Assembly: GCA_913031575.1 (NCBI GenBank)
Contig: CAJWEV010000003.1
Coordinates: forward strand, 43,722 to 107,721
DNA from: an uncultured Halieaceae bacterium
GTDB lineage: Bacteria; Pseudomonadota; Gammaproteobacteria; Pseudomonadales; Halieaceae
DNA length: 64,000 bases
Direction: 5' to 3'
Shown here: positions 1 to 64,000 of the stretch, piece after piece
Numbering within the stretch: position 1 is the stretch's first letter
Layout of the letters: each line of letters starts with the position of its first letter
Translations under genes and position numbers: made by a program
The notes under the pieces: generated by a model
The model's database searches: none
What the model saw: only the letters and a program-made list of their open reading frames with translations
What the model was told of the DNA's origin: nothing

Positions 1-226
1 GCGCACCAAAGTGCGGCACGCTGACATTCCCCATATCGACATCGTGGCGAACACCCTGCAACCGCTCCTCACTCTGATGCAACGTCAGCTCGTTGCCCCA
101 GAAATTAATATCAATCCATTTGCCCTCTTCGCTATTGCCTGTGGCACAGCCAAGAACCTCCGTGTAAAAAGGAATCGAAGACGCTAAGTCGCCTGCGGGT
201 ACCGCTAAATGGAATGTATTTGACAC
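1..226 (-). CDS. VOC/glyoxalase-like protein, C-terminus cut by window edge
   Basis: Minus-strand reading from GTG at 226 gives MSNTFHLAVPAGDLASSIPFYTEVLGCATGNSEEGKWIDINFWGNELTLHQ..., typical of the VOC fold; AAAGGAGG Shine-Dalgarno just upstream. Confidence 0.8.
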   Translation of the reverse strand, partial: MSNTFHLAVPAGDLASSIPFYTEVLGCATGNSEEGKWIDINFWGNELTLHQSEERLQGVRHDVDMGNVSVPHFGA

Positions 227-320
227 AACACACCTCCTTTCTATTTTTTTCAAATTTCGTGTAATTCAAGATTCTTACGCACTGTGCGTCGAAACCGTGC
301 AATCCGAGCCGAAGAAGACG

Positions 321-1547
321 TTATAGCAAGTCTCCCCCCGCGGCCATAGCGGTTGTGCCATCTCGTTCGTAGGCACGAAGTACATTCTTCCCTACTTTCC
401 ATCGGTGAACTTCATCTGGCCCGTCAACCAAACGCTGACTTCGGATAGATGTGTACCAATCCGCCAGCGGCGTATCCCGGGAGTACCCTAGCGATCCGTG
501 AAGCTGGAGCGCAGTATCCACAACCTGATGAACCATGTTGGCGAGGAATATTTTAGCAATCGAGTTTTCCTGCGTCATATCGAGACCGTTCTCTGCCTTA
601 TAGGCAATGTGCATCAACATGAGACGCGCCTTGTAAATCTCAGCCGCACAATCTGCGAGCATGAACTGCACGCTCTGACGGTCAGCGAGTTTTTGCCCGA
701 AGGTCTCTCGCTCCAGCACATGTTTAGCTGCCATATCGAGCGCTCGCTGTGCTTTGGCAACATTGTGCATGCCATGCCTTAATCGACCGTAGCCAAGGCG
801 GTGCTGGCCCATATTGAAGCCCTGACCCCGACCTCCCAGCAAATTCGCCTTTGGAACAATCAGATTGTTAATCTCAATTTCACAGTGTGCTGCGCCAAGG
901 CGCTCACCGAGCGGAGTATGCCGATGCATAGTGTCGATATTTCTGAGGATCTTGAAGCCGGGATTAGGCAACTCGACGATGAAGGTCGAAAACTGCTGAT
1001 GCCGGGGTGCGTCTGGATCGGTCTTCGCCATAACCACTGCAATATCGGCAACGTTTGCCGATGAGATGTACCATTTATCGCCATTCAGCACGTAATTATC
1101 GCCATCTTCGACGGCCCTCGTCTTCATACCCGTCGCGTCTGCGCCGCCTCCCTTCTCGGTCATGGCGTAGCACACACGTTTTTCACCTGCCACCAGAGGC
1201 TTGAGAAAGGATTCGTGCTGATACTCAGTGCCGTGGTGCAGCAGTGTCATCATCGTAGCGTCATCAGGACCTTGGGTATTCAGCGCGAGGGCTCCTAACA
1301 TCGACTCACCCAACTCCATCTGAACTAATGCATTTGCGAGCGGCTTGAGACCCATACCACCCCACTCCACCGGAAAAAAAGGACACCAAAGCCCTTTGGC
1401 ACGCGCTTTTTGTCGAAGCCCGGTTAGGATTTCATCATAGGTATCCACAGTAAGACCCTTTTCAGCAGGAATACAGACGTTATGGACAAACTCTCGCACA
1501 ATGCTGCGGACTAGCTTTGTTTCCTCTGGGATTTCAAAGTCGATCAT
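321..1547 (-). CDS. acyl-CoA dehydrogenase (ACAD11-like C-terminal motif DGPDEVHRWKVGKNVL)
   Basis: 408 aa; YAMTEKGGGADATGMKTRA, LQLHGSLGYSRDTPLADWY motifs. Confidence 0.93.
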   Translation of the reverse strand: MIDFEIPEETKLVRSIVREFVHNVCIPAEKGLTVDTYDEILTGLRQKARAKGLWCPFFPVEWGGMGLKPLANALVQMELGESMLGALALNTQGPDDATMMTLLHHGTEYQHESFLKPLVAGEKRVCYAMTEKGGGADATGMKTRAVEDGDNYVLNGDKWYISSANVADIAVVMAKTDPDAPRHQQFSTFIVELPNPGFKILRNIDTMHRHTPLGERLGAAHCEIEINNLIVPKANLLGGRGQGFNMGQHRLGYGRLRHGMHNVAKAQRALDMAAKHVLERETFGQKLADRQSVQFMLADCAAEIYKARLMLMHIAYKAENGLDMTQENSIAKIFLANMVHQVVDTALQLHGSLGYSRDTPLADWYTSIRSQRLVDGPDEVHRWKVGKNVLRAYERDGTTAMAAGGDLL

Positions 1548-1763
1548 GGTTAACCTCGTTTAATCGTTATTGACGCTGATCTCTACTCGTTTGCTGCTCT
1601 TTGCTTAATCTCCGGTCGTATCAGGTTATAGCAACTCTTGTCGTACCGGCCTATCGTGCAGTCGTTGGCAGCCTCTTCTGATGCGCACACGGCATAAACG
1701 ATTCGTAATTCCTGGCACGCAAGTCGCACTATTGGCGAGAGCAAAACATCGCATGCTAATGCT

Positions 1764-2396
1764 TCAACACACTCTCAAAACAACAAAGCGGCACTCAGAG
1801 CCCTCAGAGTGAATGTAAGGTTCGAGTCTTATCTGCTCGATTTGTACGACACCAGAGACATGTAACTCAGTCACCAAATCAATGAAGTTTGTCGACTGCC
1901 AGTAATCGTCTCTTACCGTAAACACTAGCACACCGCCGGAGCGAGTCACCCGCGCAAGCTCGGCGACGGCCTGAGGTTTTACGTGGGTAGAGGTGAATGT
2001 ACCGATGCAGGTAACTGCATCAAAGCTATCTGAAGGCAATGTTAGAGCGAGATTCATATCCATCTTGTGAAGCACGTCATACACGCCCTTACTTAATGCC
2101 TCTGCAAGCATGCCCGGTGAGTAGTCGACACCCGTTAGGGACGACATTCCAGCTTCTTTGAGTAACTCACCCACCAACCCTGTGCCACAGCCCGCATCGA
2201 GTACCTTGAGGTCTTGCGAGCCCATTGCGTCGAGAAGTAGTTGCACCGCTTGTTGAGGACTGGAATAGCCCCAGTCCTCCAACAGCTCCCGGTCGTATCG
2301 ATCAGCCCAATGGTTGTAAACCTCCATTAGTTCATCCGTGGATGTGGCTGTAAGAATTTTGACGTGTGTGTCAGCTCTTTCGCCCATGGCCATCAC
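1764..2396 (-). CDS. class I SAM-dependent methyltransferase
   Basis: 210 aa; VLDAGCGTGLVGELL motif I, GVDYSPGMLAEA. Confidence 0.85.
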   Translation of the reverse strand: MMAMGERADTHVKILTATSTDELMEVYNHWADRYDRELLEDWGYSSPQQAVQLLLDAMGSQDLKVLDAGCGTGLVGELLKEAGMSSLTGVDYSPGMLAEALSKGVYDVLHKMDMNLALTLPSDSFDAVTCIGTFTSTHVKPQAVAELARVTRSGGVLVFTVRDDYWQSTNFIDLVTELHVSGVVQIEQIRLEPYIHSEGSECRFVVLRVC

Positions 2397-2769
2397 CCTG
2401 TATTTTTATTATCGAACAATCGTGTCTATGGTTTAGCGGGCTGATTCGCGCTTTCATTGTTGAGTCGCAAAAGCCACACCCTTGACTACTTTAAAAACAA
2501 ATAGGAATTCCATAGTAACATCAACGATTTAAAGGCGGTTGCTGTTTCACTTTAAACATGACCAAACCCGATGCCTCAGAGGCTGAGACCCATTAACCGG
2601 CCCCGGGGTTTTCGTACAAGCGGACATAAGCTGACAGCGAAAACGTGGGTCGAGCATTTACCACTCAAGTCTCTAACCAACTGGAGAAAAGCTGGACGGC
2701 TCTAGTGCGTGATGATCATTTTTGGTTAATCTAAGGGCTGTCTGTCAGAAAAATCCGCCGCGACCAGTT

Positions 2770-4158
2770 ATGAACCAGCCACAAAACATCGACCATTACG
2801 CATCAGTCAGTGACGATATTTTCGTCGATACTGGCGCCACCGATCCGGTTTATCCCGAGATTTATAAACGACTAAAAGGCTTCAACCTAGGATCAACGAA
2901 TGCATGGACCCGCGGACAACCATTCGACTATTACCGCCGAATGCGTGAAGAGTCGCCTGTTATGTGGACTGAGGGACGTAAGCCTACTTCAGGATTTTGG
3001 TCAGTCTCTCGCTACGATGATGTTAAGCACGTCGAGCTGAATCCACAGCTCTTCTCTTCTCAACGCGGGAGTATGCATATGGCCGTAGTGTCCGCCAGTG
3101 GTAAAGCGGATCGGCTAATGTATGCAGCGCACAACTCGCTTATTAACCTCGACGCCGACGTGCACCGAGATCTTCGTTTGCAGCAGTCGGAGTTCTTCTT
3201 CCCAAAATACGTGGAAACTCTGAGGGAACGAGTGGGTAAGAAGATTGATGACCTACTCGATAATATGGAGCAACAAGGTCCTGAGGTCGACTTCGCCAAG
3301 ATGTTTTCAACCGAACTTCCGATGTTCACACTTTGTGAAATGCTCGGTGTCGATGAGGAAGATCGATCAAATATCATCAAGTGGATGCACTACCTCGAGC
3401 TCGCCCCTCAGTTCCTGACCCACCCCTTCCGCATGTTTATGGCGGAGCCCACGTTCCTATTTAGATTCAATCAAATGCTTGAGGATATGTTCAACTATGG
3501 CGAACGAGTCATGGCGGACAGAATCAAAAACCCGCGGCAGGATCTTTTGACAGTCATTGCCAACGCTACGCTTGATGGCAAACCGCTATCGCAAAACTAT
3601 CTGGATGGCTCGTGGCTGCTGATTATTTTTGCTGGCAATGACACCACTCGTAATTCGCTGTCGGGAACCATCCGCCTCATGACCGAATTCCAGCAGCAGC
3701 GGCAAATGGTGATTGATGACCCCTCTTTGATTGAGCGAATGTCACACGAGGCACTGCGCATGACGTCACCCGTAATGCACATGCGCAGGACGGCGACCCA
3801 AGACACGGAAATAGCAAACCAGCGTATTGCCGAAAATGAAAAAGTCATCATGTGGTATGGCGCGGCTAATCGAGATCCGTCGATCTTCCCCAACCCCGAC
3901 GTATTTGACCTAACACGTGATAATGTTGAAAAACACGTTGCATTTGGTCATGGCGTACACCGCTGCTTGGGTAACCGTATTGCACAGATGCAGCTGAAAA
4001 TGGCCTACGAGCGTATACTTGAGCGCTTTCCGAATATCCATTGGACCGGCAAACAGAAAATCGAGCCCATAATCCTAGTTCACGCCATCTCAAGCCTAAA
4101 GGTCAATCTCTACGGCGAAGGCGCCAAGCGTCCGACGCAGGTGGCGGTGCCCCGTTAA
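2770..4158 (+). CDS. cytochrome P450
   Basis: FAGNDTTRNSLSG I-helix, ExxR (EALR), heme-binding FGHGVHRCLGNRIA; start placed at ATG 2770 inside ORF 2722..4158. Confidence 0.93.
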   Translation: MNQPQNIDHYASVSDDIFVDTGATDPVYPEIYKRLKGFNLGSTNAWTRGQPFDYYRRMREESPVMWTEGRKPTSGFWSVSRYDDVKHVELNPQLFSSQRGSMHMAVVSASGKADRLMYAAHNSLINLDADVHRDLRLQQSEFFFPKYVETLRERVGKKIDDLLDNMEQQGPEVDFAKMFSTELPMFTLCEMLGVDEEDRSNIIKWMHYLELAPQFLTHPFRMFMAEPTFLFRFNQMLEDMFNYGERVMADRIKNPRQDLLTVIANATLDGKPLSQNYLDGSWLLIIFAGNDTTRNSLSGTIRLMTEFQQQRQMVIDDPSLIERMSHEALRMTSPVMHMRRTATQDTEIANQRIAENEKVIMWYGAANRDPSIFPNPDVFDLTRDNVEKHVAFGHGVHRCLGNRIAQMQLKMAYERILERFPNIHWTGKQKIEPIILVHAISSLKVNLYGEGAKRPTQVAVPR

Positions 4159-4171
4159 GGCATTGCTGCAA

Positions 4172-4651
4172 CTAGGAGAGCTGTGTCGAGATGGGCAGCT
4201 CGGTGGTGTTTTTGATCTCCGTGACGGCGATATGAGAGTGCATCTCCCGCACTAAGTCGCCGCTGAGCAACGTGTTTCGGACAAAATCCTCGTAGTGCCG
4301 CACGTCCTTGCAGATGATCTTAAGTACATAGTCCCAGATTCCGGCCATGGTATAGCATTCAACCACTTCGGGATGCGTCTCTACTTCGCGCTCGAAGGCA
4401 AGCAGATTCTTTCTTCCCGTTTGAGTCAAGTTGATCGTCGCAAAGACGACGATTTCCATGCCTAATGCATTTCTATCGAGTAGCGCTACTCGCCGTTGAA
4501 TAACACCCTCCTCTTCGAGCCGATTGATGCGTCGCCAAACGGGTGATTGCGAGCTATTTAAACGATCAGCTAGTGCGGCCGTCGATGCCGTCGAATCCTG
4601 CTGCAGCCAAGACATAATAGCGATGTCCTGCTTGCTCCATTCTGAAGACAT
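4172..4651 (-). CDS. Lrp/AsnC family transcriptional regulator
   Basis: 159 aa; N-terminal HTH (LADRLNSSQSPVWRRINRLEEEGVIQRRVALLD) and RAM-domain pattern. Confidence 0.92.
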   Translation of the reverse strand: MSSEWSKQDIAIMSWLQQDSTASTAALADRLNSSQSPVWRRINRLEEEGVIQRRVALLDRNALGMEIVVFATINLTQTGRKNLLAFEREVETHPEVVECYTMAGIWDYVLKIICKDVRHYEDFVRNTLLSGDLVREMHSHIAVTEIKNTTELPISTQLS

Positions 4652-4667
4652 ATTTAGTCCTTATAAA

Positions 4668-4680
4668 TTCTAATTTAGAA
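4668..4680. promoter_or_regulatory. 13-bp inverted repeat TTCTAA-T-TTAGAA in the AT-rich divergent lrp/IOR intergenic region; candidate regulator site
   Basis: Perfect 6-bp arms directly upstream of the Lrp-type gene. Confidence 0.35.
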
Positions 4681-4813
4681 ATTATTATTCAAAAAAAAGG
4701 CCTATATAAGCAAAAAAGGGCAAAAATTTCATCTGATAAGCAACACAATTATTCGAAATATAACGACACCGTAATCAGCTTTAAGACAAGAAAAAAGTGC
4801 TAAGGAACCAAGC

Positions 4814-7800
4814 ATGACGCATGCAACGCCGAACCTTCTTCGGAATATCAAGTTAGACGATAAGTTCGCCCCTGGCCCCACTCGGGTTTATTTAACGGGG
4901 ATTGATGCGCTGGTTCGACTCCCCTTGTTGCAACAAGAGATTGATACTGCGGCTGGCCTCAACACAGGTGGGTTTATCTCGGGATACCGAGGCAGCCCAT
5001 TGGGTGGCTTAGATCAGGCGCTGTGGGCAGCCAAAGGGCACTTAGATACCCACAACGTGCAGTTTAATCCAGGTATCAATGAAGAACTCGCTGCCACGTC
5101 GGTGTGGGGTTCACAGCAGCTTGGCATCGTCTCAGACTCCGATTACGACGGAGTCTTTGGCATGTGGTATGGCAAAGGGCCCGGTGTCGACCGCAGCATG
5201 GATGTCATCAAGCACGCCAATGCATTTGGAACCTCACCTCATGGTGGCGTATTGGCGGTGGCTGGCGATGATCATGCCTGCAAGTCTTCGACCCTACCCC
5301 ACCAATCAGAGCACATGTTCATGGGCGCATCTGTGCCCGTGCTGGCACCCTCAAACGTGCAAGAAGTACTTGATTTCGGCATTTACGGATGGGCAATGTC
5401 GCGCTTTTCAGGCTGCTGGGTCGCACTGAAGGCGATCACTGACAATATGGATGCTGCGATGGGTGTGGAAATAGACCCTACGCGATACTCGATCGTACTA
5501 CCACCCCAGCAAGCGATCTCACCTGACGGCATGCATGCACGCTGGCCGGATCCACCCCTTCATCAGGAAAAACGCCTGAATCTGTACAAAATTTACGCTG
5601 CAAGACTGTTTGCGAGTATCAACGGACTCAACCGTATTGTGATGGACTCAATAAAACCGACTCTTGGAATAATCACATCGGGTAAGGCCTACCTCGACGT
5701 CATGGAGGCACTGCGTTCACTGGGTATTGATGAGCGAACTGCGAACGACCTTGGCATCAGGGTACTCAAAATCGGTATGCCCTGGCCGCTAGACCCTGAA
5801 ATTATTCAAGTATTTTCGCGGGGTCTGACCGAAATCTTGGTAGTTGAGGAAAAACGATCTGTCATAGAGGACCAACTGACGTCGCAGCTTTACAATCTTG
5901 GTGGAGAGTCACGACCGAAGATATACGGTGAATTTGACCACAGGGGCGAATCCTTGCTGCCCAACACAGGTGAACTCGACCCAGACCTTGTCGCCCGCGC
6001 AATTGTCACTCGCCTAGAGAACTTAGGGATACCTCTGTGTGGCACAAATAGTTTAAGTGCAGCTCAACAAGATCTTGGCATCGATATACCAACTAGGACA
6101 CCGCATTTCTGCTCTGGGTGCCCCCACAACACGTCGACCAAAGTGCCTGAGGGCAGCGTCGCTATGGGAGGGATTGGTTGTCACTATATGGCGACCTGGA
6201 TGCCTGACAGAGACACTCGAACCTTCACCCAGATGGGAGGCGAAGGAGCAGCGTGGATAGGACAGGCGGCGTTCAGTAAGCGGAAACACGTATTTCAAAA
6301 CCTCGGTGATGGAACCTATTTTCACTCTGGCAGCCTGGCAATTCGCGCCGCAGTCGCGAGCAAGGTCAACATCACCTACAAGATTCTTTTCAATGAAGCA
6401 GTGGCAATGACAGGTGGGCAAGCCATTGATGGCAGTCTGTCTCTCTATGATTTACTACATCAGATTCGTGCTGAGGGTGTAGAACACATCGCAGTCGTTT
6501 CGGAGGATGCAGCGCCTCGCGATCTGCCATCCTTCGTTGAGGCATGGCAGCGAGCCGATTATGACGAGCTGCAACGTCGATACGCCCAGATAGAGGGCAC
6601 CTCGATTATCGTCTATCAACAGCTATGTGCGACTGAGAAGCGACGTCGGCAAAAGCGAAAGTTGATATCCCGAGCCAAAAACAAGGTTTATATTCACCCT
6701 GAGCTCTGTGAGGGCTGTGGCGACTGCGGGAAGCAGTCAAACTGCCTCTCTATTCAACCACTGGAGACCGAATTAGGCACCAAACGAGTAATTGACCAGC
6801 ACAGTTGCAATACAGATCTGAGCTGCGTCGAAGGCTTCTGCCCAAGCTTTGTAACTCTGCCAGCAACATCGCTCGACCTCCCAGTCATGGAATCCGAAGT
6901 CTCGGTACCGGTTTGTGATCCCCTTCCAGAACCTTCGATTGTTGCCCTTGATCGACCCTGGTGCGGACTGGTCGCTGGCATTGGGGGAACTGGGGTATTG
7001 ACCGTCAACTCGCTCTTAGCCATGGCGGCACACATAGAGGGCAAGGGCTTTGCTACGATGAATCAAACTGGATTGGCGCAGAAGTATGGATCCGTGGTAA
7101 GCCACATCAAGATCGCTCGAGATCAGAGCGATATCCACGCTGTCAGAGTCAAGGACGCGCAGGCTAACCTGCTACTAGGCTGTGATGCTCTTGTGGCATC
7201 GCACCCCGATACACTGACTAAGCTAAGCCAGTCATGTCACGCGGTAGTAAATACCAAGACCACGGAAACCCCAGATTTCCTGCACACCGCTGAGGCAACG
7301 GCCCCTGCCGGTGAGATTGAGCGACTAATTAAGCAAACTGTCGGTGAGCACAAGGTCGATGCGATAGATGCATCAGCGCTTGCGGTCGCCCTAATGGGAG
7401 ACGTCATCGCGGTCAACTTGTTCTTGGTTGGTCTAGCCAGTCAACGAGGATTACTACCTATCTCACCTGAGGCGATTGAGCGAGCTATCGAGGTCAACGG
7501 CGTCGCGGTTGAACTTAACAAGTCTGCATTCACTTGGGGTCGACGATTCGTTGAGCAACCAGACATAATTTTGAGTCACTTGCCAAAGCCTCAGCCGAGT
7601 AAGCTGACGTCACTCGATGAAATCATTGTCGACCGGGAGGCGCGGTTGGTTTGTTATCAATCTGGAGACTATGCGGCTCTTTATGTTCGGCGAATCAGGG
7701 CTGTGGAAAGGAGTCTGAGTCATTTAGGGGGAACAGAGGCACTTCTGTGTGATATAGCAAGACAGCTTTATCGCCTGATGGCGCTCAAAGATGAGTATGA

Positions 7801-8284
7801 AGTTGCTCGAATATTGACCACTGGCGGTAATACCGACGGCATACCTAGGCTTAATCAAGATGGCGTCAATTTTTACTTCGCACCACCGCTACTATCGCGT
7901 TGGTGGTCACGTGATGGTAGACCGAAAAAAATTCGGATCGGCGCGTGGGGCAGATTCCCCCTGAGGATGCTCGCGGGACTGAAGTTTATCAGAGGTACAG
8001 CCATCGACATCTTCGCTTACACGTATGAGAGACGGGCTGAACAGGCTGATCTCTCAGACTACCTTGCTGACATCGATCTCATCGCTGAAATGACCACCAG
8101 CGAATCGATGGACTCAGCGAAACAACTCGCCGATGCCCCGTCAAAGCTTAAAGGTTATGGACATGTGAGAACCCAAAGCCGCGGGGTATGGCTCGACCAA
8201 CGAAATCGGTACCGAGCAGAGCTTCAACTGGTACAGGCAGTTCGCGTAAAGGATATAAATCACAGAGGTATTAATGAACACTAG
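4814..8284 (+). CDS. indolepyruvate ferredoxin oxidoreductase, fused alpha/beta subunits
   Basis: 1156 aa; TPP-enzyme domain, 4Fe-4S CEGCGDCGKQSNC motif, C-terminal gamma/beta domain (AGIGGTGVLTVNSLL). Confidence 0.93.
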   Translation: MTHATPNLLRNIKLDDKFAPGPTRVYLTGIDALVRLPLLQQEIDTAAGLNTGGFISGYRGSPLGGLDQALWAAKGHLDTHNVQFNPGINEELAATSVWGSQQLGIVSDSDYDGVFGMWYGKGPGVDRSMDVIKHANAFGTSPHGGVLAVAGDDHACKSSTLPHQSEHMFMGASVPVLAPSNVQEVLDFGIYGWAMSRFSGCWVALKAITDNMDAAMGVEIDPTRYSIVLPPQQAISPDGMHARWPDPPLHQEKRLNLYKIYAARLFASINGLNRIVMDSIKPTLGIITSGKAYLDVMEALRSLGIDERTANDLGIRVLKIGMPWPLDPEIIQVFSRGLTEILVVEEKRSVIEDQLTSQLYNLGGESRPKIYGEFDHRGESLLPNTGELDPDLVARAIVTRLENLGIPLCGTNSLSAAQQDLGIDIPTRTPHFCSGCPHNTSTKVPEGSVAMGGIGCHYMATWMPDRDTRTFTQMGGEGAAWIGQAAFSKRKHVFQNLGDGTYFHSGSLAIRAAVASKVNITYKILFNEAVAMTGGQAIDGSLSLYDLLHQIRAEGVEHIAVVSEDAAPRDLPSFVEAWQRADYDELQRRYAQIEGTSIIVYQQLCATEKRRRQKRKLISRAKNKVYIHPELCEGCGDCGKQSNCLSIQPLETELGTKRVIDQHSCNTDLSCVEGFCPSFVTLPATSLDLPVMESEVSVPVCDPLPEPSIVALDRPWCGLVAGIGGTGVLTVNSLLAMAAHIEGKGFATMNQTGLAQKYGSVVSHIKIARDQSDIHAVRVKDAQANLLLGCDALVASHPDTLTKLSQSCHAVVNTKTTETPDFLHTAEATAPAGEIERLIKQTVGEHKVDAIDASALAVALMGDVIAVNLFLVGLASQRGLLPISPEAIERAIEVNGVAVELNKSAFTWGRRFVEQPDIILSHLPKPQPSKLTSLDEIIVDREARLVCYQSGDYAALYVRRIRAVERSLSHLGGTEALLCDIARQLYRLMALKDEYEVARILTTGGNTDGIPRLNQDGVNFYFAPPLLSRWWSRDGRPKKIRIGAWGRFPLRMLAGLKFIRGTAIDIFAYTYERRAEQADLSDYLADIDLIAEMTTSESMDSAKQLADAPSKLKGYGHVRTQSRGVWLDQRNRYRAELQLVQAVRVKDINHRGINEH

Positions 8285-9344
8285 TTTTACCCACCCTGAA
8301 TTTGCTGATCATGAGCGTGTGCTATTCGTTAATGACAAATCCGCGGGGCTGCAGGCCATTATCGCATTGCATAACACAAAACGGGGTTTTGCAATTGGTG
8401 GTTGTAGGATGTGGCCGTATGAAAGCGCTGAGGCGGCCTTTACTGATGTTCTCCGCTTATCTCGCGGTATGACCTATAAAAACGCCCTCGCAGGCATCAG
8501 TAGCGGTGGTGGTAAATCCGTCATTATCGGCGACCCGCGAACAGATAAGTCACCAGCCCTGTTCAGAGCGATGGGGACTGCCATTGAGTCACTCGGTGGA
8601 CGCTATATCGCGGCAGAGGATTCCGGTACCTCACCGGCCGATATGGCGGTCATGGCAGAAGCAACGTCCTATGTTGCAGGCCTTGAATCAGACTCTAATA
8701 GTGGTGATCCCTCACCCAGTACGGCCCTGGGTGTTTTCCTTAGCATTCGCGAGGCCGTTAGCTTCCGACTTGGCCGGTCCAATCTAGTTGGGGTGCGCGT
8801 GCACATACAGGGTTTGGGCAAAGTGGGCTTTGAACTCGCAAAATTGCTCGTCAGGAGTGGTGCCATAGTTGTTGCCAGCGATATCAACGAAGGTAATTGT
8901 CGCCTCGCCCGTGAAGAACTCTGCATACGCACTGTCAGCAATGAAGAATTACTCACCGGGAGCTGTGACGTTTTTGCGCCATGCGCACTTGGCGGAGTGC
9001 TGAATGAGTGGTCTATTCCAGCGCTCAACGCCACCATCATCGCAGGCGCGGCGAACAATCAACTACTAACCCAAGAGGATCATGTGCGATTGACCAATGC
9101 AGGGATTCTGTACTGCCCCGATTACTTGATTAACGCTGGCGGTGTCATCGACGTCTACCAACGCCGACATGGCGGTACGCAAAAAGAGATCGATGCTGGG
9201 TTATCAGCCATCGCAGCGCGTCTTTCGTCAATTCTATCGGAGGCCGATTCGCGTTGTATCTCGCCCGGGAAGGTGGCACAGGAGCGCGCCGAGTCGTTAA
9301 TTAATGGGTCAGAACTAGTTCCCATCCCGACAGCGGTGGCGTAA
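8274..9344 (+). CDS. Glu/Leu/Phe/Val dehydrogenase, probable leucine dehydrogenase
   Basis: GGCRMWPYESAEAAFTDVLRLSRGMTYKNALAGISSGGGKSVI; Rossmann VHIQGLGKVGFELAKLL; overlaps IOR gene by 11 nt. Confidence 0.93.
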   Translation: MNTSFTHPEFADHERVLFVNDKSAGLQAIIALHNTKRGFAIGGCRMWPYESAEAAFTDVLRLSRGMTYKNALAGISSGGGKSVIIGDPRTDKSPALFRAMGTAIESLGGRYIAAEDSGTSPADMAVMAEATSYVAGLESDSNSGDPSPSTALGVFLSIREAVSFRLGRSNLVGVRVHIQGLGKVGFELAKLLVRSGAIVVASDINEGNCRLAREELCIRTVSNEELLTGSCDVFAPCALGGVLNEWSIPALNATIIAGAANNQLLTQEDHVRLTNAGILYCPDYLINAGGVIDVYQRRHGGTQKEIDAGLSAIAARLSSILSEADSRCISPGKVAQERAESLINGSELVPIPTAVA

Positions 9345-9361
9345 TCACTGCAAGCGAAAGG

Positions 9362-9437
9362 TGGGGTGGCTGATGGGTCTCGAACCCACTACCTCCGGAG
9401 CCACAATCCGGTGCTCTACCTGGTGAGCTACAGCCAC
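9362..9437 (-). tRNA. tRNA-His (anticodon GTG)
   Basis: Minus strand GTGGCTGTAGCTCACCAGGTAGAGCACCGGATTGTGGCTCCGG...GGGTTCGAGACCC...CAGCCACCCCA; cloverleaf with encoded CCA. Confidence 0.95.
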
Positions 9438-9491
9438 CACTGAATGGGCAGTTACCCAAGGGTTTCGGCCGTGGCGATATGACCGAAAAAG

Positions 9492-9568
9492 TGGTCGGGG
9501 AGGAGGGATTCGAACCCCCGACATCCTGCTCCCAAAGCAGGCGCGCTACCAGACTGCGCTACACCCCG
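9492..9568 (-). tRNA. tRNA-Pro (anticodon TGG)
   Basis: Minus strand CGGGGTGTAGCGCAGTCTGGTAGCGCGCCTGCTTTGGGAGCAGGATGTCGGGGGTTCGAATCCCTCCTCCCCGACCA. Confidence 0.95.
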
Positions 9569-9699
9569 AAAAATGCACGATGTTCAACATCTCGCGGGCG
9601 GCGAGTCTACAAGGTTTGCGGTCATTGGGTCAATTGCAGAAATCGCCTTTCGCCAACATTTGAATTCTGAAACAATTGCTAAAAAACGGGGGACTTTTT

Positions 9700-10545
9700 A
9701 TGCCGGCCACGCTTCTGGATGGAAAACACGTTGCGCAACTGACCGAGGCTAATCTTGCGGAGCGCGTTGCATCGCTCAAAGCGAAGACGGCCGATCGAAC
9801 TCCTGTCCTCGCCACAATATTAGTGGGCGATGATCCTGCTTCTGCTACCTACGTGAAGATGAAAGCAAATGCGTGTAAGCGCATTGGCATGAGGTCATTG
9901 GCAATCGAACTCCCAGCGTCTAGCAAGACCAATGAATTGCTTCGGGAAATCGAGCAACTGAACACCAATCCCGATGTTCATGGCATTTTGCTTCAGCACC
10001 CTGTCCCCGCTCACATCGATGAGCGAGCTGCCTTCGATATGATTGCGCTAGAGAAAGACGTCGACGGTGTCACCTGCTTGGGCTTTGGCCGGATGAGCAT
10101 GGGGGAAGCAGCTTACGGTTGTGCAACGCCACAAGGCATCATGCGGCTGCTGCAACACTATGAGATTGAACTCTCAGGCAAGCACGCCGTTGTCGTAGGA
10201 AGAAGTCCAATTCTCGGCAAACCCATGGCCATGATGATGCTTCAGGCAAACGCAACAGTGACTATCTGTCACTCTAGAACACAGAACCTCGAAGCACACA
10301 TTCGACAAGCCGACGTAATCGTTGGTGCTGTCGGACGACCTGAATTTATTCGCGCTGATTGCATTAAAGACGGTGCGGTCGTTGTTGACGCGGGCTATCA
10401 CCCGGGCGGAGTCGGTGACATTGAACTTGGCCCATTGGTTGATCGCGTTGCAGCTTACACACCCGTGCCAGGTGGCGTTGGTCCGATGACCATCAATACC
10501 TTGATAATGCAAACAGTTGAATCGGGAGAAAAAGCACTCACTTGA
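9700..10545 (+). CDS. folD: bifunctional methylenetetrahydrofolate dehydrogenase/cyclohydrolase
   Basis: [56 protein letters not shown] start at 9700. Confidence 0.97.
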
Positions 10546-10571
10546 ATGTAGGCTAATCAGAGGAGCTTAAG

Positions 10572-11609
10572 TTGCTCTCGGATATTAAGTTTAAGACTGT
10601 CATTGCCAACGGCATTGCTTCGCGACTTGCCATGCAAGGCAGCGGTCCGCTGGTTGTTCTATGTCATGGCTGGCCCGAGAGCTGGTATAGCTGGCGCCAC
10701 CAAATCCCGGCCCTCGCAAAAGCGGGTTATACTGCCGTCGCTTATGATGTGCGCGGCTATGGTGAATCAGACAAACCCCATGCGGTAGAGGCCTATACCC
10801 TCAAAGAGCTCGCCGCGGATGTCATCGGCATTAGCGACGCTCTGGGGTTTGATCGATTCATCACGATCGGTCATGACTGGGGCGGTCCCATTGCACTGAC
10901 GACAGCCCTACTGTACCCAGATCGTGTCTATGCCACGGGTTCGCTCTCAGTCCCCCACTTGACTCGACCACCACTTCCAACTCTCGATTTGTGGCGTGAA
11001 CTTTACAAGGATCGTTTTTTCTACCAGCTGTACTTCCTGAACGAGGGAATTGCTGAAGCTGAATTTGAAGCTAATTTAGCCGAATCTCTGTTCCTAGTTT
11101 ATACGGCCATTGATGCTCGAGGTATGGCTCACCAGAGGGCAAATGCGGAAGGCGGATTCGCCGGTATCAAACCTGCTAACGCGAAGTTACTAGACGGTAT
11201 GACACGCTTTGACAGCTTCCCAGATTGGTTCTCGCAAGATGACTTGGACTACCTCGTATCGCAGTTTAAGCTGAGTGGGAAACGAGGACCCTACAACCGC
11301 TACCGCGCGCAAAATTTAGATTGGCACGAACTCGCTCACTTGGATGGTGCGACAATCCGACAACCCGCATTCTTTATCACTGGCGAATTAGATCCCGTCA
11401 GTAGCTTCGTTCCCCTCAGCAGTCCATTCATCGATCACGTTCGAAAGAACTACGATAATCTGATTATCGCCCGAGAGTTACCGAATGTGGGTCACTGGAC
11501 CGCCGAAGAGGCACCTGAAACTGTGAATGAAACAATGTTGGAATTCCTAAAACAGGTACATACATCGCAGTCGAGTTTGAACCTAGGCTCTGCGCCACGT
11601 AGCACCTGA
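10572..11609 (+). CDS. alpha/beta-fold hydrolase, epoxide hydrolase-like
   Basis: HGWPESWYSWRHQIPALAKAGY, GHDWGGPIA nucleophile elbow; TTG start. Confidence 0.88.
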   Translation: MLSDIKFKTVIANGIASRLAMQGSGPLVVLCHGWPESWYSWRHQIPALAKAGYTAVAYDVRGYGESDKPHAVEAYTLKELAADVIGISDALGFDRFITIGHDWGGPIALTTALLYPDRVYATGSLSVPHLTRPPLPTLDLWRELYKDRFFYQLYFLNEGIAEAEFEANLAESLFLVYTAIDARGMAHQRANAEGGFAGIKPANAKLLDGMTRFDSFPDWFSQDDLDYLVSQFKLSGKRGPYNRYRAQNLDWHELAHLDGATIRQPAFFITGELDPVSSFVPLSSPFIDHVRKNYDNLIIARELPNVGHWTAEEAPETVNETMLEFLKQVHTSQSSLNLGSAPRST

Positions 11610-12962
11610 TACACCGTCCTCAATGATAATACCCGCGGCTTTGAGTTCATCACGTATCGCGTCGGCTCGTGAGAAATTTTTACTCAGTTTTGCCTCAGCA
11701 CGGTCGATCAGCATTTGATCTATGAGCTCCGTCGATAAACCATCACCACCAGTATCAAATTTCGACAACCACATCGCGGGATCCTCCGACAGGATTCCCA
11801 ATACAGCGCCACCAGCCAGTAAAGCCGCTTTTGCTGGGCCCTTATCAGTCTCTGAAGCTTTGTTAAGTGCTTTCGCCAGCTGGTGAAGCTCAGCAATTGC
11901 GGCAGGAGTATTCAAATCATCAAGAAGCGCAGTAAAAACCGGTGAAAGGTGAGCCTCTGCTGCCTCGATTGCGATATCTCCCGCATTGCGCAACGCGAGA
12001 TAAAAACCATCTAAGGTGGATTGTGCGTTATCGAGAAGCTCTTTTGAAAAGTTGAGGGGCGAGCGGTAGTGAGCCGACAGAAGCGCGAACCGAAGGGTTT
12101 CCCCCGAGTACTTTTCGAGTAACTCTCGTACGGTCCTCACGTTGCCTAGCGATTTAGACATCTTTTCGCCGTCCATATCGACATAGGCATTGTGCATCCA
12201 GGTGCCAACGAAACTACCTTCGTAACCGCAACAACTCTGTGCTCGCTCGTTTTCGTGGTGCGGGAAGATCAGGTCCCTGCCGCCTCCGTGAATGTCAATA
12301 TTGTCACCCAAATGCTGGTGGATCATGGCTGAGCACTCGAGGTGCCATCCGGGGCGACCCCAACCGTAGTCACTTTCCCAACCGGGATCATCGCCAGTAG
12401 ACGGTTTCCATAACACAAAGTCACCGGGATGCCGCTTATATGAAGCTACCTCTACACGCGCACCTGCCATCATGTCCTCGAGGTTACGGCCACTTAACGC
12501 GCCATAATCGTCCATCGAGGTAACGTCGAAGAGCACGTGCCCCTCAGACACGTAAGCATGTCCACGATCGATCAGTCGTGCGGCAAGATCCAACATCCCC
12601 TCTACATGCTCTGTCGCCTGTGGCTCGATTGAGGGATCGAGATTGTTCAGGGCCGCCATGTCTTGGCGAAACTTGTCAGTGAACTCCTGAGTTAGCGTCA
12701 TGATATCGGTGCCACGCTCACGTGCTGCAACAATAATCTTGTCGTCTATGTCCGTAATGTTACGGGCATAAGTCACCTTAGGATACAACGCTTGCAGCAC
12801 CCGAAATAACGTATCGAAAACCACTACCGGCCGCGCGTTTCCAATGTGGACGAGGTTATAGACCGTGGGACCGCAGACGTACATTCGGATGTGGTGAGGA
12901 TCGATGGCTTTGAAGACGGATTTTCCTCCGCCTGCGCTGTTAGTGAGGAGTAGTTCAGTCAT
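11583..12962 (-). CDS. cysS: cysteinyl-tRNA synthetase
   Basis: MYVCGPTVYNLVHIGNARPVVVFD, KMSKSLGN; start at ATG 12962 (MTELLLTN). Confidence 0.97.
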   Translation of the reverse strand: MTELLLTNSAGGGKSVFKAIDPHHIRMYVCGPTVYNLVHIGNARPVVVFDTLFRVLQALYPKVTYARNITDIDDKIIVAARERGTDIMTLTQEFTDKFRQDMAALNNLDPSIEPQATEHVEGMLDLAARLIDRGHAYVSEGHVLFDVTSMDDYGALSGRNLEDMMAGARVEVASYKRHPGDFVLWKPSTGDDPGWESDYGWGRPGWHLECSAMIHQHLGDNIDIHGGGRDLIFPHHENERAQSCCGYEGSFVGTWMHNAYVDMDGEKMSKSLGNVRTVRELLEKYSGETLRFALLSAHYRSPLNFSKELLDNAQSTLDGFYLALRNAGDIAIEAAEAHLSPVFTALLDDLNTPAAIAELHQLAKALNKASETDKGPAKAALLAGGAVLGILSEDPAMWLSKFDTGGDGLSTELIDQMLIDRAEAKLSKNFSRADAIRDELKAAGIIIEDGVSGATWRRA

Positions 12963-14607
12963 TACTAATCCGCGTATCACGCAGCCCAATAACTCTATTA
13001 AACACAGGCTTCCCGCCAGTATGGTCAAACCTATCAGCCACAAAGTAGCCCACACGTTCAAATTGGAACCGATCCTCAGGATCTGCCGAGGCGAGGGATG
13101 CTTCAATAATCGCTTGGCCGACAACAAGCGACGCCGGATTGATCACATCATCCATATTGTCTGCTGTTGATGGATCTTCCACGGTGAAAAGACGATCGTA
13201 GCTTCTAATTTCTGCGAGAATTCCTGTCGTAGCATCGACCCAATGAATGACGCCCTTAGCCTTCACACCATCATCTGGGTCTTCACCTAGAGTCTGAGGT
13301 ACTATCGATGCATAAACCGTGGTCACCTCGCCGTCAGCATCGACATCGCATCGATCTGCTTCGATGACGTAACTACCACGCAAACGGACCCGCTTCCCTA
13401 AAACCAGTCGTTTGAATTTCTTATTAGCCTCCTGTCGGAAGTCATCTTTATCAATCCAGATCTTAGGTCCAAAGTGAACCTCGCGCTTACCCAAAGTGTT
13501 ATCTGCAGGGTGATTTGCCAACATCAATACCTCAGGCGCTTCGAGGTTGCTGATCTGAAGCTTGATTGGGTTCAATACAGCCATGGCACGTGGCGCGGTC
13601 ACATTGAGATCATTGCGGACCGCACTCTCGAGCATAGCAACATCGACCACACCATCAGAACGTGATGTTCCTACCTCCTCGCAAAAATGCCGCAACGCCG
13701 ACGGTGTGTAGCCGCGCCGACGCATCCCGGCAATGGTTGGCATGCGAGGATCATCCCAGCCGCTGACGACACCCGAATCAACGAGAAGCTTCAGCTTTCG
13801 CTTACTGGTGACCGTAAAGTTGACGTTCAAGCGGGCAAATTCGTATTGCCGTGGTCTGGAGGGCACCGGTAGATTGTCAATAAACCAGTCATACAGTGGC
13901 TTATGATCCTCAAACTCAAGCGTACATATAGAATGCGAAATGCCTTCAATCGCATCTTCCTGTCCGTGCGCAAAATCATAAGTGGGATAGATAACCCACT
14001 CATCGCCCGTTTGGTGATGCGCTACTCGGCGTATTCGATAAAGCGTTGGATCCCGTAAGTTGATGTTCGGAGATGCTGTATCAATTTTGGCGCGCAGTAC
14101 CCGCGAGCCATCCTCAAACTCACCCGCTTTCATTGCAGCGAAAAGAGCATGATTCTCGGCGATCGACCGATTCCTGTACGGGCTATTTTTACCCGGTGAT
14201 GTCAATGTGCCTCGGTAGTCACGTGCCTCGTCTGCGCTCAAGTCACAAACGTAAGCCTTGCCTTCATCTATGAGGTGAAGAGCCCACTCAAAAAACTGCT
14301 GGAAATAACTTGATGCATAACGTGCCTCACCGTCCCACTCGTAGCCCAGCCATTTCACGTCCGCCTTAATGGCATCAATGAAGACTTGGCTCTCCTTTTC
14401 GGGGTTGGTGTCATCAAAGCGCAGATTACAAACCCCACCATACTGCTCGGCCAGTCCAAAATTAACGGTAATCGACTTTGCGTGGCCAATATGTAAGAAA
14501 CCGTTGGGCTCGGGCGGAAAACGAGTTACGACTCTATCCACAACCCCAGCGTCCAGATCACTCTGAATTTGAGTCCGTAGAAAGTTACTGCGAGGTTCTG
14601 TGTCCAT
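12955..14607 (-). CDS. glnS: glutaminyl-tRNA synthetase
   Basis: FPPEPNGFLHIGHAKSI, FEFARLNVN-type core, VTSKRKLKLLV. Confidence 0.97.
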   Translation of the reverse strand: MDTEPRSNFLRTQIQSDLDAGVVDRVVTRFPPEPNGFLHIGHAKSITVNFGLAEQYGGVCNLRFDDTNPEKESQVFIDAIKADVKWLGYEWDGEARYASSYFQQFFEWALHLIDEGKAYVCDLSADEARDYRGTLTSPGKNSPYRNRSIAENHALFAAMKAGEFEDGSRVLRAKIDTASPNINLRDPTLYRIRRVAHHQTGDEWVIYPTYDFAHGQEDAIEGISHSICTLEFEDHKPLYDWFIDNLPVPSRPRQYEFARLNVNFTVTSKRKLKLLVDSGVVSGWDDPRMPTIAGMRRRGYTPSALRHFCEEVGTSRSDGVVDVAMLESAVRNDLNVTAPRAMAVLNPIKLQISNLEAPEVLMLANHPADNTLGKREVHFGPKIWIDKDDFRQEANKKFKRLVLGKRVRLRGSYVIEADRCDVDADGEVTTVYASIVPQTLGEDPDDGVKAKGVIHWVDATTGILAEIRSYDRLFTVEDPSTADNMDDVINPASLVVGQAIIEASLASADPEDRFQFERVGYFVADRFDHTGGKPVFNRVIGLRDTRISND

Positions 14608-14756
14608 TCGACGCCCTTGATATACAGATGCGAGTTTACCAAGCGAAACCGGTCACGTCAGTTTCCAACAACGGTGACAGCCTGGTAGTAATTTACTCGA
14701 ATGCACAAGGCTGACCTTGTATCATTCCCTCTTTCTCACTAAAGGCAGTATTAACC

Positions 14757-15266
14757 ATGGCGATGACTCGCGTATTAATGAAAACGCTTCTCGGCGATAT
14801 GACTTTGGAGCTGGATGCCGATAAAGCGCCAGTCACCGTCGCAAATTTCGTCGAGTACGCTCAAAGCGGGCACTACGACGGCACTATATTCCATCGAGTG
14901 ATTAACAACTTTATGTTGCAAGGCGGTGGTTTTGATACCGACATGCATCAGAAAGGCACTAACGCGCCCATTCAAAATGAAGCCAATAATGGCTTGAAGA
15001 ACGACCGCGGCACCATCGCCATGGCCCGTACAATGGATCCTCACTCTGCGACCGCGCAATTTTTTATCAATGTCTCAGACAATGACTTCTTGAACTTCTC
15101 AGGTGAGAACATGCAGGGCTGGGGCTATGCGGTATTTGGTCGCGTCATTGAGGGCGAGGAGGTACTTGACAAGATCCGCGTTGTCCCAACCGGCAGTCAG
15201 GCAGGTCACCAAGACGTACCTAATGACCCTATCGTGATCGAATCTGTCACGGTGCTGTCCGACTAA
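14757..15266 (+). CDS. ppiB: cyclophilin-type peptidyl-prolyl cis-trans isomerase
   Basis: [37 protein letters not shown]. Confidence 0.95.
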
Positions 15267-15268
15267 GC

Positions 15269-15979
15269 ATGACGCAATCCCTGTTCATCAGCGACCTACA
15301 TTTAAGCGAGGATACGCCACACATCGAACAAGGGTTGAAAACACTCCTAAAACAACAAGGCGATATCGATCGCCTTTTTTTATTGGGTGACATCTTCGAA
15401 GCATGGATTGGAGATGACGATGACAGCCCATTGGCACTGCGTTTTGCCGAAGCCATGAAACGGATCGCAAATGCTGGCACTCAAATCTACTTTACCCGCG
15501 GTAATCGGGATTTCCTCGTTGGCCACAATTATCTGGATCAATTCGGTGCAACGCTACTAAGCGACTCGGTGTGTATAGAGGTTGCTGGTGAATCCACTCT
15601 ACTGATGCACGGTGACCTACTCTGCTCCGATGACGTCGATTATTTGGCCTTCCGCGCCATCGCCCACAACCGGGAGTGGCAGGCGGAAATTTTGAGCAAG
15701 TCACTCGAAGACCGAAGAGCACTGGCAAAACAACTCCGCATAATGAGCAGAGAGGCCGCCAGCAACAAGGCTGAGGACATTATGGACGTGAACAGTAAAA
15801 CCGTTGGCTCCGTGATGGCCGAACATGGTGTCAAACGACTGATACACGGCCACACTCACAGACCGTTCCGACATTCACTGCGAAGCGCTGAACGAATCGT
15901 ATTGGGCGACTGGAATGAGACCTGTTGGTGTTTACGTGAAGATGGAACGTCGCTGGAGCTGTTCGAGTTCTCGCTTTAA
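15269..15979 (+). CDS. lpxH: UDP-2,3-diacylglucosamine diphosphatase
   Basis: LFISDLHLSEDTP, LLGDIFEAWIGDDD, GNRDFLVG, LMHGDLLCSDD, IHGHTHRP. Confidence 0.95.
   Translation: MTQSLFISDLHLSEDTPHIEQGLKTLLKQQGDIDRLFLLGDIFEAWIGDDDDSPLALRFAEAMKRIANAGTQIYFTRGNRDFLVGHNYLDQFGATLLSDSVCIEVAGESTLLMHGDLLCSDDVDYLAFRAIAHNREWQAEILSKSLEDRRALAKQLRIMSREAASNKAEDIMDVNSKTVGSVMAEHGVKRLIHGHTHRPFRHSLRSAERIVLGDWNETCWCLREDGTSLELFEFSL
15358..15380 (+). terminator. intrinsic-terminator-like hairpin inside lpxH coding sequence
   Basis: AGGCGAT-ATCG-ATCGCCT stem-loop followed directly by a T tract. Confidence 0.45.
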
Positions 15980-15983
15980 CTAG

Positions 15984-16607
15984 CTAGTTGCAACTTCTTG
16001 GCACGCCGCTGTGAAAGCGTATCTCGGCATCCTCGCTCTCGATGAGCTCCTTTTCCACCGAGCAGAATAAAGCTAAACGCTCCTCCACAACGTTTGCATC
16101 CTCTAGCCCTTTTGCCAGGCTGATGTAATCCATAAAATGGCGCGACTCACTTTTCAATAGCGATGTATAGAAGCCTCGCAACGCGTCATCCACATGGGGT
16201 GCTAACGCCGCAAACCGTTCGCAGGAGCGGGCCTCAATAAGTGCCCCGATGATAAGCGTGTCCACTAATTTATGTGGATCTTGTTTACGAACCATTTCCC
16301 GTAGCGTTTGCGCGTAACGCGATGCCGTTACCGACTCGTAAGAAATACCTCGCTGCGTCATCAGTTTCAGCACTTGCTCAAAATGCCTCAACTCCTCTCG
16401 AGCCAGTCGTGACATTTTATTCAGAAGCGGTGTGTTGTCCGTGTAACGATGCATCAGCGACATTGCGGTTGCCGCCGCCTTCTTCTCACAATTCGCGTGA
16501 TCAATCATCAGTACTGGCAAAGACTTTACCGCCGCCGATAACCACGCTTCGGGCGTCCGGCATGGCAAAAAATCAAAAACGGCCGTCAAATCTACTGTCG
16601 ACGGCAT
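15984..16607 (-). CDS. miaE: tRNA-(ms2io6A)-hydroxylase
   Basis: DHANCEKKAAATAMSLMHRY, REELRHFEQVL di-iron pattern, EARSCERFAALAP, LLKSESRHF. Confidence 0.93.
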   Translation of the reverse strand: MPSTVDLTAVFDFLPCRTPEAWLSAAVKSLPVLMIDHANCEKKAAATAMSLMHRYTDNTPLLNKMSRLAREELRHFEQVLKLMTQRGISYESVTASRYAQTLREMVRKQDPHKLVDTLIIGALIEARSCERFAALAPHVDDALRGFYTSLLKSESRHFMDYISLAKGLEDANVVEERLALFCSVEKELIESEDAEIRFHSGVPRSCN

Positions 16608-16610
16608 AGC

Positions 16611-17105
16611 TTAGCGCTGCGCTTCTTCGAAGAGATCGGGTGTTGCGAGATAACGATCGTAGTGGGCTGTCGACAACACCCAGAAATCCTCGTCGATTTT
16701 ATCACGTAGCTCAATAAGACTCAGATCGGCCCACGATGAATGCACTCGGAATCCATATTTACAAGGATCGCTAATCTGGCTCGCACCTGCCTTGAGTAGT
16801 TGGAATAGCCAGCAGTATTCATCATGCTCGTCGTTGTATCTCACCAGTTGCGTATCAAGCTGCCATTTCAGTAGCCCACGATCTATGACCGTGCATTTAT
16901 GAGCGCAGGCCTGCGACAAAAATTGCGACAGTCGTTGATCAACAAATCGCTTTTCGTCCTGCGAGTAGCCGTTCCAGTTGATAACCTCGTGGCTAAATCG
17001 CTTGCAACCCCGACACACGCTGTCACCAATACCGGTTGAGCAGACGCCAATGCAAGGCGTCTTGATCGGCTTGCGGTTCGTTTGTGGTGGGTTATCCGTC
17101 GACAT
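16611..17105 (-). CDS. DUF1289 domain-containing protein
   Basis: TPCIGVCSTGIGDSVCRGCKRFSHEVINWNGYSQDEKR; start at ATG 17105. Confidence 0.85.
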   Translation of the reverse strand: MSTDNPPQTNRKPIKTPCIGVCSTGIGDSVCRGCKRFSHEVINWNGYSQDEKRFVDQRLSQFLSQACAHKCTVIDRGLLKWQLDTQLVRYNDEHDEYCWLFQLLKAGASQISDPCKYGFRVHSSWADLSLIELRDKIDEDFWVLSTAHYDRYLATPDLFEEAQR

Positions 17106-17259
17106 GATGCAAAAGTCTAGGATAAACACCGCGTGAATGCACAGAATTGATCGAATCGCTGTCGACAGACCTGGTCACAAGCTATAATTTGCGCGCCGAA
17201 GAGCAAGGTGCCCTTTCAAAGTGGGCGCCCTCACAAATTCTGGGGAAGAGGAAATTTCA

Positions 17260-19872
17260 GTGCTTGAAGCTTATCGTGACCATGTAGCCGACCGAGCGGC
17301 CATGAATATCCCACCAAAACCACTATCGCCGCAGCAGGTCGCAGACCTAGTGGAGCTGCTAAAGGCGCCGCCGGCGGGCGAAGAGGACTATCTTGTAGAT
17401 CTTATTTCTAACAGGGTTCCACCTGGTGTTGATGAAGCCGCTTATGTCAAAGCCGCGTTCTTGTCGGATGTAGCCCTAGGTAATGTTGACTGCCCTTTGA
17501 TTGATAAAGTGACTGCCGTCGATCTGTTGGGTGACATGCACGGCGGTTACAACATCGAGACCTTGATAGAGCTGCTAAGCGACAGTGAACTAGGCGGACA
17601 GGCAGCAATGAAACTCAAGCACACCTTGCTTATGTTTGACAGGTTCTACGATGTTGCGGCACTCGCAAAGGACGGTAATGCCAACGCGGCATCGGTTATG
17701 CAATCATGGGCTGACGCCGAATGGTTCACAAAGCGGGATGTATTACCCGACTCACTCAAAATGGTCGTATTCAAGGTCACTGGCGAGACTAATACAGACG
17801 ACTTGTCACCGGCACCTGACGCCTGGTCACGACCAGATATCCCACTCCACGCACGCGCCATGTACAAGATGACGCGCGACGGACTCGAGCCAGAAGAACA
17901 CGGCCAAGTGGGGCCCATGGCCCAAATCGAAGCAGTCAAAGCCACTGGCTTGCCTGTTGCATTCGTAGGTGATGTGGTGGGAACAGGCTCGTCCAGAAAG
18001 TCCGCCGCGAACAGCGTCTTATGGTATTTCGGTCAGCCCGTCACAGGTGTCCCTAACAAGCAAATGGGGGGTGTATGCATTGGAGGTAAAATTGCCCCGA
18101 TTTTCTATAACACTATGGAAGATGCCGGTGCCCTAGTCTTCGAGGCATCCGTCGAGAAGATGGGCATGGGTGATATCATCGATATCCGCGTCTATGACGG
18201 AAAGGTTCTTAACGAGGCTGGCGATGTCATCTCTGAGTTTGAACTGCGCTCGGATGTACTACTTGACGAGGTTCGTGCGGGTGGTCGGATTAATCTAATT
18301 ATCGGCCGCGGCCTGACCACTAAGGCGCGAGAAGCTCTGGGCTTGGGCGAGAGCAGCCTCTTTAGAAAGCCGGATATGCCTGAAGAGACAAATGCCGGTT
18401 TCACCCTTGCACAAAAGATGGTGGGTCGCGCCTGTGGTGTCGATGGTATTCGACCGGGTACCTACTGCGAGCCCAAAATGACCACGGTGGGGTCTCAGGA
18501 TACTACGGGACCTATGACACGAGACGAACTACAGGATCTCGCGTGTCTAGGTTTCTCGGCGGATCTCACCATGCAGTCCTTCTGTCACACTGCGGCCTAT
18601 CCAAAGCCTGTTGATATAGAAACACAGCACTCGCTGCCCGACTTTATCCGGAACCGGGGCGGCGTATCACTGCGACCAGGCGATGGAATTATTCACAGCT
18701 GGTTGAACCGCATGCTGCTGCCTGACACGGTTGGCACTGGCGGAGACTCGCACACGCGATTTCCCCTCGGCATTTCCTTCCCCGCGGGATCGGGTCTCGT
18801 AGCCTTTGCCGCAGCAACCGGTGTCATGCCGCTGGACATGCCAGAGTCTGTGCTTGTTCGCTTTAAGGGCGAGATGCAGCCGGGGATCACCTTGCGGGAT
18901 CTGGTGCATGCGATTCCTTACTATGCTATCCAAGAAGGTCTGCTGACCGTCGAGAAAAAAGGCAAAAAGAACATCTTCTCCGGTCGTATTCTTGAAATTG
19001 AGGGAGTTGAAGAGTTAACTGTTGAGCAGGCCTTTGAACTTTCGGATGCGTCCGCTGAGCGCTCAGCTGCTGGTTGTACCGTCAAGCTATCCGAATCGAC
19101 GATCGGCAGGTATCTGAAGTCAAATATTGTCCTGTTGCGTTCGATGATTGCCGAGGGTTATGGCGATCCGCGCACACTGGAGCGCCGGGTTCAAAATATG
19201 GAGAAGTGGCTCGAGAACCCCGAGTTACTTGAGGCCGATACAGATGCCGAATACGCGGCCATCATTGAAATCGACCTCACCGAGGTTACTGAGCCTGTCG
19301 TTTGTGCCCCTAATGACCCTGATGATGCACGGCTACTTAGTCAGGTGGCAGGCGACCAGGTCGACGAGGTCTTTATCGGCAGCTGTATGACCAACATCGG
19401 TCACTTCAGAGCCACGGGGAAACTACTTGACCAGCACACAGGCGGTGTCGCAGCACGAATGTGGATCTGTCCGCCCACCCGAATGGATGAATATCAACTC
19501 ATGGACGAGGGGTATTACGCCATCTTCGGACGCGCAGGTGCCCGGACCGAAATGCCAGGGTGCTCGTTGTGTATGGGCAACCAGGCGCGTGTGGCGCCAA
19601 GATCGACTGTTTTATCGACCTCGACGAGAAATTTCCCTAATCGACTAGGGGAAGGCGCAAATGTCTATCTTACGTCAGCTGAGCTCGCTGCTGTGGGCGC
19701 CATTCTAGGGCGCCTTCCAACTCCAGAGGAGTACATGGCCTACGCGGATGAATTGGATTCGATGGCAGGTGAAATTTATCGTTACATGAATTTCAACGAA
19801 ATCAAGAGTTTCAGAGCCCTAGCCGATGACGGACAGAAAATTGCGGCAACGCTAATTGAAGAAGTAGCCTGA
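17260..19872 (+). CDS. acnB: bifunctional aconitate hydratase 2 / 2-methylisocitrate dehydratase
   Basis: [15 protein letters not shown]-terminus (GTG start), [52 protein letters not shown]. Confidence 0.96.
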
Positions 19873-20259
19873 TCCGTAATACCTTAAAAAAAGCAGTCTC
19901 CGGGTGCTTATTTACTTACCGAGATTAAAAAGGCGCCCACTGGCCACAGTTGAGAAATGACAGGAAAACCTCGTCGGTAATCACGCTCAATATCTTCAAG
20001 GTCTGCGATCAAAACTACGATGCGTATCAGACCCTCGGCACTACCGCCTTGCTGCTTCTGTTCATCGGTTAGGGTACCGCGAGTGCATCTAACCATCACG
20101 CTCGCAGAAAAATGTCACCGCAGCCTGCTCAGCCGATTCAAAAACAAAGCTCGATGTTACGAGGTTGGGGGAATGCTATTGCTCGGGGACCGGCGTTAAT
20201 CCTTCTCAGATAGCCACCGTTTCAAGACCAGCACCTTTTACCTACTCGTCTGATCTCGG

Positions 20260-21762
20260 CTAACTCCTATTATGCAGACCAACGAGGGCACCGTCAGCAC
20301 GATCCACCGAGCTATCAGAGCGAGCATCACTCAGTCCCGTTAAATAGGCTTCGTCAATGACGCCAGTTTGATATTGCCCATCAAAGACCGAGAGCTCAAA
20401 ACCATCCACAAGAGAGTTGCCCTCTCGCGAGCACTCAATTAGATCATCTATCTCCTGATAAATCAGCCAGTCAGCCCCAATGTGCTCGGAGATCTGCTCT
20501 ATGGTTCTGCCATGAGCCACTAGTTCCGATGCCGTTGGCATATCGATGCCATAGACATTCGGATAGCGGACAGGCGGTGCTGCTGAGGCAAAATAGACCC
20601 GTTTTGCGCCCGAATCGCGCGCCATCTGAATGATTTGCTTGCAGGTTGTGCCCCGTACGATCGAATCATCGACTAGGAGCACGGTTTTGCCCTCAAATTC
20701 GAGCGGCACAGGATTCAATTTTTGCCGCACTGATTTCCGGCGTTGTGTCTGCCCCGGCATAATAAACGTGCGACCGATGTATCGGTTTTTCATAAAGCCC
20801 TCGCGGAACTTTACGCCCAACTCATGGGCTAAAGCCTGGCCAGCAACCCTGCTGGTGTCAGGAATCGGTATCACGACGTCAATGTCATGATCAGAGCGCT
20901 CGCGCATGATCTTTTGCGCCAGCCGCTCTCCTTGGCGCATCCGTGTCTTGTAGACAGAAATGCCATCCATCAGTGAGTCAGGACGCGCAAAATAAACATG
21001 CTCGAAAATACAAGGTTTTAGCTTGGGCTCAACCGCACACTGTCTTCGAATAAGCTCTCCCATAGCATCAATAAACAGTGCCTCACCGGGGTCCACGTCG
21101 CCTATGAGGCGGTAACCTAATACGTCAAGAGCGACACTCTCAGAGGCCAACATATAACTTTTGTGATCGTCGTGAGTCTTGACTCCAACCACCAGGGGCC
21201 TAATACCGTTTGGATCTCTAAACGCCACTAAACCGACGTTTGCGATCATCGCGATAGCCGCGTACCCACCTTCACAACGCGTGTGCAGTGTTGTTACCGC
21301 GTTAAACACATCTTCTGCTGACGGAATAAGCTTACCCTGGCGCTGCAACTCATGTGCGAAGACGTTCAGCAACACTTCCGAGTCACTATCGGTATTCAGA
21401 TGGCGCAAGTCGGTTTGATAAAGCTCCTCGGACAAGGCCCCCGAGTTCGTAAGGTTGCCATTGTGTGCCAGGGCAATTCCATAGGGCGAGTTGACGTAGA
21501 AGGGCTGAGCCAGGGCGGAACCTGAGCTACCTTGGGTTGGATAACGTGTATGGCCTAAACCAAAATGGCCTGGCAATTGTTGCATGTGATCGGCATTAAA
21601 GACGTCTCGAACCAGCCCCTCCCCTTTTCGTTGAAGGAACTGACCCTTGTGGCAGGTCATGATGCCAGCTGCATCTTGGCCGCGATGCTGAAGCATGGTT
21701 AGCGCGTCGTAAATATCCGTAGCCACACTGTCATTTGAGGAAATTCCAACTATGCCGCACAC
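20260..21762 (-). CDS. purF: amidophosphoribosyltransferase
   Basis: MCGIVGISSNDSVA..LQHRGQDAAGI, LVDDSIVRGTT PRPP motif. Confidence 0.97.
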   Translation of the reverse strand: MCGIVGISSNDSVATDIYDALTMLQHRGQDAAGIMTCHKGQFLQRKGEGLVRDVFNADHMQQLPGHFGLGHTRYPTQGSSGSALAQPFYVNSPYGIALAHNGNLTNSGALSEELYQTDLRHLNTDSDSEVLLNVFAHELQRQGKLIPSAEDVFNAVTTLHTRCEGGYAAIAMIANVGLVAFRDPNGIRPLVVGVKTHDDHKSYMLASESVALDVLGYRLIGDVDPGEALFIDAMGELIRRQCAVEPKLKPCIFEHVYFARPDSLMDGISVYKTRMRQGERLAQKIMRERSDHDIDVVIPIPDTSRVAGQALAHELGVKFREGFMKNRYIGRTFIMPGQTQRRKSVRQKLNPVPLEFEGKTVLLVDDSIVRGTTCKQIIQMARDSGAKRVYFASAAPPVRYPNVYGIDMPTASELVAHGRTIEQISEHIGADWLIYQEIDDLIECSREGNSLVDGFELSVFDGQYQTGVIDEAYLTGLSDARSDSSVDRADGALVGLHNRS

Positions 21763-21765
21763 TAT

Positions 21766-22332
21766 TCAGGTACCTTCAGCCATGTCATTGGCATCATCTA
21801 CTGTCTCTTCAAACAATCTATTTGGATCCTTAAAGAATTCTGACTCAAAGCCACTACTCAAGAACGATTCAGTAATTTCGAGATATTCTGCATATACGCT
21901 TTCGCCAAAAGTATCTTCCTGCCAATGAGGAGCCGCAGCCCCCATCAAAAGACTCACCACTGATAGTAAAACAACGCCACGGCCGATACCAAAGGCCGCT
22001 CCCAGGAGAGAGTTACCGAACTTTGTATGCCCATTTTTCAATCTCGCAGAGAGCCCGGCACCCACCGTAGAAAAAAATACAACAACCGCGGCGAAGACCA
22101 AGCCATAGCTGAAAAGATAGAGTAAGGAGTCTTGTGAAAGGTCTATTCCAACAGCAAAGATAATTGGTTCTGCGGAAACTGTGGCAATGAAGTGCGCAAG
22201 GATCCAACCAAAAAGCGAAATCGACTCTTTAATAAATCCGCCCTTTAGACCCATCAGGCCCGAAATACTGCAAACAGCTATTATCGCCCAATCTATGAAA
22301 GATTCTGGACTAGTAAAAGAGACTATATCCAA
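21766..22332 (-). CDS. cvpA: CvpA family protein
   Basis: Hydrophobic; DWAIIAVCSISGLMGLKGGFIKESISLFGWILA; located between SPOR gene and purF. Confidence 0.92.
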   Translation of the reverse strand: MDIVSFTSPESFIDWAIIAVCSISGLMGLKGGFIKESISLFGWILAHFIATVSAEPIIFAVGIDLSQDSLLYLFSYGLVFAAVVVFFSTVGAGLSARLKNGHTKFGNSLLGAAFGIGRGVVLLSVVSLLMGAAAPHWQEDTFGESVYAEYLEITESFLSSGFESEFFKDPNRLFEETVDDANDMAEGT

Positions 22333-22344
22333 ATATCTGCTCCC

Positions 22345-22926
22345 TTAAATTGGCGTAAATCTCACGATAATGCTTTCGACGGAAAAATAGTCGTCGATCG
22401 CTGGCTGGATATCAATGAGCCGCTGCTTTTGTAATTTCGGTCCTATCATAACTCTAAATAAGCGCTGATCGTCCAATATTGCTGGTGAAACATACGCCTT
22501 GTGACCCTTGTCCCGCAGTAACTGCGAAATTTCCTCAGCCCTTCCTATGTCACTAAAGGTTGCGATCTGAAGGTTCCAGCTAACTGGCAGGCCTTGATCG
22601 TCAAACTCTGCTCTCTCCAATGCCGAGGACTGATGCTCTGGCTCCTCATCAGCATCTACGAGAACCGCGTAAGGCGCAGGTGACACGATGTCAATAGGTT
22701 GAGCAATCGGCTGCTGACGCTCCGGTTCCTTGGGAAGCACCGCTTGATCTACTTTATTCAGCACAGGCTGTCGACGCTCTGACACCTCGATTACAGGTTT
22801 TGGCGGCATTTCAAAGACGGGGAGCTCAAAGTCATCGGCATTGTCCCGCGTGACAAACACGATTGGCCAGAAGATGACTGCAATCGCAACAAGAACCACA
22901 AAGCCGACAAAACGTTGCTTAATCAC
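22345..22926 (-). CDS. SPOR domain-containing protein (DedD-like)
   Basis: N-terminal TM (KQRFVGFVVLVAIAVIFWPIVF) and C-terminal SPOR domain (WNLQIATFSDIGRAEEISQLLRDKGHKAYVS); GTG start at 22926 overlaps folC stop. Confidence 0.9.
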   Translation of the reverse strand: MIKQRFVGFVVLVAIAVIFWPIVFVTRDNADDFELPVFEMPPKPVIEVSERRQPVLNKVDQAVLPKEPERQQPIAQPIDIVSPAPYAVLVDADEEPEHQSSALERAEFDDQGLPVSWNLQIATFSDIGRAEEISQLLRDKGHKAYVSPAILDDQRLFRVMIGPKLQKQRLIDIQPAIDDYFSVESIIVRFTPI

Positions 22927-24173
22927 GATTGACCATCCGATTGCGCTAGACGCATGCATTCAAGCGCTTTCATGCCCTCGCCCACGGTAAAAAACGAGCC
23001 GAAAATAAGGAGCCTGCCTCCATCGGCAAGACTTCCCAGTGCGGCTTCAAAGGCCGATTCAAACGTTGGTTTAACGTGTGCCCTTCCAGAAATACACCCT
23101 GCAACTACCTCTGGTGACTGCCCGCGTACTCCACCGATACCTGCCGGCAGGTACCACTCATCGATAACTGATTCGACAGCCGCAATCATATCACTGCAAT
23201 CTTTATCGGACATGACAGCAAAGATGGCCGTAGTCGGTTGCTCTGTTAGCTGAAGATCAAGAAATTTCCTGAGCGCCGACGCGGCATCGGGGTTATGGGC
23301 AACGTCAAGAATGATATCGATATTGCCGAGACGCACAGACTCTCGTCGGCCATTGAGCACAACACTCCCCATGGCGGCCGCAACAATATCTCCGTTAATC
23401 CCAACGCCAGCAGCCTCCAGTGCTCTTACGCCGGCAGCGGCATTCAAAGGGATAATTCCCGCGGGCAACGACCAGGAAATTGATCCCGCCGCCAAGCTCT
23501 CAAATTGAGTTTCGTCGAAGACGTAATCGCGTAGAGCCAATAATTCACAAGCACCGATTCTTTGTAGCTCTCTATAAACCGAGCCAGGCGCTGACGGATC
23601 GGCGATGATGCATGGGCGTCCGTAACGTGCGATGCCGCATTTCTCAACAGCGATAGTCTCAATATCCGTGCCTAACCATTCCTGGTGATCCAGACCGATA
23701 GCTGTGACTACTGCCACATCTGCATCGATGATATTAACCGCGTCTAATCTGCCGCCCAACCCGACCTCAAGGAGCTGAAATGCCACCTCAAGCTTTTTAA
23801 AAATCCACAGCGCTGCAAGTGTATTGAATTCAAAATAGGTTAATGAAATAGCCAATCGCGCATGCTCGATCGCTTCGAAGGCCTCAACAATAAGTTCATT
23901 TGAGACCTCAGACCCATCAACGCGAATGCGTTCGTTATAGCGGATTAGGTGTGGGGATGTAAATGCACCCACACGCATACCACTGGCTCGTAAAATAGCT
24001 TCCATAACGCCAACGGTGCTGCCCTTGCCATTGGTACCGGCCACGGTGATGGTAGTAGCGTCTGTATCCAACAGCTCTAGACGCCGCGCTACTTCACCAC
24101 AACGCGCTAGGCCAAGATCAATCGCGGAAGGGTGTAACTGCTCTAGGCGTTCAAGCCAAGTGGCAAGGTCCAA
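22923..24173 (-). CDS. folC: bifunctional folylpolyglutamate/dihydrofolate synthase
   Basis: ITVAGTNGKGSTVGVMEAILRASGMRVGAFTSPHL; DVAHNPDAA. Confidence 0.96.
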   Translation of the reverse strand: MDLATWLERLEQLHPSAIDLGLARCGEVARRLELLDTDATTITVAGTNGKGSTVGVMEAILRASGMRVGAFTSPHLIRYNERIRVDGSEVSNELIVEAFEAIEHARLAISLTYFEFNTLAALWIFKKLEVAFQLLEVGLGGRLDAVNIIDADVAVVTAIGLDHQEWLGTDIETIAVEKCGIARYGRPCIIADPSAPGSVYRELQRIGACELLALRDYVFDETQFESLAAGSISWSLPAGIIPLNAAAGVRALEAAGVGINGDIVAAAMGSVVLNGRRESVRLGNIDIILDVAHNPDAASALRKFLDLQLTEQPTTAIFAVMSDKDCSDMIAAVESVIDEWYLPAGIGGVRGQSPEVVAGCISGRAHVKPTFESAFEAALGSLADGGRLLIFGSFFTVGEGMKALECMRLAQSDGQS

Positions 24174-24191
24174 AAATACCCTCGGCTAAGC

Positions 24192-25058
24192 TTAGGACGC
24201 GAGCTGTGCGTTAGTGAACTTCGCGAGAACCCGACCAAGCGTATCTCGCATCTCAAATCTTGGAATGATCATATCGATAGCACCATGCTCAAGAAGAAAC
24301 TCACTTCGCTGAAAGCCACGAGGTAACTTTTGCCGAATCGTCTGCTCGATGATATTAGGTCCCGCAAAGCCTGCGCGCGCATCAGGTTCTGCAACATTGA
24401 TGTCACCCAAGAGCGCTAACGAGGCAGATACGCCACCATAAATCGGATCCGTCATTACCGAAACGTAGGGTACGCCGGCGGCCTTCATGCGCTCAATGAC
24501 GGCTGATGTTTTCGCCATTTGCATCAATGAAATCAGGGCTTCTTGCATGCGCGCGCCACCCGACGCGGCAAAACAAATTAATGGTATACCGTTCTCGAGA
24601 GCGACTCCGGCAGCGCGGGTGAACTTTTCGCCCACGGCATACCCCATTGACCCACCATGAAAGTTAAACTCGAAGGCTATTGCGACAACATCCAGACCGT
24701 GTAGTGTTCCACGAAATGCAATAATGGCGTCTTTCTCACCCGTGCTCTTCTGCGCAGTGCTCAAGCGGTCTCGGTAGCGTTTTTTATCTTTGAATTTCAG
24801 GCGATCAATCGTTTCAAGATCTGCAAACAGCTCAGTGCGTCCGGTGTCATCTAAAAAAAGGTCGAGCCGTCGACGCGCGGTGATACGCATATGATGATCG
24901 CACTTAGGGCAAACCTCGGCGTTACGCTCCAGATCGGGTCGATAGAGCACGGCATCGCACTTGACACATTTACGCCACAACCCCTCAGGAATATTCGCCT
25001 TTTTATCCCCGTCGGTTTTCCGCACACCTGCGGGAATGATTTTATCGATCCAGCTCAT
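24192..25058 (-). CDS. accD: acetyl-CoA carboxylase carboxyltransferase subunit beta
   Basis: Zn-finger [60 protein letters not shown]. Confidence 0.97.
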
Positions 25059-25105
25059 CTTGGCTCCCTGTACATCGCGGTGCGCAGTATACGTCGTTGA
25101 CAGTT

Positions 25106-25930
25106 TTAGTTGGAAGTTGCCAAATTTACGCCGTTGCGGATGCTTGAGATCAGTGAATGCGCCCCAGAAATGGCACTATCGTAAGAGCCATCAGTGCCCA
25201 GATCGTTAGCTACAAGCTCTACCAGTGCGCTACCGACAACAACTGCATCAGCACATCTCGCTAATGTCGCTGCAGTGTCTGCATCTTTAATACCGAACCC
25301 GACAGCAACCGGTAGACTCGTGTGTTGCCGTATAGTTTCTAGATGCGCTTCGACTGCGTCGGTATCGAGGTGTCCTGCCCCCGTAACGCCCTTAAGTGCA
25401 ACGTAATAGATAAACCCACTGGCTTGAGCTGTAATTGTGGTTATGCGGGCATCACTAGTGGTTGGTGAGATAAGAAAAATATTATCGATTTTCTGCCGCC
25501 GCAACTCGGCGTTCATCGCTGTGACCTCTTCGGGAGGCAGGTCTACCGTGATCAAGCCGTCAATACCTGCTTCAGCGCAAGCATCTGCCACTGCAGCATA
25601 TCCTTTGCGCTCGAGCGGATTCGCGTACCCCATCAATACCAAGGGGGTATAAGCGTTTGTTTCCCGAAACTGTTTTACCAGCGAAAGCGTTGAAAGAAGA
25701 CTAGTACCACCCTCCAATGCACGCTCGTGGCCCTTCTGAATTGTGGGACCCTCGGACATTGGATCCGAAAATGGCACGCCTACCTCAATGATATCTGCAC
25801 CTGCCTCGACCAGGCTGTGCATCAAGGGCACAGTCAACGCCTCGTCGGGATCTCCCGCCACAAGGTAGGGAATCACGGCCCGGCGATTTTCCGCACGTAG
25901 CTGGTCAAACAGGGGGCCAAGACGCGACAT
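25106..25930 (-). CDS. trpA: tryptophan synthase alpha subunit
   Basis: [34 protein letters not shown]-like; ATGA junction with trpB. Confidence 0.97.
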
Positions 25931-27159
25931 TAACTAATCCCAAGGTCAATGCCGTCAATCTCGGCAACAGTGAGGATATCCTTATCACCGCGACCAGAGA
26001 GGTTCACGATGATGTGCTGATCCGGCACCATTTCAGCAGCCAGTTTTTCTGCATACGCGAGCGCATGCGCTGTCTCAAGCGCAGGTATGATGCCCTCTAC
26101 TCTCGTGACACGATGGAATGCAGCTAGCGCTTCTGCGTCGGTGGCATCAACATAGTTGACGCGTCCAATATCCTTGAGCCACGCGTGCTCAGGTCCCACG
26201 CCCGGGTAATCAAGACCCGCTGATACCGAATGGGTGTGCATGATCTGACCGTTCTCGTCCTGCATAAGATAGGTGCGATTACCATGCAAAACACCTGGAA
26301 TACCGGCACTCAGTGGAGCCGCGTGCTCACCGGTCTCAACTCCTTTACCACCAGCTTCAACGCCGTACATCGCAACCTTATTGTCGCTGAGGAATGGGTG
26401 GAAAAGACCGATGGCATTTGATCCACCGCCAACGCAAGCAACCAGTGCGTCAGGTAGCTTCCCAGTCATATTTAGCGATTGCACGCGCGCCTCTCGACCA
26501 ATAACGCTTTGGAAATCTCGTACGAGCATCGGATAAGGGTGAGGGCCGGCGACGGTCCCGATAATGTAGAAGGTATTATCGACGTTAGTCACCCAATCAC
26601 GTAATGCTTCGTTCATTGCATCTTTAAGGGTTTTAGAACCCGATGTAACAGGAATAACTTCAGCACCCAGTAACTTCATACGGTAGACGTTCAAAGCCTG
26701 TCTCTTTATGTCCTCCTCGCCCATGAAAACGTGGCATTCCAAACCTAGGCGAGCTGCAACAGTGGCACTCGCCACACCGTGTTGCCCTGCACCGGTCTCA
26801 GCGATAACCCGTTTCTTTCCCATATACTTCGCGAGTAGCGCCTGCCCAATGGTGTTATTCACCTTATGCGCGCCCGTGTGATTCAGATCTTCGCGCTTGA
26901 GGTAGATTCTTCCGCCACCAATCTTGTCGGACCAGCGCGCTGCTTCATAAAGCGGCGAGGGTCTTCCCACGTAGTGCGTGAGATCAAGGTCGAATTCGCG
27001 AAGAAAAGCTGGATCGTCCTTAAGATCGTTATACAAGCTCTCTAGTTCCGCCAATGCGGACATGAGTGTCTCGGCAACAAACTTACCACCATAGATACCG
27101 AAGCGTCCGTGCTCATCTGGCACCTGTGCGTAAAGGTCGGGTTTAATATCAATCGTCAT
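25930..27159 (-). CDS. trpB: tryptophan synthase beta subunit
   Basis: [50 protein letters not shown]. Confidence 0.98.
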
Positions 27160-27821
27160 AATGCAAGGTCCCTACCAGCCCGCTTCGCGGCGGCAATAAA
27201 TCGTTCTAACTTGTCGTGATTCTTAACTCTGGGCTGCGATTCAACACCACTGCTGACGTCCACCGCATCTGGTCGCGCTATTTTAATCGCTTTTGCGACA
27301 TTTTCCGTGTCTAAACCACCTGCAAGGATACGATGTCCAATATTTTTCTGAGGCATTTTCGTCCAATCAAAGGTTTTGCCTGTTCCACCGTGCTCTCCAG
27401 GCACGTAGGTATCAAACAGATAAGCTCTGGCATTCGTATGTTCAGCGACCAAGCTCCGCATTCCAATCGTATCCACCACCGGTATGCTTTTGATGTAGGG
27501 ACGACCGAAACGTTCGCAAAAAGACGATGACTCCTCACCATGAAACTGAATTTGTGACACATCGACCGTTGATAGCACCTTCCAAACCTCGGCTTCCGTC
27601 GGATTGACGAACAATGCGTTAATAGACGTATACGGAGGTAGTTGCGCGACGATTTTGGCTGCGCGTCGCTCGTCGATACATCGTGCACTACCTTGGTAAA
27701 AAATGAGCCCAATAGCATCGGCACCCGCATCCACGGCCGCGCGCGCATCCTCATTATTAGTAATACCGCAGATTTTTACTTGCACATCGATACCCTTACG
27801 GAAGACCGTTGATTGTATCAA
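27156..27821 (-). CDS. trpF: phosphoribosylanthranilate isomerase
   Basis: [62 protein letters not shown] at 27821 overlaps truA stop (ATGA). Confidence 0.95.
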
Positions 27822-28648
27822 ACGCTGTGGGACAGAAGCATTGCTGCTCTCGGGCCCGCGGCTATACCACAGTCCTCTGGATAGCCAACCGAAACGAGGT
27901 AGAGACCCTCGCTGCTCGCCGTATCGCCTGCCTTCCTTCGATCTTTACTAATAAAAACCTGTTCGAACCAGGTTTGCGTTTTGAGATCTGCCCCAACCAG
28001 CATCAGACTTCCAACAATGTTGCGCACCATATGATGTAGAAAGGCATTAGCCTCCAGATCAACAATGACAAAATCGTTTTTGCGACAGACTGAGATGTTA
28101 AATAAGTGACGCCAAGGCGTAGTGCTCTGACAGCTGGCCGCTCTGAATGCGCTGAAATCGTGCTCGCCCAGGAGCAGTTGCGCGCATTGATGCATCGCTT
28201 CTGCACTCAATGGCCTTTTATACCAGGTCACCAAACCCGAGAGCTGTGCTGATCGAGTTGGTGTGTTGGCGATAATATATTGATAGCGTCGCGAGACAGC
28301 ACTGAAACGCGCATGGAATTCACTGGAGACAGATCCAGCCCAATGAACTGAAACAGCGTCGGGTAGCTCACTGTTAACGCCCAATACCCAGGACTTCAAA
28401 CTCCGCCCGACAGGGTCTTCAAAATGAACGATTTGCCCGGATGCGTGAACACCTGTGTCTGTGCGTCCCGAACACCAGGTGCGAATTGGCTGATTACCAA
28501 TGATACTCAGTGCAGCTTCGAGCGTCTCCTGAACCGTAAGCACATCGTGCTTTGACTGGGCCTGCCAGCCGCTAAATGCCCTTCCGTCGTACTCTACGCG
28601 CAGCGCGATTCGAGTGCCTGGATCGATTCTTTTATTCGAAAATTTCAT
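27818..28648 (-). CDS. truA: tRNA pseudouridine(38-40) synthase
   Basis: RVEYDGRAFSGWQAQ, CSGRTDTGVHASGQIVHF, NAFLHHMVRNIVGSLM. Confidence 0.97.
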   Translation of the reverse strand: MKFSNKRIDPGTRIALRVEYDGRAFSGWQAQSKHDVLTVQETLEAALSIIGNQPIRTWCSGRTDTGVHASGQIVHFEDPVGRSLKSWVLGVNSELPDAVSVHWAGSVSSEFHARFSAVSRRYQYIIANTPTRSAQLSGLVTWYKRPLSAEAMHQCAQLLLGEHDFSAFRAASCQSTTPWRHLFNISVCRKNDFVIVDLEANAFLHHMVRNIVGSLMLVGADLKTQTWFEQVFISKDRRKAGDTASSEGLYLVSVGYPEDCGIAAGPRAAMLLSHSV

Positions 28649-28761
28649 TGAGGTTAGTTTAAGTTGTCTAACAATGACCGGCCAACCGCATAGCGCCTTG
28701 TGTTCATAATGACCCAGCGGTCCCCTAACACCAACATGCTAACCGCGATCTGAATAAGTTG

Positions 28762-29784
28762 TCAGAGGTATTTTTCGATGAGAACTTCAGCAATCTGGAT
28801 GGAGTTCAGTGCCGCACCTTTGCGAAGATTATCAGACACCACCCAGAGGTTTAGCCCGCGCTCACAACTGATATCAGAGCGAATACGGCCTACAAACACG
28901 GAGTCAGCACCAGCTCCCTCCGAGACTGGTGTTGGATAACCCCCGTCCCGTCGCTCATCAATCACTTCAATGCCAGGTGACGCCTCGAGCAGCACCCTGG
29001 CCTGCTCCGCGCTGAATGCCTCGCGCATTTCGATGTGCACGGCCTCAGAATGCCCGTGAAAGACGGGTACGCGAACGCATGTGGGATTCACCAAAATTGA
29101 GTCATCCTCTAGAATTTTCTGGGTCTCCCACACCATTTTCATTTCTTCACGCGTGTATCCGTTGTCCTGAAACGTGTCGATGTGCGGCAGTGCGTTAAAC
29201 GCGATGCGCTTCGGGTAAACCTTTGCCTCCGCCGGCTTACCGTTCAGGAGGCGTGCCGTCTGGCTTGCCAGCTCTTCGATTGCAGACTTGCCGGTACCGC
29301 TGACCGCCTGATATGTGGCAACGTTAATTCGCGTAATGCCTACCGCGTCATGAATTGGCTTCAGCGCAACCAGCATCTGAATGGTCGAGCAGTTCGGATT
29401 CGCAATGATATTAGTCTCAGCATAGTTCGCAATGGCATGTGAATTCACTTCGGGTATCACCAGCGGAATGCTGTCATCCCGCCTGAAATGCGAAGTGTTG
29501 TCGATGACCACACATCCAGCAGCCGTTGCCTTGGGAGCGAACTCTGCGCTGATTGAGCCGCCCGCAGAGAACAGAGCGATATCCACCTGAGAAAAATCAA
29601 AATCAACCAGGTTTTGAATGGTAATTCGCTTACCTTTAAAAGGCAGACTCGTGCCAGCTGACCTCTCAGACGCCAGGAGGTATAAATTTTCAACGCGGAA
29701 ATTGCGCTTCTCTAATAGCTCAAGCAGGACTTCTCCAACGGCGCCAGTAGCACCAACAATGGCTACGTTGTAAGTTTTCACCAA
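28762..29784 (-). CDS. asd: aspartate-semialdehyde dehydrogenase
   Basis: AIVGATGAVGEVLLELLEKRNF, ANPNCSTIQMLVALKPIHD, VRVPVFHGHSEAVHIE. Confidence 0.97.
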   Translation of the reverse strand: MVKTYNVAIVGATGAVGEVLLELLEKRNFRVENLYLLASERSAGTSLPFKGKRITIQNLVDFDFSQVDIALFSAGGSISAEFAPKATAAGCVVIDNTSHFRRDDSIPLVIPEVNSHAIANYAETNIIANPNCSTIQMLVALKPIHDAVGITRINVATYQAVSGTGKSAIEELASQTARLLNGKPAEAKVYPKRIAFNALPHIDTFQDNGYTREEMKMVWETQKILEDDSILVNPTCVRVPVFHGHSEAVHIEMREAFSAEQARVLLEASPGIEVIDERRDGGYPTPVSEGAGADSVFVGRIRSDISCERGLNLWVVSDNLRKGAALNSIQIAEVLIEKYL

Positions 29785-29797
29785 ACTTCTCCAGACA

Positions 29798-30883
29798 TTA
29801 AGAAAGACTTGTAATGACGGCTACCACGGCATCGCCCATGGCTTCCGTAGTCGTCGCATCAGCAGCCTTGCTCGCTATGTCGCGAGTACGTAAACCTGCG
29901 TTTAATACCTGCTCTACTGCGGCTTCAATAGCATTTGCAGCTGCGCCCTCATCGAGTGAATAGCGCAAAAGCATGGCAGCCGATAGTATGGTCGCCAGGG
30001 GGTTTGCCTTGCCCGCACCCGCGATATCAGGCGCAGAACCATGGACCGGTTCGTACAGTCCTCGGGATTCCGCGTTTAGTGAAGCCGATGGCAACATCCC
30101 GATAGACCCGGTCAGCATAGCAGCCGTATCGGATAAAATATCGCCGAACAGATTACCGGTTAACATCACGTCAAACTGCTTCGGTTCACGCACCAATTGC
30201 ATAGCGGCATTGTCGACGTACATGTGGCTCAACTCGATATCCGGGAAGTCTGCGGATACCTCGGTTACGACGTCGCGCCAAAGCATGGTCACTTCCAACA
30301 CATTGGCCTTGTCCACGGAACATAGTCGACCCTTTCGTTTTTGGGCAAACTGGAAGGCTAATTTAGCGATACGACCGATTTCGGTCTCATCATAGATATC
30401 CGTGTTAACACCAGTCCTAACACCTTCGACTGAGGTTTCCACGCCTCGTGGCTCACCGAAATAAATCCCTCCAGTGAGCTCTCTGACAATGAGCAGATTG
30501 AGACCCGCGACAAGATCGGGCTTAAGGCTTGAGGCATCTGCAAGCTGCGGATACAACATGGCAGGACGCAGGTTACAAAAGAGGTCCAAATCTGACCGGA
30601 TCGCCAGCAAACCTCGCTCAGGCCTCTCACCTGCGGGCAGCGTATCCCACTTCGGACCGCCAACAGCGCCCAGGAGAATCGCATCGGCCTGTCTAGCAAG
30701 TAACCTAGTAGCCTCCGGATAAGGGTCTCCGTGTCGGTCGATTGCCACGCCACCGAGGTCTGCCGAGTCGAATATTAGGTCCAGATCAAAGACATCGGCA
30801 GTTGCGTCTAGAACGCGCTTTGCCTGCTCTACTACCTCTGGGCCGATCCCATCTCCAGGCAGCAATAAAACACGGTGTGCCAT
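29798..30883 (-). CDS. leuB: 3-isopropylmalate dehydrogenase
   Basis: [62 protein letters not shown]. Confidence 0.97.
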
Positions 30884-31533
30884 CAGAGGTTCACCTCGTT
30901 AAATAACCAAGGCTGAGTTCGTTGATGGCTTTGCTCGAAGGCGGTAATGGCGTCTTCACGCTGCAACGTAATCCCAATGTCGTCCAACCCTTCGAGTAAA
31001 CAGTTCCGTCTAAAAGGGTCGACTGTGAAGTTGACCTGGGCACCATCTGGCAGGGTTACTTGTTGACTAGTAAGATCTATGGTCAGGTTTACCACGTCGC
31101 CGTCTGCGGATTGTTGAAACAGGCTATCCACGACAGCTTCATCCAACTCGAGCGGTAGCAAGCCACTTTTAAACGCGTTGTTCTTAAAGATGTCAGCGAA
31201 ACTCGGCGCGATGACACACCGAATCCCAAACTGGACGAGCGCCCAAACAGCATGCTCTCTGCTTGATCCACAACCGAAATTCTCTCGACTGAGGAGAATG
31301 GATGCGCCCGCATACTTCGGCGCATTGAGCGAAAACTCGGGATTGGGCTGGCGAACTGCGCTAGGCGCAGCCTGGTCAAATGGATCTAGATACCGGAGCT
31401 CATCGAACAGATTGGGACCAAAACCTGTCCGTTTAATAGATTTCAGAAACTGCTTTGGGATGATCAGGTCAGTGTCAACATTAGCACGATCTAGTGGGAC
31501 GACCAGTCCACTGTGAACTCTAAACGCCTCCAT
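30883..31533 (-). CDS. leuD: 3-isopropylmalate dehydratase small subunit
   Basis: [39 protein letters not shown]. Confidence 0.97.
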
Positions 31534-32960
31534 TAGAGGGTCTCCAAGTGCGCTGGATGGGTAAATCGACCGGTGACTGCTGCCGCAGCTGCCATGGCAG
31601 GGCTTACTAGATGGGTACGACCACCAAACCCCTGTCGACCCTCAAAGTTTCGATTCGAGGTGGAGGCACACCGCTTGCCTGATTCAACCTTGTCTGCATT
31701 CATCGCCAAACACATCGAACAACCTGGCGCACGCCACTCCATCCCTGCATTCTTGAATACCTTGTCAAGGCCCTCGGCTTCAGCTTGCGCCTTCACCAAG
31801 CCCGAGCCTGGGACGACAAGCACACGCTCTACATTATCGGCCTTCTGATGGCCGCGAATAACGGCTGCCGCTGCACGCATATCTTCAATACGCCCATTCG
31901 TACATGACCCGATAAAAACCATATCAACAGAAATGTCGGTCAGTTTCATTCCCTGTTCAAGACCCATGTAGCCCAAAGCACGCTCGAGCGACTTCTTACC
32001 CGTCTCATCACACATTTCTTCAATGGTGGGGACTGTGCCTTCGATTGAAGTCACCATCTCAGGCGACGTACCCCAGGTGACCTGGGGTTCTATGGCTGAG
32101 GCGTCCATAATAAGTTCACGATCGAAGACGGCATCAGCATCGCTGTGCAGTGTCCGCCAATATTCCTCCGCCATCTCCCACTGCTCACCGATTGGTGCCA
32201 TTGGTCGGCTTTTAACGTAGTCCAGGGTAACTCGGTCGACAGCGACCATGCCCGCACGCGCACCTGCTTCTATCGCCATATTGCAAAGGGTCATTCGCCC
32301 CTCCATCGAGAGAGATCTTACGGCTGAACCTGCGAATTCCAGCGCGCAACCCGTCGCTCCCGCCGTACCAATCTTTCCTATTACCGCAAGAGCAAGGTCT
32401 TTTGCGGATACACCTGACTGGGCTTCTCCCTCGAGAACCACACGAAAATTATCCATTTTTTTGGTCAGCAAGCACTGTGTTGCCAACACGTGCTCAACTT
32501 CTGACGTACCAATACCGTGTGCGAGTGCACCAAATGCGCCATGAGTTGAAGTGTGGGAGTCACCACAAACAATAGTCATCCCGGGCAGTGTTGCACCTTG
32601 CTCAGGACCCATGACATGAACAATCCCTTGGCGCTGATCCGCTAAATCGATCAAGGGGATATTGAAATCATTGCAATTGCCATTGAGGGTCTCAAGCTGA
32701 ATCCTGCTGGTTGCGTCAGCCACACCCGCGTAGCCCCCCAACGCGCGTTCCTTGGGATCGGTCGATACATTGTGATCAGGCACGGCTACGTTTGCGTTCA
32801 AGCGACGCGGTGAACGACCGGCTAGGCGCAAGCCCTCAAAAGCCTGCGGAGATGTTACTTCATGGATTAAGTGTCTATCGATGTAAATCAGTGCTGACCC
32901 GTCGTCTTGTTGATCCACAAGGTGTGCATCCCACAGCTTATCGTAAAGCGTGCGTCCCAT
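31533..32960 (-). CDS. leuC: 3-isopropylmalate dehydratase large subunit
   Basis: [15 protein letters not shown] start at 32960; [45 protein letters not shown]. Confidence 0.97.
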
Positions 32961-33090
32961 AACGAATTCCCTACTGAGGCCGACAGCGATGATTGGCACT
33001 GCGACTGGCATTGTTGATTTGCCTGCGACCAACAATGTCGCCGAACGCGAGTTTAGCATAGATCCCGATTTCTGCGTCCACTCGACAGGC

Positions 33091-33099
33091 TGTGGATAA
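33091..33099 (-). promoter_or_regulatory. DnaA-box-like nonamer TTATCCACA upstream of leuC
   Basis: Exact match to TTATNCACA on the minus strand, in the leuC leader. Confidence 0.3.
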
Positions 33100-33287
33100 C
33101 TTTGGGGATCAATTCCTGCCATTTGGCGCCAGTGTCCAAAATGCTTTACTCAATTCAAGGGCGTCGATTATATAGGTGATATTTTTAACATATTAATCAG
33201 TTATTTATGATCGCACTGCCGATAGGGGTGTCAAAATAGATTTACAAGTAATGCGATATATCTCTAAAGATTATATGGGGACAATTT

Positions 33288-35483
33288 TTAATTCGCTTCG
33301 GAAATACCGCTCTTGTGGGTAAAACGCCAACACTTATGTATGTTCGGCGACTGATCAAAATCTGGGCCCAGAGACTCCCGAGTAATGTCCTCAACACAGT
33401 AACGCTCCATCAACGCAGTTACCATTTCAAACCGACGGTTATTGTTGGAAAAGTAGAGCACACCCTCGTCGGACAACCGATCCATCGTCAACGTTATCAG
33501 GACCTCATGATCACGTTGTACGTCGAAGTCAGCGCTGATCGACTTCGAATTAGAAAACGTCGGTGGATCCAATAGGATAAGGTCATATACACCCTCTTCC
33601 TCTCGTAACCATTTGAGTACATCTCCCTTTACAGCGCGATGTTTTTGATCAGATAAACCATTAATCGCCAGGTTTTCGCGATACCATTCAAGGTAGGTAT
33701 TGCTGAGATCAACACTCGTGGAATATCGAGCACCTCCCAGGCCAGCGTGAACACTAGCGACTCCCGTGTAACAAAAAAGATTTAGAAATCGCTTACCTGC
33801 GGCTTCTTCTCGAATGCGAGCTCGAATCGGCCGGTGATCTAGGAAGAGGCCAGTATCGAGATAATCAAAGAGATTGATCCACAATTTAGCGCCTAGCTCG
33901 TTGACTAAGCGTCTTTCATTTCGAGTAGACACGCGTTCGTATTGCTGGAGGCCCCGCTGTTTAGTGCGACGTTTGACTGCGATCTCCGAGCGATCCTCAA
34001 CGTTAAAGACTACCTGAACCGCGTCCAGTACCTCGTCAAAACGTCGGTTGGCGTCAACTTCCTTGACCGATTTCGGGGGCGCATATTCAGCCAAATGAAT
34101 ATCGGCACCATAAACGTCGATAGCGACGGCGTACTCAGGCATATCCGCGTCATAAACACGAAAGCACTCTGCCCCGCTGGCTTGTCGCCACTTGGCGAGC
34201 TTTTTTAGGTTCTTTTGAAGACGGTTTGCCACCATTTGCCCTCCTGCCGAGAGTACTGGCTGCGAGCACTCTTCCGTCTCAGGAGCTAATGGTGAATCTT
34301 TGATTCGCAGTTTATTGTGATCGCCCAACGAAAACAAAAAGAGCACAATGTCCAAAGGCCCACTCTTCATCTTGTAATTCTTATGACTTCGCAGACCTGT
34401 AGCCCGCGCATGCGCGGCGTCAGCTGCGATCACTGACGCATCCCATCCACCAAATTCCGCGTCCATTACCTGGCCCAGCGCGGCATATAAATGTGCCGCT
34501 GCCGACGGCGTACTTAGTCGCTCACCCCATGGCGGATTGACGACCAATAACCCTCTGTCCATCTTCTGATGTGTGGGCTTGGCAATATCCGATAGCTGCC
34601 TGAGGCGGACGCGAACAAAAGATCCCAGTTGCATTCGTCGGGCATTTTCCTCGGCTCGGCGGACAGCGGCTAAATCTCCGTCGTAACCTCTGATTTCAAC
34701 CCCGTATGGCAGTGACAAGCGCGCATTGCCTTTGGCCTCCGCAAGGATGGCTTGCCACTGATCGACCCGATGGCCGACCCACCCCATAAAACCATACCGC
34801 TCTCGATTGAGCCCCGGGGCTATATTTAAAGCGATCATTGCCGCCTCAATTAGAAGCGTTCCCGATCCACACATGGGATCAATCAGACTCTCTCCGCGCG
34901 CTGCGCGCTCAGCCCATCCGCAACGCAAAAGTATCGCAGCGGCAAGATTCTCCTTCAACGGGGCTTTCCCACCATCAAGCCTGTAGCCGCGCCGATGAAG
35001 GCTATCGCCGGACAAATCGATACTAAGCGCCAGCTTGCCCTTGTTAAGCTGCGCAACGACACGCAGATCAGGCCGCTTTGTATCAACTGACGGACGCTGA
35101 CCCTGGTGATCTCGAAAGAAATCGACTATCCCATCTTTTATTTTCAACGCACCAAAATGGGTATTCTTAATGAAGTTTGTCTGCCCGCGAAACTCAACAG
35201 CAAAGCGAGTTCGTGGTGTCATATGGTTAGACCAACGGACGCCCCGGGCCGCCGCATATACATCGTCCGTACTCGCCACGGCCGTATCTGAAAGCTTTAG
35301 AAGTATTCGATTTGCCAGACGACTCCACAGGCAAGCCCGATAAGCAACCGCGAGTGTCCCGCTGAAAAATACTCCCGCTGGTGTCTCTCTCACCGTTTGA
35401 GCTCCCAGCTCAGTCAGCTCGTCGACTAGCAAGGTTCCCAACCCCACGGGGCAGGTGGCGAGAAATGACAATGGATTTGTCAT
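33288..35483 (-). CDS. rlmL: bifunctional 23S rRNA (guanine) methyltransferase RlmK/RlmL
   Basis: 731 aa; THUMP region, DPMCGSGTLLIEAAMIALNIAPG, VNPPWGERL, LNLFCYTGVASVHAGLGGA, LDPPTFSNS. Confidence 0.96.
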   Translation of the reverse strand: MTNPLSFLATCPVGLGTLLVDELTELGAQTVRETPAGVFFSGTLAVAYRACLWSRLANRILLKLSDTAVASTDDVYAAARGVRWSNHMTPRTRFAVEFRGQTNFIKNTHFGALKIKDGIVDFFRDHQGQRPSVDTKRPDLRVVAQLNKGKLALSIDLSGDSLHRRGYRLDGGKAPLKENLAAAILLRCGWAERAARGESLIDPMCGSGTLLIEAAMIALNIAPGLNRERYGFMGWVGHRVDQWQAILAEAKGNARLSLPYGVEIRGYDGDLAAVRRAEENARRMQLGSFVRVRLRQLSDIAKPTHQKMDRGLLVVNPPWGERLSTPSAAAHLYAALGQVMDAEFGGWDASVIAADAAHARATGLRSHKNYKMKSGPLDIVLFLFSLGDHNKLRIKDSPLAPETEECSQPVLSAGGQMVANRLQKNLKKLAKWRQASGAECFRVYDADMPEYAVAIDVYGADIHLAEYAPPKSVKEVDANRRFDEVLDAVQVVFNVEDRSEIAVKRRTKQRGLQQYERVSTRNERRLVNELGAKLWINLFDYLDTGLFLDHRPIRARIREEAAGKRFLNLFCYTGVASVHAGLGGARYSTSVDLSNTYLEWYRENLAINGLSDQKHRAVKGDVLKWLREEEGVYDLILLDPPTFSNSKSISADFDVQRDHEVLITLTMDRLSDEGVLYFSNNNRRFEMVTALMERYCVEDITRESLGPDFDQSPNIHKCWRFTHKSGISEAN

Positions 35484-36580
35484 AAGGTCGACTCTAGATT
35501 GTTAATTTGCCGCAGGATGGCGCGCCAATCTTGATACTGTTGCTCTAGCGTTCCCGCGAGTTTAAACACTTGCTCGTTTACATAAACCGCAGTCGCACGC
35601 GCTTCATTTTCTAACTCCAAAACCAATTCAAAGAGCTCCTGCTCATGAACCTTTAGTGATCGATGCGCTGCATACACAGCTTGTAACCGGGTAAACGTGG
35701 ATCCGTTCCGCAATGTCTCTGCACTTACACCGCGCTCGCGACGAAGGTCCAACCAATCCAGCTGTTCCTTACTCGCCCTCATCCAGAGGTAGTAGGCACC
35801 GCTGACCTCCCGAGAGACATTGGCTAGCTGTTCATCGATCGTATCCACAAACAAGAGTTCATAGTCTTGCAACCGATGCAGTCGAATAAGCATGGGATCG
35901 TCTCGACTCGGCTCACGTCGAATTGTGAAAAGGTCCGCCTCTTGAGCCAAATAATCAGGAAAGGATTCTGGAACCAATTCGCTCGCATAGCGTAATGATG
36001 ACAGCCTTCGTAAATACGACTCCTGATACGACAATGGAGACAGTGAATCCGCGATATCATTGACCACTGTGGCATAAAGATCTGCAAATGGATCGCGCTT
36101 CTCGTTCGTATAATCCTCCTCGACCGATATGTCATGATATTTAGCAGACAAGATCGTCTCACCGGTAACAGCGCGAGTAATAGCCTCAATAACAAGTTCA
36201 CGTCCATCAGATTCCAGAATCGACAACTGCACGCTTAGCTGCGGTATCACCGACGGCTCCGGGAACAGCCGAACTACCCCCCAATTGTCGTTACTTTCAA
36301 ACTCGCCCCTTAGACGCTGCCCGATCAAAAGGGCTTCGGTCTCCCTGAAGGCAGCTTCCATGTGTGTGCCGCTGTTATTGAGCACCTTGGTTTTGACCGA
36401 GATACCCACATCCAGCCGCATTGGGGGTGCGACAATCAAGCGGACAGATTGCTGTGAGACCCTTATCTGGTCATCAGAGGTGAGCGCGGCAGATGCCATC
36501 TGCGATAGTAAGGTAGTGAGAGCTAACAATAAAAAATTAAGTCGCATAAACCACCATTTTTTTCTGGGTATCGCCATCAT
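35480..36580 (-). CDS. exported protein of unknown function
   Basis: Signal peptide MMAIPRKKWWFMRLNFLLLALTTLLSQMASA; start 36580 overlaps upstream stop; no recognised domain. Confidence 0.75.
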   Translation of the reverse strand: MMAIPRKKWWFMRLNFLLLALTTLLSQMASAALTSDDQIRVSQQSVRLIVAPPMRLDVGISVKTKVLNNSGTHMEAAFRETEALLIGQRLRGEFESNDNWGVVRLFPEPSVIPQLSVQLSILESDGRELVIEAITRAVTGETILSAKYHDISVEEDYTNEKRDPFADLYATVVNDIADSLSPLSYQESYLRRLSSLRYASELVPESFPDYLAQEADLFTIRREPSRDDPMLIRLHRLQDYELLFVDTIDEQLANVSREVSGAYYLWMRASKEQLDWLDLRRERGVSAETLRNGSTFTRLQAVYAAHRSLKVHEQELFELVLELENEARATAVYVNEQVFKLAGTLEQQYQDWRAILRQINNLESTL

Positions 36581-37266
36581 TGCCGCGTCGAGCACACCTT
36601 TCCCCGTGTCAATGTCCGCTCACATCGGTACCCCAAAGCCTCCAAACTGTAGGGCGTAAAGTACTGATTGACAACGAGGGGAAATCGCGTTGCGGAGGTC
36701 TCTACTGAGGTCACCATCAACAACATTTCTGTCTTAACAGACAGTGACAGACGGTGTGTCACGTCCAAACCCTCCTCCAGCTCCAGTACAAAGAACAATT
36801 GATCCCCATCCCAGCCACAGCGCTGTATACCAAGTGTATCTACCGTGATGCTCAATCCTGATCCGTCATACTCGCATACGAGCGCAAAGCTCTTATCTCG
36901 TTTAACCCGGATACGCGCATCGTTCTGAATGACCTCCAACAGGAGTGGCTCGGTAATGATCTCCGCCAAGCGAGCCAATGTGACTAAATCGCTTTGATTG
37001 GGCAACGGGCTTCCCGCATAACCTCGCCCTTCCTCAGCGAGTCTGGCGCGACGGTCTGCTTCTCTCTGCACCCGGCGCGCCATCGAGCTTAGTTGAGCTT
37101 GTAAATTGTCGCTGCGAGCGAAGTCAATTTCCCAGTGACCCGTCATGTCGACAGGGGTCGCGATACGAGTAACCGCTTGGGTGTGTCGTTCATAGGCGCA
37201 TCCACCTAACAGAATCAGCCAGCAAATAGCGATAGGGCGCCAGAGCTTATAGGCAGGGCTTGTCAC
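36577..37266 (-). CDS. predicted lipoprotein of unknown function
   Basis: N-terminal ICWLILLGGC lipobox; no recognised domain. Confidence 0.75.
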   Translation of the reverse strand: MTSPAYKLWRPIAICWLILLGGCAYERHTQAVTRIATPVDMTGHWEIDFARSDNLQAQLSSMARRVQREADRRARLAEEGRGYAGSPLPNQSDLVTLARLAEIITEPLLLEVIQNDARIRVKRDKSFALVCEYDGSGLSITVDTLGIQRCGWDGDQLFFVLELEEGLDVTHRLSLSVKTEMLLMVTSVETSATRFPLVVNQYFTPYSLEALGYRCERTLTRGKVCSTRQ

Positions 37267-37491
37267 TCCGCGTGTACTCTTCAGGCCACCGCTTCTCTCA
37301 ACTGTAACTGCAATAACTTCCTGGCGGGGTCTCGGGGAAGTGCGGCAACTTTAGAGTTGGATTCGGACTGATCCATGTGGGCCTACCTCTTGTTCACAGT
37401 GGTGCTCGTTATTGACTCTGCTTTCTTAACTAACTTGTCTGGACGAATTTCCGCTTTGGTATCACTAAGGCATTGGTGCGACGCAAAAAGA

Positions 37492-38112
37492 TTAGCGAAC
37501 TCTTGCTTCTCCCCAGGTATTGAATCCTGCAATGGCCGGAGTGCCGGGCAAGTACATCTGCTCGATCAAATCAATATCAAATCCCGCATCTTGCAATAGC
37601 TCTCTCGTGTCCCGCGTGATATGGCAGCCACCGAAAAGGCGCTTCCATACCGGATTGACCCGACGTTGCCATTTTGCGACTTGCTCGTCAGGCGCAATGC
37701 CATGCTCGCAGAAAAAGAGCGTGCCGTCGGATTTCAGCATGCGACGGGCCTCAGCAAGTGCTGCATTGGGATTGGGAACAGTGCACAGCGTAAAGGTAAT
37801 CAGTACTGAGTCAAACAATCCGCTCTCAAGCGGTATGTCTTCAGCCGAACTCTGAATAAATTCGACGTTGACCTTCGCTTGATCAGCCCTCTCGGCGGCC
37901 AAATCCCACGATTTACTGCAGGGATCAATGCCCACAACTCTATCAACGCGATCAGGCCGATAGTGAGGAAGATTGTGTCCCGCACCAATACCGAACTCTA
38001 GGACCTGCCCCTGGGCGCGGGGAACCACCTTTTGTCGCTGTCGGATAACTGGCTTTGTTCCGCACGCGCACGTTACCAATCGAGGTACGACATAATCGTT
38101 ATAAAATCCCAT
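37492..38112 (-). CDS. class I SAM-dependent methyltransferase
   Basis: VLEFGIGAGHNLPHYRPDRVDRVVGIDPC; FDSVLITFTLCTVPNPNAALAEARRMLK. Confidence 0.9.
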   Translation of the reverse strand: MGFYNDYVVPRLVTCACGTKPVIRQRQKVVPRAQGQVLEFGIGAGHNLPHYRPDRVDRVVGIDPCSKSWDLAAERADQAKVNVEFIQSSAEDIPLESGLFDSVLITFTLCTVPNPNAALAEARRMLKSDGTLFFCEHGIAPDEQVAKWQRRVNPVWKRLFGGCHITRDTRELLQDAGFDIDLIEQMYLPGTPAIAGFNTWGEARVR

Positions 38113-38155
38113 GTGGCTCCCTCTGAGTGATACCTCTGAATCTGAAATCCAAAAG

Positions 38156-38932
38156 TTAGTCTATGTACGCCTCTGAGTCGATAACCCGCATTTCAGCCTC
38201 AATCCATGTCTCGACACGCTTCATAAATGCAATGGCGTCCTCACTCTCCTCTGGCTTAAGTGCTGGACCAATTGAGATGTCCACCGTTCCGGGGACAAAG
38301 CGCCACGTTTTTCGCGGCCAACATCGGCCAGTAGCAACGGCAACGGGGACCACGACCGCCCCTGTCTCAAGCGCCAGCCGTGCTGCACCCGATTTGTACA
38401 AAAGTTGATCGCCTCGCGCTGCCCGTGTTCCCTCGGGAAACATGATGATCCACTTCCCCTGATCCATTAACCTCGCGCCAATAGTAGCGACACGCTCCCA
38501 TGCATCGCCCCTGGCACGTCGGTCAATCGGGACCATGTGCAAACGACCAATCGCCCAACCAAAAAAAGGCACCCATCGGAGTTCCTTTTTATACACATAG
38601 GCGACCGGATTGGTCATGACGCTCGGAAAAAAAAAGGTTTCAAATGTGGATTGATGCTTACTGCAGATGATAACCCGATTACCCTCGGCAGCCGCGAGCA
38701 AGTTGTCGTAACCGTTAACCAGAGTTTTGACACCGCCGACATACTTAGTGGCCGCTATGGCGAGTTGTAGCCAGGGTCTACCAACCCAAAAGTAGGTCAC
38801 GCGGTAAGGTGCGATAAAGGACGAGATCACTAATACCGTAGCAAGCGGTATGACGGTGACGGCCATAATCAAAAAGACGAGAACCGAACGAATAGCCAGC
38901 ACAAAAGTCCCCCAAAAACAGTTAGACGGCAC
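38156..38932 (-). CDS. 1-acyl-sn-glycerol-3-phosphate acyltransferase family (PlsC-type)
   Basis: CSKHQSTFETFFFPS (HX4D-like variant HQSTFE), FPEGTRAARGDQLLYKSGAARLALETGA. Confidence 0.9.
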   Translation of the reverse strand: MPSNCFWGTFVLAIRSVLVFLIMAVTVIPLATVLVISSFIAPYRVTYFWVGRPWLQLAIAATKYVGGVKTLVNGYDNLLAAAEGNRVIICSKHQSTFETFFFPSVMTNPVAYVYKKELRWVPFFGWAIGRLHMVPIDRRARGDAWERVATIGARLMDQGKWIIMFPEGTRAARGDQLLYKSGAARLALETGAVVVPVAVATGRCWPRKTWRFVPGTVDISIGPALKPEESEDAIAFMKRVETWIEAEMRVIDSEAYID

Positions 38933-39029
38933 TCCCGGATAGTATCAAGGTCGAGCCGTCGAGTAAGCACCTACAAAAACAGGTCAGCACTGTCATTCCG
39001 GAGTCTGGGGTTTATACTAAGCATTAGGA

Positions 39030-39368
39030 GTGAAAACAGTGAAAAAACCCCCGTCAAAACAGGATATGCGCCGCCGACTCGAGTCACAGACGCGATCGTA
39101 TCTTGATCGCGGGGGTGAGATCCGCGCGGTTCCCCAGGGGGTCAGTGCGGTTGACGAGGCCATCTCTCCGATTAAGACTCCTATTTTTACTGGCAAGCCG
39201 CAGCAACGAACACCTGTAAACGATGTCATTGAGACGCTGCGACGTCGGCGCGAATCGCAATTGAAGCGCGCCCCAAAAACCGTTAGGCGCCGAAAACCAC
39301 ATCCGAAAAAGCAGATTGTCTACGACGATTTCGGTGAACCACTTCGGATTGTCTACCGCGAGGAATAA
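39030..39368 (+). CDS. small basic protein of unknown function
   Basis: 112 aa, Lys/Arg-rich, GTG start, fits between plsC and the SDR gene; contains YLDRGGEIRAVPQGVS. Confidence 0.65.
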   Translation: MKTVKKPPSKQDMRRRLESQTRSYLDRGGEIRAVPQGVSAVDEAISPIKTPIFTGKPQQRTPVNDVIETLRRRRESQLKRAPKTVRRRKPHPKKQIVYDDFGEPLRIVYREE

Positions 39369-39426
39369 CACTTGGTGAACTGAGCACATCACCGCAGCGT
39401 AGGGAAGTACGCATGCTAAGGGAGTT

Positions 39427-40848
39427 GTGATGTTAGGCATTACCAAGACGATTACTGTTTCGCGATGCGCCGAAGACTGCTTCCTATATTTAAGTGATGT
39501 GCGGAAACTTGTCGAATGGGATCCGGCCGTGTCCGCTACGCGCAAAGATTCGCAGGGAACCGTTGCTAAAGGCTCGTATTTCACTGTGCGCGTAGCCATT
39601 GGGATCTTGTCGGTCTTGTTCCGGTACATCATCACGGAGTATTCCCCCAATCGACGTATCGTAATTGCCGGCAGAAGTAGTTTTCTAAACGTCAATGACA
39701 CCATTGCATTTAATGAGTCTGATGGACAAACAACCATCAGCTATCGCGCAGAATTTCACTTTAAATTCGGACTAGAACGCCTTTTCCCAGGGCTCGCTGA
39801 CGCACTGGAAAAGCAGTGTCAGCTGGCCATCGATGGCTTGGAAAGTGCGCTTACCAAGACTCCAGGTGAAGCTATTTTGAGCGCACGAAACGCGAGAGCT
39901 GATGCAAATACACTGAGTGCGCTCCGGTCTTTTACGCGGCATGGGTATGTCACTGGCCGCAAAGTTTGGGCTCCTGTGAGTGAGCGAATGTTAGGCCGCC
40001 ACGTAGTCCTCACTGGCGCCAATTCGGGGATTGGACTTGCAGCGGCCATTGAGCTAGCTTCAGCGGGCGCCTCAATGACGCTGGTTGTCAGAGATAAACC
40101 TAAGGCCGCTCAGACCGAGGCAACGATTAAACAGGCTACGGGAAGAACAGATATTCAATTTGAATTCGCGGATCTCAGTCTTCTAAAAGAGACCGATGCG
40201 CTAATCCACCGACTCCTTGCAAAAGGACAGGCAATCGACGTGCTCATAAATAATGCAGGCGCACTATTTAACGAACACACGGTGACCACAGAGGGGTTAG
40301 AGAAGAGCTATGCACTGCTTCTGCTCTCCCCGTGGCGACTATGTGAGCGACTTTTACCGCTTTTGAAAAATCACGATACGCCTGCTCGTATCATCAACGT
40401 CGTATCCGGAGGTATGTACGCGGAGCGGCTTAACCCTAGGCGACTTAACTTGACATCAGATGGCTATCGGGGCGCACGGGCGTATGCGCAGTGTAAACGT
40501 GCCTTGAGCGTCATGACAGAGATATGGGCAGCGCGATGGCGGGAACACAACATCGTAGTGAACGCCATGCATCCCGGCTGGTCAGATACACCGGGGGTCC
40601 AAAAGTCGCTACCCTTGTTTCGTCGTCTGACAAGACTCGTACTTCGCTCGCATGCCGAGGGCGCAGACACAGTGGTTTGGATGGCTCAGTCACATCAGGC
40701 GGCCTTGTCTACGGGTAAGCTATTTCTGGATCGGGAGCCACGATCGACCTACCTATTAGGCAATAATGTCGAGTCCGAAGATGACCGGAAAGCATTGGAG
40801 CGACGTTTGCAATACGATTTCGAATCCACACTCATGGCTGCGTCTTAA
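39427..40848 (+). CDS. fusion protein: N-terminal SRPBCC/polyketide-cyclase-like domain plus C-terminal short-chain dehydrogenase
   Basis: N-terminus ITKTITVSRCAEDCFLYLSDVRKLVEWDPAVS (SRPBCC pattern); C-terminus VVLTGANSGIGLAAAIELASAG, NNAGALFN, YAQCKRAL. Confidence 0.85.
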   Translation: MMLGITKTITVSRCAEDCFLYLSDVRKLVEWDPAVSATRKDSQGTVAKGSYFTVRVAIGILSVLFRYIITEYSPNRRIVIAGRSSFLNVNDTIAFNESDGQTTISYRAEFHFKFGLERLFPGLADALEKQCQLAIDGLESALTKTPGEAILSARNARADANTLSALRSFTRHGYVTGRKVWAPVSERMLGRHVVLTGANSGIGLAAAIELASAGASMTLVVRDKPKAAQTEATIKQATGRTDIQFEFADLSLLKETDALIHRLLAKGQAIDVLINNAGALFNEHTVTTEGLEKSYALLLLSPWRLCERLLPLLKNHDTPARIINVVSGGMYAERLNPRRLNLTSDGYRGARAYAQCKRALSVMTEIWAARWREHNIVVNAMHPGWSDTPGVQKSLPLFRRLTRLVLRSHAEGADTVVWMAQSHQAALSTGKLFLDREPRSTYLLGNNVESEDDRKALERRLQYDFESTLMAAS

Positions 40849-40932
40849 TAGGACGACCTTCGAGCACCCCCAACCTCTTGAGTCGCTCGTCATGTCGCCG
40901 TATCTTGAGGCGATCTACAGCTGTGTACGACT

Positions 40933-42096
40933 ATGCCCATGGACTCAACTACGATTAGGCCTTTCACCCCGTCTATCTCAACTGACGTTATTGATGATCT
41001 TATTCACCGGCTCAACCAGACGCGACTTCCTGAGGCCGAGACGGTTGAAGATTGGAGTCAGGGTATCCCCCTAAATTATCAAGCTGAGCTCTTAGATTAC
41101 TGGAGAGATGAATACGATTTTGCGCGACTAGAGCAAAGGCTTGGGGCGTTCGATAACTTTGTAACTAACATCGACGGCGTGGAAATTCATTTTATTCACA
41201 AACGCAGCCAGCACACAGCAGCCACGCCCCTACTGATAACCCATGGATGGCCTGGATCGGTTTTGGAGTACCTCGACATCCTCGACGCACTCACTGATCC
41301 AATGCAGCATGACGGCTCACCTGAGGATGCGTTCCACGTGGTATTACCTACGCTCCCCGGCTTTGGTTTCTCAAGCAAACCCAGAGATACAGGTACGGGT
41401 GTACCTAAAATCGCCTCCCTCTGGGAAACACTGATGAGTCGATTGAATTACAGCAAATTCCACGCTCACGGTGGTGACTGGGGTTCAATCGTAACGCAAG
41501 CGATTCTCTTACAAGAGAAAACAGCCTGTACCGCCGGGCACTGTACGCTGCCGATCGTACTGCCGGATGAGACAACTTTGGCTGACCCGCAATCTGCTGA
41601 GCTCGATGCGCTTGAATCTTTCCAATTTTATAACGATTGGGACTCGGGTTATTCCAAGCAACAGAGTACCCGGCCGCAAACACTAGGGTATGGCCTGGCT
41701 GATTCTCCCTCTGGCCAAATGGCGTGGATCGTAGAAAAGTTTGCCTTTTGGATGGATTGCGAGCGAAACGGTATTCGGCATCCTGAAAACGTGCTTTCCA
41801 AAGACCAACTTCTGGACAACGTCACGCTGTATTGGGCTACCAACTCTGCCGCATCCTCGGCGCGACTTTATTGGGAGAGTTTCAACACCCCAAACCTAAA
41901 TCCAATCACCCGACCTATGGCGTTGAGTGTTTTCCCCAAGGAGATCATGCGCACGAGTGAACGCTGGGCCCGGGGTCGATTCCAAAATCTGGTGCACTTC
42001 AACAATCAGTTCGAGCGTGGCGGGCATTTTGCCGCGCTAGAAGTGCCAGATACGCTGGTGAGTGAGCTAAGAATTTGGCGGTCTAAAACGCGCTAA
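40933..42096 (+). CDS. epoxide hydrolase with N-terminal EHN domain
   Basis: IRPFTPSISTDVIDDLIHRLNQTRLPEAE N-domain; THGWPGSVLEYLDILDAL; HGGDWGS nucleophile. Confidence 0.9.
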   Translation: MPMDSTTIRPFTPSISTDVIDDLIHRLNQTRLPEAETVEDWSQGIPLNYQAELLDYWRDEYDFARLEQRLGAFDNFVTNIDGVEIHFIHKRSQHTAATPLLITHGWPGSVLEYLDILDALTDPMQHDGSPEDAFHVVLPTLPGFGFSSKPRDTGTGVPKIASLWETLMSRLNYSKFHAHGGDWGSIVTQAILLQEKTACTAGHCTLPIVLPDETTLADPQSAELDALESFQFYNDWDSGYSKQQSTRPQTLGYGLADSPSGQMAWIVEKFAFWMDCERNGIRHPENVLSKDQLLDNVTLYWATNSAASSARLYWESFNTPNLNPITRPMALSVFPKEIMRTSERWARGRFQNLVHFNNQFERGGHFAALEVPDTLVSELRIWRSKTR

Positions 42097-43811
42097 TCAG
42101 AGGCGCGTTCGAAGTACGTAACCCCCTCAATAAGGGTCATATCTACAAGTAATTCGCGCAAATCCGGCGCGGTCAGGGGGCTGCCCGACAAGACCACCAA
42201 GTCCGCTAACTTTCCAGGCTCGATGGAACCAATGTCATCATCCATAAATACTTGCCAAGCCGCATCAATCGTTACGGCTCGCAACGCACTCATGCGGTCG
42301 ATTCGCTGATCTGGCCCCAGCACCACACCCGTTTTTGTTTTCCGCTCTACCGGGCTCCAAACCGCTTGAAGGGGCCTCATGGGTGTTACCGGCGTATCCA
42401 GGTGCGAGGAAAAGCGCACGCCCGCATCTTGAGCCCATTTCGCGGGGCTCATATTCGCCGCCCGCTCTGGACCCATAAAAATACCGGCATGGCGATCGCC
42501 CCAGAAGAACGTGTGAGCAGAAAAGAAACTCGGTGTCACACCTAGGTCCGCCATACGGTCAATTTGGTCTTTACGCGTCATTTGAGCATGAATAATAAGT
42601 GGTCTCGCCTCGGACCAAGGGTATTTTGCGGCAGCCGTCTCAATGGCATCGAGTGCATCCTCAATAGAAGCATCGCCATTGCCATGAATGGCCACCTGCA
42701 CGCGCTGACGATACAGTCCTTCTATTTGCTCGAACAATGCGTCACGCACCACCGCTGGGTAGCCACGGTAGTCTTCGTCACCTTTATGAGGCCTGTGATA
42801 CGGTTGGCTCAAATAGCCAGTAAAACCCTGGATACTCCCATCGGCAACGATTTTTACCCTGGGCACAATTATACGCCCGCTGGCAAACTCATCTAATGTC
42901 AACTCACCCGCAAGCACACCAACCCCGACCTCTTCAAAGAACGGAAAAAGCGCCACTCGAAGGGGCATCTGATTGTAAACAGACATGGGTCCGAGGAGAC
43001 TTGCAATAGCAGTGGGCATACCACCTGCCGACGCAGTTGTTACCCCATACTGCAAATACTCAGCAGTAGCGAGCTTGGTCATCTGCCACGCATCGGAGGC
43101 AGACAAATCGAGTATTTTTTCACGCGCATGATGCGTCGCGGTCTCCTCCAGAACGCCGTTGGGTCGTCGCTGATCGACCGATGATAGATCACGAACAATG
43201 TGGCCGCCCTCGGGGTCAGGAGTTGTCTCATCGATATGAAGTTCCGCCAGTGCGGCAGAATTCACCACCATGAGGTGTCCTGAAACATGCACTATAGCAA
43301 TCGGCCGAGTTTCCGACACAAGGTCGAGATCGTCACGCGTAGGATGACGCCGTTCGGCGAGCAAGGTGTCATCATAATTACTCCCAACCAGCCAGCCGTC
43401 CGGTCGTCTTTCACCAAATGCTCGTAACTTTTGCAGCAACTCGGGGATAGATTCGGTGTCACCAATTGGAGGGCTATTTAAATCAACCGAGAATGCGGTT
43501 TGACCAGAGCCCGGAAAGTGCCCGTGCGCATCCACAAAACCAGGCATTAGCGTCCGTCCGGCGAGATCAACAATCGTCGTACTATCTGTAATGAGGGACG
43601 AAATCTGCTCTGTAGAGCCCACTTGCTCAATTACTCCGTCTCGAACACTCACTGCTTCTGCAATCCGACTATCAGCGTCCATAGTGAGCACGTCTCCACC
43701 CATGAACACTTGATGGCTCGGCGGTTTGGGTGCCGAAATCAGCTTAGAGATATAGAGTCCTGCGACAACAAGTAAGGCAGCAACCAATATTAGAATTCGT
43801 TTCATAATCAA
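42093..43811 (-). CDS. amidohydrolase family 3 protein (YtcJ-like), exported or membrane-anchored
   Basis: N-terminal hydrophobic segment; GRTLMPGFVDAHGHFPGSG, ADGSIQGFTGYLSQPY, IHGNGDASIEDALDAIE, IEPGKLADLVVLSGSPL. Confidence 0.9.
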   Translation of the reverse strand: MIMKRILILVAALLVVAGLYISKLISAPKPPSHQVFMGGDVLTMDADSRIAEAVSVRDGVIEQVGSTEQISSLITDSTTIVDLAGRTLMPGFVDAHGHFPGSGQTAFSVDLNSPPIGDTESIPELLQKLRAFGERRPDGWLVGSNYDDTLLAERRHPTRDDLDLVSETRPIAIVHVSGHLMVVNSAALAELHIDETTPDPEGGHIVRDLSSVDQRRPNGVLEETATHHAREKILDLSASDAWQMTKLATAEYLQYGVTTASAGGMPTAIASLLGPMSVYNQMPLRVALFPFFEEVGVGVLAGELTLDEFASGRIIVPRVKIVADGSIQGFTGYLSQPYHRPHKGDEDYRGYPAVVRDALFEQIEGLYRQRVQVAIHGNGDASIEDALDAIETAAAKYPWSEARPLIIHAQMTRKDQIDRMADLGVTPSFFSAHTFFWGDRHAGIFMGPERAANMSPAKWAQDAGVRFSSHLDTPVTPMRPLQAVWSPVERKTKTGVVLGPDQRIDRMSALRAVTIDAAWQVFMDDDIGSIEPGKLADLVVLSGSPLTAPDLRELLVDMTLIEGVTYFERASD

Positions 43812-43837
43812 CTTTTATCTCATTGTTATCACTGATT

Positions 43838-44062
43838 TTAGTAGTGAGGCGGTGGCGGCTCGTCCGACACATTCTCAAGCCCTTCGATGACCGAGGCCTG
43901 CTCCTTTAGGCGGTTTCGCAGCTCGTTAACGATGACATCAAGTCGGTCAATGCGCTCATGCTGTGACAGCAGTGCTCGCTCCAAGTCGTCGTTCGCCGCC
44001 TCTAAAAATGCAATCTTGGTCTCGAGTTCAGTGATGATTTCTGTCGTTTCCTGATTCTTCAT
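43838..44062 (-). CDS. slyX: SlyX family protein
   Basis: 74 aa coiled coil LETKIAFLEAANDDLERALLSQHERIDRLDVIVNELRNRL; C-terminal DEPPPPHY. Confidence 0.92.
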   Translation of the reverse strand: MKNQETTEIITELETKIAFLEAANDDLERALLSQHERIDRLDVIVNELRNRLKEQASVIEGLENVSDEPPPPHY

Positions 44063-44158
44063 TACGTTGTTTCTCAGTTAATTGAAGCGCTACCTGACAC
44101 CGCACACCTTACCAACTGCTAAACTTATTGCGGAAGTAGAAAACACCGTACAGCGACC

Positions 44159-44518
44159 ATGAAAAAAAAAATTAAAGGCAATGCCGTATACAGTACTGAT
44201 CAAGGTCGACTTTGCCCTCAATGTCACCGGGCTGTCACCGGTTGCTTGTGTCACAGTGACCGGCCCAGCCATGTTGGGGACGGCCTCGTGAGGATCTCAC
44301 GCGAGACCAAAGGCCGTGGTGGGAAATCTGTGACGGTCATTACCGGTCTACCAGTCCCACCCTCAGAGTTAAAAGCGATCTCTAAAACGCTGAAACAAAA
44401 ATGCGGCGTGGGCGGTGCGATTAAAGGCGAGCAGATCGAAATCCAAGGCGATCAGCGCTTGAACTGTAAAAGCACTCTCGAGCACCTTGGATTTACCTGC
44501 AAACTAGCCGGCGGCTAG
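44159..44518 (+). CDS. SUI1/eIF1-like translation factor (YciH type)
   Basis: CPQCHRAVTGCLC motif; GRGGKSVTVITGLPVPPSELKAISKTLKQKCGVGGAIKGEQIEIQGDQR. Confidence 0.94.
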   Translation: MKKKIKGNAVYSTDQGRLCPQCHRAVTGCLCHSDRPSHVGDGLVRISRETKGRGGKSVTVITGLPVPPSELKAISKTLKQKCGVGGAIKGEQIEIQGDQRLNCKSTLEHLGFTCKLAGG

Positions 44519-44519
44519 A

Positions 44520-45635
44520 TTAAAAGGTGATGAGTGCCTTTTGACCCGTAGCTCGCACACCGTATTTAGCGCCTAACTCGGGGGTAACGGATTCAGCGAG
44601 GGTGAGTCGATCAGAGTAACCGCTAGCAAAGGTCGTAGTGAGTTCCGCAACCACTTTCGCCTGCATACGATCTACCATCTCGCGACCCGCCTTCATCATG
44701 AAAGGGGTCAGAAGCCAGCCGCCAATACCCCATGAGAAGCCATAGCCACGGTTGAGCGTGGTGGGTGCAAGATCGAGCGCGCCGTAGATGTAAAGTTGTT
44801 TAAATTCATTCGATCCATAGCGAGACCATTCGGTCATACGCTGTACCGCCGAGGCCTCCATGGCCATCAAAATAGCATTACCCAGCTTTCCACCACCAAT
44901 TGCATCAAATGCCAGGGTGGCTCCTGTGGCATTCAGGGCGGCTGTAAGCTGCTCAGCAAAATCAGCATCTGAACTGTTGACTACATACGCAGCGCCTTGT
45001 GACTTGAGAAGACTAACCTGCTCCTCGCTTCTCACGATATTTACCAGCGGGATACCGTCATTAAGGCAAATACGGTTCAGCATCTGCCCGAGATTCGAGG
45101 CAGCTGCTGTATGAACGATTGCCTTATGACCCTCCATTTTCATGGTCTCTACGAAGCCAAGAGCCGTCATTGGGTTCACAAAGCACGAGGCGCCCTCTTC
45201 TGGCGTTGTTCTGTCTGGCAAGGGAATGCACTGAAAAATCGATACCGTTCGGTAGTCGGAGTACATCTCTCCACCGAATAGCGCGACACGCTTCCCCAGC
45301 AATGCCTGTGCTTCAGGGCTGGCACCGGCCTCGACTACGGTCCCACAAGCTTCGTTTCCGACCGGTAGCCACTCTCCAACTCGTGTCGCCATGGCGCGCA
45401 TTGCAGGCGCAGGGACATCAAGTACGATGGAAGGATGTCCGTTACGCTCTGAGGCTCGAATCGAACTCACATCAGCAGCGCCGAACATGAGCCCCAGATC
45501 GGAGGGGTTAATGGGCGACGCCTCGATCTTGACCATCACCTCGTTATCATTGGGCGACGCGATATCAACCTCAAATAGGGCACATTCGATCGTGCCTTCT
45601 TCATGGACACAAGACTGCATTTGGAGACTTTTCAT
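44520..45635 (-). CDS. MDR/zinc-type alcohol dehydrogenase-like protein (quinone oxidoreductase family)
   Basis: EASPINPSDLGLMFG, GNEACGTVVEAGASPEAQALLGKRVALFGG. Confidence 0.87.
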   Translation of the reverse strand: MKSLQMQSCVHEEGTIECALFEVDIASPNDNEVMVKIEASPINPSDLGLMFGAADVSSIRASERNGHPSIVLDVPAPAMRAMATRVGEWLPVGNEACGTVVEAGASPEAQALLGKRVALFGGEMYSDYRTVSIFQCIPLPDRTTPEEGASCFVNPMTALGFVETMKMEGHKAIVHTAAASNLGQMLNRICLNDGIPLVNIVRSEEQVSLLKSQGAAYVVNSSDADFAEQLTAALNATGATLAFDAIGGGKLGNAILMAMEASAVQRMTEWSRYGSNEFKQLYIYGALDLAPTTLNRGYGFSWGIGGWLLTPFMMKAGREMVDRMQAKVVAELTTTFASGYSDRLTLAESVTPELGAKYGVRATGQKALITF

Positions 45636-45711
45636 ACTATTTTCCTTAGTTGTTTTTCTACTGGGTGCCTTACTAATTAGTTAACCACACTGAGATTAAA
45701 ACCAACGGCGA

Positions 45712-47661
45712 TCAATAGAGATAATCACGCTCTCGATCATTAAGCATTTCTGCCGGCTTCCCCGCTTTAAGGCGATATATTACGTTGTAAGCTAAAACAG
45801 CGCGAACATACTCTCGCGTCTCTTTAAACGGAATCGTGTCGACCCACCGCGCGACACTCATGGTTCCCTTACTCCAGCGTCTCACGCGGTTGGGGCCCGC
45901 GTTATAGGCCGCCAAAGCTAGCACACGATTACCATCGTACTGTTTGATCAAATCTGAGTAATACAGTGCGCCGACCGCCGTGTTGTAACCTGGACGCATT
46001 AATCGCGCGCGACTATAACGATAATTGTGCTTTCGCGCGGTTAACCGGGCAGTGCTGGGCATAAGCTGCATCAACCCCCGCGCACCGACTTCTGATACCG
46101 CATCGGGAGCCATAGCGCTCTCTCTCCTAGCTACGGCAAATAGCTCCTCTACGTCTAAGCCTGACTCGGCGGATGCATTAACGAATTCGGACTCGTAAAC
46201 GACGGGAAACCGCAAATCCACTCGGTCCCACGCCTGCGCCGCAGCCGCTGCTTCGATGGCAAGGCTGTGCCACTCCGACTCCGCTGCTAGCTCAGCAAGA
46301 CTTAAAGCCACAGCAGGATCGTGAAGGGCAGCTCTAAACTCACTCCTCGCTTCCCAAAACATACCCACTGCGATGAGCTCCCGAACGCGCACAACATCGC
46401 TATTACTAGCGGCGCGCGACGCTACTACCTCATCACGCGCTAAGCTAGGCGACAATGCCAGGATTTCCGCAGCCAGATACGCATGGAAGCCTCGCCCTGC
46501 TGCCAGCGCGCTGAGTGCCGCCTCGGATCGCTCTGCTTCACCTGGCGCCGCTGCCATAACGCGCCAGTAGCGCCACTCATCGCTAGTCTGACGACTCGCA
46601 GACAACCACTCGTACCCGGCTCTAAAGCTCGGCCAATCTGAGTCAGCAATCGTGGATCTCAGGTAAATCTCGGTCAGCTCATCCTCGCGCAACTCGGCCA
46701 GGCGGGCAGTAATCCAATCCAAAGGAGCTGCGCTTTTCGCAAATAAACTATGACGAACGATGAGGCTGTTCATTACCGTTTGCTGGGTTGCATCGAAATC
46801 GAATCGCTTCGACAGCACCTGCATGGCATCCAGTGCGCGCTTGGGATTTACTTTGGCTAACCGCTTGACACCCATTTGCGCAATGTCTCGCTGACGGAAG
46901 AGCGATCCGCGAGTCTCCAGACTTACTTGGTCTGGACGCCTGTAGATCTTTCCCAAATCGTCAAGGCTAGGCTTCAGCTCTGCGGATGCAAATCGTTTCA
47001 AGTAGCGTAGCAAGGTCGAGTTCCGCGCATCAGCGGCTTTCAACGCCCTATTCCAGATCACATCATCCGATGGACCGGACGTTTTGTACCAAGTATTAAA
47101 GGCAGGATCACAGGCTTTGATTTGAGACTTACCTACGGTCCATACCTCATTTAAGAGCGGTGTCGCTTCAGCTGTTTCCCCTATCATCAAAAGCGCATGC
47201 GCGCGGTGACAGATCAGCTCCGTACTCAATATTAAGTCCTGTGTCACCTCGACGACGGCACCCCATCTTCGATCTTTTATTTTATGCCGAACGAAACTGC
47301 GCAGCGTGCGCATAGCAATTGGGGAAGTGCCTGCCTTCTGCAAGAATGCTGTCACGTCCGCAGGCTTGCCGGAGTGCAAGTTACCCTCGATCACAAGCGC
47401 ATCCAAATAGACGGCAAGTGGATAATGGTTCAGCTCCCGGCGCAAACTTTGATAGCGTGGTCCAGCGCCGGTGCGGAGCTCCTTAACAGCGAGTTTAAAC
47501 TTGTCGCGATCGCTGATCTGACTCGCTTCCTCCGCTGCTTCAGTCGCAATTGCAAGCAGAGGACCGAGTGACAGCAGACAACAAGCCCGTACTGTGCGAG
47601 AGTTTCGAAAGATACAACTGAACATCAACGGGAGCATGAAGCTCTCTGATGGTTTTTTCAA
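45712..47661 (-). CDS. soluble lytic murein transglycosylase
   Basis: C-terminal SLT domain: FAVARRESAMAPDAVSEVGARGLMQLMPSTARLTAR, NTAVGALYYSDLI, ALAAYNAGPNRVRRW. Confidence 0.93.
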   Translation of the reverse strand: MKKPSESFMLPLMFSCIFRNSRTVRACCLLSLGPLLAIATEAAEEASQISDRDKFKLAVKELRTGAGPRYQSLRRELNHYPLAVYLDALVIEGNLHSGKPADVTAFLQKAGTSPIAMRTLRSFVRHKIKDRRWGAVVEVTQDLILSTELICHRAHALLMIGETAEATPLLNEVWTVGKSQIKACDPAFNTWYKTSGPSDDVIWNRALKAADARNSTLLRYLKRFASAELKPSLDDLGKIYRRPDQVSLETRGSLFRQRDIAQMGVKRLAKVNPKRALDAMQVLSKRFDFDATQQTVMNSLIVRHSLFAKSAAPLDWITARLAELREDELTEIYLRSTIADSDWPSFRAGYEWLSASRQTSDEWRYWRVMAAAPGEAERSEAALSALAAGRGFHAYLAAEILALSPSLARDEVVASRAASNSDVVRVRELIAVGMFWEARSEFRAALHDPAVALSLAELAAESEWHSLAIEAAAAAQAWDRVDLRFPVVYESEFVNASAESGLDVEELFAVARRESAMAPDAVSEVGARGLMQLMPSTARLTARKHNYRYSRARLMRPGYNTAVGALYYSDLIKQYDGNRVLALAAYNAGPNRVRRWSKGTMSVARWVDTIPFKETREYVRAVLAYNVIYRLKAGKPAEMLNDRERDYLY

Positions 47662-47706
47662 TCCAAATACAAGCGCCTTAACGGTAAATCAAACAACGCG
47701 GTAACT

Positions 47707-48762
47707 ATGGAATCAAATACGATTAAATTGACACAATTCAGTCCAGCCGCTGGTTGTGGGTGCAAATTATCCCCCGAGACGCTTCGAGAAATTCTGACAC
47801 CCGTGGAAGTCGATGCGCTTGAGGACAGCACATCGCCCCTGCTTGTGGGAAATAGCAGTCGCGATGATGCTGCAGCTATTGATATTGGCGGTGGAAGAGC
47901 TCTGCTCAGTACCACCGATTTCTTTACGCCGATCGTCGACGACCCCTTCGAGTTTGGGCAGATTTCGGCAACCAATGCGATCAGTGATATTTATGCCATG
48001 GGCGGACAGCCCACCCTAGCCATCGCCATCTTGGGCTGGCCCGTTGACAAACTCGCACCCGCTATTGCGAGCCGTGTACTCGCAGGTGCACGTCAGATAT
48101 GTCGAGAAGTCGGTATCGCATTGGCAGGCGGTCATAGCATTGATATCTCGGAACCCATTTTCGGGCTCGCTGTGTCGGGCCTCATCGACATCGAGAACCT
48201 TAAACAGAACAACACCGCTCAAAATGGGGACATGCTTTTCCTAACCAAACCGTTGGGCGTTGGGATCATCAGCACAGCCATAAAACGCGGAAAGGCTAAG
48301 GCGAGCGATGTTGAATTGGCAAGCCAGAGCATGCGTTCACTCAATCGCATTGGCCCCTCACTGGCTTGCATTAAAGGCGTCAATGCCCTAACCGACGTAA
48401 CAGGTTTCGGACTATTAGGACACCTCACTGAAATCATGACGGCGAGTGCGCTTGATGCCGAGATTTCTTGGTCTCAGATCCCAAAACTGCCGAATCTCGA
48501 GCACTACGTCAAGGAACAATGTGTTCCTGGCGGGACCGGCCGCAATTACGCGTCAATTGCAAACCATTTACCAACACTTAACGAGGCCCAGCGCGCAATT
48601 CTCTGCGATCCACAAACCAGTGGTGGGCTACTCACCACGGTTCGCCCCGAGGCAGTTGATGAAGTCGCTGCAGTTTTGAAAAGCGCAGGACTGCCCTTCA
48701 ATCCGATTGGGCGCCTGAGTAAGCAACACGATGAACAGGCAAAGCTGAAGCTCTGTGACTAA
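47707..48762 (+). CDS. selD: selenide, water dikinase (Cys form)
   Basis: AAGCGCKLSPETL with Cys at the active site; DDAAAIDIGGGRALLSTTDFFTPIVDDPFEFGQISATNAISDIYAMGG; LTDVTGFGLLGHL. Confidence 0.96.
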   Translation: MESNTIKLTQFSPAAGCGCKLSPETLREILTPVEVDALEDSTSPLLVGNSSRDDAAAIDIGGGRALLSTTDFFTPIVDDPFEFGQISATNAISDIYAMGGQPTLAIAILGWPVDKLAPAIASRVLAGARQICREVGIALAGGHSIDISEPIFGLAVSGLIDIENLKQNNTAQNGDMLFLTKPLGVGIISTAIKRGKAKASDVELASQSMRSLNRIGPSLACIKGVNALTDVTGFGLLGHLTEIMTASALDAEISWSQIPKLPNLEHYVKEQCVPGGTGRNYASIANHLPTLNEAQRAILCDPQTSGGLLTTVRPEAVDEVAAVLKSAGLPFNPIGRLSKQHDEQAKLKLCD

Positions 48763-49891
48763 AAAGAAATTATCACCAGTCACTTCATCTACCTTCGAGC
48801 AGCTATTCCTCGAGGACCGGCCGTTAATTGATATCCGCGCACCAATTGAGTTTCAGCGGGGCAGTTTTCCTTCAGCCGTTAATCTTCCACTCATGACCGA
48901 CGACGAGCGCGAGCAGGTGGGCATTTGCTACAAAGAGTATGGCGAACAAGCAGCGGTCGCATTGGGTCATGAACTCGTATCGGGCGATATCAAAAAAAAG
49001 CGTATTGCGGCATGGATTCAGCAAGTTAAACGTCACGAAAATGCAGCTCTTTTTTGTTTTCGAGGTGGGCTGCGCTCTCAGATGGCTCAAAGCTGGCTGG
49101 CGTCCAGCGGTTATCAAGTGCCTATAGTTGAGGGAGGTTATAAAACACTTCGCTCTTACCTACTCAAATCGCTTGAAGAGTGCTTATCCGATTTAAAGCT
49201 CGTTGTAATTGGCGGAAGAACAGGGGTTGCAAAGACCGCCTTGCTGAATCAAGCCTACGACAGGCCATGGTTACCGGTGGTCGATTTAGAAGGCCTAGCA
49301 CATCATAGAGGAAGTGCTTTTGGTAAACGCGCCCAATCACAACCAACTCAGATCAACTTTGAGAATGGGATAGCCATTGAACTTTTGAAACTGCGGGCAT
49401 GTGGTCATCAACAAGTGATAATGGAAGATGAGAGTCGATTGATCGGCCGATGTGCATTACCCCTTACGTTGCAAGAAAAGCTTCGCGGGGCGCCTCTCGT
49501 TATGTTGGAGGCAAATCTTGAAGACCGGATTCACCACTCCTGGGAAAACTATATTTTAAGTAATCACAGAGAACAGATCGCTCTCAGCAACTCAGACGAA
49601 ATCGCTTTCACAGCCTTTGCTGACTCATTAAGACTAAGCCTTGGGAACATTAGTAAGCGTTTGGGCGGCGCGCGGTACCGAGAGCTCTCCAAGGTGCTGG
49701 AAGGCGCATTGGTGGCTCATCAACAGGGTAACCCAGAACCACACAAGGAATGGATTGAGGTCTTGTTGCGGGACTACTACGACCCCATGTACGACTACCA
49801 ACTGAAGTCAAAACAGCGACATATCGTCTTTCGTGGCAACTCTACCCAGGTCTTAGAGTTCCTTTACAGATCGATCAAGCCCGCCGAGTAA
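48755..49891 (+). CDS. selU: tRNA 2-selenouridine synthase
   Basis: Rhodanese-like N-domain PLIDIRAPIEFQRGSFPSAVNLPLM, FCFRGGLRSQ; P-loop GGRTGVAKTALL; ATG/stop overlap with selD. Confidence 0.95.
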   Translation: MTKKKLSPVTSSTFEQLFLEDRPLIDIRAPIEFQRGSFPSAVNLPLMTDDEREQVGICYKEYGEQAAVALGHELVSGDIKKKRIAAWIQQVKRHENAALFCFRGGLRSQMAQSWLASSGYQVPIVEGGYKTLRSYLLKSLEECLSDLKLVVIGGRTGVAKTALLNQAYDRPWLPVVDLEGLAHHRGSAFGKRAQSQPTQINFENGIAIELLKLRACGHQQVIMEDESRLIGRCALPLTLQEKLRGAPLVMLEANLEDRIHHSWENYILSNHREQIALSNSDEIAFTAFADSLRLSLGNISKRLGGARYRELSKVLEGALVAHQQGNPEPHKEWIEVLLRDYYDPMYDYQLKSKQRHIVFRGNSTQVLEFLYRSIKPAE

Positions 49892-50110
49892 AGAGTGATA
49901 TAGCCTCAACGTATGGCAGTTGAGGGCACATATCTAGCCCTGATGCCTCGTGGAGATCTAGCCCACACCTTTGCAACAATGCGTCATCGCGCTCTCAAGT
50001 GGCCAAATCGCAGGAGACCTAACGATCCTCTTAGCGATAAGTGCGAACGCGAATACACCGGCTGTCTGAACATGTTTCTGCGTTACTAGACCTTTGCCCC
50101 TCCCAAGAGG

Positions 50111-50186
50111 TGGCGCCGCTGGCAGGGATCGAACCTGCGACCTTTCGCTTAGGAGGCAAACGCTCTTCCAACTGAGCTACAACGGC
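50111..50186 (-). tRNA. tRNA-Arg (anticodon CCT)
   Basis: Minus strand GCCGTTGTAGCTCAGTTGGAAGAGCGTTTGCCTCCTAAGCGAAAGGTCGCAGGTTCGATCCCTGCCAGCGGCGCCA; all arms pair. Confidence 0.93.
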
Positions 50187-50248
50187 ATAATACTTAGTTT
50201 AGGGCAGGTTCACGCAAAACTCTAACGTCAAACCTTCAATCGATACGG

Positions 50249-51631
50249 TTACCGTGGCGCTAGCGCAGAGTACGTGGGCTGATCGACCGAAAGACGACCA
50301 GCAACGCTCAATCGCAGATGCTTGTGCAATCCAGACGCATCTGGGAAGACCCCACTTCGTAGGGCGTTTACTAGCTTCCAGCGCAATTCGGACAGCTGCC
50401 CCTCCCCAAACAACGCCAGTAAGCGACTGAACTCTTCTGCCTCCAGCGCAGGGGTCAATTGCAGCTCTCTCTCCGCAATGGCTAGAGAGTTAATAGCAAC
50501 ACGCAGCAAAAACTTGTCAGCACCCTCGAGGCTCTCCAGAACCGATGCTGTGAGGTGCGTTCTTACTGAGCTTACGACCTCGACCGAGGTCGGTAAGTCA
50601 GTCTCTACTCGTCGCAGAGACGCGGCGTCAATGTCGCCCGGGATCAAAAGGTGTACGCAATCCATCTGCGCCTCCGAGCTTCTGCGGCCGATAACCGGAC
50701 GTTCAACCGAGGGGGTTTCCCCGGTGCGCCAGGTCTTTGCCATACCTAAGGTGGTGACAGACCACCAGAAGGAACCGAAAACCTCCCAGAAATGAAGCGC
50801 ATCCCTGTCAACGCAATTGCCTCCCTCAGCTTCATAGCCCGCTACGAGCTCAGCCACAGTGCCGAAGCCACCAACTGGCAAGTCACGCCGACCGAAGCGC
50901 CACGAATTAACACAAAGCCAACCCAGATCACGCATAGGATCGCCCAAATGACAGAGCTCCCAATCAAGGACGGCTTTTATGCCCTGCTCTGACACCATTA
51001 AGTTGCCGTTTCTGAAGTCTCCATGGACCAGTGCAATGTCTGATTGCGAAGGGAGATTGCTGAGCAGCCATTGGGCCGTGAAATCAATCATGGGCTGCGG
51101 TGTCTCTAGCGCTATGTAGGCCTGCCAGGTCTCCCGGACAAGGTCTTCGGGCGATACTGAGTGCAGCACTTCTCGCAACCTGTCTGGAGCCTCTATCGCG
51201 TGAATCCGTGCTAGTGCCTGCCCGCATTCAAAGGCGAGATTCTCTCGGGCGATCTGGAGCTCGGGTGACTTTACAATTCGTTGACCCATGGTTTCGCCCT
51301 GAAGCCATTCCATAAGATAGCCATCGCCTAAGCCATCAGTCGAACGCAGGGATTCAATCACCTTGGGTACCGGAACGTGGGCGGAAGACGCCAATTCAAG
51401 CAGTTCTGCCTCGACGCGGGGAGTCACCTGTCCGTAGGTCGAACGTTCAAGCCCTGGCTGTGCCCGGCGAAGTGCATAGTTTGTCTCATGGCCCTCTCGA
51501 TTACGGACGCTAACTCTGAAAGTTTGTTGAGAAGCGCCTGCGGTCAGCTGCTGGACGTCGATGACCTGGGCGCCAGGAAAGATCCGCCCGATGAATTGGC
51601 CTAGTTGTGCGTTGAACTCGCCGTCGAGCAC
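50249..51631 (-). CDS. APH-family phosphotransferase with C-terminal DUF6285-like domain
   Basis: Kinase: LVHGDFRNGNLMVSEQGIKAVLDWELCHLGDPMRDLGWLC; C-terminus FLLRVAINSLAIAERELQLTPALEAEEFSRLLALFG...LVNALRSGVF...LRLSVAGRLSVDQPTYSAL. Confidence 0.88.
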   Translation of the reverse strand: MLDGEFNAQLGQFIGRIFPGAQVIDVQQLTAGASQQTFRVSVRNREGHETNYALRRAQPGLERSTYGQVTPRVEAELLELASSAHVPVPKVIESLRSTDGLGDGYLMEWLQGETMGQRIVKSPELQIARENLAFECGQALARIHAIEAPDRLREVLHSVSPEDLVRETWQAYIALETPQPMIDFTAQWLLSNLPSQSDIALVHGDFRNGNLMVSEQGIKAVLDWELCHLGDPMRDLGWLCVNSWRFGRRDLPVGGFGTVAELVAGYEAEGGNCVDRDALHFWEVFGSFWWSVTTLGMAKTWRTGETPSVERPVIGRRSSEAQMDCVHLLIPGDIDAASLRRVETDLPTSVEVVSSVRTHLTASVLESLEGADKFLLRVAINSLAIAERELQLTPALEAEEFSRLLALFGEGQLSELRWKLVNALRSGVFPDASGLHKHLRLSVAGRLSVDQPTYSALAPR

Positions 51632-51633
51632 TT

Positions 51634-52899
51634 TTAACTGACGCCTTTGGGCTTTCTCTGCTCCATAAATCCGAAAAGATAACCGGCGACACGTCGCTTT
51701 TGAATTTCATCGGCTCCCTCGGTAATGCGGTATCGTCGGTGATGTCGGTAAATATGCTCGAACGGCTTATAACGCGAGTATCCAATGCCACCATGAACCT
51801 GCATTGCCGTGTCCGCCGCCTCACAGCACAGCTGATTGGCTTGATAATTACACATCGATACTTTGTCGGAGACAGAGAACGCACCATCGCGATCCATCAA
51901 CCAGGCGGTTTTGTGAACTAGTGCTCTCAGCATCTCGCAGCGAGCTTGAAGATCAACTAACGGAAACTGAATCGCCTGGTTGGTTGCTAGCGCTTTGCCA
52001 AAGGGCTTTCGATGCTTTGCATACTCGACAGCCTCGCTAACACAATACTGGGCGGCCCCGAGACTCGATGCGGCCTGCCGAATGCGATTCTCGTTGAAAA
52101 AGTGCTGTACCACCTGTAGGCCACGTCCTTCACCCGCAAAGATGGCAGTGCTGGGTACGCGCACATTGGTAAAGCGGACCCGCGCATGGTCAGATGGCAT
52201 ATTGAAGGTCCAGAGGTACTCTTCAACCTTCACGCCCGGCGAATCCATAGGCACCAGAAACGCAGTTATACCGCTGGCATCTCCCGCTCCGCCAGAGGTA
52301 CGAGCCATCACCATATCGCTATGCGCTTTATGAACGCCTGTGTTCCACGTTTTTACACCGTTGATGACCCAGTCGTCCCCGTCCCGAGCGGCAACGGTTT
52401 CCATGTGGGTGGCGTCGGAACCGTGATCGGGCTCGCTAATACCAAACGCGAAACCGCGTGTTGCGCTTTTAAGTCCCGGCAACCAATCTGCTTGCTGTTC
52501 GGGCGTACCGTACTCGAGCATCAGTAGCAGACCGATATTATTACCAACAATCGAGTGCTCATTCTGTAAGTCGTTATGTAAACCGAGACCCATAGCAGCT
52601 AGATGCTCGCGGATAATGGCCATCCCAAGGTTGCTGCCATCTCGCCCGCCATGCTCACTGGGAAATGGGTAGCTGAAAATACCGGCCGCAATGGCGCGGC
52701 GCTTGGCTTCCCCCAACAGTGTTTCCCAATCTTCGTTGGGGAGCCCGTCGCGCTCCCAATCCGTTCGCGCGTCCTCGCGCCGGTGATCGAAAAATCGGAT
52801 GTTGTCGTTACTGTTCTCGAGCGGCTTGATCTCGCGCTCAATAAAACGATCCACCTCTTCAAGAAAAAGACGGATGTCCTCAGGAATATCGAAGTTCAT
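51634..52899 (-). CDS. acyl-CoA dehydrogenase
   Basis: GISEPDHGSDATHMETVAARDGDDWVINGVKTWNTG; MQVHGGIGYSRYKPFEHIYRHHRRYRITEGADEIQKRRVAGYLF. Confidence 0.94.
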   Translation of the reverse strand: MNFDIPEDIRLFLEEVDRFIEREIKPLENSNDNIRFFDHRREDARTDWERDGLPNEDWETLLGEAKRRAIAAGIFSYPFPSEHGGRDGSNLGMAIIREHLAAMGLGLHNDLQNEHSIVGNNIGLLLMLEYGTPEQQADWLPGLKSATRGFAFGISEPDHGSDATHMETVAARDGDDWVINGVKTWNTGVHKAHSDMVMARTSGGAGDASGITAFLVPMDSPGVKVEEYLWTFNMPSDHARVRFTNVRVPSTAIFAGEGRGLQVVQHFFNENRIRQAASSLGAAQYCVSEAVEYAKHRKPFGKALATNQAIQFPLVDLQARCEMLRALVHKTAWLMDRDGAFSVSDKVSMCNYQANQLCCEAADTAMQVHGGIGYSRYKPFEHIYRHHRRYRITEGADEIQKRRVAGYLFGFMEQRKPKGVS

Positions 52900-53237
52900 A
52901 GCTAAGCGTGTCTTGTTGTTTATACCCTTTTCACGTTACTCACGATTATAGGCAAACACAAACTTGATGCTGAAGTGACGACGGCTGGGAATCAGCTCAA
53001 AGGCCAGACCCCCCGTCACCACTGCCTGCCGACGGAGGATATTGTCGGCACCCGTTGCTGATGATTTACCAGCCTACGATAAGCTAATTTTGCCGCCGTC
53101 CACTGGCTACCGAGCAACTTTTAAGTCGGACATTCAGACCTTCTAAAGTGACAGCCACCAGGGAGAAACAACAACTGTTCCAATCCGAGGCCCACCGGTA
53201 TCACCCGCGGTAAACTCGCAGAAAGCTGCAAGTAAGG

Positions 53238-54056
53238 TTATCGCGCGGGGGCCACAATCGCCATTCTGAGTCCCCGTTCATCCTTATCTGGCGTCGCGGG
53301 AATCATAACTCTTTGGTGCCGATTCCGCTCCGCCGTGAGTAAACATACCAGGGCATCAATGCAGTCATCTACGAGCACGTCTTTGCGTTTGTAATTCTGA
53401 CGCGCTCGCTCGAGCGCAGCATCCACCTCAGGAAGGTCAGTCAGCAGGGAAATACGCTCCGCGCGCCCTACCTCTGTCTTTTTAGAGGCTTTCAGCGCTA
53501 ACCCGTTATTCAGTTGCGCGAAAGCCAGCTCGGGATGACACTCGTGCCACTCACCTCGTCTCTCACGATTCAAAAGCCAATCATCGAGCTCACGTATTTT
53601 TGGGAAAAGATAGAAGGATTGCTTACTCAACCCTTTACCCGTGAGCTCACGTGAAAGGGCATTAGCCTGCGGATAATCACAAATACGGGTGACTGCTCTC
53701 GGCGGTACACCAAATACGCTCGAGGATCGGTACGGCCTCAGTCGCTGTCGCGCCAAAGCATCGCACCGCCGACTCGAATCGTCATTCAACAACCCAATGG
53801 GCATGTCGATCATGACCGTCGTTGCATTACCGAGATGGGGAGCAAGCTCTGACAGGGTCCTTACTATTGCGAGCACCGGTTCACCCTGCAGCTGGAATGC
53901 TGCAACCCAACCAGCTCGACAGCCATCAATACCCACAGCCGGGAATTTTAACGAATTAGAAAGGGCAAGATCTGCCAACATAGGCACGCGAGTTTGAGCC
54001 CTGACGAACGACGGAGTGTGTAGACTACGACAGTAGCGAATCACCTGCACTGACAT
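53238..54056 (-). CDS. DUF429 family protein (predicted RNase H-like fold)
   Basis: GIDGCRAGWVAAF, VMIDMPIGLLND, RPYRSSSVFGVPPR, VDDCIDALVCLLTA; true start may be ATG 53981. Confidence 0.85.
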   Translation of the reverse strand: MSVQVIRYCRSLHTPSFVRAQTRVPMLADLALSNSLKFPAVGIDGCRAGWVAAFQLQGEPVLAIVRTLSELAPHLGNATTVMIDMPIGLLNDDSSRRCDALARQRLRPYRSSSVFGVPPRAVTRICDYPQANALSRELTGKGLSKQSFYLFPKIRELDDWLLNRERRGEWHECHPELAFAQLNNGLALKASKKTEVGRAERISLLTDLPEVDAALERARQNYKRKDVLVDDCIDALVCLLTAERNRHQRVMIPATPDKDERGLRMAIVAPAR

Positions 54057-54264
54057 AGCTGGAAAACCGCGAACAAAGTTGAGGCAAAGGCGGGTCGTCG
54101 GTTACCCCATCGGCATACCACTGCAACGAGTCAGGGCATCTTCCCAGAAAGCGCGAGCTGAATTTCGGCGAGGCATTTACCCATACAACGATAAATCCCA
54201 AAGCCAAAGGCGGCATGATTACGAGCGTCAAAGGGATCAATTTGGGGCCTCTCTGGTTCTGCAA
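54025..54264 (-). CDS. possible small membrane or exported protein
   Basis: 79 aa with N-terminal hydrophobic stretch LIPLTLVIMPPLALGFIVVWVNA; weak evidence. Confidence 0.3.
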   Translation of the reverse strand: MQNQRGPKLIPLTLVIMPPLALGFIVVWVNASPKFSSRFLGRCPDSLQWYADGVTDDPPLPQLCSRFSSYVSAGDSLLS

Positions 54265-54438
54265 TTACCGACGCTGCTCGCAATCGCTTGAATGGTGGTT
54301 GCTTGCAGTACTGGTAAATGCGCAGTGGGTCTGGAACGTCCAGATCTTAAAGCGGCGTCTTAAGCGGATCGGCTAGCATGGAGTCAGTGCAACTATCATT
54401 TCTACGCCTTAGACTTATCGCTCAATGATGACCTGTAA

Positions 54439-54756
54439 TTACATTTGAAATTCGGGCAGCTTAATCGTCATGTCACCGACGCTTTCGCTGGCGTAAATCT
54501 GGCAGCTAAGCCGCGAGTTGTCTTCTCGGTCAGGTCTAAGACCCAACATAGACTCCTCTTGAGGATCAACAGTGGGTAACGGCCCAGCGGATTCTTCGAT
54601 GAAGCAGTGGCAAGTACCACACACCGCACCACCACCACAGTCGGCGTCAATGCCAGGAACGTCGTACTTCATCGCTACTTCCATGATGCTCATTCCCGCA
54701 TCAGCATCGACTTCGTGCTCCGTGCCATCAAACTCAATGAATTTAATTACTGGCAT
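54439..54756 (-). CDS. [2Fe-2S] ferredoxin, adrenodoxin/putidaredoxin type
   Basis: DCGGGAVCGTCHCFIEE and RLSCQI cluster ligands. Confidence 0.94.
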   Translation of the reverse strand: MPVIKFIEFDGTEHEVDADAGMSIMEVAMKYDVPGIDADCGGGAVCGTCHCFIEESAGPLPTVDPQEESMLGLRPDREDNSRLSCQIYASESVGDMTIKLPEFQM

Positions 54757-54843
54757 TACCTATCCTTATCCGCCTCATTAACGCGCCGCGAATTGTGAAT
54801 TATTTCCACTCTTTGCGCTAGTGCCCACCCAGACGAATTTGGC

Positions 54844-55605
54844 TCAACCGCGCCCAGCAACTTTTAATAACAAACCCCTGAAAAGAGTTGATCGCAACAG
54901 TGGATCCAGCCACCGATAGAGTCGACCGGATATAACAACGGAACGGCCCTTATCACAGCCCACTAAACCCTCTCGAACGACCGTAGCTGCGTCATACCAA
55001 ATCCAGGTTGGCGAACTGTTTTTTGCCTCCATCAAGCCCGCAACCTCATGGAACTCGGTGTGAGTGAACCCTGGGCACAAGGCAGCCACGTTGACTCCAG
55101 AGCCGCGTGTTCCCATGTTCAGCTCCTCTGACAATGCAATGACGTACGCCTTTGCAGGTCCATAATTAGCAGAATCAGAGCTGGGAAAGCGACCGGCAAC
55201 CGAGGCCACGTTAATAACCCTGCCGTAGCCACGCTCACGCATACCGGGAATCAATCGACTACACAACTCAGCCACCGTGTTCATCATAAGCTGCTCGAAG
55301 TTACGTTGCGTCGAGTAGTCAGATACCGCTAGGAGATTGGGGCCGGCTATCCCGGCATTGTTAATCAATACATCGACTTTATGACCGCCAGCTGCGACGG
55401 TCTGACATAAATACTCAGGCGCGCCCGGCTGGCTCAAGTCCTGCTCAACGACTGTCACCGGTGTCTTTAGTGTCTCAGCCAGAGCCTCGAGTTTGTCTAC
55501 CCTTCTGGCTACCAGAATAAAGTGCGTCGCCCTGTCATCAAGCTGTCGAGCAAACTCAGCGCCCAATCCGGCCGAAGCGCCCGTGATGAGTACAGTACCC
55601 TTCAT
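54844..55605 (-). CDS. short-chain dehydrogenase/reductase
   Basis: VLITGASAGLGAEFARQL, INNAGIAGP, YGPAKAYVIAL. Confidence 0.93.
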   Translation of the reverse strand: MKGTVLITGASAGLGAEFARQLDDRATHFILVARRVDKLEALAETLKTPVTVVEQDLSQPGAPEYLCQTVAAGGHKVDVLINNAGIAGPNLLAVSDYSTQRNFEQLMMNTVAELCSRLIPGMRERGYGRVINVASVAGRFPSSDSANYGPAKAYVIALSEELNMGTRGSGVNVAALCPGFTHTEFHEVAGLMEAKNSSPTWIWYDAATVVREGLVGCDKGRSVVISGRLYRWLDPLLRSTLFRGLLLKVAGRG

Positions 55606-55638
55606 TTTATATCTGTCCCGCGTAGCCGTCCTAAGTGA

Positions 55639-56559
55639 TCAATTAATCACGCTGCATTCGAAACCGGATACGGGGAAATGCACGTGACACATGCCAACGT
55701 CCTCCGAACGACGCGCCACAATAATGCGAGTCTCACTTCTACTCACCAGCGTGCCAGTCACAGGCACTCGACCCGTATCCAAAGGTGTTACCGTTACCCA
55801 TCGCCCCACGTCTGGATGATCGGCACTCCCCTGTGGGAGTGCTCTCGGTTCCTGTGATTTTGCCGCAACCATAGCCTCATCACTCGAAATAGCCGTGTAC
55901 TGACCCCAACCAAAGCCGGCCATGTGCGCCATCCAAACCTTCACACGCTCTGGTAACGCCGACTTTTTCACGCTCCTAAACCCCTGAGCAAGAAAAATGG
56001 GGTGATAGCAGCAGAAATCACTCAAACAAGGCTCTTCACCGCCCAAAAAAGACTGCGAGACTAGCATCTCGTCCAAGTCCTGCAGGAACGAGGAAAACGC
56101 GGACCTTGCGACCTCAGGCGTCTGTGCAGCAGGGCCATGTCCTTGAGCGAATGAAGCCCGGTCTTTTGCGAACGCAAGCATACCCTTCAAGCCCAGCATT
56201 ATCGTGAGACCTGCCGCTGTTTTCAGCTGCGACCTTTGCCGTATCGCTGCAAAAAAAACATCCGTCTCCGCACGCTTCGCCAGCGCTAATACCGCTTCAC
56301 TCGACGGCGCCAAATCCCGGTCTGCTCGTGATATTACCTCATCACAAATAACGGCGGTGTCGCAGAAAATATCGGCGCCACACTGCATTACGGGGATCCG
56401 ACGGTAGCCACCCGCAAGAATAGCCAGCTGGTCGCGGGGTGGCTGTATAGGCACCTCAACGGATTGCCAACTCACATCCAAATACCCGGCCAACAGGCGC
56501 ACTTTTTCCGCGAAAGGCGACGCCGGGTAGTGATATAGGATAAACGATGAACTAGACAT
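55639..56559 (-). CDS. glutathione S-transferase family protein
   Basis: N-terminal YHYPASPFAEKVRLLAGYLDVSWQSVEVPIQPPRDQLAILAGGYRRIPVMQCGADIFCDTAVI thioredoxin-fold GST pattern. Confidence 0.85.
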   Translation of the reverse strand: MSSSSFILYHYPASPFAEKVRLLAGYLDVSWQSVEVPIQPPRDQLAILAGGYRRIPVMQCGADIFCDTAVICDEVISRADRDLAPSSEAVLALAKRAETDVFFAAIRQRSQLKTAAGLTIMLGLKGMLAFAKDRASFAQGHGPAAQTPEVARSAFSSFLQDLDEMLVSQSFLGGEEPCLSDFCCYHPIFLAQGFRSVKKSALPERVKVWMAHMAGFGWGQYTAISSDEAMVAAKSQEPRALPQGSADHPDVGRWVTVTPLDTGRVPVTGTLVSRSETRIIVARRSEDVGMCHVHFPVSGFECSVIN

Positions 56560-56612
56560 GTGGCTTCCCCCAAATAACCTGCGAGAACCTTAGAGCTCTG
56601 TGGCCTGAATTA

Positions 56613-57251
56613 CTACTGCGCTAGCGCGTCTCTAATGCTTCGAGTGATAGCCTCAACTGACCCGATGCCGTCAATACGATGATAGGAAGGCCCCTCCAAA
56701 GTGCTGTAGAAATCCACTAATGGCCGAGTCTGACTTTCATAAACCGATAACCGGTGCCTAACAGTCTCTTCAGAATCGTCATCTCGCTGAATCAGTGGTT
56801 CGCCGCTAACGTCATCCACACCCTCTACAATGGGCGGGTTATGTGTCACATGATAAACACGCCCGCTACCAGGGTGGACACGTCGACCACTCATGCGTGA
56901 CACAATTTCCTCGTGGTCGACATCTATTTCGATCACCTGATCGATATCAATACCTGCATCGATCATTGCTTCAGCTTGTGGAATGGTTCTGGGAAAACCG
57001 TCAAACAGACAGCCGCTCGCACATTCAGGCGCCTCGAGTCGATCTTTGACTAGGCCGATGATGATCTCGTCGGAAACCAAACCACCCTCGTCCATAATGA
57101 CCTTAGCTTTTTTGCCCAGCTCGCTGCCTGCCTTAACCGCAGCCCGAAGCATGTCGCCCGTGCTGATCTGTGGGATACCGAAGTGCTCGCACAAAAATGC
57201 AGCTTGAGTACCTTTGCCGGCGCCTGGGGCACCCAAAAGAATAATACGCAT
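56613..57251 (-). CDS. adk: adenylate kinase
   Basis: [59 protein letters not shown]; start 57251. Confidence 0.97.
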
Positions 57252-57322
57252 GTCGCTCCTACTTACTGGCATCGGGCCGGATTTCAGTCAAAGAGCCTGA
57301 AAATACACACCGTTCGGCTCGC

Positions 57323-58147
57323 TTACAACCCGAGTTTATTTTCCTCTTTCAGCTTCGCTTTTTGCCAACGTTCGTTAAGTCGGTCAGCGGATTCGTCAAC
57401 CAGAGAAGTCCCCTCTGCCGCCGCATCACGCTCCGCGGATCTAATACGATCCTCAAAACGACGGTTTGCTTTTCTCAGCGCTGCCTCCGCATCGACCTTT
57501 AAGTGTCTTGCGATATTTACGACGGTGAACAGTACGTCTCCAAATTCGTTCTCGATCTCATTTTGATCACCGGAGACCATTGCCTGTTCTAATTCTCTGT
57601 ATTCATCCAAAAGACGGGCCGACACAGTGCTGGCACTCCTGAAGTCAAATCCCACCGTTGCCGCTCGTTTTTGAAGCTTTTGAGCCCTTGAGAGCGCTCC
57701 AAGCGTCGCGGGTACATCATCCATGACACTCGTTTGTGCCCTGTCTGCACGCTCCTTTGCTTTCGACTTTTCCCAATTAATCTTGATAGTGCCCATTGAT
57801 GCTCGATCTTCAATAACGCCTTCAAGCTCCCCATCCTTGAACACATGGGGGTGACGCCGCAGAAGCTTTGCCGTAACACCTGATACGACGGAGTCAAAAT
57901 CAAATCGTCCGTCCTCCTTGCCTAGTTGCGCGTAAAAAATCACTTGGAATAGAAGATCGCCCAATTCTTCCTCAACGTGCGCATAATCCGACCGTTCAAT
58001 CGCATCGATCAGCTCCAGACATTCTTCGAGCGTAAAGGGAGCGATACTTTGGTACGTCTGCTTCAAATCCCATGGGCAACCATTCTCCGGATCGCGAAGC
58101 CGCTCCATCAAGCGCTTGAGGTCCTCTATGTTATAAGCACAGTCCAT
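57323..58147 (-). CDS. mazG: nucleoside triphosphate pyrophosphohydrolase
   Basis: LMERLRDPENGCPWDLKQTYQSIAPFTLEECLELIDAIE, ELGDLLFQVIFYAQLG. Confidence 0.96.
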   Translation of the reverse strand: MDCAYNIEDLKRLMERLRDPENGCPWDLKQTYQSIAPFTLEECLELIDAIERSDYAHVEEELGDLLFQVIFYAQLGKEDGRFDFDSVVSGVTAKLLRRHPHVFKDGELEGVIEDRASMGTIKINWEKSKAKERADRAQTSVMDDVPATLGALSRAQKLQKRAATVGFDFRSASTVSARLLDEYRELEQAMVSGDQNEIENEFGDVLFTVVNIARHLKVDAEAALRKANRRFEDRIRSAERDAAAEGTSLVDESADRLNERWQKAKLKEENKLGL

Positions 58148-58156
58148 GCCTTAAAC

Positions 58157-59056
58157 CTACGAGTAGACGCCAGTTGACAAGTAACGATCACCTCGGTCGC
58201 ACACAATCGCAACCACAGTCACGTTGTCTTGGGATTCCGCAATTTCAAGTGCGGATGCAATTGATGCTCCCGACGAGACCCCGGCGAAAATGCCCTCTTC
58301 ACGGGCCATTCGCCGCATCGTTTCTTCTGCCATCGATTGTGAAACGTCGACAATGCGATCAACCGCAGTAGCATCGAAAATCTTCGGGCGATAGGCCTCC
58401 GGCCAACGGCGAATACCGGGAATCTGGGACCCCTCAATGGGCTGTAGTCCCACAATTTGAATCTCGGGATTCTTGGACTTGAGAAATGAGGACACGCCCA
58501 TGATCGTTCCCGTGGTGCCCATTGAACTGACGAAGTGTGTTACCCCGCCACCGGTTTGCTCCCAAATTTCGGGTCCCGTGGACGACACATGCCCAAGGGG
58601 ATTATCAGGGTTGGCGAATTGGTCGAGTACAATCCCGTCGCCTGCCGCCGCCATGTGACCCGCTAAATCTCGCGCTCCTTCCATACCCTCCGACTGGGTC
58701 ACCTCTATCAGCTCAGCGCCGTACGCTGCCATCGATAACTTTCGTTCACTGCTCATATGGCTGGGCATAATCAGAATCAAGCGATATCCGCGAATGGCCG
58801 CGGCCATGGCCAAGGCAATGCCTGTATTCCCACTGGTTGCCTCTATGATGGTGTCACCAGGCTTGATCAGACCCCGCGCTTCAGCTTCACGAATCATGCT
58901 CATTGCCGGCCGATCCTTCACTGAGCCCGCAGGGTTATTTCCTTCGAGCTTTGCTAGCACCACGCTTTTAGGATTAACCAGCATTCTTTGCAGGCGCACT
59001 AGTGGCGTATGGCCAATAGTGGATTCGATCGTGGGGTACTGTTGCTTATTCATCAA
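58157..59056 (-). CDS. cysM: cysteine synthase B (O-acetylserine sulfhydrylase family)
   Basis: IGHTPLVRLQRM, LEGNNPAGSVKDRPAMSMI, EATSGNTGIALAMAAAIRGY, VSSMGTTGTIMG. Confidence 0.94.
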   Translation of the reverse strand: MMNKQQYPTIESTIGHTPLVRLQRMLVNPKSVVLAKLEGNNPAGSVKDRPAMSMIREAEARGLIKPGDTIIEATSGNTGIALAMAAAIRGYRLILIMPSHMSSERKLSMAAYGAELIEVTQSEGMEGARDLAGHMAAAGDGIVLDQFANPDNPLGHVSSTGPEIWEQTGGGVTHFVSSMGTTGTIMGVSSFLKSKNPEIQIVGLQPIEGSQIPGIRRWPEAYRPKIFDATAVDRIVDVSQSMAEETMRRMAREEGIFAGVSSGASIASALEIAESQDNVTVVAIVCDRGDRYLSTGVYS

Positions 59057-59091
59057 GAATGGTGACCGGGAGCCCCTCTGATTTAGGATGA

Positions 59092-59538
59092 CTATTGTGC
59101 AATGGCAAACGCGACGACCGAGTCTACTTCATCCGCAATGGACACCAAAATCTGTTGCGCACCTATTGCTCGAAGTCTCATTGCCGCTTCACCCGCCAAA
59201 GATACCTGAGGCTTGTTCAACGAGTTTTTTTTAATGGTGATAGAGGGCATAGTAATGCCGCTTCTGAACCCAGTGCCTAGGGCCTTAGCAATGGCCTCTT
59301 TGGCGGCAAAACGTTTCGCAATAAGCGATGAAGTAATAGGTCCGGCGGACAGTTCTTCAGCGGACAACACTTTGCTAGCGAAGCGGTCACCAAAGCGCCG
59401 ATGTACGGCTTCAATCCGTTTAAGCTTTACAATATCAACGCCAATACCCCGCACCACGACAGATTCTCCCGCTACTCTCTCAGTTGTGACTATTTCAGCC
59501 ATTACCCTCTCAGTTGTCACTCTTTCAGCTGCCGCCAC
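59092..59538 (-). CDS. acpS: holo-[acyl-carrier-protein] synthase
   Basis: GIGVDIVKLKRIEAVHRRFGDRFASKVLS, FAAKEAIAKALGTGF; exact start uncertain (GTG 59538, ATG 59502 or a later GTG). Confidence 0.93.
   Translation of the reverse strand: MAAAERVTTERVMAEIVTTERVAGESVVVRGIGVDIVKLKRIEAVHRRFGDRFASKVLSAEELSAGPITSSLIAKRFAAKEAIAKALGTGFRSGITMPSITIKKNSLNKPQVSLAGEAAMRLRAIGAQQILVSIADEVDSVVAFAIAQ
59461..59520. repeat. two adjacent 30-bp imperfect direct repeats at recO/acpS junction
   Basis: Minus strand GTGACAACTGAGAGGGTAATGGCTGAAATA followed by GTCACAACTGAGAGAGTAGCGGGAGAATCT. Confidence 0.75.
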
Positions 59539-60245
59539 TCGCTAACAGCTTCTCGCACTTTTAGGGGATTACCACCCAGGCGCTGGTCTATCGCCAATCG
59601 CATGATGCCCTTCAATTTAGCTTGGCATATGTCGTTTATGTCGCAACCAGACCGTTGCCAGTTTGCCAAAGTTAATAACTGAACGCCCGAAACTACGAGC
59701 GACATGTCTCCACCATGACCGGATACAAAACCTCGCTCGGGCTGATAGCTATAGCTTGCGGTCTCTTGAATAGGACGATCCTCAAAATCACGCTGCCACT
59801 GAATTTGATAGCCAAGCTCCTCCAAGAGCAATAACTCGAACCTACGTAAGGCAAGCTCAGGATCGACAGACGAAGAGATCAGCTCGATAGCTTCACCGTA
59901 GGCTGCGAATAATGTGGGCACAGCATCGAACTTTGGAAGAAGACGTGTGAGTAATTCATTGAGGTAGAGCCCGGAGAACAGTGTCTCACCGACCAGCATG
60001 CGTCTGATACTGGCACTTTCAGCCGCAGCAACGTATTTCAACTCGCTGCTACCGCCGAATTTAACGAGAAGAGGTTGAAATGGCTGCATCAGCGCTGCCA
60101 TCATACCACCGCGTTGCTTTCGGTGAGCCCCCTTAACAACAGCGGACAGGCGACCATCTGCCGCCGTCAGAAAATTTACTAGGTAACTTGAGTCACGATA
60201 TGGTCGTCGTCCTAGCACCCAAGCCGGCTGCATGACCGAGGTCAC
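59517..60245 (-). CDS. recO: DNA repair protein RecO
   Basis: AWVLGRRPYRDSSYLVNFLTAADGRLSAVVKGAHRKQRGG; LYLNELLTRLLP. Confidence 0.95.
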   Translation of the reverse strand: MTSVMQPAWVLGRRPYRDSSYLVNFLTAADGRLSAVVKGAHRKQRGGMMAALMQPFQPLLVKFGGSSELKYVAAAESASIRRMLVGETLFSGLYLNELLTRLLPKFDAVPTLFAAYGEAIELISSSVDPELALRRFELLLLEELGYQIQWQRDFEDRPIQETASYSYQPERGFVSGHGGDMSLVVSGVQLLTLANWQRSGCDINDICQAKLKGIMRLAIDQRLGGNPLKVREAVSEWRQLKE

Positions 60246-61150
60246 GACTCGACTTCAAGTCCAAGACTGCGCAGAGCGCGAATGTCGTCGGACCACCCTG
60301 ATTTAACCTTAACCCAGAGTTTCAACATCACTTTGCAATCAAAGGCTTTTTCCATGTCACGTCGTGCTTCGGTGCCTATTGAGCGAAGTCTTGAGCCACC
60401 GGTGCCAATAACGATCCGCTTTTGCCCATCACGTTCGACAAAGATAATCGCATTGATGTGCAAGACACCCCGATCATCGGTGTGAAACGCCTCTAATTCA
60501 GTCGCTGTCGTATGCGGTAACTCATCCCCGAGCTGGCGTATGATTTTCTCGCGAATAAGTTCCGCTGCCAAAAATCGCTCGGTACGGTTCGTAATTTGGC
60601 CCTCCGGGAATAGATGATACCCGCAGGGGAGCTGCTCTCTGACAAACGTTTCCAGCAGATCTAAATTTTTCTGGCGTAGCGCTGAGATAGGAAAAATGCC
60701 AGCGAAATCATGACGGGTCTGTAGCTCGCTCATCTCCGGGAGTAGCGCATTAGGATCGTCAAACAAGTCCATTTTGTTGACGACAAGCGCCACCGGCACC
60801 TTTACCGAGAGTAGTTTCTCGAGCACCCAGGAGTCCTCTTCAGTCCATTTCCCTCGGTCGATCAGAAACAGAACCAGATCGACATCGACCATCGCGGCGG
60901 TGGCCGACTTATTCATGGCTTTATTGATCGCACGAGGCTCATTGCGATGAAGCCCGGGCGTATCGACAAAAATCATTTGATCCTTGTCGACTGTCTTCAC
61001 ACCCAACACCTGTTGCCGCGTCGTTTGAGGCTTACGTGAGGTAATGCTGATCTTTTGTTCAAGGATAAAATTGAGCAAAGTCGATTTCCCTACATTGGGC
61101 CGCCCTACCAGCGCAACTAAACCACACCGGGTATCTGGATTATCACTCAT
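60242..61150 (-). CDS. era: GTPase Era
   Basis: CGLVALVGRPNVGKSTLLNFILEQKISITSRKPQTTRQQVLGV; KH-domain IGTGGSRLRSIGTEARRDME; start ATG 61150. Confidence 0.97.
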   Translation of the reverse strand: MSDNPDTRCGLVALVGRPNVGKSTLLNFILEQKISITSRKPQTTRQQVLGVKTVDKDQMIFVDTPGLHRNEPRAINKAMNKSATAAMVDVDLVLFLIDRGKWTEEDSWVLEKLLSVKVPVALVVNKMDLFDDPNALLPEMSELQTRHDFAGIFPISALRQKNLDLLETFVREQLPCGYHLFPEGQITNRTERFLAAELIREKIIRQLGDELPHTTATELEAFHTDDRGVLHINAIIFVERDGQKRIVIGTGGSRLRSIGTEARRDMEKAFDCKVMLKLWVKVKSGWSDDIRALRSLGLEVES

Positions 61151-61817
61151 GTTCGAGTATCTCCAATATCGCCGCTGCCGCTTGTTGCTCCGCTTTTTTA
61201 CGACTCGATGCCGTGCCGAACCGTATGCTGTTGACGGCTTTGCAAGTGCACGCCACTTCGAATACCTGATTATGATCATCTCCGGAGATTGCTATGACCT
61301 CATAAGCTGGCAGTGGGTAACCCTTGCCTTGCAGCCATTCCTGCAGACGAGTCTTGGCATCTCTTGTCGCGTGGATATCAAGCGACGCAACGTCGGCAGC
61401 AAACCACGAGGCGACAATCTTACTGGCTATACCAAATCCAGCCTCTACTAACATACTCCCTGCCAGCGCCTCGACCGTGTCCGCCATGATACTCGCTCGG
61501 TGGCGCCCGCCGCTCTTTCGCTCGCCAGCGCCCATTAGTACCAAGGGGCCCAACTCGAAGCGCTCAGCAAGCATCGCGAGACCCTCTTTCGAAACCAATT
61601 TGGAACGAAGTCTCGATAAACTTCCCTCATCAAGATCGGGGTAGTGAGAAAATAACAGCTCAGCCACGACAGCATTGACGAGGCCATCGCCAATAAACTC
61701 GAGGCGCTCATTATTATCTGCACCAAAGCTTCGGTGTGTCAGTGCCCGCACAAGCAGCTCTGGCTCCTCAAATTGATAGCCGATGGATCGCTGCAAGACG
61801 GCGTGCTGTGGTTTCAT
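61143..61817 (-). CDS. rnc: ribonuclease III
   Basis: NERLEFIGDGLVNAVVAELLF, ADTVEALAGSMLVEAGF, dsRBD at C-terminus. Confidence 0.97.
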   Translation of the reverse strand: MKPQHAVLQRSIGYQFEEPELLVRALTHRSFGADNNERLEFIGDGLVNAVVAELLFSHYPDLDEGSLSRLRSKLVSKEGLAMLAERFELGPLVLMGAGERKSGGRHRASIMADTVEALAGSMLVEAGFGIASKIVASWFAADVASLDIHATRDAKTRLQEWLQGKGYPLPAYEVIAISGDDHNQVFEVACTCKAVNSIRFGTASSRKKAEQQAAAAILEILEHE

Positions 61818-61859
61818 CTTGAGAGCACCCAGTTTTTTCTCGCGGGCGAGCGGTAATCC

Positions 61860-62230
61860 ACGTTAACAATACCGGATTCCCAAACACCGTGTATAGGACC
61901 GACTGAGGGAAAAACGCTCCGGTACTCCAGTGTCACAATGCGGCCCATACGAAATCAATTAACCGACAATAGACGGGTGGGCCTGCTAAATTCGGTTAAC
62001 TGAACAGGCTTTTCGTAGCGCTTCTCTGACATCTGCACTTTAACGCCAACCTGAAACGGAACCAGACACCACAGGCTCGAAATCGCTGACAAGCGACCTG
62101 TACTCCATAACTTCTGACAATAACCTCAGTAACGTCGTTAGGCCAACCCAAGCCGTGACGATGACACACAAGATGAAAAAGCTGGATGGGACTTGGATGC
62201 CGCGCGGAGCCACCGAGTTGCGGTGCAAAA
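61860..62230 (-). pseudogene. probable decayed DUF4845-type gene between lepB and rnc
   Basis: Minus-strand IQVPSSFFILCVIVTAWVGLTTLLRLLSEVMEYRSLVSDFEPVV...GWR*SADVREALRKACSVNRI*, then in another frame GRIVTLEYRSVFPSVGPIHG; no intact ORF spans it. Confidence 0.5.
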
Positions 62231-63070
62231 TCAATGCAGGCCTCCCGCACGCTCGAAACTCGGAACGCTGAAAAGCGATTCCCAGTGCATCCAAATGGCC
62301 ACCGCCTCACCCACAATATCGCGCTCCGGAACCTGCCCCCACACGCGACTGTCGCTACTGTTATCGCGATTGTCACCCATCATGAAGTAGTGGCCAGGTC
62401 TAACCACAACGGAGAAATCCCGGATCGGCCGCAGCTGGTCAATCTGCGCCAGGTGACTTCTACCCTCGCGAGGTTCTTCTAGGCCAATCTGAATCCTACG
62501 AGCACCAGGCACATCGGTGAGCCACTCTCTTGGCACTACCTGCCCGTTAACTATTAATTGCTTTTTTCGGTATTGAACGTGATCCCCGGGCACGCCTATC
62601 ACACGCTTGATGTAGTACTGATCATTTGCGTGGGGGGGATAGAACACCATCACATCGCCACGCTTAGGCAAACTAACGTCCCAGATCTTAGTGCGAGTCA
62701 CGGGAAGCCGGAGACCGTATCGATACTTGTTCACCAAAATGTAATCTCCGACCTGGAGGGTCGGCACCATCGACGACGAAGGAATCTGAAACGGTTCGTA
62801 AAGAAAAGATCGAAGAACAAGTACAAAGGCAAGGACCGGGAAAAACGACTTCGCATATTCGACGACAAGAGGATCAGTCGCCTCGCGAGATGCACTCTCG
62901 ATGAATAATTTTGCGTCGGCAGACTCAGACTCACTCCAACGCGGGTACTTCTTTTGTAGCTCTGTGAGTCGCGCTGAGCGCGCGGAAGCGAACAGTAAAC
63001 TGTCGGTCAGCCAAATGGCGCCGCTAGCCCCAACAATCACTGTCAGGATGAGAGGCAGGTCAATATTCAA
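62231..63070 (-). CDS. lepB: signal peptidase I
   Basis: RSFLYEPFQIPSSSMVPTLQVGDYILVNKYRYGLRLP, PKRGDVMVFYPP, YIKRVIGVPGDHV, MGDNRDNSSDSR. Confidence 0.97.
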   Translation of the reverse strand: MNIDLPLILTVIVGASGAIWLTDSLLFASARSARLTELQKKYPRWSESESADAKLFIESASREATDPLVVEYAKSFFPVLAFVLVLRSFLYEPFQIPSSSMVPTLQVGDYILVNKYRYGLRLPVTRTKIWDVSLPKRGDVMVFYPPHANDQYYIKRVIGVPGDHVQYRKKQLIVNGQVVPREWLTDVPGARRIQIGLEEPREGRSHLAQIDQLRPIRDFSVVVRPGHYFMMGDNRDNSSDSRVWGQVPERDIVGEAVAIWMHWESLFSVPSFERAGGLH

Positions 63071-63095
63071 TAGAGGGTCCTCTTCACCTTTTTGG

Positions 63096-64000
63096 CTAGT
63101 CTACCTGAAGCACTGCCAAGAAAGCGGTTTGTGGGATCTCCACATTGCCCACCTGCTTCATGCGTTTTTTCCCTGCCTTCTGCTTCTCCAGAAGCTTCTT
63201 CTTTCGCGTGACATCACCACCATAACACTTCGCCGTCACATTCTTGCGCAGCGCTTTAACCGTTTGACGGGCTACGATTTTCCCACCAACGGCGGCCTGT
63301 ATAGCAACATCGAACATTTGGCGCGGGATCAGCTCTTTCATCTTTTCGGTGAGGACGCGGCCTCGGCTCTGGATATAGTCTCGGTGGACAATAACCGAGA
63401 GCGCATCGACTCTATCGCCGTTGATCAATACATCTAGCTTCGAAAGCGGCGCCGTCTCGAATCGCTCAAAACCATAATCAAGTGATGCATATCCGCGGCT
63501 CGCCGACTTCAACCTGTCAAAAAAATCCAGCACGACCTCAGCCATGGGGAGATCGTAGATAACTTGAACTTGTTGGCCGAGGAACTGCAAGTCCACTTGA
63601 GAACCACGTTTCTCGACACACAAAGTGATAATTGCTCCCAGATAGTCCTGTGGTGTCAATATCGTGCATCGCGCAATTGGCTCTCGCATACTCTCGATAT
63701 CACCCAGATCAGGCAGTTTTGACGGATTGTCAACGTTGACGACATCGCCTGACTTTTTAACGACCTCGTAGATAACGGTAGGTGCCGTTGTGATGAGATC
63801 TAGGCCGTATTCACGCTCGAGTCGTTCCTGGATGATCTCCATGTGAAGCATCCCCAAGAACCCACAGCGAAAACCAAAGCCGAGCGCATCGGAGGTCTCT
63901 GGCTCGTAGAAAAGCGACGCATCATTGAGCGTTAGCTTTCCAAGGGCATCTCTAAAATCTTCGTAGTCGTCGGCATTTATGGTGAAAATGCCTGCATAGA
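63096..64000 (-). CDS. lepA: elongation factor 4 (LepA), N-terminal part beyond window edge
   Basis: Minus frame open to 64000: [69 protein letters not shown]... Confidence 0.97.

Follow-up and report, generated by a model that had tools for sequence, protein, structure and literature searches.

The closest described counterparts of the gene pair reported here are the lva operon of Pseudomonas putida and the mammalian proteins ACAD10 and ACAD11. In P. putida KT2440, growth on levulinate is abolished by deletion of lvaA, lvaB or lvaC, and LvaB, a hypothetical protein of 12 kDa, pulls down with LvaA (Rand 2017, as reported in PMC6692424). In ACAD11, residues R626, H634 and R637 hold the 4-phosphate and D753 is the base; substitution of R626, H634 or R637 by Ala/Leu abolishes the activity of the dehydrogenase domain (PMC12440821). 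A related logic is seen in 25-hydroxysteroid kinase (25-HSK), which readies a tertiary alcohol for dehydration (PMC8449060).

The window analyzed here is a stretch of 64,000 nt from an uncultured Halieaceae bacterium (assembly GCA_913031575.1, contig CAJWEV010000003.1), whose assembly is 79% complete and comprises 88 contigs. A first-pass annotation of the window had proposed that an acyl-CoA dehydrogenase (ACAD) and an adjoining APH kinase represent a split form of the ACAD10/11 chemistry, with DUF6285 as an unassigned accessory domain. We find that the arrangement is real and conserved, that known biology accounts for its DUF6285 part, and that its ACAD part is a new branch. With slightly better than even confidence, we read the pair as a two-step acyl-CoA module in which the kinase would phosphorylate a hydroxyacyl-CoA and the ACAD would take the resulting phosphoacyl-CoA.

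Results

Layout of the Gene Pair

The ORF calls place the 460-aa kinase gene product 2 nt (51632-51633) downstream of the ACAD on the minus strand, and Pfam agrees with the domain assignments made in the first-pass annotation. The features of the locus are as follows.

51634-52899, minus strand: ACAD of 421 aa, "W-type" subfamily (Pfam Acyl-CoA_dh_1/M/N; own clade, 100/100)
52771-52797, minus strand: RFFDHRRED, ACAD residues 35-43, the W-type hallmark, an N-terminal insert absent from LvaC (two alignments)
52057-52107, minus strand: QHFFNENRIRQAASSLG, ACAD residues 265-281, counterpart of the ACAD11 helix that bears R626/H634/R637, with F267, Q275 and S278 in their place (alignments)
51718-51720, minus strand: ACAD Glu394, which aligns with Asp753 of ACAD11 and with the classical ACAD Glu and is predicted to be the catalytic base (alignments; E in 73/73)
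50249-51631, minus strand: fused kinase-DUF6285 protein of 460 aa with a GTG start, putative LvaA-LvaB fusion (ORF call, Pfam, tree, alignment)
50834-51559, minus strand: APH kinase domain, residues 25-266 of the kinase (Pfam 9.6e-36; catalytic residues invariant in the alignment)
51002-51025, minus strand: catalytic loop HGDFRNGN, residues 203-210 of the kinase (sequence and alignment)
50270-50533, minus strand: DUF6285, very probably an LvaB-family helical domain, residues 367-454 of the kinase (Pfam 1.2e-23; model)

Both Pfam matches in the kinase lie above the curated cut-offs. The C-terminal DUF6285 domain, which the first-pass annotation had recognized by resemblance, is confirmed by a match over the full profile (residues 367-454, 1.2e-23, profile positions 2-91 of 91) that scores 84 bits against a curated cut-off of 28.1 for PF19802. 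The GTG start is supported by a 460-aa relative from the same genus (L231), since its spacing and length equal those of the window kinase; the kinase parts are 89% identical.

Directly downstream of the kinase gene lies a tRNA-Arg gene (anticodon CCT, 50111-50186, minus strand), and beyond it selD (47707) and mnmH (48755), both on the plus strand. No CoA ligase, SDR or hydratase gene adjoins the pair in its neighborhood in the window, a point against the two-step module.

The DUF6285 Domain and LvaB

We found no paper on DUF6285 among openly licensed papers, and a profile search of the PDB sequences gave no match. Modeled alone with AlphaFold (three rows from plasmid records were left out of the input), the domain is all-helical with a mean pLDDT of 91.9; a PDB fold search with this model yielded no significant match (best E 1.9).

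The position of the gene in other genomes is more informative. A Stutzerimonas stutzeri plasmid (L048) carries a complete lva-type operon with DUF6285 in the lvaB slot, the order being PrpR-like regulator, phosphotransferase, DUF6285, histidine phosphatase, ACAD, SDR, acyl-CoA synthetase, DUF485 and acetate symporter. Pseudomonas guariconensis, of the P. putida group (L052), has LvaR (PrpR_N/sigma-54), LvaA (APH), DUF6285, LvaC, an AMP-ligase and an SSF symporter, and here the DUF6285 protein at the lvaB position is 118 aa and 12.9 kDa in size and matches at 4.8e-24. In P. citronellolis (L056) DUF6285 likewise occupies the lvaB slot. Judging from gene position, size and domain in these close relatives of KT2440, LvaB very probably belongs to DUF6285, in which case the window kinase would be an LvaA-LvaB fusion. 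The domain can thus no longer be described as an unassigned accessory, as its place in the lva operons points to the LvaB family. DUF6285 thereby gains a likely identity, and hence a likely role as the partner of a hydroxyacyl-CoA kinase.

The DUF6285 (LvaB) gene of P. citronellolis LMG 18378 (L056:6890-7267) lies immediately after lvaA, whereas no lvaB homolog was reported for P. citronellolis strain LA18T (PMC6692424). A gene of the histidine phosphatase family often adjoins LvaB/DUF6285 in lva-type operons (L048, L047, L050, L055, L056, L121).

Residues and Phylogeny of the W-Type ACAD

The window ACAD was aligned to ACAD11 through LvaC, and the pocket residues of the W-type ACADs were judged by alignment. 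R626, H634, R637 and D753 of ACAD11 correspond to F267, Q275, S278 and E394 in the window ACAD. The F, Q and E are found in 73/73 distinct sequences of W-type relatives and the S in 72/73, with one Gly; among sequences of LvaC type, 96-98 carry the R/H/R/D set. R40 and R41 of the RFFDHRRED insert occur in all 73 distinct W-type sequences, the residues Q112, E114, N120, R274, Q275 and T393 are invariant in the W-type, and H190 is, along with R274 and Q275, invariant or nearly so.

W-type ACADs form a clade of their own (100/100), separate from the LvaC/ACAD10-11 clade (100/99) and sister to it with moderate support (94/86). No NCBIfam model scored above its cut-off for the window ACAD. Membership of the window ACAD in the LvaC/ACAD10-11 group was rejected, as the Asp, R626 and the HCMR motif are not kept and the protein lies outside that clade. 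The idea of split ACAD10/11 chemistry is thus not supported for the ACAD, in which the four defining residues are replaced in 73/73 sequences; the kinase falls in a clade that includes LvaA (see below). Given this replacement and the differing W-type signature, ACAD11-like phosphate elimination is not to be assumed for the window ACAD. It also counts against the two-step module that the replaced residues R626, H634 and R637 are those whose substitution abolishes ACAD11 activity (PMC12440821).

The best reading is that W-type ACADs represent a second class of kinase-coupled ACAD. More tentatively, and with less than even confidence, we suggest that they may be chemically distinct, with a different phosphate pocket or carbon, a Glu base and possibly net oxidation to ETF, not redox-neutral ejection. 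Rather unlikely, in our view, is a plain equivalent of LvaABC/ACAD10-11 that acts on the same 4-hydroxyacyl-CoA by redox-neutral ejection using a rebuilt phosphate pocket (e.g., R274, Q275, H190). The same type of kinase-DUF6285 partner, the moderately supported sister position of the W and LvaC clades and the (near-)invariance of R274, Q275 and H190 speak for such an equivalent, but the counterparts of R626/H634/R637/D753 are lost in 73/73 sequences. Moreover, the window's genome has ACAD10-11 ACADs with an intact signature (L138, L139), so that these enzymes may already provide for the classical route.

The window contains a second ACAD (321-1547, minus strand; also L136), which belongs to the LvaC/ACAD10-11 clade and keeps the catalytic Asp (RLVDGPDEVH); its HCMR motif is altered to HGMH and no APH kinase gene adjoins it. 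Further ACADs of this clade in the same genome (L137, L138, L139) are located on contigs other than those with the genome's APH kinases, and L138 and L139 have an intact HCMR and Asp.

Co-occurrence and Spread

W-type ACADs were identified in the genome samples with a profile cut-off of E<=1e-100. In the phylum sample we found a W-type ACAD in 19/299 genomes and DUF6285 in 26/299, and all 19 genomes with the former also had the latter. The same holds at the genus level, where 13/13 W-type genera have DUF6285 against a background of 18/154 genera (P 3.3e-15; this hypergeometric value ignores relatedness among genomes and is a guide only), and in the order sample (6/6 W-type genomes; DUF6285 in 19/146). 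As the ACAD and the kinase-DUF6285 lie on distant loci or contigs in 6/19 of the phylum-sample genomes, the link is more than inherited adjacency. Among the seven other DUF6285 genomes, six have an LvaC-type ACAD beside an LvaA-type kinase; no ACAD was seen within the short locus of the seventh (L190).

Within the window's family the W-type ACAD is present in 75/120 genomes, and of 33 W loci retrieved in the family and order samples, 31 hold the ACAD together with a fused kinase-DUF6285. In a second W subgroup, kinase, DUF6285 and ACAD are together at 10/10 loci. In Nocardia farcinica the genes for DUF6285, the kinase and an ACAD of 73% identity are consecutive. Three haloarchaeal plasmids (L216, L217, L218) encode a 59%-identical W-type ACAD and an APH kinase, with a helical protein of 157-159 aa between or beside them. 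When compared with DUF6285 as a possible distant relative, this small protein gave no Pfam match and an hhalign probability of 3.9%, and homology is therefore not claimed. Hydantoinase/oxoprolinase-type genes are found nearby in two of these plasmids. At locus L153 of genome G456, the kinase gene next to the W-type ACAD is broken into three reading frames, which points to a pseudogene or to an error in the sequence.

Neighbors of the W loci in other genomes include genes for enoyl-CoA hydratase, SDR, AMP-ligase, thiolase or nitronate monooxygenase, in keeping with the two-step module. Only such generic beta-oxidation genes recur among the shared neighbors, and we therefore propose no substrate.

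The distribution also bears on whether the ACAD is an ordinary oxidizing enzyme of the same pathway, with a Glu base and electrons passed to ETF, while the kinase product is passed on to a different enzyme, for instance an LvaC-type ACAD encoded at a distant place in the genome. Glu394 is indeed canonical, the window's genome has ACADs of the LvaC/ACAD10-11 type, and in a plasmid cluster of Sulfitobacter pontiacus (L049) a W-type ACAD and an LvaC-type one surround the same, single kinase-DUF6285 pair. We nevertheless regard this explanation as doubtful, since the exclusive co-occurrence with DUF6285 kinases and the near-constant adjacency in the family suggest a direct functional link.

The Kinase

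The catalytic residues H203, D205, N210 and D223 of the kinase (HxD....N and D(W/F)) are intact and invariant in 23 aligned sequences. In a tree of 52 kinases, those linked to DUF6285 form one clade (95/97) that includes both LvaA and the window kinase; the subclade of the window kinase adjoins that of LvaA and does not lie within it. Two haloarchaeal kinases branch just outside this clade, and the sampled kinases without DUF6285, four of them neighbors of LvaC and three from the window's own genome, fall further off.

Four lineages separately show a fusion of kinase and DUF6285, namely the window clade (100/100), L036 of LvaA type, L159/L166 of alphaproteobacteria and L260 of the second W subgroup. 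Because fusion arose repeatedly, it fits a physical partnership of the two domains. The AlphaFold model of the fused chain has a pTM of 0.84.

By profile, 3dxp, 9o56 and the kinase of ACAD11 rank first among the solved relatives (1e-25 to 7e-20), with 25-HSK at 2e-13, and in the fold search 3dxp is the best match and 25-HSK (9fsg) the second. Based on homology to LvaA and ACAD10/11 and on the LvaB domain, the window kinase probably phosphorylates a hydroxyacyl-CoA, a conclusion that we consider sound. A free or tertiary alcohol as substrate, as for 25-HSK, would agree with that second-best fold match, but it is improbable given the much better profile scores of the other three structures and a partner that is an acyl-CoA enzyme. 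An aminoglycoside-type resistance kinase that neighbors the ACAD gene by chance would share the APH fold, but is exceedingly improbable and was rejected on model scores (NCBIfam APH(3') 32.1 bits against a cut-off of 205 and Mph(F) 30.7 against 650; APH(3') and Mph models 17-32 bits overall against cut-offs of 205 or more), while co-occurrence with the ACAD is conserved. This agrees with the tree, in which the kinase sits in the LvaA-containing clade (95/97) and not with true aminoglycoside kinases, the grouping that the first-pass annotation had named as contrary to its proposal.

Discussion

In the two-step module that we favor, the kinase domain with its built-in LvaB (DUF6285) would use ATP to phosphorylate the hydroxyl of a hydroxyacyl-CoA, as suggested by homology. 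The adjoining FAD-dependent ACAD would then accept the phosphoacyl-CoA, with Glu394 taking the alpha proton and FAD the beta hydride. Phosphate would depart during or after this step to give an enoyl-CoA able to enter beta-oxidation. The part proposed for the ACAD is suggested by its obligate association with DUF6285 kinases and by its sister position to LvaC/ACAD10-11. In the openly licensed literature we found no biochemical data on the W-type subfamily, and nothing on the module in papers on FadE36/phosphotransferase or steroid clusters.

The W-type is a widespread ACAD subfamily that is tied to kinases, yet unable to use the published phosphate-handling residues of ACAD10/11. The question of how an ACAD removes phosphate thus becomes a comparison between two sister groups. 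The pair also flags an acyl-CoA route that is common in the window's family (75/120 genomes); alphaproteobacteria, Nocardia and haloarchaea show a related arrangement.

Comparison With Known Systems

Like LvaA-LvaB of P. putida, the window has an APH kinase and DUF6285 beside an ACAD gene. The two parts are joined in one chain in the window, whereas they are separate proteins in the lva operon; the window kinase is ~30% identical to LvaA of S. stutzeri and belongs to a separate subclade, and its partner ACAD is of a different type. With LvaC and the ACAD domains of ACAD10/ACAD11, the window ACAD has in common the ACAD fold, the partnership with a kinase and a place in neighboring clades (94/86). 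It is ~30% identical to them, and has F/Q/S/E and the N-terminal RFFDHRRED insert but not their R626/H634/R637 contacts and Asp753.

The 25-hydroxysteroid kinase of Sterolibacterium denitrificans (9fsg) shares the APH fold and the logic of phosphorylation followed by elimination, but its substrate is a steroid without CoA and it is further from the window kinase by profile score. Classical short/medium-chain ACADs have the Glu base and the conserved FAD/CoA framework in common with the W-type. They differ in having no kinase pairing, while the W-type has invariant polar residues of its own, namely Q112, E114, N120, R274 and Q275.
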